Source: Cloeon dipterum (Eukaryota; Arthropoda; Insecta; Ephemeroptera; Baetidae). From it: a DNA stretch of 64,000 bases. Numbering within the stretch: position 1 is the first letter of the stretch; each line of letters opens with the position of its first letter. Of this stretch, positions 1 through 64,000 are shown in pieces. The stretch is from assembly GCF_949628265.1 (NCBI RefSeq), contig NC_088787.1, positions 3,152,501 through 3,216,500 on the forward strand, given 5' to 3'. Under the pieces are notes generated by a model that worked only from the letters and a program-made list of their open reading frames with translations, was not told the origin of the DNA and searched no databases. The translations under genes and the position numbers were made by a program.

Positions 1-185
1 TGTAGTTCCAGGATGCTGTTGTCGCAACATGAATGCCAATTGCCGAAACGCCAGGGTGCTTTTAATTTAATTTAAATTTTCGTTCGACAAATTTAATTCC
101 TGACGCACCTAGCAAGACTCGGAGGGGTTGCTTGAGGGACAATTCATCCTGCAGACAATTCTCGGTAATTTTTTCTCCAATTATT

Positions 186-2594
186 TCACAATTTTACTTC
201 CATAACACAATCTGGAAGCCCTGTGCACTCTGGCAGATCGCAGTTGCTTCCGTCATCCTTATACCAGATAAATTTTAAATTAAATAATAATTTTTATATT
301 TTTGTAACCCTGATTTCGAAGGTCTGCTCCGTTCCTTGGCAGCCCAACAGCAGTTTGGAGGCGCAGACGGTGGTTTTCACTGCCAGACTCGTGCCCATCA
401 TTTCCTTGGTCTTCGGGTCTCGGATCGAAACGGCCACGCAAGAGCCTCCTTTTCGGATTCCACAGACGTCAATGAAGAGCGATTGCGATGAGTTGTGGAG
501 GCAGTTTTCAAAGTGAAGCGGACATCCCGCTCGAGTCATTGCCGACCAGTAAACCACACCTTGCATCGCTGATAAAAAAGCGTTTTTACATAATGCTGAA
601 GCTCGAATTATAGGTTTAGAAGCCAAGTCACAAAGTCAACGTGCCGAAAATCGGTGGAAACGTAAAACTTTGGCGGTATTTAGGGTTTGGACCAATCTAA
701 AAGCGTTTCAAGAACACCGACGACTAATCAGAGAAGGAACAAGCGTTTCTCTGATTGGCTCACAGCATCAGCCAGCAGTAGTTGCAAGCATGCCACTGTG
801 GCGCTGCTGTATCGATCTAGCTTCTCTGATTGGTCGTGCTATGGCATTTTTATGGCGCTATAGTTTCGATTTTTGGCACGTGTCATATCCTGCTGAATAA
901 CCAAATTTGATCTTCTGGAATTAATCGATTGGCATTGTCAACAATAAAATTCTACAGCTATACACCATAGTATTATAACATAAGATTTTTAAAGTTTTAC
1001 GGGAATTCGGTCTGTCGAAATGGACCATAAGCCTGTCAGTCAGGGCTAAAGGTTTGAGGCCCAGACTGCAGCATGTCATCCAGTTTTCCTTCCAGTTCAC
1101 CTTCGAGATGATGTTTTTAATTTGTCTGAGAAATCTCTATAAAAAATACCAATTTCTCTCCAAGGAAATAAAAGAAACCAAAATTCGTTCGCTCCCAAGT
1201 GCCACGGATCTCATGTTCTGCTTTAAAAATTAGAGATGTTTCTACGGAAAATTCAGAAGGAACCTTTTCTGAGGTACGTTTTCCCGCCAATTACTTCAAA
1301 TAACGACTCCTGCCAAATTTCATTGTTTCCTTTTAATCACACAAATCTCAATAATTTCCCTTTCTTACATTTTTTCGGCATTCATTCTCTGACGGACATT
1401 TCGGCCTCGAGCACGCTGACTAAAAACAAGTAAGATTTTAATATGATTTATTAAACAGGCTCCGATTTAAATTACCTCGCACAAAAATAGAGCTTTAAAG
1501 GAGCAATCCATTGGTGCGAGTTGCTTGGTCGACCTTCTGTAGATCATGCAGTACGGCCGAGTAAGTTGGCCCAAATTCAACGAGTAGTTTAGCTGAGTTT
1601 CCACATTGTTCGAACACCAGGTGACACTGGAGCACGAATTCGTGGCTTTGTTCAGCGGATCGCTTTTCGAACACGGCACCGCACTCGTCCACAAAAACTC
1701 CATGTCCGCTTCTGAAGCAATGATTTATTATACTATTAATGTATTGGATACTATCGGCGTGTGAAATAATTACAATTTTTTTTCTTTACAACAGATTTAT
1801 ACAATTAATCGTGTTTTTGGACCTGTATCATTGATGTGGATGGTGTCGTATTCGAGTGACTGGTTGCCAAAATACGAATCGTTGATTTCGTCGGGAGTGT
1901 CGAGCGCCAGCAGCTGCAGTTTCCGGTACAGACACCCCTCCACTGCTCTTTCGTACTCAACCTATATGATGGGAAAATATCGAGTTAAATCTAAGTTTCA
2001 GCATGCAGTTTACTTTGTCAAAGCTGTCGAAGTAAAGTCTGAATCCTTTTTTGTTGTATGTTCCGAACGGCCGGTCTCGAACGTCAAGCAATTCGGTTAT
2101 GCTATCTTTGATGCAAATTAATTATTGTTTTTAATTTCCCTCCAAAATGCTTACCCCGTTTTCCTACGATGAAATCTATATAGTTGAATGATTTATTTAA
2201 AAATTGTAAATTGAAAAACAAATTTTGCTATAAACCATCACTTAGTGCCGTATCTAGAACTTTCTAATAGAAAAATAAAGATTTAATCAGGAAGTTCTAT
2301 AAAATTATGATCTAACCTTTTTCATTCGATTGTAATTTCTGCAAAATGGGTTCGGACTCTCGGTTTTCGGACTGGTGGTCGTCGGCTTGACTGTAGTTAT
2401 AGTTGTCGATTTTCTTATGCGTTTTTTCAGGGTTTTGGTGGTTGATTTCCGCCTGCGAGTAGTCGCACCCCAAACCTCTAAGGAAAATAATGTTATTCCT
2501 GTCTAGCTTTATAAATTATAAACAAACCTGCAACAATTACGAGGAGTGAGAGCAGCAATAGGACTTGGATAAAGAGCCTTTTCGCCACAACCAT
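186..2594 (-). CDS. secreted protein with two C-type-lectin-like domains
   Basis: Ten-exon model, 410 aa: 2528-2594, 2317-2475, 2014-2105, 1823-1961, 1476-1711, 1369-1419, 1278-1309, 1001-1125, 309-568, 186-257. All junctions are GT-AG and keep phase. The chosen ATG opens a clear signal peptide (MVVAKRLFIQVLLLLSLLVI), followed by a polar linker. Domain 1 has the lectin fold signature: a Tyr/Phe-rich first strand, YERAVEGC, a WTSA motif, WCSNN, and the closing APMDCSFKALFLCE. A Cys-rich hinge (SACSRPKCPSENECRKN) leads to a second, more divergent domain with VNWKENWMTCCSLGLKPLAL and VYWSAMTRAGC, then a Cys-rich tail. Neither domain shows an EPN/QPD or WND calcium-sugar motif, so glycan binding is doubtful. 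The join 1278/1125 is the least certain; a donor at 1264 is an alternative. It is likely an extracellular recognition or immune-type lectin. Confidence 0.75.
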
Positions 2595-2990
2595 GTTGCG
2601 TTTTCACACTGTTCGTAATGATGTTGAACACCAGAGACCAGACTGACTGTTTCCTGTCTGCGCTTGTGATTTTGCTGAAATAATGGGGCGAGAGCGCAGT
2701 TTTCACGGATGTGCTCTTTTTTACGCTTCGCTGCCGTTGTTGCACACCATGCGCACATCCGGACTCGTAGAATCGCACGTCCACTACCCATAAAATGGAA
2801 ATCCCAAGCACTGCGCAGTTTGGATTTAAAAATTTGCAGAGACACCACAGAGAATGATTTCACAATAATTTTTATATGTATTACACGTGTGTTGTTGGCT
2901 AGCAGGATGATGGCCGGGCAGGATACTCTCAGAAAGGGCAGGTTGACCTTTAGAAAGGGAGAGAAATGAGAAGCCTATGTTTTCTGAGAG
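2595..2990. other. intergenic, upstream of the lectin gene
   Basis: This should hold the lectin promoter. Short open frames on both strands show no domain or codon signal and I see no TATA box that I would defend. The right edge runs into the first MITE copy. Confidence 0.4.
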
Positions 2991-3275
2991 GGGGCAGACC
3001 CTCTTTGACCAAGTTTGTGAGCACACCAATCGATTCTTGAGGGTCGATTTAGGTACAGTGGATATTTTTTCTGACCAAAAAGTGCAGTGCGACGTGCGAA
3101 AATTTTTCCCGCCAAAACCATGTGAACGTATCTACGAGAACTGCGCATGCGTGAGAGCTGGTTTGAGCACTTGCAGAGAGACCGCCTGTACGAATGAATT
3201 CATTGTCTGATCCAACCAGCTCTCACGCATGCGCACTTCTCGCATTCATATTGTTTTGGCGGGAAAAAAGTTCGA
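2990..3275. mobile_element. MITE copy A (TTAA-type family), degraded at the right end
   Basis: The left part (GAGCACACCAATCGATTCTTGAGGGTCG and onward, positions 3018-3045) matches the ends of the copies at 6731 and 24071. The middle has long inverted arms: CCCGCCAAAACCATGTG at about 3110 and its partner at about 3250, each followed by GCATGCGTGAGAGCT-type sequence. The right outer repeat is no longer recognisable. No coding capacity. Confidence 0.65.
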
Positions 3276-3773
3276 ACGTCTTCAACAAATTCCTCAATTG
3301 GTCGTATATGAAATAGCTTTTATAGAATTTTCTCGCTCCAAATCTCATCCTAGAGCCGGAGAGAGTTCATTTGCTGTGACCGCTTTGGTGCGAGTCTGAT
3401 AGTGTGCAGAGTGGGGGGAGATGATCCAGTAAGGGTGCACTGCTTGTCGCACACTTGTCGCACACAGGATAAAATGCAAACTATAGTTAATAGGACAGTA
3501 GAGTGGCGAGACGGTGCCACAAGAGGATATGCTGGCTTCTCAGGGCTGCTTAATTCTAACAAGAAACACCTTAAAATTATTATGACCCCAGACCAAGTTA
3601 TTTTCTTGGCTTATTGAGGTCTAGAATTTAATTCCATATACACATATATATATATCTCATTTTTATAAAAAGTTTTTATTAAAAGTGGAATTCTTGAGCA
3701 CATACAAAAAATATCAAGATGACCAACCAAATGGTCATCTTTCTTGTCATTAATGGAGAATGAAGCGGTGAGG
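3276..3773. other. intergenic, 3' of the carboxypeptidase
   Basis: Contains a small direct repeat (CTTGTCGCACA twice, near 3446) and the presumed 3' UTR of the carboxypeptidase, with an AATAAA-like signal on the minus strand near 3673. Nothing else supported. Confidence 0.4.
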
Positions 3774-5368
3774 TCAGCCATCAGCGGCAATTTCCTCCGA
3801 AATGGTCTGGATTGCGGCGAAGGCTTCCTTGCCTGTTGGCACAATTGAGCTGGCTGGCAGCAAGAAGCCGTACTGACCCCTGTCCCTCAGTTGGATCGTG
3901 TACGTGTACTTTATCCTGGAACCTCCCTTGGCCAAGTCATCAGCGCCCCCTTGTAAATAAAAAGTAAATATATTTCTTAAAAGGCAGAAAATTAAAAAAA
4001 TACCCGAGGCTGCGTAAAGGAGACTGGCAGAATTTCCGACCGTGTACGAGGCACCGGCGACCTCCCTCATTTTGTTGGCAGCCTTCTTTCCAATCCTGTC
4101 CAAATCGTAATCAGGAGGGACCTTTTTGTCGTAGCCCCAAGGGTACAGGATGTACTGCCCGTAAGAGTGGAAAGTCACATACGCCTGCCATGGAATTTAA
4201 TGGAAATATTAAAACATGAAAATAGTTTAGAGAATGGCAAAAAAATCAATTACCCTGACGCTAACGCCGAGGCTCGAGACAAAGTTTCTGAAGGCGTAGG
4301 TTTCCTGGCAAGGGTCGTGGCTGGAGCCGGCACCATCCCACTTGTAGCCGAAGTTCTTGTCGAGGTCTGTCCCTGCGCACGTGTTCTTCTTGCGCCACAG
4401 TCGCACGCCATTGTGCGTGTACTCGTAGCCGTCAGGGTTCACCACGGGCACGATGTAGAAGTCGATGGCATCCATGAACTTGTACTTGTCGCGGTTCTCC
4501 ACCAACTCCTGAATTATGTAGGTTACCGATGTAGGTGAAATCCACTCACGAGCGTGAATGCCTAAAATTATTTAATTTAGAAAAGAAAATTCTGAAGGAA
4601 ATATACACTCTATGGCATTTAAAATAAATGTTCCTTCACCTCCGTCGATGTAAAATGCAGGTTTGGGGTCAGCATTTGAGCCGGTAATTTTGATCAATTT
4701 CAAAGGCCTCCCCTCGACAGAGGAGCCGATGGTCTGCACGGATACCAAATCTGGAAAAGTCCGTGCCAAGTATTCCAAATAACCGTGAATGTCGGATACT
4801 CTGTGGTAGTTCTGGAAGGTCATGCGGTGGCCTTTATTAAATAATCTTATTTTAAAATGTTAGCAATGATTTAAATTAATTCACCTTTCCGAGCCATGCG
4901 CTTATTATTTCCCTCCTTCAAGACAGGGTTTTGGTTCCGGATGGCAGCTCCCACGTCTTGGATCATCACCTTAAAGGTGGCACTCACGTTTTTCAGGGTG
5001 GCCTTCACCTGCTTCAGCGACACGGCCGGCACCATTATGTCTACCTGCGTCCCTCCTTCCACCGCTGGAATCTGCCAAATGTCCACCACTGCGGAAGGTA
5101 TATATTGTGGATTTAATTTGACATTTCAAAATTATATTTCTAAAGTCTCTCGAACTGTAGCAACATTTTTGATGAAAGTAAAATTCTTATTCAGACCTTG
5201 CTCATCTTGCATCTTCTTGATCACGTCCTTCTGCACATTATTTTTGACAGCCTCAACCCTGAGGACCTGGGCGCCTTTGTACCGCAGCTGGGCTTCCTTC
5301 ACATCTTGTAGCTCGCCAGCTCTCGTAAGGGCAACGCCCACAATTAGCAGCAGCCACCTGGTCGGCAT
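3774..5368 (-). CDS. M14 zinc carboxypeptidase (A/B type), active-site residues changed
   Basis: Six exons, 410 aa: 5197-5368, 4885-5088, 4640-4831, 4254-4561, 4004-4184, 3774-3949, all in phase. The ATG at 5368 gives a signal peptide (MPTRWLLLIVGVALTRA); exon 1-2 encode an activation peptide with VDIWQIP. The peptidase domain starts at MTFQNYHRVSDIHGYL. Zinc ligands are present: HARE (GIHAREWISP) and HSY (VTFHSYGQYI). The tyrosine loop (YAASGGADDLAKG) is present. However, the NR pair that grips the substrate carboxylate reads DK (GTDLDKNFGYKW), and the general-base Glu of FELRD reads Gln (YTIQLRDRGQYGF, codon CAA). The length fits a digestive procarboxypeptidase. By sequence it should be a zinc-binding protein with little or no normal peptidase activity. 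Confidence 0.85.
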
Positions 5369-6264
5369 TGTGGTGGACCCTGAGCGCTGCCGCCAGCTGC
5401 GTCGCAATATATACGATGTGAGCTTCCTGCAGCACTCTCCCACCCATCGCTCTCACTTCCGAGCTGTGGTAAAAAGCAACTATCACACCTCTGAAGTAAA
5501 AATTGAACATTTTAAAGGTTTTCTGCATTTTTAGGAAATAAGTGTACGGACCCTCTAAATTTCAGAACGCGGCTGGAATTAAATTTTATTAAATTCTTTA
5601 GAAATATCTATAAAAAAATTATTGCGTTGGCAAAGTTACAATTTGTCATCTATGTATTATATGAGATTGAAATCCGCGAGTGAAATGAGTAATAAAATTA
5701 AGAACATCTTTTAGCCCACAAACTCTGAATTTCCCAACTTTTGAGGTCAACGACACGCTATAGGACGCTCCAATTTGCCAGCACTTTTCGTGTCAGGAAA
5801 CAGCGCTCCATATATTGCGTCCATGAAACATCAGCATTCTGATTGATTGACCAGCAAAACATCCTGATATATTAATGCTCTAAATACAACTCGCAACTTA
5901 ACTTGGTAAAACCCCGAGTTTCTAAACGACAGGAACATCCGGCACATTTTGCATAAACACGAGCCTCGTTGCCACTCAGAGTTGAACAACCTTTTCCCTA
6001 CCGCTTATGAAAATCAGGCCGGCACATAATATCCTCATAAATATATAGTTATTTTAATATCTTCTTATATTGCCAATAATAAATTTAGATTAACCTTTCT
6101 AGGCCCCGGAACCAATTTTGTTCAAAAACTTGATTGAAATTTTATATCGAAAAATAAAATTTAAAGGTTCGATTATTATTAATTCCTCACTGTGTCTTTT
6201 GCTTACAAAATCTAAATTTATTTACAGTACCAGAAAAATGCGATATTGCTAAAAGGAAATTGCT
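5369..6264. other. intergenic
   Basis: AT-rich stretch between the carboxypeptidase start and the 3' end of Y1. No open frame, RNA gene or repeat that I can support. Confidence 0.5.
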
Positions 6265-8117
6265 CTAATTTTTCAAGTTTTTGTACGTGTGCGGGGCAGA
6301 ATAAGACGTCATGTCGACGTAATTGACTTGATCTTGATCAGAATGATTTGAAGGAGCAGGTTTAATATAAGATCCTGAAAGAGAAGCAGGGTTGCTCGTG
6401 GGTTCAAATGGTGTGGAATGTGGCCCTGAAGATGAGCTTCCTGGCAAGTTGTCAGTCCTGAATTCACGTTGGTTGAGACTGAGACGCGTTGGCTCAGGAG
6501 AGCAATAATCAGTCACTTTTCCAATACACTTCTCGATCAGTTCGATGGGGCTTCGCAACCTTTTTACCCAGAGGGCCAGCCACAAAATGATGCAGATCAA
6601 GATCAGTATGACCAGTGCGAGAGACATGTTCATCCAGGAATTGTTTTTGCAATCGAGAAAATAGACATTTCCACTGGGATTTGATCCTGCATTGATTAAA
6701 ATTAGTTAAGAAATTATTATAGATTATTAAAGACCATCTTTGATGAAGTTTCTAAGCACACCAATCGTATCTTAAGGGTCGAATTAGGTAAACGTGGATA
6801 TTTTTCCCGCCAAAACAATAAGAACATGCGTGAGCTGCGGGAAAAATTCTTCGTTGCGCTGCGTTTTTTAGTCGGAAAAAGATATCCACTTAAACTAATT
6901 CGACCCTCAAGAATCGATCGGTGTGCTCAGAAACTTCGTCAAAGCCGGTCTTTTAAGAATAATACCTGTTGCATTATTTAGGAGCTTCAGTTTTATGGTT
7001 GCTGAATTATCATTTTTGGTGAGCAACAAAATATTATCGTGCACGTCGATGGAAAACGTCAGCAGCCGTTCATTGGGATCTCCCTATAAATCAATTTATA
7101 GCTACGAGCATTAAATAAACAACTAAAAATTTACCTCATAGATCAGTTCCTCCTCAAATGACCGATTGGTATCCCACTTTTGAACAATTGCCCCTTTCCG
7201 AGCACCGAAATACAATTTTTCTTTCTTGCTGTCCGTGAGCATTTTGAAGGCACCAACTTTCTTCTTTGCATAAAGCGAAGGGGTCGCGGATTCGGTTGAT
7301 CTGTTCCTGATAGTAGAGAACGGGAGGGAATACAGATTCGAGCCATTCCACGAGCTGAAGTAGAGATATTCCGTTCCTTTCGTTGGCGAAAGCACAATAG
7401 AGTGTAAAGAATAAATTTCCTCGATTTTCACGGCTCTTGAGAAGTTTCGCTTATTGTAACTGAACACGTATAAACTTCGTGAATAATATTCTGCAATGTA
7501 CGCAATGCAGTCGCTCTTCTGTTCTTCATCCAGCACCAGATCGTTCAACCACGGCTTTTTATCACCCCGACGAGGCAAGCTTACGTTTGGGAACTGATGG
7601 ATGAGCTCAACAGAATCTTGGTTTGTCAGGTCGAAAACCCAAAGCTTGGCTGCACATTTTTCACTTCCCATGTCCACGGCCCAGAGGCGACCGACGCTGT
7701 CTACTCGCACGATTTTTACGCTCTGCATCGTGCTGCAATCCCCTTTTACCTGGAAATTACCAGTTTGAATTTCATCAAGAATTAAAACAAATCACTGACT
7801 TGAAGTTCCCTCGACGGAAAAGGATTGAGTTTCGGAGAATTCGAGCCCGCATCAGTCGGCAGCCAGGCGAGGGTCAACGCAACATCTCCAGATTTTGAGA
7901 AGAAGCAGACGAAGATCCGCTGTCTAAAAACTGCCAAATCGATGAGAACCGTTTTTCCAGGCGTTGCCTTTTCGCCAATTCGACTGCCTATTTGTGAGGG
8001 CCATTCCAATGAGTCAAACTCGGTCCACTCGTACACAGTCCTGGAGTTGACTAAAGCCCAGGAACAGAAAAGGCCAACGAATAAGAGCGTTAAAATAAGG
8101 AAGCTTGAAGAGGCCAT
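6265..8117 (-). CDS. yellow/MRJP-type protein Y1, membrane-anchored, divergent
   Basis: Four exons, 490 aa: 7800-8117, 7135-7749, 6966-7083, 6265-6686, in phase. Signal peptide MASSSFLILTLLFVGLFCSW. The propeller is recognised from VYEWTEFDSLEWP, a LAWLP strand, DSVGRLWAVDMGSEKC, AKLWVFDLTNQD and the YIAEYYSRSLYVFSYNKR strand, matching the yellow/MRJP blade pattern. The usual Cys of CGRLWVLD is Val. The last-blade exon is the most diverged in the cluster. Exon 4 adds a transmembrane segment at about residues 371-392 (MSLALVILILICIILWLALW), a basic stop (VKRLR) and a roughly 95-aa Ser/Pro-rich cytoplasmic tail. Intron 3 holds a MITE. Role unknown; yellow proteins act in pigmentation, cuticle and behaviour. 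It is not a close relative of Y2-Y11, which resemble each other more. Confidence 0.85.
6731..6951. mobile_element. MITE copy B in Y1 intron 3, TTAA target site
   Basis: About 220 bp with terminal inverted repeats of roughly 70 bp: the left end AGACCATCTTTGATGAAGTT pairs with the right end (reverse AGACCGGCTTTGACGAAGTT), continuing through AAGCACACC and AGGGTCGAATTAG. TTAA lies at both outer edges, as expected for piggyBac-type mobilisation. Internal CCCGCCAAAACAATA is shared with copies A and C. No ORF. Confidence 0.75.
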
Positions 8118-8951
8118 TTTAAAGCGACAGCAGAACAGGAATTTAACTGATGAAATTGTGAAGGGCTTTTGGAGAATGTTGATTTGAACTTTGGACTCCG
8201 ATTTGTTAGCTTACAGAAATCAACGCGCGGCAAATATTGGGATCGTTAAATAACACTTTTCCTAATGATAACTATACTAAATTAAATTCAACTTGCAGGA
8301 GGGATAGATTTTCCTAATTCACCACCCACCAGTAGTCGCTCTTGATTTCACTTTTATATGGAGATTTTATAACTCTCGGTAATTTTCAAAGTATGCAACT
8401 TGCTAAACAACCATGCAGTGCAAGTTGTCTACATAATATGCGCAAATTGGAGATATCGCACTGCATCTTTTGGAAAGAGGAGGGGAGAGTTCAATCCCAT
8501 AAATAACTCAAGCGAAGAATTAGCTGATTAATAACCTCAGGTAAACCATTTTCGGGCTGTAATCGTAGCTTTCTAGCACAGAAGAAATGACTTTTAACCT
8601 TTACAAATATTCTGTAAAATCCTTATTAGCGTTCGACCAACAGCAATTAACTCCGATGAAATTATTGCAGCTCTGTTGTCCGCTCTTCTTCTTCTTTAGA
8701 TCTAGAATTGGGAATCAAACGTCTAATAATAAACCCGTTCCTGTGTTTCTAACAATAAGTGTCCAATAACATGTGTGAAAACCTGGTACATGAAAATCTG
8801 GATATTTCAGATCTTGCTTTAAGAGCCGCGGCAAACGGATGAAAAACTTGGACTCGTTTCTTTTTTAAAATCCTTGATTTTATAATTCTTTATTTTAGTT
8901 TCAATTTATATTCTCATGCTTGCGGGAAATTTCAACCTGCTTGTTATAAGA
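8118..8951. other. intergenic between Y2 3' end and Y1
   Basis: Contains the candidate Y1 promoter and the Y2 3' UTR. No gene seen. Confidence 0.5.
8351..8358 (-). promoter_or_regulatory. TATA-like box upstream of Y1
   Basis: TATAAAAG on the minus strand about 235 bp before the Y1 start codon. A start site around 8325 would fit. Single motif, no paralog support. Confidence 0.35.
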
Positions 8952-10865
8952 CTACGGAATTGCCATGGCTAAGAGGACAGCGAAGAAAACGCTCGAGTCG
9001 ATGAGTATTCTTTTTTGGGTCTCTCCACCACTTGCAGCATCTAATTCTGAAATTGAAGTTCAAATCGTGAGTTCAAATATGCTTGCGTGCATTCAAAAAC
9101 GATTTCTTAAGAAAATTGAAAATTAAAGAAATTGGCTCCGGTTTTCTGCTCGTTGGTTTTAGAAATACACTCATTATACAAAGAAAGTGCTCTTTGGCTG
9201 GCATTAAATACCAAGAAAAATTGGGTTTTTTATTCTTTTTGGTTTTAAAAAGTTGTCGGTGTTCAAGAGAGCTTGCCTGGTGAGGCCATGAAGGCTGCTG
9301 CAGCCTTCAGAAGCCTGTATTTTGGCTTTCTTTCCTCGTCAAACACCGTCATCCAAAGAGTTCCATTTTGGTCCAAGGCAAAAGTGAACGGCCAATAACT
9401 ATTCAGTCCAGCAACCTAAAAAAATGCAGTGCACAAACTTAAAAATTATTAAGATACAGAAATTCTTGAAATATTCTTCATTCCTACGTACAGATCGCAT
9501 AATATTGAAGTGAACAAAGATAATTAATAGGGAATACAAAAAAGCTTCTGATTTTGGCAAAATTAAACCGAAATTATTTATTTTGTTCTCAATTACCTCA
9601 TGAAAACTTTGCTCCCGAAATGGCTGGGAAGTGTTCCAAGAGTGTATATAATTCTTCTCCAAAAAGGCGGCATATGCGGTCCCGTGATTGTCCATCAGCA
9701 TTCTGTATGGTATTGCAGTCCATTTTCCGATTAGTCTCGGATTTGCATATCGAGTTTCGTTGCGAAGTGTGGCAACGGAAATGAAATACGTTTCATTTGA
9801 TTGGTAGTGTCCAAGGTAGAGCTGTCTCGGTTCCTCCTTAGGGGACAGTGAAACGAAATTCGCCCTTATTCCGAGCGTGTCGACAATCCAAGATTGGTTC
9901 CTTTCCAAACTAAACACGACAATGTGTTTTCGATACCACCGCGCGATGTATGCAAATGTTCCGTTGGGCGTCTCGTCGAGCACCAAGTCGTGCATGTAAT
10001 AGTGAAAAGAAAACCGGTGAATGAATTCGGTGTGATCGTTGTTGATCAGGTCGATGGTCCACAATTTGGCTTTGCAATTGTCACTACCGCTGTCCAGCAC
10101 CCACAGCCTTCCAATAGAATCTACTTGCAGCCCACTCGCTTCTTCAATTTTGTTGCAGTTTCCATACTCCTGCAATAAAAAGAATCGTGTTACATATTGT
10201 CACTTTTCAAACAGAGTCAAACTGAAAATTTGTGGCCAACCAATGGCTTTTTGCAACTAAAGGTTAAAGAAGTCGAGTTGCAACTTTTACGAAAAGTAAG
10301 TAATTGCATTCAACATAATCTGATTTTAAAACCAAATCAATGAGAGAAAATTGCTCTTCCTAATCTATTCAGATGGGAAGCCAATATAATTTTATAATTT
10401 ATAAAATTAAAACGTGCCACGCGCTGGTTAAATTCAACAAAAAATCGATTGCAATGTTTTTTTTCAGATAATTCTGTTGCAGATTAATACAAACTTTCCC
10501 CACAAATATGTACATTTCGAATAGCATTTATTTTTGCAACTTACATTCATGTCCCACGAAGGGAATGTAGTGAGCTTCGGGGACGCTGAGGACGCGCTGA
10601 TCGTCGGCAAAGACACCAGACTCACCGGAAGATAGTTACTGTATTTATTAAGACTGAGGAAGATCCTTGTTCCGTAAACAGCCATGTAACGAGCTTCAAT
10701 TTTCTCTGGTTTGAAAGTTCCGTCTTCCAAGGCCTGTGTCCTTTTTGCCTCGGAGGGCCAGTTGAAATCCCATTCATCCTGCCACTCGAAGACTTGAGTG
10801 AAGTTGGTGGCGGCGGTCAGGGTTGAAAGGCCAAACAAGAAAATTGCGTATAAGGACGGAGTCAT
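8952..10865 (-). CDS. yellow/MRJP-type protein Y2, GPI-signal-like C-terminus
   Basis: Four coding exons, 375 aa: 10545-10865, 9597-10169, 9277-9415, 8952-9046. The start is the ATG of MTPSLYAIFLFGLSTLTA (signal peptide); it lies after a UTR acceptor at 10891. Propeller marks: VFEWQDEWDFNWP, MAVYGTRIFLSL, VDSIGRLWVLDSGSDNC, KLWTIDLINNDHTEFIHRF, LNSYWPFTFALDQNGTLWMT. Intron 3 appears to start with GC (CCAG/GCAAGC) rather than GT. The last exon is only 31 codons: a small-residue stretch (AASGG) then ILIDSSVFFAVLLAMAIP and stop, with nothing after the hydrophobic run. That is the layout of a GPI-attachment signal, unlike the transmembrane tails of most neighbours. Closest paralog is Y8. Function not known. 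Confidence 0.85.
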
Positions 10866-11862
10866 CCTTCCATCCTTTTGCAACTGTCCACTAAAAGCAC
10901 GAGGTGAAAAAAATTCAACCCTTTATTCTGAGAAAATTCAGAACGAGACGTTAAGATCGAAAACAAACCGGAACTTTTGTAATCCGTAGATTACGATTGA
11001 AGAAAAATAACTGTTTGGAAAAGTTTTACATAAAAAACAAGAATTGTACAATTTAAATTCAAGATTTGGTGCATTTAATATTATTTAATTTTTAGGAATC
11101 AAAGGGGTTAAAACACATCTAATGTTTATTTTTGCCTTTAAACACATTTAAACAGTTTAAGAAAAACCAAGAAAAGGAAAATTTTAATTTTTTTGATTCA
11201 TGAACTTTTTATACTACCATATTTTCGTTTTACCAAATTATTAAAATAAAATTGCAAGAATATATGCTATTTAGAGTCATTCCGTAAGAAGTTATATGTG
11301 AATATGACCGTATTTTTAAGAGTCTCAATGCGCCGATGCTGACGAAAAATTTCAAGCGAGAGAACTCACCCCGGGCGTGTCTCTCGCGCGGCTGCTCTTC
11401 TCGTTGTGTGCTGTGCTGAGTGAGTGGAGTGTTGGCCTTGCGAATCGAGTCACGTGATGGGCCGCATGACGCACGATATTGACGTCTCATGCGTTTGACT
11501 TATTTCGGCCCCGAAAGGGGTTGCCAGCTCGTGTAAGTCTCGGCAGTAAAAATCTCATTGAATCATCAGATGAAATAATTATCAAAGCTATCTATTAATT
11601 TGATTGCCTAATGATTAATATTCATTATCATAAAAAATGTTTAATATTTGTTATATTCAGATTTATTTTAATTTATCAAAGAAATAGCTTGCATGGATTA
11701 GTTAAGTTTAATTAGGGAAAATGCATCAAAATAATATATTTAAAAAATTCTAACAAATAAAAGATTTTTTTATTCAAATAGCTGAAGAAAACCGTAACTT
11801 TATCTTCAGCTCTATTTTATTTATAAATGAATTATGCATTAAAATGCAACCTACATTTTATA
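10866..11862. other. intergenic, Y2 leader intron and promoter
   Basis: Minus-strand leader: acceptor at 10891 (UTR 10866-10890) and donor after 11370, so the Y2 5' UTR is spliced. The promoter block is listed separately. The rest is AT-rich and empty. Confidence 0.5.
11350..11500 (-). promoter_or_regulatory. Y2 promoter and non-coding exon with E-box
   Basis: Non-coding exon ends at donor 11370 (GGG/GTGAG). CACGTG at 11451-11456 sits in ATCACGTGACTCGATTCG (minus sense), the same block found before Y3-Y7 but with one changed flank base. Confidence 0.6.
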
Positions 11863-14105
11863 TTAGTCCTGGTGATTGCTATCCGGGAAAACGTACATTT
11901 CCCCATTATTTTCCACCGGATTCTGCCTCAAATAAGAGGTTTGCATTCTTCTCATCATCAGGGTCAGCCACGCAATGACAATGCCGCTCAAGACCAAGCA
12001 ACACACGAGCAACAAAATCACAATTGACAGAATTTTGTTCAAAGATTGACATACTCGGAAATCTTCTACAATTAGACCAGCATATCCACCGCTTGTTTCG
12101 TTTGATTCCAGAGCCGGTTTAGGAGTTTCTGACTTGCTTGTCGACGTTTGTGTGCTTTTCACGACTTGCGTAGTCTCTTCATTCACGTAAACTTGAGGCG
12201 TAGTCGTGGCTGCGAAAGGATCAGGAATGGACTCAGTGGGCGGTGTTCCAATTGAAATTAAAATCAAGCATATAATTGAATCAATTTATATATCAACATT
12301 TGTACGCGTGTACTAATATCAAGAAATATTCCCTAATTACGTAAGATCTTAGAGTTCTTGACAAATTAAATTTGAAGGAAAAAGGGAAAGCATTGCAATA
12401 TTTAAGCCAAGAAAGAACTGAATTAATCGGAAACATGTGCTTCTAAAATATAATTAAATACCGATTAAATATTATGGTTCAAACCATTTTCTTGTATAAT
12501 ATTTTAGGACTCGAAACTCAGCAAAATTTTAGGACCAAGAACTATAGTATTTGATATTTTAAATCTTGACAACAATATGTAGACAAATTGAAATAAAATT
12601 TAAGTGACAAAGAAGCACTCTAGGATTTCATTTACCTGTGGACGTGCTGGATAAATACGATCTTGCAGCCACATCAGCCTTGAGCAGTTTATACCTATTC
12701 CCACTCCCAGTTTCATTTCTCTCCGTCATCCATAAAGTTTCTTTCGTGTCCAAGGCAAAAGTAAATGGCCAATAGGCACCCAGTCTTCTGACCTATTAAA
12801 GAGTGCAGTGATTTGATATATTGTTAGCCAGAACGGAAGAATAAAATAATCGGGAATAAAAAGAAAGTTTAATACTTGGTATTTTCTTTTGTAGCAAATT
12901 AAAGATGAATTAAAGAATGAAAATTACTTATTTTTGCACATAATCGATTTATGCAGGGATGAATTATATTACCTCATGGAACCGCTGCTCACGAAAGGGC
13001 TCCGAAATATTCCATATGGAAGTGTAATTCTGGTAGTTAAATGCAGCATACAAGACATTGGCACTGTCGATTAACATTCTGTAAGGTTTTCCAGTCCAAC
13101 TGCCAATTAATTTCACAGCAGCGGCGCTTCCGCCTTCATTCTTCAGCTCAGACACAGACACCGAATACAGTTCTGTAGAACCTCTTCTTCCAAGGTACAC
13201 CTGTCTCGCTTCCCTGATAGGAGAGATGGCCAAGGAATCCCATTTAATCCCTGGTGTTTTCACTGACCAGGATTTGTCGTTTTTATTGCTGTAAACTACG
13301 ATGTGTTCAGATTCAGATTCCGTGATGTACGCAAGATTATCGTCCGTTGTTTTGTCGAGCACGATATCACGCAGGTCCCTTTTATAAAATGAATGAGAGA
13401 CGACTGCGTCCGGAAACTGGTGAATGCGTTCGGTTGTGTCGTTGTTGAGGAGGTTGAAAATCCAAATTTTGCTCGGACAATTGCTGCTACCTTGATCAAG
13501 CACCCACAACCGACCATCTGTGTCCGTTTCCATACTGTAGGCCCTCTGAATAGTGTCGCAGTTGTCCTCTTTCTGGCACAATAAATAAACACGGTTACTA
13601 TTTAAGCAGAATATAAAATTCAGGTTTAAATGAATCAAAATTTTGCGATAAATTTTAAAAAAAGTTATATTTTTATAAAAATATCAAAGAAATGAACTTA
13701 GCTATAATTTTACTTACTTAATAAATGAATTGATTTAATGTAAAATTTCCCCAGTGTATTCTAATAGAATTTTTTCATTCAGAGACTTACATGTGAATCC
13801 CAGGAGGGGAAAGGAGCAAGCTTTGGAGGCGCAGTCGACGAGCCGCTCGTTGGTAGCCACACCAGCGTGGCGGGAATTCCGGGAAGCGTATCAAGGCTTA
13901 GAAACAGCCTTTCTCCAAAAACAGCCATGTATATAGGATAAACTTTTTCCGGACTGTATTTATCTTTGATTTGTTCATTATTTGATCTATTTGCATTTGT
14001 TGGCCAGATAAAATCGAATTTATCCCACTCGTAGACGGTTGTGAAGTTGATGGCGTTTGCCAGGCACAGGCCAAGCAAAAAGATGGCGGCAAAGAACGGA
14101 GACAT
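11863..14105 (-). CDS. yellow/MRJP-type protein Y3, membrane-anchored; exon 4 acceptor altered
   Basis: Four coding exons, about 480 aa: 13791-14105, 12973-13572, 12636-12792, 11863-12233. The ATG at 14105 follows a leader acceptor (CTTTCAG) and starts MSPFFAAIFLLGLCLANA. Propeller marks: VYEWDKFDFIWP, GIPATLVWLP, DTDGRLWVLDQGSSNC, KIWIFNLLNNDTTERIHQFP, LGAYWPFTFALDTKETLWMT. The fourth exon encodes a Ser/Thr-rich stalk, a transmembrane segment at about 425-448, MMRRMQ and a short tail ending in EMYVFPDSN. The position where paralogs carry CAG before exon 4 reads CTG here, and no in-frame AG lies nearby upstream, so how the anchor exon is joined is unclear. The body is otherwise intact. Member of the Y3-Y7 subgroup. 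Confidence 0.8.
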
Positions 14106-15062
14106 TATTGCGTTCGAGCTGAAAGCATAAAGTTTTCTCATTTTTCCCAAGTTTTAAAACGAAATATACTCGAAAAAAGGCTTGACATGATTGAATTGAA
14201 TAAATATACAACCATTTCTATTTGATAGAATTCCAAGAAGAAAGAAAATGCATTGAGAACCGTTCCTTAAAGAGCTATTTGACTGTACTTTTAAGAGTCT
14301 GGATGCGCCGATAAATAAAAAATATTGGAAGAGAGCGAACTCACCCGCGTGTTTCTCTCGCGGCTCCTCTTCTCGTTGTGTGCTGTTGCTGTGCGGTGCG
14401 CCGGGCTGTGCCTCGGCCTCGCGAATCGAGTCACGTGACGGGCCGCAAAAAAGACGTTTTTGTGCGGTGGCTCGTTTTGGCTTTTCGTTCTCATGTAAGC
14501 CTCCGCACTAAAATAAGCTCATGCACCGTTGAAATTTGATGAGACATAATTAAAGCTATCGCCTATTTTTTATTTCCCAATAAAGATGAAATTCGATTGA
14601 CAGAAAATCATCAAAATGTTTGTCCAATGAACAGAAATTTCAAGCTGGTTATTGAATTTTTACGTCAAATGTAATATGCACTTAAGTAATTATATTGAGT
14701 TAAAAGATACACATTTTTTAAACAGTTTTGTGAATAATTCTATGATTTATCTTTCCGAGAAAGAGTCAAAATTATTTTTTCTTTCTGTTAACTTATTACT
14801 TACAAATAATGGAGCAAAATGCTCAAGACTATTAGAAAAATTATTATTGGGAAAAGGAATTTTAAAATTACTATCATCTCGAGACTTATAAATGGATTAG
14901 ATAAGAAAAACCAACAGCTTAATTATAGGGAAAAGGAAAAAAATATATTTTTATTTACCTCGAAAATTCTTACATATAAAAATTTTTTTATTCAAAATGC
15001 CAAAGAACCGTAACTTTATGTTCAGCTCTATATTGTATTTAAAATGCAACCAACATTTAATA
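14106..15062. other. intergenic between Y3 and the Y4 3' end
   Basis: Holds the Y3 leader intron and promoter on the right of the Y3 start, then AT-rich sequence with the Y4 3' UTR. No gene. Confidence 0.5.
14330..14510 (-). promoter_or_regulatory. Y3 promoter and non-coding exon with GTCACGTGAC
   Basis: Donor after 14345 (GCGG/GTGAGT). CACGTG at 14432-14437 within GTCACGTGACTCGATTCG (minus sense). Downstream of it lies the shared UTR text CACAACGAGAAGAGGAGCCG. Confidence 0.65.
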
Positions 15063-18000
15063 TTAGTCTCGGTTATTTCTATCCGGGAAAACGTACATTT
15101 CCCCATTATTTTCCATCTGAATCCGCCTCGAAGAGTGTTGCATTCTTCTCATCCTCAGGGTCAGCCACAAAATGACAATTCCGCTCAAAACCAAACAACA
15201 AACGAGCAACAAAATCAGAATTGTGTTCGAAGACTGACTTTTGCGGTCATCTTCTACAAGGCAAGCAAATGCCCTACGAGAAAAATCACGTGTTTACCAC
15301 GTGAAAAACTCGTGGTTTTTGCCACGAGTTCACGTGTCTTGAAACACGTGTCTACCACGAGATAGACACGTGTGAAGTCTCGTGTCAAATCACGTGTTTT
15401 GGGAACGAGTCACGTGTCGACACGGGTTTGGAACGAGTTGAAACTAGGCTTTAATTTTGCATTAAATATATTTATTTTCAGCAAATAATGACCATTTTAC
15501 ACATACAATTACAATTAATATTCGCATATATTTGTTCTACTGCTCGCGGCTAGCTCGTCGAAGAGCTCGGTTCGCACTTGAGAGGGGGTTCCGACCTGGC
15601 TCTCGCTCTCTCACCCTTGCAGGGAAGGTGGTGGTTGTGATTTCCATCGTCTAAAGGAGAGTTTGATCTCAATTTTGATTCCCCACTCGCGGAATAAACA
15701 GTTAAGGGTGAATTTTCGCGAGAGTATTAAGGGTAATTTTCAATTAGGGGGCATTTTGACTTTCACCTAGATCAAATTCCCCCATAAACCGAAACCACAA
15801 CCACCACCATCCCTGCGAGGGTGAGAGCGCGAGAGCCAGGTCTGAACCCCTTCTCAAGCACGAACCGAGCCCTTCGACGAGCTAGCCGCGAGCAGCGAAG
15901 CAGTGGGCGCAATATCTATAAAGTTAGTAATGAAATGTACATACACCCTATGCAAATGATTATTCCTTACAAGACTAGCTTGATACGTTGTTATCTTTTA
16001 AACAAACTACTAAACTCTGCTTAAGTTTTAAACTCTGATTGATTAATTTTGTTTAAGAATATATATATTAATTGGATGACTGAATATGGACAAAATTTAC
16101 TCACAATTAATTAACAATTAAAATTAATATGAAGTTAGAGAATTATAAATGTTTTATTATGCTCAAAAAAGGTCTGTCTGCATGGGAGTAAAATTTTAAC
16201 TGCTTTTGCTGCTCGCGGCTGACTTGTCGGAGGGCTCGGTACGTACTCGAGAGGGGTTTACAACCAGGCTGTCTCGCTCTCACCCTCGCAGGGAGAAGTG
16301 GTTGTGGTTTTTGTCGTAGAGTTTGACTTAATTATGTGTGCCAAGAGCGGGGAATCAAATTTGAGGTCAAACTATCTCCCCTAGACGACCGAAACCACAA
16401 CCATCACTCTCTCTGCGAGGGTGAGAGCCATGTTGGAAAACTCCCTCGAGTGCGAACCGAGCCCTCCGACGAGCCAGCCGCCAGCAGAAGAAGCAGTCAG
16501 CATAATTTCTAAGACAGTTGAACAAAGTTTTTCTCACGTGCTCCATATTCTTCTTGGTCTTCTTTTTCCTCGTCGGCTGGTTCCTTCGTCGGCTGGTTCC
16601 TTCATCAGCTGCTTCCACTTCTTCTTCTTCTTCCCCATCTCCTTCGACCAGCCTAATCTAAAATAGATCAGAAAGCAAATATCAGTGGATGCTGTTTAAT
16701 TTTTCAAGATATATATATGTAGAATGAATGTAGCCAAACATGACATTAACACGACAAGAATTATTCATATGAGGCCATATTAAATTTATAGTTTTTTTAA
16801 ATTTTTATTCACTTTGTCCTGTTTTGAGTATATAAAAACACATTATTTTGTGCCTGCATTTTAATTTTAAAGGTTTATTTAAGAATATATTTTGCTTATT
16901 TTTAGTCATCCAAATAATACATATCCTAAAATAAAAATTAATCCATCAGAGTCTAAAAACTATAAAGCAGAGTATAGTGACTGCCAAAAGATAACAACTA
17001 ACAACATATCAAGTCAGTTTGAGTTCTCATTTGCATAGGTCTGAAACAATTTATTAGTTTTAGGATATTATTCTGACTGCTTCTGCTGCTCGCGGCTGGC
17101 CCGTCGAAGGGCTCGGTTCGTGCTCGAGAGGGGGTTACGACCTGGCTCAAACGGTCATTGAAATTCTGATGGCACAAATCCAAGATTTGGTGATGCTACT
17201 ATAGGCGAAAATTCAGTTTCAATTTTTGTTTTAATTTTAATTTGGTTAGTCGATTCAATAAAAACCATCTTTTAGCTACTGACAATGAGCTTTAAATTAA
17301 TTTATATGCAAAAGGGATTCCAAATATAAATTAATAATAGACAAAACATTATCTGTCTTAATGTATAACAGCCCTAATTGTAATTGAGAATTAATTATTT
17401 AATTAAAAAATCTCTGCCACATAAATGAATTGATAACTGGATAATACTATAAGTTGATACAGTATTTATTACACATTTAAATGCATCGAACTTGAGTCAT
17501 AAATATCTTTTAACCTCCTAAAAGTGTTTGCTTTTTTATAATAAATGTTTTTAAATTTGAAATATTTCATATTAAACAGCCTTATTATCATATTTTTGCA
17601 GTTAGAGAAATTTTATACAAATATTCATGACTTCTTGCAAATTTTATCGCGTTGTATTTGATAAAAGAGATTGCGGCACACAATTTATCAGTGCTTGGAT
17701 AATGCAGCAAACTTTGCAGCAATATAATTTTGATAATTTATTGTCAATAGATACCGTATCATCAAATTGCAATCGCTTATTGATTTAAGTTACTAAGAAA
17801 AGATGTGTTCCAGAGCCGTGATGATGGTTTGGAATCATTCCGCTTCAGAGCCGAAATTTGTTCCAGAGTAAAAAATCGACAGATCTAATTGAAATTGTGA
17901 TTTTTCGTCTATTAAATATGTACTGATGTTGTAGTTAAACCGATTGGCTTTTAACTCTAAAAATACGTTGTCATGGAACTCTGTTTGCAGCTGAATTTAG

Positions 18001-21000
18001 AGGAACAAACCAGTTTTACATCGATGATTACAAAGAGTCATTCCAGAGTCATGTGATAAAATAAATGGCAAATTGGCAATACTTATAAATATCCGAAAAC
18101 GCTATATAAAAATGTTAACATTGAATTTACCTGCCAGAGAAATAGAAACCTTTGATCCCCAGGGTTGCAATCAAAATAAGATCTGTTCCTCACGCAATCA
18201 GCAGATTTATCAGCCTCAATCGGTGTTCTTTAAGGAGGCTGAGACGGGGGCTACGGGGCCAAATTCGATAATTAATGTCGATCTGAAACACAGAATTGTA
18301 CATAAACATTGATAATTATGCAACTCAATTATGGCCCCAGTGCGCTGCGCACGCTATTTTTGATGTTAACCATGTAAATATAATTTATATTACATACATA
18401 CACATTTGCTGAATGCATGTGTGTGTATGTATGTGTGAGGGACATGCTCATTTTACATCCATACGCATTCAACTAAGACAACTAGACTGATTTTTAGACG
18501 TATACACATACCTGCAATATGGAGTCGTTGAGTTCACATCAGCAACTAGATGAGGAGCGTTTGGGTAAAACACGTTTGCTTGACGCGCGAACTTGCTGTA
18601 CATAGTTAAAGCGGGTGCTGCACTTGAAACGCGGATAATTAGCGAATTGTGTACGTAATTGTTCGAAAAATAATGACACGCGCGTGTGGCCGTGTGGTGT
18701 TATCGTCTGCTTTTCTCTTTGTGTTGATGACCGTTGGCGTTGGCTGCTTGCGCGCTGTTTCTGATTTCCGATTTCCGATCCTGCCTGATCCTGCAGCCTG
18801 CATGCTTACGCTTAACCAACTCCCGCCCCCACTTTCACTTTTTCTGTCTTGCCGCTTACGCTACTACAAACAGCAACGCTAGCCGCTACCGGCCGCTCGC
18901 CTACCCCTCCTATGTCCCTCCTTGCTCTTCCAAGCTGGAGCTGTCAGCTTGATTGCGCGCGTGGATGATATTTAAAAATTGGTACAAAACCAGCCGCGCG
19001 AACCGCAAGTGGGATTGCTGCGCCGTGCACTTAAAATGCTGTTAGCGAATTAATTGATTTCACAATCAATTAAATAAAATTATTCGCTCCTACCCCACCT
19101 ACCCCGCCCAAGACGGACATCATATTAAGTGTCGGGAGATGACGAGAAAAATTTAATCAATAAAAATTATTAATTGGAGCTTATTAAATTTTAAATTAAA
19201 TTTAAATAATCAATATTTTTAGAAATGTATTACCAAGGATATAATTTTAGAATTCATATTATCCAATTACTATTCACTGCCGAAAATGGTATTATAAAAA
19301 TGAATTAGCAATATATAGAGTAAAATTTCAAAAATTAAAGCAATTTGAATGAAATACGTAAAGATTAAGATGAAATTTATTCATAATTTTACAATAAGCT
19401 GTTTAAATTATTGAATTAAATATTCTACATGAAATTAAAACATCCCTCTGATAAATTATTTCTATTAAATATACATTTAAAAATTAATCCCTCAATAAAA
19501 AGCTATAATTAAATTGCGAAAAATATTTGATACAGAGAACTCTTATGCACTATTGTGGTGCTATAATTAACTTGGATGTAATTTTTTCTTCTTAAAATTA
19601 TTTTGAGGGCAAATTATTAAACCGAGCTACTCGTGTAACATAACTCGGGCTAAACACGTGATAAACACGTGATTTCCGACACAAGTTTAATTGACCATGT
19701 ATTTTTCTAAGAATTTTGAAAAATTTTGCACATTCTTTAAATAAAATGGGCATAATTTTAGAAAATTACAAGAAAATATTAAATTTAGCAACTCGTGAAT
19801 TTAACTCGAGTTGAACACGTGTTAATCACGTGATCACTGACACGTGTTTTCACGTTATCACTGACACGTGTTTAGTACCACGTGTTAAACACGTGTTCAA
19901 CTCGAGTTCAAATTCACGAGGAGCTAAATTTAATTATTTACCTTTAAAATAATTAAATTGAGGAAGAAATTTGCAAAAGAAAATAGTTTAAATGCAATTG
20001 AAGAATTTATCAGGTAAATTAGTTTTAACTCGTATCCGGAAACACGTGTCTATCACGGGATTATCACGTGATCCAGAAATATTAAAAACATGAATTAAAT
20101 CAAAATTTCCAGTCTATATTGACTAAGGGGGCCTCAAATAACCCGGGAAAAATAGAAAAAAAAATATTCGAGAGGGTCACCGAAAACTCGTGTCAACACG
20201 TGATTTTTCTCGTAGGGTGCACCGCTCGTTTCGTTTAATTGCAGAGCCGGTCGGGGAGTTCCAGTCTTGCTTGTCGTCGGCGTTTGCGAGCTTCTCACAA
20301 CTTCAGTAGCCTTCCCATTCACGTTAACTTGAGGCGTAGTCGAGGCAACGACAGGATCAGGAATGGACTCTGAAGGCATAGTGTTGCAAATAAATTTTTG
20401 AAAATTTGCGATTTCATTTTATAAGAAATTGAAATTAAAAAATATAATTGAATAAATTTAAATCAACATTCATCGTACATCGTAAATATTTTTTAAATAA
20501 ATTTGGAATAGTAAAAAGCACGAAATTGTGGAATGTAAAGTGCACTCTAGGATTTTAATTACCTGTGGACGAGCTAATTAAATACGATCTTGCCACCACA
20601 TCAGCCTTGAGCAGTTTAAATCTATTCCCAGCCCCAGATTGATTTCTCTCCGTCATCCATAAAGTGTTGCTCGCGTCCAAAGCAAAAGTAAATGGCCAAT
20701 TAGTATCCAGTCTTCCGACCTAAAAAAGTACATAAAAAAGAACATATTATAGTCGAATATACATGCAAGGAGATAGTATGGAAATTTAATTTGATAGTTT
20801 ATTTTGTTTAAAATTAAATACGATGTTAACTTTATTCTAACTCCCAATTTTTCAAAAAATGGCCCATGTGACAGTATAAATTGCCAACTCGCTGTCGCAA
20901 CGTGCGTTAAAAATCACGGTCAAAAAAACATAACGTGTTTAAAGCTCCAACCTATTATGTAGAAAATTATTCTAAAATTTTAACATTTGTCGGGCAGAAC

Positions 21001-22180
21001 CAAAATTTATATTTTTATAAATATTTCTTACCTCGTGACATTGCTGCTCACGAAAGGGCTCCGAAATATTCCATTTAGAGAGGTAAGTCTGGTTGAAAAA
21101 GGCGGCATACAAGACATTGGAACTGTCGATCACCATTCTGTAAGGTTTCTCAGTCCATTTGCCGATTAATTTCACAGCAGCGCTACCGCCTCCATTCTTC
21201 AGCTCGGATACAGACACTGAATACAGTTCATTGGAATATAATCTTGCAAGGTACAACTGTCTCGCTTCCCTGTTAGGAGAGAGCGCCAAAGTAACCCAAC
21301 GTTTCCCTGTCGTTTCAACCGACCAGGATTTGTCGGTTTCTCGGCTGTAAACCACGATGTGTTCAGATTCAGAGTCCACGATGTACGCAAGGTAATCGTC
21401 TGTCGTTTTTTCGAGCACGATATCCAGGAGCCACCTTTCATTATGTGAATGAGAGACGACTTTGTGCGGGAATCGGTGGGCGTGCTCGGTTTTGTAGTTG
21501 TTTACCAGGTCGAATATCAAAAGTTTGGCCTGACAAACGCTGCTACCGTTATCGAGCACCCACAACCGACCATCAGTGTCCGTTTTCATTCCTTTCGCCA
21601 CCTGAATAGTGTTGCAGTTGCCTTTTTTCTGAAAATGAGAGAAATAAAAACAGTTACTCTTTTAAGTAGAATATCCAATTGATTTTTTAAAGATATAGGA
21701 TCTAAAATCCAGCAGATAGTTAAATATCCTTGATTTAAATAAAAGATGCAGAAAACGTCACCATTTAAATATTTTCTATTAAATGATTTATTGGTTTCAC
21801 TTCAAATTTTCCCAGTTTATTTAAAATAAGCCTAAAAAAGTTTTATTTATTTAGAAACTTACATGATATTTCCAGTATAGGAAAGGAGCAAGCTTTGGAG
21901 GTGAAGAGGACGTGTCGCTGTCCCTCGTTGGCAGCCACACCAATGTGGCGGGAATTCCCGAATCCATGCCTAGGCTTAGCAACAGCCTTTCCTCAAAAAC
22001 TGCCATGAATAGAGGAAAAACATTCTCCGGCCTGTATTCGTCTTTAATCGGTCCCATTGAACTATCCGATGCTGGTGGCCAGATGAAATCGAATTTGTCC
22101 CACTCGTAGATGGTTGTGAAGTTGATGCCGTTGGCAAGGCAGAGGCCATGCAAAATGATGGCGGCAAAGAACGGAGACAT
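15063..22180 (-). CDS. yellow/MRJP-type protein Y4, anchor exon split by a 4.9-kb insertion
   Basis: Exons: 21863-22180, 21032-21628, 20563-20719, and exon 4 in two parts, 20218-20369 and 15063-15269 (the 2-bp duplication at 15270-15271 excluded), separated by a transposable element at 15272-20217. Start ATG 22180 (MSPFFAAIILHGLCLANG) follows a CTTTCAG leader acceptor. Propeller marks: IYEWDKFDFIWP, DTDGRLWVLDNGSSVC, KLLIFDLVNNYKTEHAHRFP, LDTNWPFTFALDASNTLWMT. As it stands, exon 4 reads ...NETSGA then enters the element (PYEKNHVLTR...) and stops about 29 codons later, without a transmembrane segment. The far part still encodes an undamaged anchor (LILLLVCCLVLSGIVILWL, LRMRRM, EMYVFPDRN), and both parts share one reading frame once a 2-bp duplication is allowed for. 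The insertion is probably recent. In this allele the product would be secreted. Confidence 0.8.
15541..17170. repeat. nested inverted repeats inside the Y4 element
   Basis: A hairpin at 15541-15900 has arms TGCTCGCGGCTAGCTCGTCG / CGACGAGCTAGCCGCGAGCA. A second hairpin lies at 16205-16500 with the same outer sequence in diverged form, and a half copy at 17084-17160. The 15.92-16.09 kb stretch returns inverted at 16.9-17.05 kb (TATGCAAATGA, CTCTGCTT, GGATTAATTTT). The structure suggests repeated insertion of one fold-back family. Confidence 0.6.
18640..18960. other. GC-richer patch inside the Y4 element
   Basis: Contains CGCGCGTG and Cys/Leu-poor short frames only. It resembles the base composition of promoter blocks in this window but shares no clear sequence with them. 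No function supported. Confidence 0.3.
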
Positions 22181-23692
22181 TTTTGTGGTCGAGCTGAAAG
22201 CATAAAGTTTTCGGTTTTTGCCAAATTTGTAATATTCAATTTCCTCGGAAAATAAAGGCTTGACATGATTGAGTTGAATATTAGCTAAAATTCCAAGAAA
22301 AAAAATCAATTAAATCCGCTCCTTAAAGAGCTATGTAAATTTGACTGTAAGTTTAAGAATATCTCAATATATCGACTAAATATCGCAAGAGAGCAAACTC
22401 ACCCGCGTGCCTCTCTCTCTCTCGCGGCTCCTCTTCTCGTTGTGTGCTGTTGCTGTGCAGAGCGCCGGGCGGTGTGGTGGCCTCCGAATCGAGTCACGTG
22501 ACGGACGCAAAAAAAAGACGTTTTATTGGTGGCTCTAATTGGCCCCACAAGGCTCGCATTCGCTTTTCGTTCTCGTGTCAGTCTCCGCACTTCAAAAAGC
22601 TCCATTGAAATTGGAGTTGACATAATTTATCTTTTTTTACTTTCCGATGAATAAAGAAGAAACTCAATTAACATAAAAACCACTTAAATGTGACGATTTT
22701 TTATTAAGATGCTAGTTAAACTATTTCTGAATGACATTTATTTTTTTATTTTAAATTCAAGAAAAACTGAATTGAATGAAACAAATTACTTCTGTTTGCA
22801 TGCGAGTGTAAATAATTATTCACGCAGCAATAAAAATTGCAGTCCAAAGATCTTAAAACGAGCCACTCTCCGATTTCGCACTCGTTTCTTTTGGTGTCGC
22901 GGCGTTTTCACCAGCGCTGCTTTTATTAAAGAAATCAGACCGCCTCTCGCATCTCCTTTGATTCAGTTGCCACTTTAAAACTTCGATATTGGCTTTTAAA
23001 AAACATTGCTGTCCACAAGATATAGGAATGGGTGGCAAGTGTAACGTTACCACGATTTCTAGTTATTAATAAGATCAGTCAAGTCGCCGCAACTGATTGA
23101 GAGTGCGCGCCGGCGGCGGCGGAGAGGAGAGAAAAAGTCTGGCAGCAGCGATCTCGCTCGCTCATCCATGAAAGGCTCTGAGTGCGCCGAATAAGTATTG
23201 TGTTAAAGAAACATGCTCTTGTTCTGCGCTTATTTTCTGATTCGTCGCACATTGCGGATAAAATTGTTTATCGATGAACTGTGTTGTAATGCATACAACA
23301 ATTTAAATAAATTTAAACTGTCATCCCGTATCGATCCCCTTTAAAATGAAAATAAACTTCTAATAAAATTAAAAGGTGTAATTAAGAAAACTATATCTGT
23401 CCAACGCACAGCAAAATCAATAAGATTTTTGTTTAATTTTAAATGTTATAAAGATTGCAGTCTTCTGAATTTTGAGCTTCATCTTCCCGAGTAAATTGCA
23501 ATGGTCAAAACTATACTTTGTAAAAGGTCTTTGAAATGTCGTTACCAAGAATGAAACAGGACGTTCAAGAAATTATTTCAAGCTTTTATTAATATAGAAC
23601 CGTTGCTTTATGGCCACCTTTTTATAATTATTTGATTCTTTATTTATTAAAATGCAACACAAAATATTTTATATATTTGTCTTGGTAGAAGA
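22181..23692. other. intergenic between Y4 and Y5 with shared upstream blocks
   Basis: Beyond the Y4 promoter there is a block at 22860-23260 (TTTGGTGTCGCGGC, GCGCCGGCGGCGGCGGAGAG, ATCTCGCTCGCTC) that recurs upstream of Y5 and Y6. The rest is AT-rich. Confidence 0.5.
22390..22600 (-). promoter_or_regulatory. Y4 promoter and non-coding exon with GTCACGTGAC
   Basis: Donor after 22403; CACGTG at 22495-22500 within GTCACGTGACTCGATTCG (minus sense). Confidence 0.65.
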
Positions 23693-25826
23693 CTAATTGC
23701 GTTCAGGGAAAACGTACAATTCCCCATTATTTTCCATCTGAATCTGCCTGAAAGTGGTTCGCATTCTTCTCATCCTCAGGGTCAGCCACAAAATGACAGT
23801 GCCGCTCAAAACCAAGAAACTAACGAGCAACAAAATCGGAATAATTGTGTTTGAAGACTGACTTTTGGGGTGATCTCCTACAAGACCAGCATATGCACCG
23901 CTTGTTGGGGTTTGCGCGCTTTTCACGACTTCAGAAGTCTCTTCATTCACGTTAACTTGAGGAGTAGTCGAGCCTGCGAAAGGATCAGGAACGGGAGAGA
24001 AGAGATTAGGCTCTGTTCCAACGATATATTTAAAAATTTAATTCAATTATTTATATATAATTCAATAAATTTAAAGACCGACATTGATGAAGCTTCTGAG
24101 CACACCAATCGATTCTTGAGGGTCGAAGTAGGTAAAGTGGACCAATTTTTCCGTCCAAAAAGTGCAGCGCGACGTACGAAATTTTTTCCCGCCAAAACAA
24201 TATGAATGCGAGAAGTGCGCATGGCGAGATAGCTGGCTGGATCTGACAAAGAAGTGCTCAAATTAGCTCTGACGCATGCGCACTTCTCGCATTCATATCG
24301 TTTTGGCGGGAAACACAGTACGCACGATGCGCTATACTTTTTGTTTGGAAGAAATATTCACTCTACCTAATTCGACCTCCAAGAATCGATTGTATGCTCA
24401 GAAATACTCTTTCTTTAAATACCGATTAAATATTACAAAATGGAATTTAATTACCTGTGGACGTGCTTGTGTCGACTGAGGCCTTGAGTAGTTTATACCT
24501 ATTCCCACCCCCAGATTGATTTCTCTCCGTCACCCATAAAGTGTTGGTCGTGTCCAAAGCCAAAGTAAATGGAAGATATTTATTCAGTCCTTCGACCTAA
24601 AAGAGTGCATTGGTTTGATATTGTTAGCTTTACAAAGCATAAAATAGTCAGGGACGTAACGAAAGTTTAATATTTAATTTTGTATAAAATTAAATACGAT
24701 GTTAACTTCTACAGGGAATTATTATCATTACCTCATGAAATCGCCGCTTACGAAAGGGCTCCGAAATATTCCATTTAGAGAGGTAATTCTGCTTGAGCAT
24801 GGCAGCATACAAGACATTGGAAGTGTCGATCACCATTCTGTAGAGTTCTTCTCTCCATTTGCCGATTAATTTGACAGTAGCGTTTCCACCTTCATTCTTC
24901 AGCTCAGACACAGAAATTGAGTAGAGTTCATTGGCACTAGCACTTCCAAGGTACAACTGTCTCGCTTCCCTGATAGGAGAGAGGGCCAACGAATACCAAC
25001 GCGTGCCTGGTGTGTTAACTGTCCAGGATTTGTCCATTTTTCGGCTGTAAACTATGATGTGCTCACAATAAGAGTCCGTGATGTACGCAAGGGAATCGTC
25101 TGGCGTTTTGTCAACCGCTATATCAACGAGCTTCCTTAAACCATATTCATGATGAACGAATGTGTTCGGGAACTGGTGAATGCGGTCGGTTGCGTCGTTG
25201 TTGAGCAGGTCGAATATCCAGAGTTTTGCCTGACAATTGCTATTTCCGTCATCAACCACCCACAACCGACCTTCAGTGTCCGGTTCCAAACCTCTGGCGT
25301 TCTGAATAGTGTTGCAGTTATCTTTTTTCTGGTAACAAGAGAAATAAAAACATATGTCATTTAAGAAGAATATTTAATTGATCTTTAAAATAAAAAATTC
25401 CCGTCATTTTAGACCTTATCGTTTAATTATATTTCCATTAAATGAGTTTATTTCACGTCAAATTTTTTCAGTTTATTTTCACAGAAGCCCAAAACAGTTA
25501 CTTACATGTAAATCCCAGGATGGAAAAGGAGCAAGCTTTGGAGGTGCAGTCGCAGTCGAAGTGCCGCTCTTTGGCAGCCAAACGAGCGAGGCGGGAGTTC
25601 CGGAATGCACAATAATGCTTAGGAACAGCCTCTCTCCAAAAACAGCCATGTAACGAAGATCAGCCTCCAATGGATTGAAATTTTGTTTAATCTCTGCAAT
25701 GGAACTGTCCGCTCCTGATGGCCAGAGGTAATCGAATTTTTCCCACTCGTAGACGGTTGTGAAGTCGTCAATGGCGCTGGCCACGCACAGGCCATGCAAA
25801 AGGATGGCAGCTAAGAATGGAGACAT
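23693..25826 (-). CDS. yellow/MRJP-type protein Y5, membrane-anchored
   Basis: Four exons, 459 aa: 25506-25826, 24732-25328, 24455-24596, 23693-24012, all GT-AG and in phase. Signal peptide MSPFLAAILLHGLCVASA after a leader acceptor. Propeller marks: VYEWEKFDYLWP, TPASLVWLP, DTEGRLWVVDDGNSNC, KLWIFDLLNNDATDRIHQFP, HIIVYSRKMDKSW, LALSPIREARQLYLG, PFTLALDTTNTLWVT. The stalk is Thr/Ser-rich; the transmembrane segment is about 410-431 (IIPILLLVSFLVLSGTVILW), then LRMRRM and a tail ending in ELYVFPERN. Intron 3 carries a MITE. It is the best complete reference for the Y3-Y7 subgroup. Confidence 0.9.
24071..24412. mobile_element. MITE copy C in Y5 intron 3
   Basis: About 340 bp. Outer repeats AGCACACCAATCGATTCTTG and its inverse are flanked by TTTAAAG/CTTTAAA, consistent with TTAA target sites. 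Inner inverted arms CCCGCCAAAACAATATGAAT and partner near 24300 match copy A. No ORF. Confidence 0.75.
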
Positions 25827-27272
25827 TTTGTTCGAGCTGAAAGCATAAAAAATTAAATTTATAAAAAAACGAGACGCAAGGAAATCGAAAACATATCCGG
25901 CTTTTGTACACCTAACACCTTGATAAAAAAAAATAGTAAATCAAGAAACAGTTCAGTTGGGCAAAGGAAAATTCAAGAGTCTCAATGCGCCACTGATACA
26001 CCGACAAAATATTGCAAGAGAGCGAACTCACCCGCGTGTTTCTATCGCGGCTCCTCTTCTCGTTGTGTGCCTGTTGCCGTGCGGTGTGCAGTGGCCTCAG
26101 CCTTGCGAATCGAGTCACGTGACGCGCCGCAAAAAATACGTTTTGTGCGAAGGTTCATTTTGGCTCTCGCTTTTCGTTCTCGGCAGGTCAGTGTCAGCAG
26201 TAATAAGCTCATGCTGCATGTCTCCATTGAATTTTGAGTTGACATAATTTATCTTTTTAGACTTTTTGAATCGATTAACAGAAAATACCATCAAAATATT
26301 TGTATATTTATATCCAATTAGCGTAACAATTTCTACAAATAATCTGACAGTTATTTATTAAGATGCTGATTGAACTCTCTGAATGACATTTATTTATTTA
26401 AAAAGTGTCTGTATGAAAAAAATATTAGTTCTTGTTTGCATGCGAGTATTAATAATTATTCGCACAGCAACAAACAAAGCTCAAACGAGCCACTCGTCGA
26501 TTTCGCACACGTCTCTTTTGGTGTCGCGGCATTTTCGCCAGCGCTGCTTTTATTAGAAAAGTCAGACCCGCGCCTCTCGCATCTCCTTTCCTTCAGATGC
26601 AAGTTTTAAACAGCGTGATTGGCTTTTAAAAAAAATTCCTGTCCACAAGATAAACGACTGGGTGACAACTGTAATTGTACGATGATTTCTGGTGTGTAAT
26701 AAGATCAGTCAAGCAGCCGCGAACGGGATGCGCGCCGGCGGAGAGGAGAGAAAAAAAGTCAAAGAGCAGAGATCTCGCTCGCTCTATCAAAAGCTGGACG
26801 AAAAAGAGCCTTGAAAAGCTCTGCGTGCACCGAATAAGTATTCCGTCGAGCACTTGTTGCTTGCGGGGAGGCGGCCCATTAACCAACTCGCAAAACGAGC
26901 TGCTAATTTGACTTTTGATCAGTACTCTCGAGAGCAAAAAAAGAAACACCGCTCTCTGCTCTCTCTTGTCTCGCTCCATTCAACCAGATATACTTTTGAG
27001 CCACCTAAAAATTAATTTAATTCGTAAAATATCAAAGCAAGCGTCAAATTTAGATTTGCAAAGATTAATGACTTAAACTTTTTATCATCTCTAGACTTTT
27101 AAATGGATTAGATAAGAAAAACCAACAGTGTATATAAATGCTATATTTTTTTTTAATTTCCTCAAACAAGTCTCACAAAATAAAGTATTTTATTAAAAAA
27201 GACGAAGTCATGTTCAGCTTTAGTATATTTTTTAATCGTCTATTGATCAAAATGGTAAAAACCCTAGTTTAA
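25827..27272. other. intergenic between Y5 and Y6 with shared upstream blocks
   Basis: Y5 leader intron and promoter, then a copy of the shared block (26490-26960). The left end, next to the Y6 stop, resembles the 3' UTR of Y3/Y4, which indicates that the Y6 anchor exon has been deleted. Confidence 0.5.
26020..26200 (-). promoter_or_regulatory. Y5 promoter and non-coding exon with GTCACGTGAC
   Basis: Donor after 26032; CACGTG at 26116-26121 within GTCACGTGACTCGATTCG (minus sense). Confidence 0.65.
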
Positions 27273-29112
27273 TTACGCAGTGGACGTGCTGAATAAGTAC
27301 GATTTTACGCCGACTGCAGCCTTGAGCAGTTTATACTTATTCCCACCCCCAGATTTGTTTCTCTCCGTCATCCAAAAATTGCCGTTCGTGTCCAAGGAAA
27401 ATGTAAATGGCCATCCAGCATCCAGTCTTCCGACCTAAAAAATTATAGTTTAAAATACAAGGAGATGGGATGATCATTTCATTTGGTAATCTATTTTGTA
27501 TATAAAATTAAATACGATGTCCCAGGAAATTGGAACGTGTGACAGCAGAATTGTTTAAATATAGATTGAAACAAACAGGATTATGCCAACTGTTGCAACG
27601 CGCGGAAAAGGCGAAAGGTGAAAAATATTTCTTGTTTTAGGCTTAACTTTTATTTTTAAATTGCGGATTTTAAAAAATTATTACATTTGTTGGGCAAAAC
27701 CGAAATTTATAGTTTTACAGAGAATTCTTACCTCATGAAACCGCTGTTCACTAAAGGGCTCCGAAGTATTCCATTTGGAGAGATAATTCTGGTTGTTAAA
27801 GGCGGCATACAAGACGTTGGAACTGTCGATTAGCATTCTGTAGGGTTCTTCATTCCATTTGCCGATTAATTTCACAGCAGTGCTTCCAACGGCTTCATTC
27901 TTCAGCTCAGACACAGACACTGAGTATAGTTCTTCGGAACCATCTCTTGCAAGGTACAACTGTCCCTTGCTGGGAGAAAGGGCCAAGGAAAACCAATTTC
28001 CCCTTGGCATTTTAACTGACCAGGATTTGTCCATTTTTCGGCTGTAAACTATGAGGTGCTCAGATATGGAGTCCACGATGTACGCAAGATAATCGTCTGC
28101 CGTTTTGTCGAGAACCATATCAAGGAGCCACCTTGAACCAATTGCATGAGAGACGACTGAATCCGGGAATTGGTGAACGCGCTCGGTTTTGTCGTTCTTG
28201 GCCAGGTCGAATATCCAAAGTTTGGCCTGACAACTTTTGCTGCCTTGATCGAGCACCCACAACCGACCATCAGTGTCCACTTCCATTCCTTTGGCCGCCT
28301 GAATAGTCTCGCAGCTGTCTTTTTTCTGGAAAAATATAAATAAAAACAGTTGCTTTTTAAGTAGAATATTTCCAATTGATTTTTTTATCGAAATTCTTGA
28401 ATTTTGAATTATTAGATAGTTTTTATCGATTTTATGTGATGAATGGTCTTTAGCTATTTGCCCGTTCAGTACCAAAGAGTAAGAACAAAAGCCCATTTTC
28501 TGAGCTTTCCAACAGTAATTTTGAATCGTGGAAAATAATAAAATATGAGGAGATGGGGAGAAAATTCTGTAGTTTGTTATTTTCGGATAAATTATTTTCC
28601 ATTTTTACCAAATCAATCACAGGAATGAAGGTTGTCCTCAGAAATGTTGCGCAAAATATAAACAATACAGCAAATTGAGAATGTTCCCGACATTTTGAAC
28701 GTAACAGTTTAAATATTTTTTATTTAATGAGTTGATTTCACGTGAATATTTCCCAGTTTAATTTAATAGAAGCCCAAAATAGTAAGAAACTTACATGTAA
28801 TTCCCAGGATGGAAAAGGAGCAAGTTTTGGAGGTGCAGTCGACGTGCCGCTCGTTGGCAGCCACACCAAAGTGGCGGGAATTCCGGGCTGCGGAATAAGA
28901 CTTAGAAACAGCCTCTCTCCAAAAACAGCCATGTATTGAAGATGAACATTGGCCGGATTAAAATTTTGTTTAATCTGTTCAATTGAAGTGTCCGTTTCCG
29001 CTCCTGAGGGCCAGACGAAATCGAATTTGTCCCACTCGTAGACGGTTGTGAAATTGACGGCGTTGGCCAGGCATAGGCCAAGCAAAAAGATGGCGGCAAA
29101 GAACGGAGACAT
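27273..29112 (-). CDS. yellow/MRJP-type protein Y6, anchor exon lost (secreted form)
   Basis: Three coding exons, 357 aa: 28795-29112, 27732-28325, 27273-27434. Signal peptide MSPFFAAIFLLGLCLANA after the CTTTCAG leader acceptor. Propeller marks: VYEWDKFDFVWP, GIPATLVWLP, DTDGRLWVLDQGSKSC, KLWIFDLAKNDKTERVHQFP, HLIVYSRKMDKSW, LDAGWPFTFSLDTNGNFWMT. Where paralogs have the exon-3 donor (TCCACAG/GTAATT), Y6 reads TCCACTGCGTAATT, giving Ala then TAA. No stalk or transmembrane exon exists downstream; 3'-UTR-like sequence follows almost at once. The product should be an ordinary soluble secreted yellow protein, derived from an anchored ancestor. The propeller is undamaged, so it looks functional. 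Confidence 0.85.
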
Positions 29113-30625
29113 TTTGTTCGAGCTGAAAGCAAAAAAATCAAATTTATATAACAATTTATTTACTAACGATGAAAGAGACGCAAAAGAATTATTTGACTTT
29201 TGTAAACCTAGCAACTTGATGAAAAAATTAGTACATCAAGAAAAAGTTCAGTTGGGCAAAGGAAAATTCAAGAGTCTCAATGCGCTGCCGATAAACCGCG
29301 AAAATATTGCAAGAGAGCGAACTCACCCGCGTGTTTCTCTCGCGGCGCCTCTTCTCGTTGTGTGCCTGTTGCTGTGCGGTGTGCAGTGGCCTCCGCGCGC
29401 CTTGCGAATCGAGTCACGTGACGCGCAGCAAAAAAGACGTTTTGCGCGGAGGTTCATTTTGGCTCTCGCTTTTCGTTCTCATCAGGTCAGTGTCCGCAGT
29501 AATAAAGCTCATGCAGCACGTCGCCGTTGAAATTTAATTTTGACATAATTAAAACTATCGCATATTTTGATTTGCCAATAAACATGAAAATCGATTAACA
29601 TAAAATCACTGATATTTGACAATAATTATTTATTAAGACACTGGTTAAACTATATCTCTGAATAGCATTTATTTTAAATTTAAAAAAGTGAACTTTCTGA
29701 AACAATTAAATTACTTCTGTTTGCATTCAAGTGTTAATAATTATTGAGGGAGCAACAAAAATTGCAGTCCAACGCTCTTAAAATGAGCCACTCTCGGTTT
29801 CTCACTCGACTCTTTTTGTGTCGCGGCATTTTCGCCAAACGTTTCACCCATTTGAAAAATCAGACCTCCTTTCGCGTCTCCTTTGATTCAGATGCAAGCC
29901 CAAAATATCGTGATTGGCTCTTAAAAAACAATAAAGGACTCTGGGTCGCACCTGTAATTGTACGACGTTTTCTGGTGTGTAATTAGATCAGTCAAGTCGC
30001 CGCAACTGATTGAGAGTGCGCGCCGGCGGAGAGGAGAGAAAAAAGTCAAAGACCAGCGATCTCGCTCGCTCATCCAGAAGCAACACGAAAAAGAACCTTG
30101 AAAAGCTCTGCGTGCGGCGAATAAGTATTCCGTCGTGCACTTGTTGCTTGCGGGGAGACGGGTTAAGAATTAACTCGCAAAACGAGCTGCTAATTTGACT
30201 TTTGATCAGTACTCTCGAGAGCAAAAAAGAAGCACCGCTCTCTGCTCTCTCTTAATGTCTTGTTCCATTCAACCAGATATACTTTTGAGCCAACTAAAAA
30301 TTAATTAAATTCGTAAAATATTTAAAAGCAAGTGTCAAATTTAGATTCGCAAAGAATAATGAATTAAAACATTATCATTTGAGTGACCCTCATACGAATG
30401 CGAGTCATTTTAATTTACCAGCGATGAGATCTCATGCGCCTGATCACTGCAATTTAATTAATGATTTTTGATATAAATGAGAATGATTTTTAATATTACC
30501 ATCTTCTCTAGATCTAGAATTATAAATGGATTAGATAAGAAAAACCAACAGTTTAATTAGGGAAAATTCCAAACAGATACTTTTATTTACCTCAAAAAAT
30601 CTTACAAATAAAAGATTATTTTATA
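29113..30625. other. intergenic between Y6 and Y7 with shared upstream blocks
   Basis: Y6 promoter, then the shared block at 29790-30260 (GCGCCGGCGGAGAGGAGAG, TGCACTTGTTGCTTGCGGGG). The left end is the Y7 3' flank in minus orientation. No gene. Confidence 0.5.
29318..29510 (-). promoter_or_regulatory. Y6 promoter and non-coding exon with GTCACGTGAC
   Basis: Donor after 29327 (GCGG/GTGAGT) and acceptor 14 bp before the ATG (TTTGCTTTCAG), so the leader intron is about 200 bp. CACGTG at 29415-29420 within GTCACGTGACTCGATTCG (minus sense). This is the clearest example of the shared arrangement. Confidence 0.7.
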
Positions 30626-32726
30626 TTAATCTCCGTGTTTGCTATCCAGGAAAACGAACATTTCGCCATTATTTTCAAAGGGAATCTGCCTGAAAGAGGT
30701 TTGCATTCTTCTCATCCTCAGGGTCAGCCACACGATGACAGTGCTGCTCAAGACCAAGAAACACACGAGCAACAAAATCATAATTGTGTTCGAAAACTGA
30801 CTTTTGCGGTGATCTGCTACAAGACCAGCATGTCCACCGATTGTTGGATCTTGCGCGCTTTTCACGACTTCCGAAGTCACGTTAACTTGAGGCGTAGTCG
30901 AGCCTGCGAAAGGATCAGGTATGGAAGAGTGATTAGAATCTGTGGGTGGAGTTTATTTTATTTTTTAAGTAAGGAAATTGGAAAATGAAGCATATAATTG
31001 AAAAAACCTACGAGAATATGATCGATAATATTTTGGTATCAAGTTTAAATGTTGTAAAAAATTTTGGCGCCCAAAGGGGAGACAGGAGGGAGAGTCTCAG
31101 GTAAAATATTATTTTAAGACACTCGAAACTCGGCAATAATTTAGCACCAAGAATTATATATACAGACACATTAAAATAAATTTTATGTGAAGAAAAAAAT
31201 ACGAAGAAAAATGGAAAGTGCACTTTGCAGTATGAATTTATTTACCTGTGGACACGCTGAATGAATACGATCTTACGTCGACATCCGCCTTGAGTAGTTT
31301 ATTCCTAGTCTCATTCGCACCCCCAGATTGATTTCTCTCCGTCATCCATAAAGTGTTGGTCGTGTCCAAAGCAATAATAAATGGATAAAAAGCACCCAGT
31401 CTTCCGACCTGAAGGGAGTGCAATGATAATGATTGATATTGTTAGTCTTACAAAACACAAATAGATGAATATTAAATTTGGTAATTTATTTTGTATAAAA
31501 CCACGTAAACTTCCACTTTTAAATTTCCAAAAAATGGCCCTAGTGACTCTATAAATTGCCAGGTTAAAAATCACGGGAAAAAATACATTTTATGTTTAAA
31601 GCTTAACTTAAATTTCAATTTTTACAGGGAATTCTTACCTCGTGAAATCGCTGCTCATGGAAGGGCTCCGAAATATTCCATTTCGAGAGGTAATTCTTGT
31701 CGAAAAAGGCGGCATACAAGACATTGGCACTGTCGATTAGCATTCTGTAAGGCACTCCAGTCCATTCGCCGATTAGTTTCACAGCAGCGGTTCCACCTTC
31801 ATTCTTCAGCTCAGAAACAGACACCGAGTACAGTTCATAGGAAAAAGCTCTTGCAAGGTACAACTGTTTCGTCGCTTCCATGTCAGGAGAGAGGGCCAAC
31901 GAATACCATTTTCTGCCTGGTGTTTTAACTGTCCAGGATTTGTCCATTTTTCGGCTGTAAACTACGAGGTGCTCAGATTCAGATTCCGTGATGTACGCAA
32001 GATTATCGTCAGGCGTTTTGTCCAGCACGATATTACGCAGGACCCTTGTTTTATACGTATGAGAGACGACTGCATCCGGGAATTCGTGAACACGCTCGGT
32101 TTCGTCGATGTCGAACATGTCGAATATCCAAAGTTTGCTCTTCGGACATTCCCAGCTGCCGTTATCGAGCACCCACAACCGACCACCAGTGTCCGTTTCC
32201 ATTCCTCTGGCCCTCTGAATTGTGTGGCAGTTGTGCTTTTCCTGGGAGGAGAAATTAAAACAGTTATTATTCAAGTAGGATATCTTTTATTGATCGTAAT
32301 TTTGCGATGATATCTAAACGCAGACGCAGACCTTTTAGCCTGAACTTTTAAAATGAATCGATTCCACGTCAAGTTTCCTAATAGTTTATTCTAATATAAA
32401 AGCTCAAAACAGATTTTTATTCAGAGACTTACGTGTAAATGCCAGGTTGGGAAAGGAGAAAGCTTTGGAGGTGCAGCTGAAGTTCCGCTCGTTGGCACCC
32501 ACACTAAAGTGGCGGGAATTCCAGAATCCAAATTAAGGCTTAGAAACAGCCTTCTCTCAAAAACTGCCATGTTTTGAAGATAAACATTCTTTGGATCAAA
32601 ATCTTGTCTAATCTTTCCATATGGGCAGTCGAAATCGAATGTTTCCCACTCGTAGACGGTTGTGAAGTTGATGGCGGTGGCAAGGCACAGGCTGTGCAAA
32701 AAGATCGCAGCGAAGAACGGAGACAT
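30626..32726 (-). CDS. yellow/MRJP-type protein Y7, membrane-anchored
   Basis: Four exons, 457 aa: 32433-32726, 31639-32241, 31246-31408, 30626-30939, in phase. Signal peptide MSPFFAAIFLHSLCLATA. Propeller marks: VYEWETFDF, GIPATLVWVP, DTGGRLWVLDNGSWEC, KLWIFDMFDIDETERVHEFP, HLVVYSRKMDKSW, LYLARAFSYELYSVSVSEL. Exon 1 is about eight residues shorter than in Y3-Y6 and the normally conserved Trp of the FDFxWP motif reads Cys (FDFDCPYGKIRQDF), a local deletion. Exon 3 has two extra codons. Stalk is Ser/Thr-rich; transmembrane segment about 405-426, then LRMRRM and tail ending FVFLDSKHGD. The Y7 exon-4 acceptor (CCCACAG) is the reference that shows the Y3 change. Confidence 0.85.
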
Positions 32727-35027
32727 TTTGTGTTTGAGCTGAAAGTAAATAAAAATCAAATTTATTTCAATTTACTAATTCGTTTCAGTGCTGATATTAT
32801 TGCGAAACATGTTCATCGTTCAATTTGTTGACTTAAAAATCCATTATTCATTTAAACAGAGTCTCAGTGCGATAAAAAATTAATTAAAATAAAAGAAAAA
32901 AGTTAAGATATAAATAGCAAAATCCTGCAAAACATGAAAATTATTCTTTGACTTTTTGAGGCACGGCCGGAGCGAATGGAATATAAATATCAGAAGTTGT
33001 GGTTGTAAAAAGTGTAAAATGAATATCGTTGAATTAATTTTTTTTAACTGAAATGGAAACAAATTTAGTTTAAAGTAGCTAATATTTTAAAGCTATTTTA
33101 AATATTATGCCCTTTAATTCGTTGATGATAATTTTAACGTTATATCTGCAGGCGCTTTTACTCATCGTTAATTCGAACGAAATTTAAAATGTTTTTGAAG
33201 CGAGGGTCGCAATAAAAGTGCCCGGCCGGTCGTTCTAAATAAACATTCTGTATACAAATATGTTAATTGGCTGGAGTTTTTTAGTCCTGAGAACACTCGT
33301 TAACTAATATACAACTGGTGGCAGCCAAAAATAAATTTAAAAGGAAAAATGCTTTTGTTGTTTGCTGTGTAGTGTTTGGGGTAGCGCACCCTTGAACGTG
33401 ACGTGCCGAGAGTTATTTGTAGACGTTCCATGCAGTGCGCGCGGCTCATACGGCCCCGCAAGAGGAGGCCGTGCAACTCACTTTGCTTGTCAGTTAATAT
33501 TTTACGGATTTTTCGGTTTTTGCCCAATTTAGAGTCAAATAAATACAATCAATTATTAGATTAGTTTCAAGTAAAAATAAAATTCTTTTTAGAACCGTTC
33601 CTTAAAAATCTATGTGAATTTGACTGTAAAATATGAGTCTGAATCCGCCGACACACCAGCAAAATATCACAAGAGAGCGAACTTACCCGCGTGCCTCTCT
33701 CTCTCTCTCGCGGCTACTCTTCTCGTTGTGTGCTGTTGCTGAGCGCGGTGCCGTGGCCTCTGAATCGAGTCACGTGACGGACGCAAAAAAAGACGTTTTA
33801 TGTGGTGGCTCAAATTGGCCCCACAAGGCTCGCATTCGCTTTTCGTTCTCGTGTCAGTCTCCATTGAAATTTGAGTACACATAATTTATCTTAATTTTTT
33901 TATTCCCAATGAAGATGAACACGCTTTTCATTCACGCGCTGTGAGGGAAAATTAATTCGAGTTTTCATAGAAACAGGCATTTGTGCAAAAGTTATGTTCA
34001 ACTTAAATAGCAGACAAAAAATATACTTAAATTTGTATAATATATGAAATTATCCAAAGTTACACAAAAAAGTCGTTAATAGCGTTGCGTGCGCCGAACA
34101 GGTACATAATTATTCTGTGAAGGGAAATGGATATAATATATTCCTCTTCTTTCTTGTTGTGTGCGGTGAGGTGGGCCATGAATTGACTCACAAATTAGAC
34201 GCTGACTTGACGTTTTATGAGTACGCTAAAGAGCAAAAGACAAGCAGTGCATTCCTCTCTCTTCTCACACTCCGTCGAAACTTGAGCCAACTAAAAATTA
34301 ATTTAATTCGTAGCAGATAGTCAAATTTTTAGAGGTTTGGAAAATAGGTGTGCCATCTAAAATTCAAATCCGCAGTTTTGAAGTATTAAATAATATTAAA
34401 AACATTAACCAATTCCAGGAGTTTAAGTGCCCGAAATAGGGAATGAAAACCTACAGAGGAAGTAGGCTCGCGTGAGCAAATTTTAATCTGGATGTTTCAG
34501 ATTTCAGATCTGGTAAGCGGAAAGGTGTATCACCACTTTTCAGTGCTAAAAGGCACGTATTTTAACATAATATATTAAACTGCTGTTGATTTAAGTCGGT
34601 ATTTCAAGAAGTATAAAATTAATTTAATTGATATTTTAATGTAGTAGCGGAATTGGTATCAAGCGTCAGACTTTTGCGAAAACAACAAAATGACGTTGTG
34701 GCTATTCTGCAAAGACAGAGCAAGATAAAGTTCTGATGTGGAGAGAAATCGATAAAGAAGCTAAAGATGATGGAAGTAAATTGATTTTTTATTTATTCTA
34801 TTCTACTATAAAATATGTAGTACATTTAATTCACTATAATTCATCCAATGAGGATTGAGTCGATGCCAAATTGAACTAAGCAGGACTGTAATTTATGCTC
34901 AAGTAGCTGCAAAGTTGGAAAGATTTTCAAATGGTGAGGACAGGTCGCTAAATAACGTTGGCAATCAAGAGAAAGCCAAGCGTCCAAGCGAAACAAAGCC
35001 TATGATAAAACACTAAAAAATAATTTT
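32727..35027. other. intergenic between Y7 and Y8
   Basis: Y7 leader intron (about 950 bp, longer than in paralogs) and promoter, a weak remnant of the shared upstream block near 34080-34290, then AT-rich sequence and the Y8 3' flank. No gene. Confidence 0.5.
33675..33870 (-). promoter_or_regulatory. Y7 promoter and non-coding exon with GTCACGTGAC
   Basis: Donor after 33687 (GCGG/GTAAGT); CACGTG at 33771-33776 within GTCACGTGACTCGATTC (minus sense). Confidence 0.65.
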
Positions 35028-37674
35028 TTATTTCACAGCAAAGAATATACCTAAGCCTGCGCTAGTGAAACTATAACAATAAGAAATAGCCATGGCAAAT
35101 AGTAAAACGAAGAAAACGCTCGAGTTGATCAGTATTCTTCTTTGGGGCTCTCCACCATTTATAGCAAATGAAGTTGAATTGAATCCTGAAACTGAATTTC
35201 ATATCGCGAGTTGAATAATGAATAATGCTTGCATACGAACGTCTTTAGAAAGTTAAAAAAAATGCGCAAATAGATGATTATTTGGCAATTTACCAGTTGC
35301 ATATACCCTAAGTGTTCGAAGCCGACAACAGATGGCGCCACCGTAGACTTTCGATTTTAAGGCACTTCCGCTACGATTTCAGACTCAATCTAGCTACTGT
35401 GCATTCTTCAATTAATTTGCTAATTTTTGACGTGCTGAAAACCAAAATCGGTTCAGCCAATCGCCGTAGAATCGTGAAAAACTATTTTTTGAAATAAAAA
35501 AATCTTTTCCAACGTTTCTACGGCGAATGGCTGAACCGATTTTGGTTTTCAGCACGTCAAAAAAAGCAAATTATTTAAAAAAAAGCAAAATAGCTAGATT
35601 GAGTCTGAAATCGCAGCGAAAATGCCTTAAAACCGCTTAAAACAAATTTTTTAAGAAAGTCTGTGGTTGCGCCGTCTGTTGGCGGCTTCAAACACTAAGG
35701 GTTTATGCAACTGGTCAATTGAAATAATTAATAGAAAAAAGTAATTTTAGTAAGAGGTAAGAGCACAGCAGCATGAAAAATAAATGGTAACTATATTGGT
35801 AAATATTATTTTTCATTCTCTTTAATGGTATTAAATAAGATTGCAAGGGCACTTATGTCAAGAGGAATAACTTACCTTTAAATGTTGGGTGATCAGATAA
35901 AAAGACTGATGCAGCCTTTAAAAGCATGTATCTTGGCTTTCTTTTGTCATCAAACACCGTCATCCAAAGAGTCCCATTTTGGTCCAAGGCAAGAGTAAAT
36001 GGCAAACCAGTATCCAGTCCAGCGACCTAAAAACAAAAATGCAATTTTTTTACTATGGAAACCCGTCAGAGCTAAAATTTGATCATGTTTGAAATATTTA
36101 ATTTTGTTTGAGTATAGGAAGGGATTTAAATTGCGTTAAAATGTGCCACAAAAAGCTGCTTACCGTCGCAAGATTTTTTTAAAAATATACACTCATTTAC
36201 TCTACAGAAGCAAATAGATTAATTTTCGAATCCCACCAAGGGATTTTCCTATTTTTAAATACTTGGCATTCTTGGCTAATGGAAGGACAACATTTAATTT
36301 TCAAGTGTGGGAAAAATTTGAGCAGCATCAACAAATATTTTGGAATCAATTAACTACTTTAAAATGCTGTATAAAATCAGAACCTTTAGACAACTTTGGT
36401 TTGAGTCGTAATGAATACATTATTTTTATTCTATACTCTTTCAATTCTGATCACAAATGTAAATATTTTCTTTTAAATTGGTATATTGGTGACCTACCTC
36501 ATGAAAACGCTGCTCCTCAAATGGCTGGGAAGTTTTCCAAGAGTATATGAAATTATTCCCCTGAAAGGCGGCATACATGGTTCCCTGATTGTCTATCAGC
36601 ATTCTATACGAACTAATCGCAGTCCATTTTCCGATTAGCTTCGAATTCGCAATACGAGTTCCGTTGCGAAGGGCGGCGACGGAAATTGAATTCAGTTCAT
36701 TGAAGTTCCATTCACCAAGGTAGAGCTGTCTCGCTTCCTCATCCTTATTGTTAGGAGACAGGGCAATGGAATAGGCCTTGATTCCTGGCGTGTCCACAAA
36801 CCAAGATTTATTTCTTTCCAAACTAAAGACGACAATGTTTTGTTCAACACCCCGCGTGATGTAGGCCAAGGTTTCGTTGGGCGTTTCGTCGAGTACCAAG
36901 TCGTGCATCCATTTTTGAAAAGGGAACCGGTGAATAAGTTTGATGTGATTGTTGTTGGCCAAGTCGATTTTCCATAGTTTTGCATTGCAATTTTCGCTAC
37001 CGTTGTCAAGCACCCACAGCCTACCAACGGAGTCAACTTGCAGCCCTGTTACTTCTTCAATTTTGTTGCAGCCTCCTTTTTCCTGCAAAAATAGGAATTG
37101 TTGGGTTCTTTTAAAGCGAATCAAACCAAAAATTGTATAAGTGTTATATCTACATTTTTAAACAACCTTTCCAAATTTAATCGATTTTCCCCATTGTCTT
37201 TTGGATCGCAAAAACAAACTCTTGCGACACTCGTACGTGAATCCGGAGCTTATTGTTTTCCAAATTCACACGCCATCTTGGTTCTGCGCAGTGAGAACCA
37301 ATTTTATCAAACTTCCCAACCCGCTGCAACAAATAGATTTTTTTTCTACTTACATGCATGTCCCACGAAGGGAATGGAGTGAGCTTCGGGGGTGCAGAGG
37401 ACGCGCTGCTGCTCATCGGCAAAGACACCAAACTCGCCGGAATGGAAATATGGTGTTTGTAAAGGCTGAGGACGATCCTTGTTCCGTGGACAGCCATGAA
37501 ACGAGGTTCGATATTCTTTGGCTTGAAATTTCCATCTTCCAAAGCCTTTGTCCTGTTCGCGTCTGAGGGCCACTCGTAGTCCAACTCATCCCACTTGAAG
37601 ACTTGATTGAAGTTGGCGGTGGTGGCCAGCGATGAAAGGTCGAGCAAGAAAATGGTGCACAAGAACGGTGCCAT
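35028..37674 (-). CDS. yellow/MRJP-type protein Y8, short hydrophobic C-terminus
   Basis: Four exons, 404 aa: 37354-37674, 36498-37082, 35876-36026, 35028-35185, in phase. Start ATG of MAPFLCTIFLLDLSSLATTA. Propeller marks: VFKWDELDYEWP, MAVHGTRIVLSL, VDSVGRLWVLDNGSENC, KLWKIDLANNNHIKLIHRFP, NIVVFSLERNKSWF, LDTGLPFTLALDQNGTLWMT. The last exon resembles that of Y2 (GGEPQRRILINSSVFFVLLFAMAI), but where Y2 stops, Y8 runs on for about 15 codons (SYCYSFTSAGLGIFFAVK). The end is therefore either a GPI-type signal with an extension or a single membrane span with a tiny tail. Intron 3 contains a fold-back MITE. Pairs with Y2 as a subgroup although 25 kb apart. Confidence 0.85.
35292..35715. mobile_element. 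fold-back MITE in Y8 intron 3
   Basis: About 420 bp, almost wholly an inverted repeat. The ends are ACCAGTTGCAT and ATGCAACTGGT; the arms share ACAGATGGCGCC-like sequence, AGACTCAATCTAGCTA and GACGTGCTGAAAACCAAAAT, meeting at a short loop near 35510. CAATT flanks both sides as a possible target duplication. No ORF. Confidence 0.75.
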
Positions 37675-40600
37675 GCTTCCAACTTCCAACTGTCCACAAA
37701 AGGCCCTAAAACAAAAAGCTCAACAGTTTTTTTGGGAAAATTTTGTAACCATACAGACAATGAGTCGAATGCACGCTCAGTCTTGTGGCTATTTTGGATT
37801 ATAGACCGATTTCTTTGGTGTCAAACTCAATTGGTTCAATTCAAAAAGGTCACTTTAGATACATCAGACTTTAGGAGAGAGGTCAAATAAATTTAATTTC
37901 GAATGTTTTTCTCAAAATTGGACTTATAAAGGCCTCATCAATACCTAACGAGACATTATTTCTAATTATTAAATTAATAGTTTTCAATGATTAAATTAAT
38001 TTCCAATTTTTAGCGTGAAAATAATAAAGGGCAAAAAGTCTCGGTGCCGTAATGAATTGGCGTCATTGGCGAGCAGCTAAGTATGGGAAAAAAATCGAGA
38101 TCATGTGCCCTCACAATTTTAATCGAGAGCAAACTCGCGCCAGCCGCTCCTCGTTGTTGTTCTTACACGTGCGATGCGGCTGGCTGGTTGGCGATTCGCC
38201 TCTCGCGAGATAAACTTTTTCGCGTGTAGTGAAGCGCCGCGGTTTCGCACTCCTCGCTATCAGCTCCTCGCTCGTCCGCGCAGAAAATGCGGCAGTAGCC
38301 AAAATTAATCGAGCCAAGCGATAATTCCAGCAGAAATAATAGTAAAAAATAGTTCCTTTTAATTATTTTTTTTATTTAAATTGCAGATTATCGAAAGAGG
38401 TCTGTGTTTAGCCTATTTAAAATTCGCCAGTTGATAGCAGCGTAAAAAACTGCCGATATTCTGAAAGCTGATTAAATTTCCAGTTTTTTCCAGCTGCGCA
38501 AAATTCGCCTTGATTTCTGCTGGCCGTTAAAAAACCTATAACATTTTTTGGTAAGAATCAAAACATCCAAAAAAAGTTAATTTATTCGAGAATCATCTCA
38601 GCAAAATTATTTTTTTCATTTTAATAATTTCTACGATTTTCAGAGTTAAACTCGCTCGGACCAAGCTTTTAGGGACTCTTTCTCCCGCATGACTTGGAAA
38701 TCTAATTAGGGGTAAATTCGGAAATTCAGTGAAAATATCGCGATTGCAAAAATCATTTGAGGATTCTCTATTAAAAACAATGCTAACTATGGGGCTGATT
38801 TTCTCGAAAATTTACACTCTGCGACCTATGTATTTTGTTAACTCTGTACCTTGGGACCTAATCTGTACGCGTGTTGAAGGATTTGGCGGGGAAATCACTC
38901 TCATTCCACTTTAAGCCTGTTGATCGATCTGCCGCGGGACTGATCGGCGGGTGAGGTGCGGAGAGGAAAGAGAAACGCGCGCACTAAATGCCTCTCAAGG
39001 CTGCTCGGTTGGTTATTCGCATTTTATTCGCAGCAGAGAGCACACGGGAAACGGTATTTAATTAAACAAAAAAGCTCTGTGGCTAAACTTTAGAAGAAAA
39101 ATTGTGCGATGTTGCGTGGAAAATAAATTTTGAATTCCAATTTCTTCTTAATTCATTTTACTAACAGTTCGCAAATTTGTAAATTTAACGTGCTAAAAAC
39201 GCTTATCTGAAGTAGAAGCAGTTACATAGAAAAGGAGAGGAAAAAGCAGCACGTGCACAAAATGTCAAAGAACCGCTCTTATGGTCGCTGGATTAATCTC
39301 TTATCTTTTATCGCAGCTGCTAGCAAGGCAAATATTTTATTTCGCAAGCTCAATTTTGGAGGGCGAAAAATCTGTAATGTTGCATGAAAAACATTATATG
39401 AATTTCTTTAATTCTGGCTGTGATTTCTCTATTAATTTCGCAAAATAGATGTTTTTCCAACATTAGTAAAATTAAATAATGCGGAAGTCGCATTCTTTTT
39501 CATTTAGCCTCGATGATGCTATCCAAACGGTATATATACGAATTTAATAAATTGCAGATCCGCCGGGAACAAATAAACATTTAACTTACCTAATATTGAT
39601 CTCACAGTCAGAGAAACAAAGACAATTTTCAGTGCAGTGGACTCAGTGGAGGGTAAACCATCACAATTTTAAGAAAAAAACTCGCCGCGCGGACGTGCAC
39701 ACTCGCGGCCGCTTCTACTTTTAGTGAACGTGAGCAGCGGCTGCTTGCCGGATCGCCTCTCACGAGTTAGACTTACTTTATGAATAGAGTGAGGGGTTAG
39801 GCGCCGCGCTTCCACTGCTGCCAGTTCAATATTCGCACGTACAAAGGCGGCAGCAGCCAAACCTCGTGAATGCCCCACCCATCGAGTGAAAATGTGCGGG
39901 TCGCTCATCCGTTCTTGCCGCGTTTCGGGCCATCACCCGCCACCAAATACACATCTGATGCGGATGAGTCACTCATTCTGAGTCACCGACCGCTCCTGCG
40001 ATGAGTGGTCGAATTTTTATAGAAAGAGAGCCATTTTCGCGAGTTTGCTTTCCTTGTGGCGAAGGCGAATAATCCGTAAAAAAATTAAATTAAATTTTTC
40101 TATGGGCGCAAAAAATCTCAAAAATGGTGTCGAGACCGGCGTTGGACTTACGCGTGCGATGGAACAGGTGGCAACCCTTAACGGGTCCCCTTGCGGAAAA
40201 TATGGCAAATTTTCCATTTCCCATGTTATTCTTACGGAGAAAATGCAAAAAACACGTTTTTTTAAAACTCCAAACTCTTTCTAATACTGCGGCACCATAT
40301 TTCGTTATCCTGGCGCAAGAAATCAGGTCGTTCCTGAGATTACCGCTGCAACCATCACCTAGCGTCAGAAAGTGGCAACTTCAAATAAATGCTTTTTCAA
40401 CCCCCTGATAATCGTAAACACAAATGAGAGAATATTCTACATTTTTTTAAAAAAATTGCAAGCCACATAACTACAGCGCCGATTTCATGGATTATTTTGG
40501 AAAGTAAAAATGCCTGAATAGCTGCCCCTACCACTGTTCTTTCCGGATGATAATTTTCCCGTACCGCTAAGGATTTCCACGACACAGCATTTTTCGGCAC

Positions 40601-41748
40601 CCTAATAGTAGTCGACGAATCAGGTCGTTCTTGAGATTGCCACCACTTACCTTTGCAGGAACTGCTGCGATTGAATCAATTTTTCCAGCCATCAGACGAG
40701 AACTAGACACTACGAAATTCCTATATTTTGAATATTCGAATATGTATAAAAATTATTTCCTGAAATATTTCGCCGTCTTCCGTTTGCGATGATTCTTTTC
40801 CAAGCAGCTGTTTCCTCGCGTTGGAAGCCGAGCTACGTGACAGGTTGTGTCTTAATATTTTCCCTGGTTATTATTATTATTTTAAAATTTCATTCTTGAA
40901 ATTGTAACTGGAATGAGTTAAATTCCACAAGACACATTATTCACTCGTAAAGGAAGAATCTTGGTAATTTTATTCTTCCCACGCAGAAGCTAAATAAGTT
41001 TGACCTTGTCTTCTAAAAAGCGGTCGTAAGAAAGGGAAGTATTTAAAAGACTTTTATGACTTTTACTTTTATGAAATCTATTTATTCCTGTTTTTTGAGG
41101 AATTATTTTTATTTAAAAAATTATTATATACATTTTAAGATTAATGATCGGATAATGATATTTCTGCACGTATATTTCGCAGGTTTCGTCCTGGGAAAAG
41201 TTTGAAATCAATCCTCCCATAATTATCGTTATTTATTGACTCATAACATTTTTTTAGGAATGATCAAATATCTTATTATATTTTGGAATAAAAGGCAATA
41301 ATCATATTTTACAAACTATTCAAATTTTATTGTAAAAATTTAATTTATTAATTAATTTCCATACTATGCTATGCATACAAAATTCCTAAGCATCGCTTTT
41401 TTAAAGGTACGTTTTATACAGCCAGAGTGCAATTCATACACTAAAAAATTTCTTAGGAAAATTAAAATCCATACTGCATAATTATTTCATCCATCTACAT
41501 ATATACAATTTCCAAATAATACAAATTGAAATTTCTGCAAACCTCTTATTATTAACAATATCAACAATATACAGAAGAAAATAATTGGAAAAGGCACATT
41601 ACTAAGCAAACATGTCGGTGAAATGCCAATCAAAAATAAAAATTAAAATCAAGTTAAAATATGACACCATATAATAACACGCCATGAAAACGTTAATAGT
41701 ATAGCTAAACTGGTATGTACTTTCCAACTTAAATAAAGATTGAATCAC
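37675..41748. other. 4-kb gene-free region upstream of Y8
   Basis: Right of the Y8 start lies a promoter-like GC-rich block (38100-38310) with CACGTG at 38166-38171. A second, related block (39680-39900) belongs to a larger segment repeated at 48.5-49.5 kb. From 40.1 to 41.7 kb it is AT-rich; AATCAGGTCGTTC recurs at 40321 and 40618. No coding frame convinces me. Confidence 0.5.
38930..40110. repeat. segmental repeat, left copy
   Basis: Direct, diverged copy of 48540-49480. Shared landmarks in the same order: GAGGAAAGAG, TCGCAGCAG, CTCTGTGGCT, GCGCGGACGTGCACACTCGCG, GGCGGCAGCAGCC, GGTCGAATTTT and TTTCTATGGG. The two copies bracket the caspase-NACHT-ankyrin gene. Confidence 0.6.
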
Positions 41749-44700
41749 TCATTCTCCGACCTCATCTACGTTTGACGCTACGATTTCATCAAACCTTTTT
41801 AAACGAGTTTGATCATCTAAATAGTCCCGAGCAGTTTTGCCCTTATTGTCTCTTATGTTGACATCCACATTTTTAGACAGTAGTATTTCAATAATGTCCC
41901 AAGCCCCAAACCAGTGGCTCTTCTTGCAAGCCAGAATTAGCGGCGTTTCGTTCAAAGCGTTTCTCGCGTTCAAATCAACGCCACCTTGCTCCACAAGCCA
42001 ATGAACAATTAAGAATGGGTTGAATTTTTCAACTTTGATTGCCAGATGCAGAGTGGTATCTCCATTGTTCACACGCTGATTAACCAAATCACCATTTAAC
42101 TCATGAATGAATAGAGCCATGCGAAAGTTTCTCATCGCATGGTGAAATGCGTTCATCCCGTCGTTGTCTGTCGAAGCTAAATCAGCGCCTCTTTTGCACA
42201 ACTCTTGCACCAAATCAAAAGCATGTAAATCTTCTAACCCATCGTCTTCAGTGAAATTCATGGTGTAGTGCAGGGCCGTTCTTCCTTTTTTATCTTTCGC
42301 ATTTACATCAACGCGTTTAGCCAGCACCTTTTGGGCAATAATCCATTCTCCTCTCTTGCAAGCCAGCAGAAGGGGTGTCTCACCCTCGCTATTTGTCGAA
42401 TTCAAGTCAATTTGGCATTGTTTAACTAGCCAATTTATTATTTTCATGCAGTGATAAGACCTTATTGCCAAGTGGAGGGTTGAGTCTCCGTTTTTCAAAC
42501 GCTGTATCAACAAAGTATTATTTTTCTCGTGAAGAAATAAAAATACCTCGAAGTTGCCCGTTGCGCTGTGCAAGGTGTTCAATCCTTTGTTGTCTGTTAG
42601 AGTAAAATCCGCACCTTTTCCATGCATCAGCTTCACTAAAAACACGTTTCCTTTTTTTGCGGCGTAGTGCATTGCGGTTTTTCCCTTCTTGTTCGAGACA
42701 TTGACCTCAACATTGCTGGTCAGCAGCAATTCGGCGACTCTCCAGAACATTTTTTTGCAAGCCAATAAGAGTGGTGTATCGCCAAAATCATTTTTCGCAT
42801 TCAAATCGATGTCGCCTTGCTCTAAAATCCAGCGTATGATGCCATCGTCCTCTACATTATAGGATTCCAATGCCAGGTGTAGAGATGTGCTTCCGTCTTT
42901 TAAACTCTGTTTAAGAAGAGATCCGTTCTTCTCATTGATGAACCGTAAGATTCCTTCGTTGTTGATAGCGTAGTGGATCGCATTCTTTCTTTCCATGTCC
43001 GTTAAAGTTAAATCTGCGCCGTTTTCAAGCAACAATTTCACCAAATCAAAATTTTCTGATTGAGCAGCAAGGTGCATAGGTGTCCTTCCAAGATTGTCAC
43101 ATATGTTCACTCTCACGTTCTCTTTCAGTGCTGACCCAACAGATCCCTCACCAACATCTGGATTTCTTGCTTCCTCGGCCTGACAGGCTAAAAGCATTTT
43201 CACAAATTGCAAATGTCCTCCTTTAGCGGCAAAATGCAGCGCAGTCAATCCTTCATTGTCTACCACATTCAAGTCTCCACCAAGATCTATCCAAGTTTGT
43301 AAGGCGTCTATATCACCGCTTTTCGCGGCTAAATGTAGGCACGTTCGCCCTCGTTGGTTTTTTACTTCCAGGTTGATTTCTTTTGTCATCAAAAAGTCAA
43401 CCTTTTTTCCTCTGCAATGTGCAATACGCAACACAGTGCGGCCTTTATTGTCTTCTGCTCGTACGTCAACTCCAATCTCTTCGACCAGGAAACGCGCTTT
43501 CTTAGTCGAGAAATATCTGAATTTTAGATAAATATGCAGCCCTGTTTGACCACTTTTGGTTTTCTCCTTGGACAGCTGACTGTCGGTATTGTGCAACAAT
43601 CGAATCACTTTTTCTTGATGTTTACTTTCACTTTTGCAAGCAAAATGAAAAGCGTTCCATCCATTTTCATCAACAGCTCGAATATTTGCGCCAGATTGAA
43701 TTAACTCTTGGACACGATCAAGATATCCATGTTCCGCAGCACAATGAAGAGCAGTTTTTCCTCTTTCGTCCGTCATGTTAATGTCTTTCTTTTGTAGAAT
43801 TAAGAAATGGTCCATGTAGAAATTTTCATCCGAGGACCAATCAGTTGGTTCTCCACTTGGTCGTAAAGTGTTGACGTCAACCACTTCTTCGTCAACAAGC
43901 CATTGACACATTTCTAAATACCTTTTTTTTGCTGAACTTTGTAGGAAACTTCCTTCATTGCCATTTTCCACATTTTTAAAACTTGGATTTCTTTCTATAA
44001 AAAATTTTGCGATTTCTTTGCGACCCATTTGAATAGCAAAATGGAAAGCATTCAAATTTGCTTTTACTTCATTGATTGCGAAAGTTTCTTTGCTGCGTTG
44101 CAGTCCAGTAACGTTTTCCTCCAAAAAGTAGTTGACCAGGTCTAGGTTATTTACTTGAACAGCCACCATCATTGGGTCCCAGATTTGGTTATATGCATCG
44201 GTTGCCAATTTCGCGCCATGCTTGAGCAAAATTTCCACGCACTTTATAGCTCCATGTGCAATAGCGGAATATAGGGCGTTTCCGTAGAATTTTTCTATGA
44301 TATCTATGTCGACACCGTTTTGCAGCAGTAGATCAAGGATTTCGCCGTGATTCTGTCTTGCTGCAATCGCTCCAGCCTCAATTGTCAGTTTTCTAGAGCG
44401 GATCATCTCTGGCAATCTTGGATATTTTGTCTTCAGCTTTTCAAAGAAGTCGGTTGCGTTTGATTCAGCTATTGACTCCAACAGGGAAGGCAAAATCAGT
44501 AGCAACTCAGCGTCACTGTTGATTAAGTTGGTGTCTAGCAGCATGATTTCGATTTCTCCCGCACCGTTCAAAAGAGACTTATTCTTTGCAAAAGAAATGC
44601 CATTATCCTCTAGGTTTTTACTGAAGGTGATGATTGGATAAAGCATTTTGAAAATATTTACACAGCCATAGTGAACAATCAATTCCAAGAACTTATCTGG

Positions 44701-47700
44701 GTCCACCTTCACGATTGGAAGTATTGATGCTCTGTGCTCTTCTACCATTTCCTCATCAGTCAACACTGTGGAATAGAAAAGATCGACAAAATTTCGGTAC
44801 CCAAAATGCCATTCCCCTAAAAATAAATTTTCAAAATTATCAGTACTGGTTTGGAAATCGCATTCGCCACTATCCTCGATTTCTCGTAGGAAATGCTGGG
44901 CTGCAAGAAATTCGGCGAAAGTCTGATGAACGAAAGTAACCTTGTTGTTCTCAAAGGAAGCAATGCCATAGCAGTTGATTTTTTCAAGGTCTTGTCTCGT
45001 GTTACCAATTGGGGGAAATACTCTGATGTGGAAACTTGCTATCTGTCGAAGACATTCGAAAGCGACGTCAATTTCCTCTTGAAATTTGACTTTGTTGTTC
45101 TTGTCGTATCCATTCCTGATCAGAGAGTCCTCCACTTTGTGTCGCACAACCTGGTCGTAGATTTGGTACAAGTTTCCTTCTGCTCCGTACTTAGCAACCA
45201 AAGAAAGGTGCAAAGGATTACTTAAGATGTCCTTTGATGTAAATTTCTTGATGAATTCTTCATAATCGCCTTTAGTCTTTCCCGTCTCTTGCTGAAACAA
45301 CTCGATTTGCTGCTCTTGGTTCAAGCGATCAATCTTTACTAAAACAGCATTTGATGTCCGCTCTAGGATTGTTTTTTCTGCGTGAGGTCTCGTTCCGATC
45401 CATACGGATATCTGCTTCTTTTCAAGACCATTGATAACTTTCAGCACTTTTTCTTGGTTTTCAGGACGGATTTCGTCAAGCCCATCAAGAAACACAACAC
45501 ATTGCTTGTTTTCTATGCTTTTGATGATTTCCTCTTGTGAATTGTGAGTTGCTTTCGCCAGAAATTCAATCTCAGTTATATTCCGCTTTAGAATACTGAA
45601 CGAAACTTTTGGAAGAGAAACGCGTAGAATTTTTAATTCTGGATTTAATTTCCCGAGCTGAAAAGCCATTTCCCTGAGGATTGTCGTCTTTCCCGTTCCT
45701 GCGTCGGAACTCAAGAGCCAAATTTGTTTTTTTCTTGCTGATTCCTTGACCAAGCTGTCGAAGTTGAAGTTCGTTTCTTGAGATTCTTGCAAATTTTTCA
45801 CTGAAAAGTTAAGTTTCACAAAAGACCTAGGCCAGTCTGGAAAATTGAGAAGATATTGCAGCGTCGAGTTAATCATATCCCTACTTTCTATTGAATCGGA
45901 AATTAGAAGACTTGCGAGCAGTTCTTGCAGACTTTTCTCCTGTTTCAGCTCCTGCCCCTTGAAGATTTCGATCAGCTTTTCAAGTGTATCTATTTAGATG
46001 GAAAATATGAACTAATTAAAAAATCAAGAGGAGTTTAAATATATATACCTTTGTTGTGCAGAACTAGGACTAGCCATCCACTGTGGTTTGTTGCTGATAT
46101 TTCCATTTTGGGTCGTATTGGTATATCCTTTAGGAAACAAACTTATTGAGTTTTTTGTATTGTCTAGATATTTTGGAAATATTTTTAAATTAACTAGATG
46201 CTAAACGCACTTACGTAGTCAAATGAGCTCGTTTCCTGGTTCACAAGAAATAATATTTTTGGTTTTCCAATCCACTGGTCATTTTTCGGCCCGATGAACT
46301 CGCGCAGTATTTCTGATACTGCAGTTTCTCTGCTGTCCACCTGCACGCAAACCTCTTTCGTGTCCTTGTTTTCACTCAGACGGCCAAACAGAAATAGGAA
46401 AACGCAGCCAATGTCGGAGTCAAGCCTCGAGGCTGAAATATGAATTGCATAATTTCCGGCAATTCAATAAAATCAGTAATAAAACCTTCATTAATAGACG
46501 CCCAAGGCTTTCCACTGAGCATCCTTTCGCTGGTTTCAAAGTCTAGGTTTTGGGACAAGGCTCTTTTAATTTCTTTCAACTGTTCATTAGGCTCTGTGGA
46601 AAATAGGAACGCAAGGCGGTGTCGCAAGTTAACTCCTGAGCTCGACTTCCAAGAGTAAAACTCGCGTTTCTTTTTATTTTTTATGCCCATTGCGTCGGAT
46701 GTCAAGGGAGCCGAGTAGATTGAAGGACTTCTGAAACACAAATTTATCACACAATTAGAAAGCATATCAGGCATTGAAATGTATGAACACTAAGGAAATT
46801 CTGTTAAAAACTCACTTTGAGAAGACAAAACTTCTGTCCTGGGAAAACATCTTCACTTCTGGAGTTTGTCCAGTGTATTTTTTTTCCACGAAGTCCACAT
46901 TTTTGTGACTCTCATATTGAATATTTGCCAGGACATTTATGAGACTCTCGTCCCACTCAAGCGAATTTAAGACCTGGCACGTAAGGAAGGCGAATGTGGT
47001 TCCTGACTGGTTTCGCTTGGCCCTGGTCGCTGTGAAATTATTGTTATAGTCAGAGAAAATACCAATTGACAAAAGTCTTACTTTCGACCGTTGAAAAGAA
47101 CACAACCATGTTCTTTATTAGAGGGCTGTAGGTGATACGGCAGGAATTTTCGTTCTTGAAAGGGATATTTTTGTGGTTTGCGTCAAAAACCTCGTCACCC
47201 AGTTCCCCTCTGCATGGCTATCAATAAATTATGATATTATTATTATAACGCAATGGTGACAATACAGTAGAGACTTACACCAAAGTTTATGAATTTTAGA
47301 CATTCCTCGAAACCAGTGAGCTTTTTCAGAGAATTGAATATCTCCGCTGTTGTGAAGAAAATCAACTCGTCCGAGTGTTCGTTCTTGTAGTGGTCTGTGA
47401 AGATTATTCCGTCTCTGTAGCCGTGAGAAAGAATGTAAAGCACAAACACGGACGGAACTTCTGTAAAATTGATAAAGGTAAATAAAAAAATTAATTTAAA
47501 TTATTCGTTTTACCTGAAGAGCCGAATAATCGTAATAGCTCTTCCTGATTGGCGAGAAGGTGGAGCAACTTTCCTTTTTCCGGTGACAAAATACTGCGAA
47601 AATTGCAGTTCCGGTTCACTCTGAAGGTTCTCTTCAGGTTCTCTACGTCCTGAGCATCACCTTTCCGATGGAAGTTTTTGTTTTTGGCATTTTAAAAGTT

Positions 47701-47851
47701 GTAGTGGACGACGAGCACGCAAACACTGAGAATGAAGGTTTTTTTATAAAAAAAACGTCGGATAATTTCCACGATGTTTATACTTGTCTGCGTTTGTTCT
47801 ATTCTGGTCTTTGGAGACGAAATATCCTAAATTGGCCGGCCCCTCAGCCAT
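41749..47851 (-). CDS. caspase / pseudo-caspase / NACHT / ankyrin NLR-like protein
   Basis: Nine-exon model: 47784-47851, 47514-47725, 47279-47460, 47082-47217, 46816-47029, 46486-46730, 46215-46432, 46049-46127, 41749-45989; about 1,860 codons. Phases agree throughout. Exons 2-5 encode a caspase: NFHRKGDAQDVENL, VLYILSHGYRDG with the catalytic His (47423-47425), FGPCRGELGDEV with the catalytic Cys (47212-47214), then the small subunit FFSTVE, KRNQSGTTFAF. Exons 6-8 encode a second caspase-like unit in which SHG reads FGR and the QACRG region reads LVNQET. The last exon has a NACHT with Walker A SSDAGTGKTT (45682-45711), Walker B CVVFLDGLDE and a GTRP motif, a helical region ending FVHQTFAEFLAAQHFL, and at least twenty ankyrin repeats. 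In-frame TAA at 47692-47694 interrupts exon 2 in this model, so the 5' end is unsure. Role inferred: nucleotide-gated sensor that activates its own caspase. Confidence 0.8.
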
Positions 47852-49613
47852 TTTCTCCCCTGAAATTGTAAATAATCAGTGAAAACCAGTTAATTCCTCC
47901 AAGATCATGGAAAATTATTGGTTAAAAACTTTCAACGAGATTTTAGTTAAAGGGCGGCAAGGAATTGCACACTTTTGGAGGGCGGGAATGGTCTGGAGGA
48001 ATTTAAATTTTGCCTGTAATGCGTCGAAGGAAATTAATTTAACGCGCAAAGAGGCTTAATTTAATTATTTAAGGATATTCTTGGCTCGAAAGGGAAAAAT
48101 GTTGGTAGAAGGAAGCGCCAGTACTGCTCTTTCGGCGTCCTTAACTCCCTCAACAATCCTCCTAATTTCTTCCATATTACGTCAGTTTGCAAGTAACAAA
48201 ATTGAAGTAGCCGATAAATTAACTGAACATTCCTCCCATTTTTAATGGTTCTTGGTAATCAAACTATAATTAAACAAAAATTATTTAAGATGTAATAGTT
48301 AATGACAAAAACTCTAGATATTTAAATTTCAAAAATATTTTTTGAGGTTTCGTAACTGACTCCCGTCAACTGTTATTAATTTAAATTTTATAATTAATTT
48401 AATTCTTTCAAATTTTTTCCCAGAAATTTGTTATTATTAATCTTTATTTCACTGATATCACATTTAAAAAACAAGTGAAAAAGGCAAAAAAAGGGTAAAA
48501 AATCTGGTCACCGTAATGTAAATATGGCAATCTCTTAATTATGCATTTTATTTGTGTGATCGGTGCCAGCATGTTAAATGTTTTTCATCCTGTGTGTCGC
48601 CCTGCCGCGCGGCTGCTCGGCGGATGGCAAGAGGAAAGAGCGACTCGCGCACCAAAAGTCCAACAACCGCTATCAAGGCCGTCTGCTTTACCGCACTCGC
48701 GCTCTTATCGCAGCAGTCGGCAGGCGGCAAACATTATTTTATTACGCAGGCTCTGTGGCTCAGTTTTAGAAGAATAAATCAGCTTAAAAAATTAAATATG
48801 ACTTCCATTAATTCTTGAAGTGTTTCTTTAATTATTTTACTGAGCACTCAGTCAGTGAAAAGCCCAATAAATTAATTTTATAGAAAACCGTAAATTATAC
48901 ATGGTAGCGATAATATTTTGCATTTTTTATAATTTAATTTAACCTCAATAATGCTATCAAAACGGTTGCTAAAAATATAATAAATTGCAAAGCCAGGAGC
49001 AAATTAAATAAAAAAACCATTAGACTTACCAAATAGTTGATCTCACATTTAGTCAGAGAACTCGGGAAAATTTCCAGGGCTGTTGCCGCGCGGACGTGCA
49101 CACTCGCGACTCGCGGCAGCGGCTTCTCGTTGTTGTGTGCGTGCGGAGCGGCTGGCTGGCGAGTTTGCGACTCGCCTCTCGCGAGTTAGACTTTCTCGCT
49201 GAAAATGGGTCACCGCGGTTTATTCGCTCTCTTCTCTGTCAGTTCAACGCTCGCCCGCGCAGAGGCGGCAGCAGCCGCAAACTCGTTGAGTTATACAAGA
49301 AACTGCGGGGGTTCGTTCTTGCCGCGTTTGGGGCTAACACCGAGACACCTGATTGGGAGTGAGCCACGGCAACGATGCGATCAAGGGTCGAATTTTAATA
49401 AAAAAAAAAAAAAAAATTAATTCATTTGTGGCAAAGGCGGAAAACCCGTAAAAATGAAATTTATTTTTTCTATGGGTCAAAATTGGTAACTAACAATAAA
49501 ATTTATAAAATCTGCGGTTGAGCAAAATCAAAAAAAAATTACAGATCAAACTTAAAAGTGTATTTTTATTTAGCCATCATAAAAGCGCAAGTTTATTGAA
49601 TAATTTTAAAAAT
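47852..49613. other. intergenic, right of the NLR-like gene
   Basis: Presumed NLR promoter at 47.85-48.2 kb, then AT-rich sequence, then the right segmental repeat and the Y9 3' UTR. No gene. Confidence 0.5.
48540..49480. repeat. segmental repeat, right copy
   Basis: Direct partner of 38930-40110, with the same landmarks. The 49085-49290 part (GCGCGGACGTGCACACTCGCG, CGCCTCTCGCGAGTTAGACT) also resembles the block before Y8, so it may be a displaced yellow-gene promoter. Confidence 0.6.
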
Positions 49614-51500
49614 TCACAGCCATTGATGAAGAGGCGCTGCCATGATGACGCCGTATAAATCATTTTCGATTTCCACGTCCACCATTTCCGGCGGGACAGG
49701 ATTCGGGACAGTCGGCATTTCCATTTCCACGGCGCCTGGGCTGCGCTGCTCGTTGGAATTTCGCAATTTTCTCAATCTCAGGGTGAGCCACAGGGTGATA
49801 ATGAAGCTCAAGACCAAGAGGAAGGCCAACGAGCCGATCAAAGCAGAGTTGTCAGTTTGCCCTTTTCCTGCGAAACGTCCGCCATTGATGATTCAAAGAA
49901 TTTCCGGAAATAGCTATTTTGTTGGAGAAAGTTACCTGTCATCGGAGGATCACCGATTGCAGCCTTTAGTAGTCTGTACCTTCGTTTAGTTCCTGTTCTA
50001 TTAAGCTCAGTCAGCCAAAAGGTTTCCGACGAGTCCACGGCAAAAGTAAACGGCCGGTTAGTAGACAGCTGTCCAGCCTAAAAAACATATCGCGCTGTTT
50101 TAATTTTAGCTAATAACAATGGTTAAAATTTAAGAAATGAAACAAACCTCTCTAATTTAAAATAGGGAAAATGAAAACTAATCTAGAATTTCTTATTACA
50201 ATCGGCGACCTACCTGGTAAAAATGCTGCTCCTGAAATAACTGGGAGGTGTTCCAAGAATGTATGTAATAATTCCCTGAAAAGGCTGCATACATGATCCC
50301 GCGGTTGTCCATCAGCATTCTGTATGGCTTCGCCGTCCATTTTCCGATTAGTTCCGGATTTGCTGATCCAGTTCCTTCGCGAAGTGCGGCAACGGAAATT
50401 GAATAAAGTTCATTGGACTTGTATTTGCTGAAGTAAAGCCGTCTCGGTTCCTCCTTAGGGGACAGGGAAATGGAGGAAATCATGATTCCTGGCGTGTCCA
50501 CAGACCAAGATTGGTTTCTTTCCAAACTAAACACGACAATTTTTTGTTCAACACCCCGCGTGATGTAGGCCAAGGTTTCGTTGGGCGTTTCGTCCAGCAC
50601 CAAGTCATGCATGTGATAGCGAAAGGGAAATTGATGAATGAGTTTGGTTTGATCCGCGTTGACCAAATCAATGGTCCATAGTTTCGCATTGCAATGTTCG
50701 CTGCCGTCATCGAGCACCCACAGCCTGCCAACGGAATCAACCTCCAGCCCTCTCGCAGCCTGGATGGTCTTGTTGCAGTCTTGCAATTTCTACAAACATA
50801 TATTGTTACGTTTAAGAACAAATCTTCATAGAAAATTCAAAATTGGCTTACTCTTTTTACTCTGTTAAGGGTAAAATGAATTTTCAAAATTATTGCAATG
50901 CCATTTTTCATGTTAATAAATTATTTCTTATGACGTACAACACTGCAGCAAATTTTTATCTTATGCAGGTTGCATATTCGCACTAATATAACTTATCATC
51001 TCCTTGAGAGGAAATTGAAATAATTTGTGTTTATCCTGACCACGTGAAATCAAGAAAATTCAATCACGTGGCCGCTCATTTCATGAAAATGGAAGAAAAA
51101 TATACAAGTTTTGACTAACTAAAAAGTGACTTTTTGCTGAGCGCATTTCAATTGATTGTTACTCTTTACTTTTCACACTTACTTGGGTGTCCCAAGAAGG
51201 AATTGGAGTGAGTTTCGGGGACGCAGAGGACGCGCTGCTCGTAGGCAGAGACACCAGAGTCGCCGGAAGATTGTTGCTAAATTTATTAAGGCTGAGGAAG
51301 ATCCTTGTTCCGTAAACAGCCATGTAAAGAGGTTCAATATTCTCTGGATCGAATTTTCTGTCTTCCAAGGCCTGTGTCTTGTTCGCTTCCGACGGCCACT
51401 CGTAGTCCATTCCTTCGGGCCACTCGAAGACCAGAGTGAAGTTGACGGCGGTGACCAAGGAAATGCGGAGAAAAACGATGACAAAGAAGAAAGGATTCAT
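49614..51500 (-). CDS. yellow/MRJP-type protein Y9, membrane-anchored
   Basis: Four exons, 429 aa: 51183-51500, 50214-50789, 49936-50077, 49614-49867, in phase. Signal peptide MNPFFFVIVFLRISLVTA; a leader acceptor (TTTTTTCAG) sits 20 bp before the ATG. Propeller marks: VFEWPEGMDYEWP, MAVYGTRIFLSL, VDSVGRLWVLDDGSEHC, KLWTIDLVNADQTKLIHQFP, KIVVFSLERNQSW, STNRPFTFAVDSSETFWLT. Exon 4 begins GKGQTDNS and gives a transmembrane segment at about 355-376 (GSLAFLLVLSFIITLWLTL), RLRKLR, then a Pro-rich tail with NDLYGV. It is nearly identical to Y11 in the propeller but has an unrelated tail, so the anchor exon has been exchanged or has diverged faster. Possible roles are those of yellow proteins generally. 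Confidence 0.9.
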
Positions 51501-53531
51501 GACTCGAACGTTTCAGAACTGAAAAAAGTTAGAAAAGGTTGGTTATTTGAGAGAAAACTGCGGATTAAGAACAGAAAAAAGATACAATTCAAATAGATTG
51601 TTAGAGTTCAGCCTTTGTTTATAGTAAAAAGAGTTGAAAAAACTGCTTTCAAGAAATACCAACTTGCTCGGTGGATAAAAACGGAGGCAAAACTGCAGCT
51701 ATGTGTCGCAGAAAGTTGAGTGGCTTTTAAAATGAACGAGCTCGCCTTTATATAGCAGCCATCCCGGATATATTTAACCTATCGCTTTATTGATTTTGAT
51801 AAAGGCACTACGCACAAGGTGATAAGACAATATGCAGTCGGAATAAGGTTTTGCGTTTCATTTTCAAATAGGATTTACGCACGCATGTATATGTTTTGCG
51901 TCAGAGGTCGATAAGAAGAAACTAAAATAGAATCCGCGGCCTAACCGCAGAAACATGAGACATAAATAAGCCTGAATCTCGGTCGCAACTCAAACCAAGA
52001 AGAACAATCACCACAAATCGAACAATTCAAGTGGCATGACATCGATCAAAGGTTATTTAATGTTCTCGAATTATTTTCAGCACTTCCCTTATAGGCTATA
52101 AGTGGCCGCATAGGATCTTTGGATCTTTGCACCTCTCTGTGTTTTATTGAAACGCCACATATTGGTCCACAAAGCCGCTGGAAAGACGCGAAAACCATCC
52201 CGTTGAGCTCTTTGAGTGTTTCAACTCTCCTAATTAACCACCTTTTGCCATCTATGCTAAAAATAAATCCCTCTGAAAAGCAAATTAACTGTCCGCGGAG
52301 AAAACTTTAAAAACGTGAGCCAATTGGCTGGCTGAAAAAAGAATATTATTCGTGTTTTGTGTTGCCCATTGCGAGAGGACGCATTTAAATTCAATAATTC
52401 TAGTTTCTGCTAATTTAATTTTACCCTCTCTGTGACTCAGTCGCATTTTCAAGCGCAGGATGCGTGTATGCGTCAGTTTAATGGATAAGAATAGAACCGC
52501 AGAAACAGAAATACACCTCGCTTTGCGCACGTAGACACGGACAAGGAAAAACTGCAGCCACAATTCAAGCAGCAGAGCTGACTAATTTTTTATAAATAAA
52601 ATTCCATGGATTGCACGCTTGATCGACATAAATTTTCGATAAATACACCTGGCCAGAGTACCGAATAATATGTTAAAATGATGGAAAATAAATACTGAAA
52701 TATTAAGGAGAAAAGGGGGCTTGAAAAATGCGAAACAGCGCTGAGCCAACAAAGTCGGCCGCTGGCTTTAACGGCAAAACAAAATTCAAAAGTTCAACTG
52801 GCGTTTCGAAGAAATATATCAAACAATTCTTTTATCTTTAATATTCATCAAAAATATTCATAAAAATTACGAAAGTCATTTTAAAATCATCATAAACGGC
52901 TTCCTCGTGGATTTAAATTTTCTTTGCTGAGCTCCGCCTCCTCAACTCCATATCCTACTCCTCTCCTCGGAATGCCATTCATTTCAAGGTCGCGTGCCTT
53001 GTATTTTACTCTTCTGAGCGCACTTGATTAATTTTCATTCATTTCCCCTCCGCACCCTTAGCTATGCCATTCAAAGTCGCGTGCCTGCTTCCCCCTCCGA
53101 TTATGTCATCACTCAAAGCGCTAACAGCGCCGTGTCTGAGTGAGTGGGGCAACCGGGGGCAACTGCTGAACCCCTTCTCTCGGCTTTGAAAATGCAAGCT
53201 CCGCCTCCTCTAATTCGTTTGTTCCCCCTCCAGTCGCATGCTTGCATAGACTGGCAGTTTTTCTCCCCGCCCCACTGACGTCATACGAGTGCCACCAGCG
53301 CCGTGTCTCACGCAGCTTCTGAACTAACACAAACAGGCTGTGGCAACAACGCTCTGCTTCTCGCGGCCACTGTAAACCCCGTTAAATCATGATAAAATCC
53401 TTGTTTTTCTTTTTGTAGGGCATGAATTCTTAAGATGCTATTCCAAAAATGTTCCCGAATTCCTCTCATTTCCAACCACTTCACTAACCCTTCAGCTTGT
53501 GTATCATTGCTTTGAGATTTCTCGCTCGGAA
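51501..53531. other. shared upstream region of Y9 and the zinc-finger gene
   Basis: Y9 and the zinc-finger gene diverge from here. The 52.4-53.34 kb part is repeated at 58.5-59.5 kb, upstream of Y10. TGACGTCA lies at 53275-53282. No protein gene seen. Confidence 0.5.
51746..51754 (-). promoter_or_regulatory. TATA box of Y9
   Basis: TATATAAAG on the minus strand, about 250 bp before the ATG. A start near 51720 would give a short non-coding exon ending at GTTG/GTATTT (about 51659), spliced to the acceptor before the ATG. The Y11 upstream region has the related TATTAAAGG at the same place. Confidence 0.55.
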
Positions 53532-55496
53532 ATGTCGTTAGTGAAGCCACTGTGCGTTTTTTGCGAGCGTCCGACGGCGGACGGCGCTGTCCAGGCTGTC
53601 CAATTGGACAAAGAGAAGCTGCAGACTTGGTTCTTGAACGTCTGCGGCTACGAATTTGCCGAGGAAATCGAAGAAACGGACTTGATTTGCAATTTCTGCA
53701 TCTGGCACGCTGAGTGAGCAGCAGCGGGACTATTTTTTGTTTCGTTTTGTGACGTTTTTTTAATTTTAAGGTTTCTAGCCAAACATGATGGCGAGCTTGA
53801 ATCTTTGGCTTGGTGGCCGCAAGATCCGGTCTCTCTGGACGACGAGGCGAAGGAGCTGAGAGAGAAATATTTAGGTACACGAGCTTTTAAATTTTATTAT
53901 AGAACTCTAAAATTGAGGTAATTGTAGTTAAATTGACGCAAGAAAAGGGGACTGAATGAAAGGTTTCGGAATTAACAAAAACGTTAATATAATAAGGCAG
54001 TAGGAAATAGAGGAGAACATAATAACAAAAATAATATACTGCCGTATTGAAGGTTGTAAAAACAATATAAAAAACTGAAGTTACTTATTGTAGTATAATA
54101 CTTAAAGTCGATAAAAATTAAGATTTTACCTCGGTTCACGGTGCGTTTCGCCCTTGAAATCTTTACTAAGTTCATCCAAACATTATATACGCTTTTTAAT
54201 ATGACTAAATTATTAGCTTTTGCCGTAACTTTGTCTGGATTAATTGTTACAGAAGGAAAAGTAGAGCAGTGTTGGGTGCAGCTCGAGAAGATCGAGCTGC
54301 CGAAAAGCGAGACGGAAGAAAATGCGGAGCACGAGGCAATGTCTGACGGTCGAAAGAGCAAGAAGAAATGCTTCTACTGTGGACAAGCTGTCGCAAACAT
54401 GAGTAGTCACATGAGATGTTTGCACGAGAATGCCATCAAATGTGACAATCATAAATGTTCCACATATTTCCACACTGTCGAGGAAAAGGACAAACACACC
54501 AAGGAAGTGCATCAAAAGTCCAAAGAGAAGAAATTGATCAAGTGCAATTTTTGCGAGAAAGAGTTTCGGAGGTCCGATATATACAGGGATCATATTCGTC
54601 GTAATCATGCAGAGTTTTGCATCAGATGCAAATTCTTTGGTTGCCTCTGTTATTTCAAAGCCGAACCTGAAATGAGGGACCACTTTGATGCTGTTCACAA
54701 GGAAGAAAACGAGGCAAAAGTCTACAATTGCCATTGTTGCGAGTTCAAATCTAAATTGAAAAAGGATTTGTTGCGTCACATTTCTTGTTTGCATTTGCCA
54801 AAGGTGATCAAGTGCAACAAATGCCACAAATTGTTTTCGACTAAGCAGAATCTGGCAAAACATGCAAGACTAAATCATGAGACTCGGGTGTGCTCAATTT
54901 GCAATTCAAATGTTTTTCTTAGAGAGATGAGTCGCCATTTGAAAAGCATCAACTGCAAGCGCTGTAAGAATGATTTTGAATGCTCAGGTTTGTACCAATC
55001 GCACTGGAAAACTTGCAAAACAACTCTTTTCAAATGTGACAAGTGCCCAAAGTCATTTAAAATACCTGCTTTATTGGATTACCACGTGAAAAGGAAACAC
55101 AGAAACAATTCCTGGCGTGGTTTGCAGTACAAAAAACTTGGATTCAAGTGCGAGCCGTGCAAAAGGTACCACAAAAGTGAAAAAGTATTGAAAATCCACT
55201 TGAATCAATTTCACAAGAGACTGAATTCGAAGCACTGCGCGCACTGTCCAAAATACTTCACTGATTTTTCATACTTGAAAAACCACTTGGCTGTTGAACA
55301 CAATTTGATTGAACGCAAATTCGAATGCGGTGAGTGCCAGAAGAAGTTTGTTTCTTCAAGTTTTCTGGCTTCACACAAAAGAAAAACACATTTACTGATC
55401 AGAAATCTGAAATCATGTACTGTGTGTGGAAAATCAATGGCTGAAACTTGGTTGAAGACCCATTTGTTGACGATTCATGGCATTAGAAGTCCGTAA
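53532..55496 (+). CDS. C2H2 zinc-finger protein with a ZAD-like N-terminus
   Basis: Three exons, 509 aa: 53532-53713, 53771-53874, 54253-55496, in phase (donors GA/GTGAGC and TTAG/GTACAC). The N-terminus has CVFC and LICNFCIWHAEFLAKHDG, a four-cysteine layout like the insect zinc-finger-associated domain, which mediates dimerisation; this assignment is tentative. After an acidic linker come about eleven or twelve C2H2 fingers, for example KCNFCEKEF...HIRRNH, KCDKCPKSF...HVKRKH, HCAHCPKYF...HLAVEH and ECGECQKKF...HKRKTH; one or two lack a full set of ligands. It is probably a nuclear DNA-binding regulator. It is the only plus-strand gene in the window and may share a control region with Y9. 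AATAAA at about 55758 may be its polyadenylation signal. Confidence 0.85.
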
Positions 55497-57250
55497 ATAT
55501 GATAGTGTCCACTAAATATTGAGAGAAAATATATCATCTGTTTAAATGTGTTTAGAGAATTGTTTTGGAGGACTGTAGTTTCGGGATTGTGTGTCCTTGG
55601 TTGAGCTGCGACTGTAACTTTTGTTTTTCCATCCCTTTTACCAAGAGGGCGTGGACCTTTGATGTACAAAAATAATTTTCTGCATAATCTACCTATCATT
55701 TTCCCACTTTTGTATTTCATTTAGTTCTGTAATCAGCCATCTTTGTAAATTTACTTTCAATAAAAATCGTGGTAAAGGTACAACATGAAATTTTACTCGA
55801 CCACAATCGCTCTCGATGTTAGAAAAAATTAGCATTACTCACAGTTGCCTTCGTGACCCGTAATACAGACCGCTAGCATCCTAGCATGGGTTATTTTTGT
55901 ATTTGAAATTATTAGCAATTGAAGGAAACTATTTCGTTATTTTCTGCTAATTTTTATTTATATATAAAGTCAATTAACTAATCTGTTATAGCTATCTAGG
56001 GAAAATTACTAGATTTGAACACAGATTTGAATTTAAATAAAAATCATCTGTTTAAAATACGGCACGTGACTGACGTTTATGCAGATTCTGCTTGCCATTT
56101 TTTGGCCTTTGTTCATGTAATTTTATGATCGTCTCTAATTGAACGTAAGGTTACGAGTCATAAACTATAAACAACAATAAAAATAGCCAAAACCAGGTTT
56201 TCATTTCAATCAAATTCTCCAAAAATTGCTCCAAACAATGCAAGTTGATATACGCGTTCTAACAAAAGCCCATTTTCTTACAATAAGAGGTTCAAAATAA
56301 TAAATAAATAAAATAAATGTAATGTGAGAAGGCTTTTTGAGCCACAAATATCATCACTTGAAGAATTTGCAATGCCCCCTCACAGGCATGGAGATTGACA
56401 GCTCAGCCCCCTGAGTAAAGGTGGCGCCAGGGTAGCCAAAACGACTGGAGTAAATATGTCGTCGAGTAGCCTGACAAAGGGACGGTTTTGCGTATGGCCA
56501 GAGTTTTTTCGAGCAAGAATGCATGCAATCGGCTAGACATTAGTGCAGCGCAGGTTGCGTTTTCTTGTTCGCAGGAGGAAATATGTTTAATATTCATCAA
56601 CGCCTGGATTGTTTCGTTCGCATGAATTCGAAATTAGTTAAAATGAATATATATGCAACCGGCGTGACTTTGTTTATACGCAGGTTGCATATTCATCCGC
56701 TTTTTGAGTTGGTTTATTCAATCCAGACTCCAGAGGCAACGACGGCTTGAGCTAATTCATTGATTTATTCACAATTCGCCAAAAAATCGTGCTTTGAAGC
56801 CTTTCTGCGTCGATTTATACTCGCTTTCCCACCTCTCAGAGCAATGGAATTAATTTATAACTTATAACCAATTTGTGTTTAATTTTTGATCTTTTGTGCA
56901 TAACAGATTAAAAAAACATAGGTCACATTTTATTAGAGATTAATTGTCATTGTATAATTATTTCCTTCGTGAAAATACAACAGAACGCCTGAAGGTAGAA
57001 AAATCAATCTGCGGCTACATTGATAGTAAAAAATAAATTTATTTCAGCTGAAATTTATGAGAGCTCCCAAGTTTGTTTCATTCGAAATATTAAACTTTAA
57101 ATAACTTATTAACAATAAAAATTAGAAAATCTGTTTGAACAACTTCTAAAATTAAATTACAGGTCAAACTTTCAGTTTATTTTTTACCATGAAGTCTTCA
57201 CAAGAGCGCAGAATTAATGTAAGAACATATAAAATAACATGTATTTTTTC
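55497..57250. other. intergenic between the zinc-finger gene and Y10
   Basis: 3' UTR of the zinc-finger gene, then AT-rich DNA. A small hairpin at 56648-56692 (ATATGCAACC / GGTTGCATAT) matches GCAGGTTGCATATTCGC at 50964 and 62939, a minor dispersed repeat. No gene. Confidence 0.45.
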
Positions 57251-58030
57251 TCACTGCCTTGGTCGAGTGGGAGGGGCCGTGACGACGCCGTATAAATCAT
57301 TCTCGATTTCCTCGTGCACCATTTCCGGCGAGACAGGATTCGGGATAGCGGGAATTTCCATTTCCACGGCGCCTGCGTTACGCTGCTCGTTTGAATTTTG
57401 CAATTTTCTCATCCTCAGGGTGAGCCAGACGTTGATAATGAAGCTCAAGACCAAGAGGAAGGCGAGCGAGCCGATAAATGAAGAGTTTAGATATTCCCCC
57501 TTTTTCCCTTCTTTTTTGAAATATGGTCCGCCTTCACCGCATGCACAGTCCGGTTTAACAGTGGTGAAAGTAAGAGTGGATACCTCTGGAAACAATATTT
57601 TACATAATTCTCTTGATGGTTGATAGATATTTTTTAGCGAAAATGTACCTGTGATCGTTGGTGAAATACTGATTTTTGGCTTCGCATTGACTGCAGCCTT
57701 TAGTAGCCTGTAACTGGGCATGTCCCACGAAGGAACTGGAGTGAGCTTCGGGGACGTAGAGGACGCGCTGCTCGTCGGCAAAGACACCAGACTCACCGGA
57801 ATGCTATTGTATTTTTTAATGCTGAGGAAGATCCTTGTTCCGTAAACAGCCATTTAACGAAGAGAAATATTTGCTGCTTTGAAAGTTCCGTCTTTCAAGG
57901 CCTGTGTCCTGCTCTCCTTGGAAGGCCACTCGTAGTCCATTCCATGGGGCCACTCGAAGACCAGAGTGAAGTTGACGGCGATGACCAAGGAAAGGTGAAG
58001 CAAAATGATGAAAAGGAAGAACGGTTTCAT
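57251..58030 (-). pseudogene. yellow/MRJP-type pseudogene Y10
   Basis: Relative of Y9 and Y11 (start MKPFFLFIILLHLSLVIA at 58030, VFEWPHGMDYEWP). Two lesions are visible. A TAA replaces the Tyr codon before MAVYGTRIFLSI (57854-57856). Then PSWDM joins straight to SYRLLKAAVNAKP, which is the end of the last-blade exon, so intron 1, the whole main propeller exon, intron 2 and most of exon 3 are missing. The anchor exon survives: an intron 3 donor near 57646, then stalk, SSFIGSLAFLLVLSFIINVWL, LRMRKLQ and a tail like that of Y9 (ENDLYGVV). It cannot make a propeller. Confidence 0.85.
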
Positions 58031-60928
58031 GACTCGAACGCTCCCGAACTGCAAAAAATAAGAAAAGGTTTAAGTAATGCTGAATGGAATAAATAGAAAA
58101 TCAAACAAAAATTAATAAATCAAAGAGAAACACAGCTTTATCCATAGTATGCTAGTAATGTAAGAAGAGTAGTTCAATTCAAAATCCAAAATCAGCAGAA
58201 ATCGCTTCCAATAAGCACGAACCTATTCGCTGGGTGAAAACGAAGGCAATGTGCAACTATGTGTAGTTAAAAGATGACTGAGAACTTCTACCAAACAAAG
58301 CAAACCACTGCTTAAAAATCTTTGGACTTTGATCGTAAACATAAATATTAATATTATCCGCATCTCCCAATTGTAAAAAACATATTTGCTCTTGCTAAAT
58401 ATTATTTCTTAAGTTATCAGATGAAACAAACAAATATTTCTGCTTTCTTTTTGTTTTAACTTGTCTGCGACTCACTCAGCTTTAAAGCAGGATGCGTGTT
58501 TGCGTCGGATTTTGATAAGACAATAAGCTGGCTAACTGTAGGACAAGCTCCCCGCACCTCGGTCACAACCTAGTTTGCGTCAGAGGTTAATAGGAATAGA
58601 AGCAGGCCTGCAACTCGAACAATAAAGGAAATGAGTTTTCAACTCAAGTGAAGCAGTTTGAAAGCAATTCTTGTGCGGATTGCGTTCGATTTTCAAGCAG
58701 GAAATTTACTTGCGTCAAAGAGGGCGATAAGAAGGGCTGCTATCAACGTCAGCCTAACCGCAGAAACATGCAGGCCTGCAACTCGCTTGCGCACGTAGAC
58801 ACAAAAGAACAAGGAAAAATCGAAGCTACAATTCAAGCAGCAGAGCTGTCTGATTGCTAGATTTTTTCTAAATAAAATGCCATAGAAAGCGCAGACAGTT
58901 CGTTCGATTAATACACGAGGCCAGTGCCGAATAATATGTGAAAATTAGGGAAATACTGAAATATTAAGGGGAAATATGGCTCAATAAATGCGAAACATGC
59001 AATTATATTTTAATCTTTTAGATTTTTTGCGCGTCAGTCCGCTCTGAATGTCTGAAAATAAGGAATATTCTCAAAACGGCAGCCTCCTCGCTTTTATTTT
59101 AATTTTCCCAGTGCCACTTTGTTGCTCTCCATTCATTTTCATTCATTTCCCCTCCTCTCACTTTGCTATGCCATTCATAGTGATCCATTGTCGCGTGCCT
59201 GCCTCTTCATTTGGCTGATTCTCTCCCCACCCCGCTGACGTCACACCAAGAGCCACCAGCGCCGCGTCTGATTGTGAGTTGGGCAACTGCTGAACTAACG
59301 TCAGGCCCTTCTCTTGGCTTTGACTTGAAAGCTCCGCCTCCTCTACCTCATTCGTTTCCCCTCCAGGCCTCCAGCGGTATGCCATTCAAAGTCGCGTGCC
59401 TGCTTCGTTCTTCTGTCTAATCTTTTCCCCGCTTTCATTGACGTCACACGAGTGCAACCAGCGCCGCGTCTGAACTAACACAATCAGGCTGTGCTCTCGC
59501 AGGGTTTGTAAACGCTAATCCAAAATCCAGTTCCCCTCCAACTAAAAATATTCAGGTTTGACTTTTTCAAATGACTCCCACAGCGAGATTAGAACAATGG
59601 TATACGCTCTACGCAGTTTCTTGAAACGTTCCAAGTGAGCCAGCGACATACTTGAACTGTTAATAAATAACCACCCATTTTGTTTCACCGTTTTTCTCAC
59701 AGTCAATTTTTTAACCGCTTCAGAGTCCTATAAAAATTAAAAAATAGTAACACAAGATTGTAATATTCTTAAGCAGGATGTTAGTTTTGCGTCAGAGGTT
59801 CGATAAGAAACCAAAGCTGCAGAAATAAATTAAAAATTCAATCACTCGGCTCGATTTGAAATATCTCGCTATCTCTCAAAAGCAGGAAATTGCGGTATGA
59901 CCGTTTGACGCAGGCTGACTGATTTGGAAAACGGTAAAATATAAAGACTTTGATGGCATTCTCTCCTGGCTTCTCTAGGTTCTCCAAACAAAGATGAAAA
60001 GCGTCCAAAATATTTAAAAATTATTTACTACGCATTTGAAAACTGCAAAATTGAGACGCATTGAACCCTGGAGGAAAAGGATTGTCGACTTTTGTTGCTT
60101 CTGCCGCAAATTTTCTAGTTTTTCGCCTCTGATTTCTGGATTCAGAATCGCAGTGGCGTCAGACCTCAGACTGGGCTGGCCGGTGACGTCAGCGGAAACG
60201 GCTGGGAAGGGGAAGCGCGGTGGTCGGAGAAGCACAGCTGGCAGGAAGTAGGCAATAAGGGAAGTGCTGGAAAAGCGAGGTGGCCGGGCCGCGGTTTTTC
60301 GATCTTTTCCAGCTTTAAATCAAATTTCAAGGCCTGCAGATGTGAAGAAATGAATTTTTCTATTTTAAACTTTATTTTGCATTTATTTTCAAGTTCAATT
60401 TGAGATTTTATACCTGCTTAAGGCATGAGATTTGCTCTATTCTTGATTTTCGCTTTGTTGTTATCAATGAGGTTGTTGTAAAGGTTTTAGTTTATAAAAA
60501 TCTGCTGAAGAAAAAACGCAAGAAAAATGCATATAAAATCCATTTTCATACCGCCAACAGCTCGCTGCTTTCTTTATTGTTTCCCTGGATACCTTTTTTA
60601 AATATAAATCAGATCGAGGTAGCAGGACAAAATGAAGAAAAACCAAAGCACTGTCTTTTACACACTGCCTATACTTGACAGCCGTTTCAACGTTTTATTT
60701 TAAAATTTGGTTTCTTTAATTTCTGGTAACTAAATTTTGCTGTGAAAAATTGATTATTCAATAGAAGTGAACGGTACTATGGACATAAAATTCTAAGAAG
60801 TAACCAGGTTATTTTTTATTTTCGCCTAAAATAATTATAATACAACCATGTTAAAGGAAAATGCGTCAATGAGTAAAATAAGTTAAACTATTAATATTCA
60901 TATTAAAAACCAAGATGTGATGCGGTGC
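58031..60928. other. intergenic upstream of Y10, with duplicated CRE-bearing segment
   Basis: 58.5-59.5 kb duplicates 52.4-53.34 kb (GCGCACGTAGACAC, ACAATTCAAGCAGCAGAGCT). Within 59.10-59.50 kb a unit of about 200 bp is repeated in tandem (ATGCCATTCA, GTCGCGTGCCTGC, TGACGTCAC, CCAGCGCCGCGTCTG). Further TGACGTCA at about 60184. From 60.3 kb on it is AT-rich. No gene. Confidence 0.5.
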
Positions 60929-63476
60929 TTATGGCAGGATTTGCAGGTACTGCGCCAACTCGGAAGTAGTGTCTTCGAGAGATGGTGTCGTGGGAGTTTC
61001 CGGTGCAACGTCGTCGTACAGAGGTTCCAATTGAGAAGTGCGGACGTAGTCGTCCTCAACTGGAGCACGAGGCGCCTCTCCAAAATTCTCGAAAGTCCTC
61101 TGCCTCTCAGGCATCGCTCTCACTCTTCTCGCCGATCGCGGGCTGAGACGAATCGGTCGCTCGTAGAGACTAGGAGGCGTAGCAGCCGCGTGGTCGTATA
61201 TTACGACTTCCTCGTACAGCGGCACTTCCGCGGGGCCGACGTCATCGTGGTTTTCAGCGATAACGGACATTTCCCGGGCCTCCGTCGTGTTTTGCAAAAG
61301 GGAATTGCTTCTTTTCTGTCTCAGGATGAGCCAAAGAATGATCAAACTCGACAGGATCACGGTGAATACGTTGGAGCAGATCAGAATGATGTTAAACAAG
61401 CTGGATGGTTCAGTAATGGTCTCTTGGCAATTGGGGGCGGGGATTTGATTGGCTGAAATATTAAAAATAAATCACCATGGTGTCGTTTTTTTCTTGAAGC
61501 TTTCCATTGAAATAAAAAGGAACTAAGAAACAATTAGGAAAGAAAAAATAAATGAAATTGATAGTAAATTTGGTTTTCAGTGATTATCTTAAAAGTTAAA
61601 AAGTACGGGGAATTTTGGAAATTTCCCGTCCCAGTTTCACATATTTATAAAAGTGAGCCAAATATCTAAAATTTAACCTAAATTTCCGGCAATGTGATTG
61701 TTACATATGCATGGGTGAACTGTAAATTGGTGGCTAGAAATAAAATGTAATGCCATGCAACTACGGTTATCGCTGCAGCGAGTCCTTTTTAATTAAATCT
61801 GGTTTTTGCAAAACTCATTAAAAATTTAGCTCTTTGTCTGGCTTTTAATATAAAGAAAAATGAGATTTTTGTTTGATTTAAAAGTTTTCAGAGGAAACTT
61901 ACCTGGTGAGGCCTCAAAGATGTAGGGCTTCGCACCGACTTCAGCCTTTTGTAGTCTGTACTTTCGCTTATTCGCTGTTTTATTAAGCTCAGTGAGCCAA
62001 AAGGTTCCCGACGAGTCCACGGCAAAAGTAAACGGCCGGTTGGTAGACAGGTGTCCAGCCTAAAAAAGTATCGGGCTATTTAATTTTAGCTCATAACAAT
62101 GGTTAAAATTTAAGAAATGAAACAAACCTCTCTTATTTAAAATAGGGAAAATGGAAACTAATCTAAAATTTCTTATTACAATCGGTGACCTACCTGATAA
62201 AAATGCTGCTCCCGAAATGGCTGGGAGGTGTTCCAAGAGATTAGGGAATTCTTTCCTGAAAAGGCTGCATACATGATCCCACGGTTGTCCATCATCATTT
62301 TGTAAGGCTCCGCCGTCCATTTTCCGATTAGTTCCGGATTTGCTGATCCAGTTCCTTTGCGAAGTGTGGCAACGGAAATCGAATACAGTTCATTGGACTT
62401 GTATTTGCTGAAGTAGAGCCGTCTCGGTTCCTCCTTAGGAGACAGGGAAATGGAGGAAATCATGATTCCTGGCGTGTCCACAATCCAAGATTGGGTTTTT
62501 TCCAAACTAAATACGACAATTTTTTGCTCATTTTCCCGTGAGATGTAGGCCAAGGTTCCGTCGTGAGTTTCGTCCAGCACCAAGTCATGCATGTGATAGC
62601 GAAAGGGAAAGTGATGAATGAGTTTGGTGTGGTTCGCGTTGACCAAGTCAACGGTCCATAGTTTCGCATTGCAATTTTCGCTACCGTCATCGAGCACCCA
62701 CAGCCTACCAACGGAATCTACTTCCAATCCTTTTGCAGCCTGGATGGTCTTGTTGCAATCTTTAATTTTCTACAAACATAATATATTGTTACGTTTTAGA
62801 ACAAATCTTCAACGAAAATTCACATTTCGCTTACTCTGTTAAGGGTAAAATGAATTTTCAAAATTATTGCACTGCCATTTTTCGTGTATATAAATTATTT
62901 CTTATGACGTACAACACTACAGCAAATTTTTATCTTATGCAGGTTGCATATTCGCAATAGCCACACTCATGTAACTTAGCATCTTTTTTGGAGGAAATTA
63001 AAATAATTTGTATTTATCCTGACCAGAAATCCAGAAAATTCAATCACGTGGCCGCTCATTGCATGAAAATAGAAGAAAAATCTACAAAATTCAACTAAAA
63101 AGTGACTTTTTTCTGAGCGCATTTCATTTGATTGTTAATCTTTACTTTTCACACTTACTTGGGTGTCCCAGGAAGGAAATGGAGTGAGCTTCGGGGACGC
63201 AGAGGACGCGCTGCTCGTCGGCAGAGACACCAGAGTCGCCGGAAGATTGTTGCTAAATTTATTAAGGCTGAGGAAGATCCTTGTTCCGTGGACAGCCATG
63301 TAAAGAGGTTCAATATTCTCTAGGTTGAATTTCCCAGCTTCCAAGGCCTGTGTCTTGTTCGCTTCCGACGGCCACTCGTATTTTAACGCATCGGGCCATT
63401 CGTAGACTTGCGTGAAGTTGACGACGGTGGCCAAGGAAATGCGGAGAAAAACGATGACAAAGAAGAAAGGATTCAT
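60929..63476 (-). CDS. yellow/MRJP-type protein Y11, anchored, long tyrosine-motif tail
   Basis: Four exons, 524 aa: 63159-63476, 62194-62769, 61903-62059, 60929-61452, in phase. Signal peptide MNPFFFVIVFLRISLATV. Propeller marks: VYEWPDALKYEWP, MAVHGTRIFLSL, VDSVGRLWVLDDGSENC, KLWTVDLVNANHTKLIHHFP, KIVVFSLEKTQSW, STNRPFTFAVDSSGTFWLT. Transmembrane segment at about 370-393 (NVFTVILSSLIILWLILR) and a cytoplasmic tail of about 130 residues, the longest here. The tail carries five separated tyrosine sites: PLYEEV, VIYDH, SLYERP, DDYVRT and PLYDDV, in an acidic, Pro/Arg-rich context that resembles docking or sorting motifs. The tail shares no clear sequence with that of Y9 although the propellers are close. 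Possible receptor-like or trafficking role (inference). Confidence 0.88.
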
Positions 63477-64000
63477 GACTCGAAAGTTTCCGTACTGAAA
63501 AATGTACGAATAGATGTTATTAAAATGCTTTAATTTAAGAGGAAGTCGCAATTTAAAACAGAAAAAATTAACAATTCAAAGAGCTATAAAGTTTTATTGT
63601 AAAAGGTAGAGCCATCTATTTAGTATGAGAAGAGTGTATTTAATAATAATTTGTATAGAAACTACTTCCAAGATAAATACGAACCTGCACGCTGGGTTAA
63701 AAAGGAGGCAAAACTTCAGCTGTGTCGCAGAAAGATGAGTGGTTTTTAAAGGCAATTAGCTCGCCTTTAATAGCTACCAACCCGGAACAATTTAACCTAT
63801 TATCGGTTGATAAAGGCACTACGCAGAAGGCGATAAAACCACAAATCACCAAATAAGGAAAACTTGTGAGCAACATACAAGTTGGAAATTCCGGAAATAT
63901 CGGCTATTGAATTTTTTAAATCAATTAATATTAATTTTTGAGAGTCTTTTGAAGAACAGCTGCTAATTCAGAGCACAAAAAAACATACTTTATAGCCAAC
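63477..64000. other. upstream region of Y11, to window end
   Basis: Resembles the Y9 upstream region: CACTCATCTTTCTGCGACACAGCTG (split over 63710-63735, minus) and the weak TATTAAAGG near 63772. It likely contains the Y11 promoter and a non-coding first exon. Nothing else seen. Confidence 0.45.

Follow-up and report, generated by a model that had tools for sequence, protein, structure and literature searches.

The window, by which we mean the whole stretch of 64,000 nucleotides analysed here (C2:3152501-3216500), comes from the mayfly Cloeon dipterum (Ephemeroptera, Baetidae), an insect host as the original prediction had stated. On its reverse strand, a 1414-codon open reading frame (41749-45993) holds the NACHT and ankyrin matches of a Pfam scan, and caspase and caspase-like exons were located upstream of it by tblastn with paralogues. 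As Table 1 shows, these elements form a ten-exon model in which the introns are GT-AG throughout, the phases are consistent, and 1876 codons contain a single internal stop. The first exon (48175-48146) is the least certain of the ten; the 5' end of the gene probably lies past 47851 and reaches the ATG at 48175, while a start at 47851, which is in frame too, is a possible alternative. A single database protein was recovered from this locus, a 999-aa model that starts at 44748 and holds ankyrins only. The original prediction had described a single phase-consistent gene, and the phases do agree over all ten exons, but the reading frame is not open: the in-frame stop of this copy had been overlooked, and the locus proves to be one of about 100 in the genome.

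Table 1. Exons, domains, motifs and flanking genes at the locus (positions in the window)
Feature	Position	Strand	Evidence
Exon 1, probable	48146..48175	-	ATG at 48175; N-terminus like paralogue P0001; GT donor, in-phase AG acceptor
Exon 2, caspase N-terminal leader	47784..47854	-	tblastn with P0002; splice sites, phase
Caspase, domain extent	47725-46816	-	
Exon 3, caspase p20, first part	47514..47725	-	tblastn with paralogues, genome search, gene model
Premature in-frame stop TAA (exon 3)	47694..47692	-	gene model, genome search, paralogue comparison, same assembly
Exon 4, caspase p20 with catalytic His (SHG 47428-47420)	47279..47460	-	gene model, motif positions
Exon 5, caspase catalytic Cys (PCRG 47217-47206)	47082..47217	-	gene model, motif positions
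Exon 6, caspase p10-like part	46816..47029	-	tblastn, gene model; family profile matches caspase-3 and -7
Caspase-like unit without dyad, domain extent	46730-46049	-	
Exon 7, linker and first part of pseudocaspase	46486..46730	-	profile matches, gene model
Exon 8, pseudocaspase core, other residues at His/Cys positions	46215..46432	-	profiles, alignment, gene model
Exon 9, pseudocaspase end	46049..46127	-	gene model
Exon 10, NACHT and ankyrin array	41749..45989	-	ORF list, Pfam scan, motif scan
Walker A (exon 10)	45711-45679	-	motif scan
Walker B (exon 10)	45501-45469	-	motif scan
FVHQTFAEFLAA (exon 10)	44934-44899	-	motif scan
Ankyrin array, first units weak	about 44637-41857	-	Pfam and repeat scan
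yellow/major royal jelly protein gene array	7123-37719, 49600-63500		PF03022 in 4/4 ORFs scanned
C2H2 zinc-finger ORF, 465 codons, within yellow array	54099-55496	+	

The stop precedes both catalytic residues of the caspase, and the first in-frame ATG after it lies downstream of the catalytic Cys. Rescue by splicing was considered, as exon 3 has frame-keeping AG dinucleotides beyond the stop (offsets 96, 105 and 132), and was rejected because splicing at any of them would cost the caspase its beginning, and with it the first Arg motif. No protease is likely to be made from the window copy, which is probably a null allele or null copy within its family. Any loss is likely recent, since the remaining frame is open and the end branch of the window copy in a quick tree is short (0.029). 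The gene model, the genome search and the paralogue check that support the stop all draw on one assembly and are not independent of one another.

The gene is flanked on both sides by an array of yellow/major royal jelly protein genes, from which all four of the several ORFs that were scanned match PF03022. Units of this array near 50.2-51.5 kb and 62.2-63.5 kb resemble near copies of each other, and a zinc-finger ORF lies within it. Two Cloeon database models on short contigs, P0009 and P0011, combine domains of the caspase-NACHT family with PF03022; these joins are probably run-on predictions across neighbouring genes, and the models hint that the adjacency of the family with yellow genes may recur.

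A family in two mayfly genera

A search for paralogues over 190 Mb of genome in 10 contigs, as the original prediction had proposed, returned at least 101 NACHT matches at E<=0.001. A family caspase lies less than 5 kb upstream on the same strand of at least 85 of these 101, with a median gap of 1548 bp. The corresponding control counts are 2 of 101 for a family caspase placed downstream and 0 of 101 for one on the other strand, and uniform placement would be expected to give 0.26 NACHT matches with an upstream caspase. On the expected value and the downstream count, a chance association of caspase and NACHT was rejected. The count of 85 is a lower bound, as it used 195 family-caspase places drawn from match lists of limited length, with rows resembling already entered exons left out. 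Generic PF00656 matches alone give an upstream caspase at 28 of the 101 NACHT matches; with family and generic matches combined the figure rises to 89, leaving 12 at which a caspase was not found. The NACHT matches concentrate on two contigs (46 on C4 and 34 on C2) and form tandem clusters, the largest of which, on C4, has 18 members.

We fetched 20 paralogue loci and dropped one (L017), where no family caspase was seen. The SHG motif of the catalytic His is present in all 19 that remain. Stops were sought in the 3.4 kb upstream, ignoring four residues at each match end. All six caspase and pseudocaspase exons are present and stop-free in 16 of the 19 loci; within the 3.4-kb stretch the other three are incomplete, with L018 and L023 lacking the first exon and L026 lacking four, its caspase lying further upstream. 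In the caspase exons that were located, no stop occurs in the 19 paralogue loci and one occurs in the window copy. The genome search likewise shows a paralogue, with caspase exons starting at C2:1728891, whose four listed exons are free of stops.

Database models point to the same architecture. Precomputed Pfam annotation places PF00656 and PF05729 in one chain in 43 of the 90 database proteins listed, 27 of them from Cloeon and 16 from Neocloeon; the Cloeon models apparently derive from two assemblies and are partly redundant. These models, together with the at least 85 of 101 loci above, bear out the claim that caspase, caspase-like unit, NACHT and ankyrins belong to one gene architecture. 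That a caspase gene and an adjacent NACHT-ankyrin gene had been misread as a fusion, as the ankyrin-only database protein at the window locus and five shorter models with caspase and pseudocaspase without NACHT might suggest, is scarcely credible and was rejected, given splicing in phase, the spacing, an order and strand that are the same across those loci, and fusion models in two species.

Those five models are of 441-533 aa, four from Neocloeon (P0065, P0066, P0068 and P0078) and one from Cloeon (P0077), and they may represent stand-alone effectors, isoforms or models that were cut short.

Databases were searched with the protein of the window and with two alignments of the family, each search scoring some 8,000 candidates with shared exact words. 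The caspase-NACHT members among the matches listed come from Cloeon dipterum and Neocloeon triangulifer alone. The other listed matches, which include proteins of a beetle, fungi, oomycetes and fishes, carry ankyrin domains and neither caspase nor NACHT. Of 91 sequences, the 62 with both caspase units went into a quick tree, with SH-aLRT as its only support measure. The tree has a starred group of 36 Cloeon rows and a second one of 21 Neocloeon rows, and the other five rows fall in two lineages that each hold both species; P0070, P0069, P0041 and P0035 sit on long branches. On these sequences, the tree reads as a separate expansion in each species from few ancestral genes.

Caspase, pseudocaspase, NACHT and ankyrin units

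The original prediction had recognised a caspase with both catalytic residues, and the SHG and PCRG motifs are found in the window copy, though downstream of the stop. It had also made the gene's case depend on whether the upstream exons match caspase profiles. They do: a family caspase profile built from 11 members matches caspase-3 with an E value of 1.5e-14, and a Pfam C14 match is seen in 11/11 members scanned. The profile extends over both the large and the small subunit, as expected of a peptidase of family C14A. Of the 48 family proteins collected, 35 were aligned; the catalytic His position holds His in all 34 rows with a residue there, and the catalytic Cys position holds Cys in all 33. 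The active-site motif is GPCRG or near it rather than QACRG: the Gln gives way to Gly in 33 rows and to Ala in one, and the remaining row has a gap. A further position, just before the Gly-Ser/Thr of the small subunit, is that of the S1-pocket Arg of classical caspases; Arg is kept there in 21 rows and replaced by Thr in 11, with gaps in the other 3. The combination of QACxG with the pocket Arg was thus not found in the 35-row alignment. With the Gln replaced and the pocket Arg often Thr, specificity for Asp, or even activity, is not assured; proteolytic activity of the family caspase is plausible. A cluster of canonical caspase matches lies elsewhere in the genome, at C5:27147932-27160033, apart from the NACHT family.

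The second caspase-like unit, also part of the original prediction, is upheld by two sets of profile matches. Against the PDB, among the best 60 of 87 matches, its profile finds an ancestral effector caspase first (E 9.5e-7) and caspase-8 at 3.7e-5, with the first non-caspase at 0.22. Run against a set of 1278 ORFs, a domain profile built from 67 proteins matches exons of the genome's canonical caspases, at best with E 5e-7, and it matches 0 of 784 control ORFs at E<=1; the one match among the control ORFs, at E 0.022, was to the active-caspase profile. The His-Cys dyad is absent from this unit in 11/11 aligned members, as judged by eye, and Pfam C14 is found in just 2 of 11. Direct profile comparison of the second unit with the family's own caspase alignment gave no similarity. 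Judged by sequence, the unit is a pseudocaspase, that is, a caspase homologue without the dyad.

The NACHT domain with Walker A and Walker B motifs and the long ankyrin array are likewise present as predicted. PF05729 scores 29.6 bits on the window ORF against a cut-off of 26.7, the broader AAA family exceeds its own cut-off as well, and the Walker A motif and a Walker B of the form hhhhDGhDE were both located, which together place the domain in the NACHT clade of STAND NTPases. Ank_2 reaches 335 bits, and a crude scan counts 19 ankyrin-like units, whereas 200 shuffles average 5.2 and never exceed 11. The C-terminal repeats are ankyrin, LRR families are absent from the Pfam scan of the window ORF at E<=0.01, and scans of the full-length relatives P0001, P0022, P0046 and P0067 contained no CARD, PYD, Death or BIR domain. 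The description of the protein as NLR-like therefore holds for its NACHT-repeat architecture but not in the strict sense, as membership of the bona fide NLRs fails without LRR. We class the family as probable NLR-like STAND receptor-proteases, not as bona fide NLRs.

Pooled dN/dS values were obtained with bootstrap ranges from eight C4 paralogues (L020-L036), a ninth copy, L018, being left out. They are 0.42 for the caspase (0.32-0.53), 0.33 for the pseudocaspase (0.22-0.51), 0.40 for NACHT (0.33-0.50) and 0.74 for the ankyrin part (0.62-0.89). The caspase, the pseudocaspase and NACHT are under purifying selection. The higher ankyrin value arises from a low dS (0.14 as compared with 0.28 for NACHT), dN being similar; as it is not above 1 and is driven by low dS, positive selection on the ankyrins was rejected. 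The low dS may reflect gene conversion, and relaxed or diversifying change combined with gene conversion would fit the pattern. Four C2 copies, with dS near saturation, give a weaker contrast (medians 0.25 and 0.33). A comparison of ankyrin site classes over 6 units in the reference copy found no clear pattern.

A candidate single-chain receptor-protease

Our best reading of these proteins is as adaptor-free NLR-like receptor-proteases with the pseudocaspase partner in the same chain. In such a protein the ankyrins would bind a ligand or a guarded host protein, upon which NACHT would exchange nucleotide and then oligomerise, and oligomerisation would bring the caspase domains together. The pseudocaspase could act as the activating partner within the same chain, much as c-FLIP, an inactive caspase homologue, is the activating partner of caspase-8. 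Both systems would pair an active caspase with an inactive homologue; they differ in that the mayfly units lie in one chain, and their pairing is a predicted one. The protease would then cleave itself or host proteins, and cell death or an immune signal would follow without CARD or PYD adaptors. We infer the immune role, and the assignment of sensor and effector, from domain order and the literature. At E<=0.1 the genome has one CARD match (C3:11478003-11478242), and an exon-by-exon six-frame search for gasdermin (PF04598) gave no match at E<=1, a search in which no control genome passed the cut-off. The single CARD match and the lack of a gasdermin match fit an adaptor-free design and say nothing on the substrate.

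Taken as a whole, a baetid family of NLR-like STAND receptor-proteases that works by this single-chain mechanism, and of which the window copy is probably a null member, is the best explanation and a reasonably probable one. We hold more tentatively, as a serious possibility, that it constitutes an adaptor-free inflammasome evolved in baetids: a repertoire of single-chain receptors, at most some 90, whose ligand-gated NACHT oligomerises a caspase that the covalently attached pseudocaspase activates. If so, insects would gain an expanded intracellular recognition that they were thought to lack. The 85 to 89 caspase-NACHT loci and the expansion in two genera would show that insects can build NLR-like repertoires with the protease within the sensor. 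The family would also make two ideas testable, namely the gating of a caspase by a pseudocaspase of the same chain and the firing of a fused protease by NACHT oligomerisation alone.

Three further alternatives bear on this explanation. The fusion proteins could be genuine and serve a non-immune role, in self/non-self or gamete recognition, developmental cell death or genome conflict, which we find rather doubtful. The tandem, species-specific expansions with faster-changing repeats are usual for recognition repertoires and argue against such a role; repertoires that expand in this way do include non-immune recognition. The immune role is itself one that we infer, and allorecognition genes occur among fungal NLRs, according to the available text of PMC12881547, both of which leave room for this alternative.

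Alternatively, the caspase module could be silent or much altered, a scaffold that recruits ordinary caspases while the receptor signals through partners. Replacement of the Gln before the catalytic motif in 34/34 rows, Thr in place of the pocket Arg in 11/32 and a second unit that lacks the dyad in 11/11 would all suit a scaffold, but the catalytic His and Cys are invariant wherever a row has a residue, SHG is retained in 19/19 fetched paralogue loci, and the caspase exons are under purifying selection. We regard the scaffold as unlikely. The last alternative concerns the window copy, which would be intact if its stop were an assembly or sequencing error. As the single internal stop in an otherwise open frame, on a short branch and in a family whose caspase exons, where located, were free of stops at all 19 fetched loci, the TAA invites this suspicion; the database model of the locus, however, likewise omits the N-terminal part, and we think an error improbable.

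Relation to known systems

No report of a mayfly caspase-NACHT-ankyrin family was found in the literature searched, preprints and most subscription papers aside, and the 2020 paper on the Cloeon genome uses none of the words NACHT, caspase and ankyrin in its main text. The available part of one review (PMC7308585) describes large NLR expansions in a sponge, a sea urchin, a coral, a lancelet and zebrafish, and fits the point of the original prediction that NLRs are not known from well-studied insects. Bona fide animal NLRs (CARD/PYD/Death-NACHT-LRR) resemble the receptor-proteases described here in that NACHT follows an N-terminal effector part and precedes C-terminal repeats. They differ in that the mayfly family has ankyrins in place of LRR and a protease with a pseudoprotease in place of a domain that recruits adaptors.

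Fungal NLRs are alike in having an N-terminal protease and a NACHT that is often followed by ankyrin; in the text available from two sources (PMC4986451, PMC12881547), their N-termini include S8 serine proteases and CHAT, their repeats are WD40, TPR or ANK, and some control gasdermins. What sets the mayfly family apart is a caspase of metazoan type and a pseudocaspase. In cyanobacteria, the part of a survey available to us (PMC2853523) lists two metacaspase-NACHT-WD40 proteins, which similarly join a protease of caspase fold to NACHT and repeats; these are metacaspases, however, with WD40 repeats, and that part of the survey does not mention a pseudocaspase. Among sponges, the legend of a figure of NLR architectures in the demosponge Dysidea avara names a CASc (caspase) domain (PMC12909245, available in part). 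The likeness is in this legend entry, and the NLRs of that figure are NACHT-LRR. Elsewhere among animals, and again from partial texts, cnidarians show an expansion of NACHT proteins that carry other effector domains (PMC8260672), CHAT, glycosyltransferase and NACHT genes with TPR, LRR or ankyrin repeats are expanded in Acropora (PMC12314368), and placozoan NLRs carry WD40 or TPR repeats (PMC6321704).
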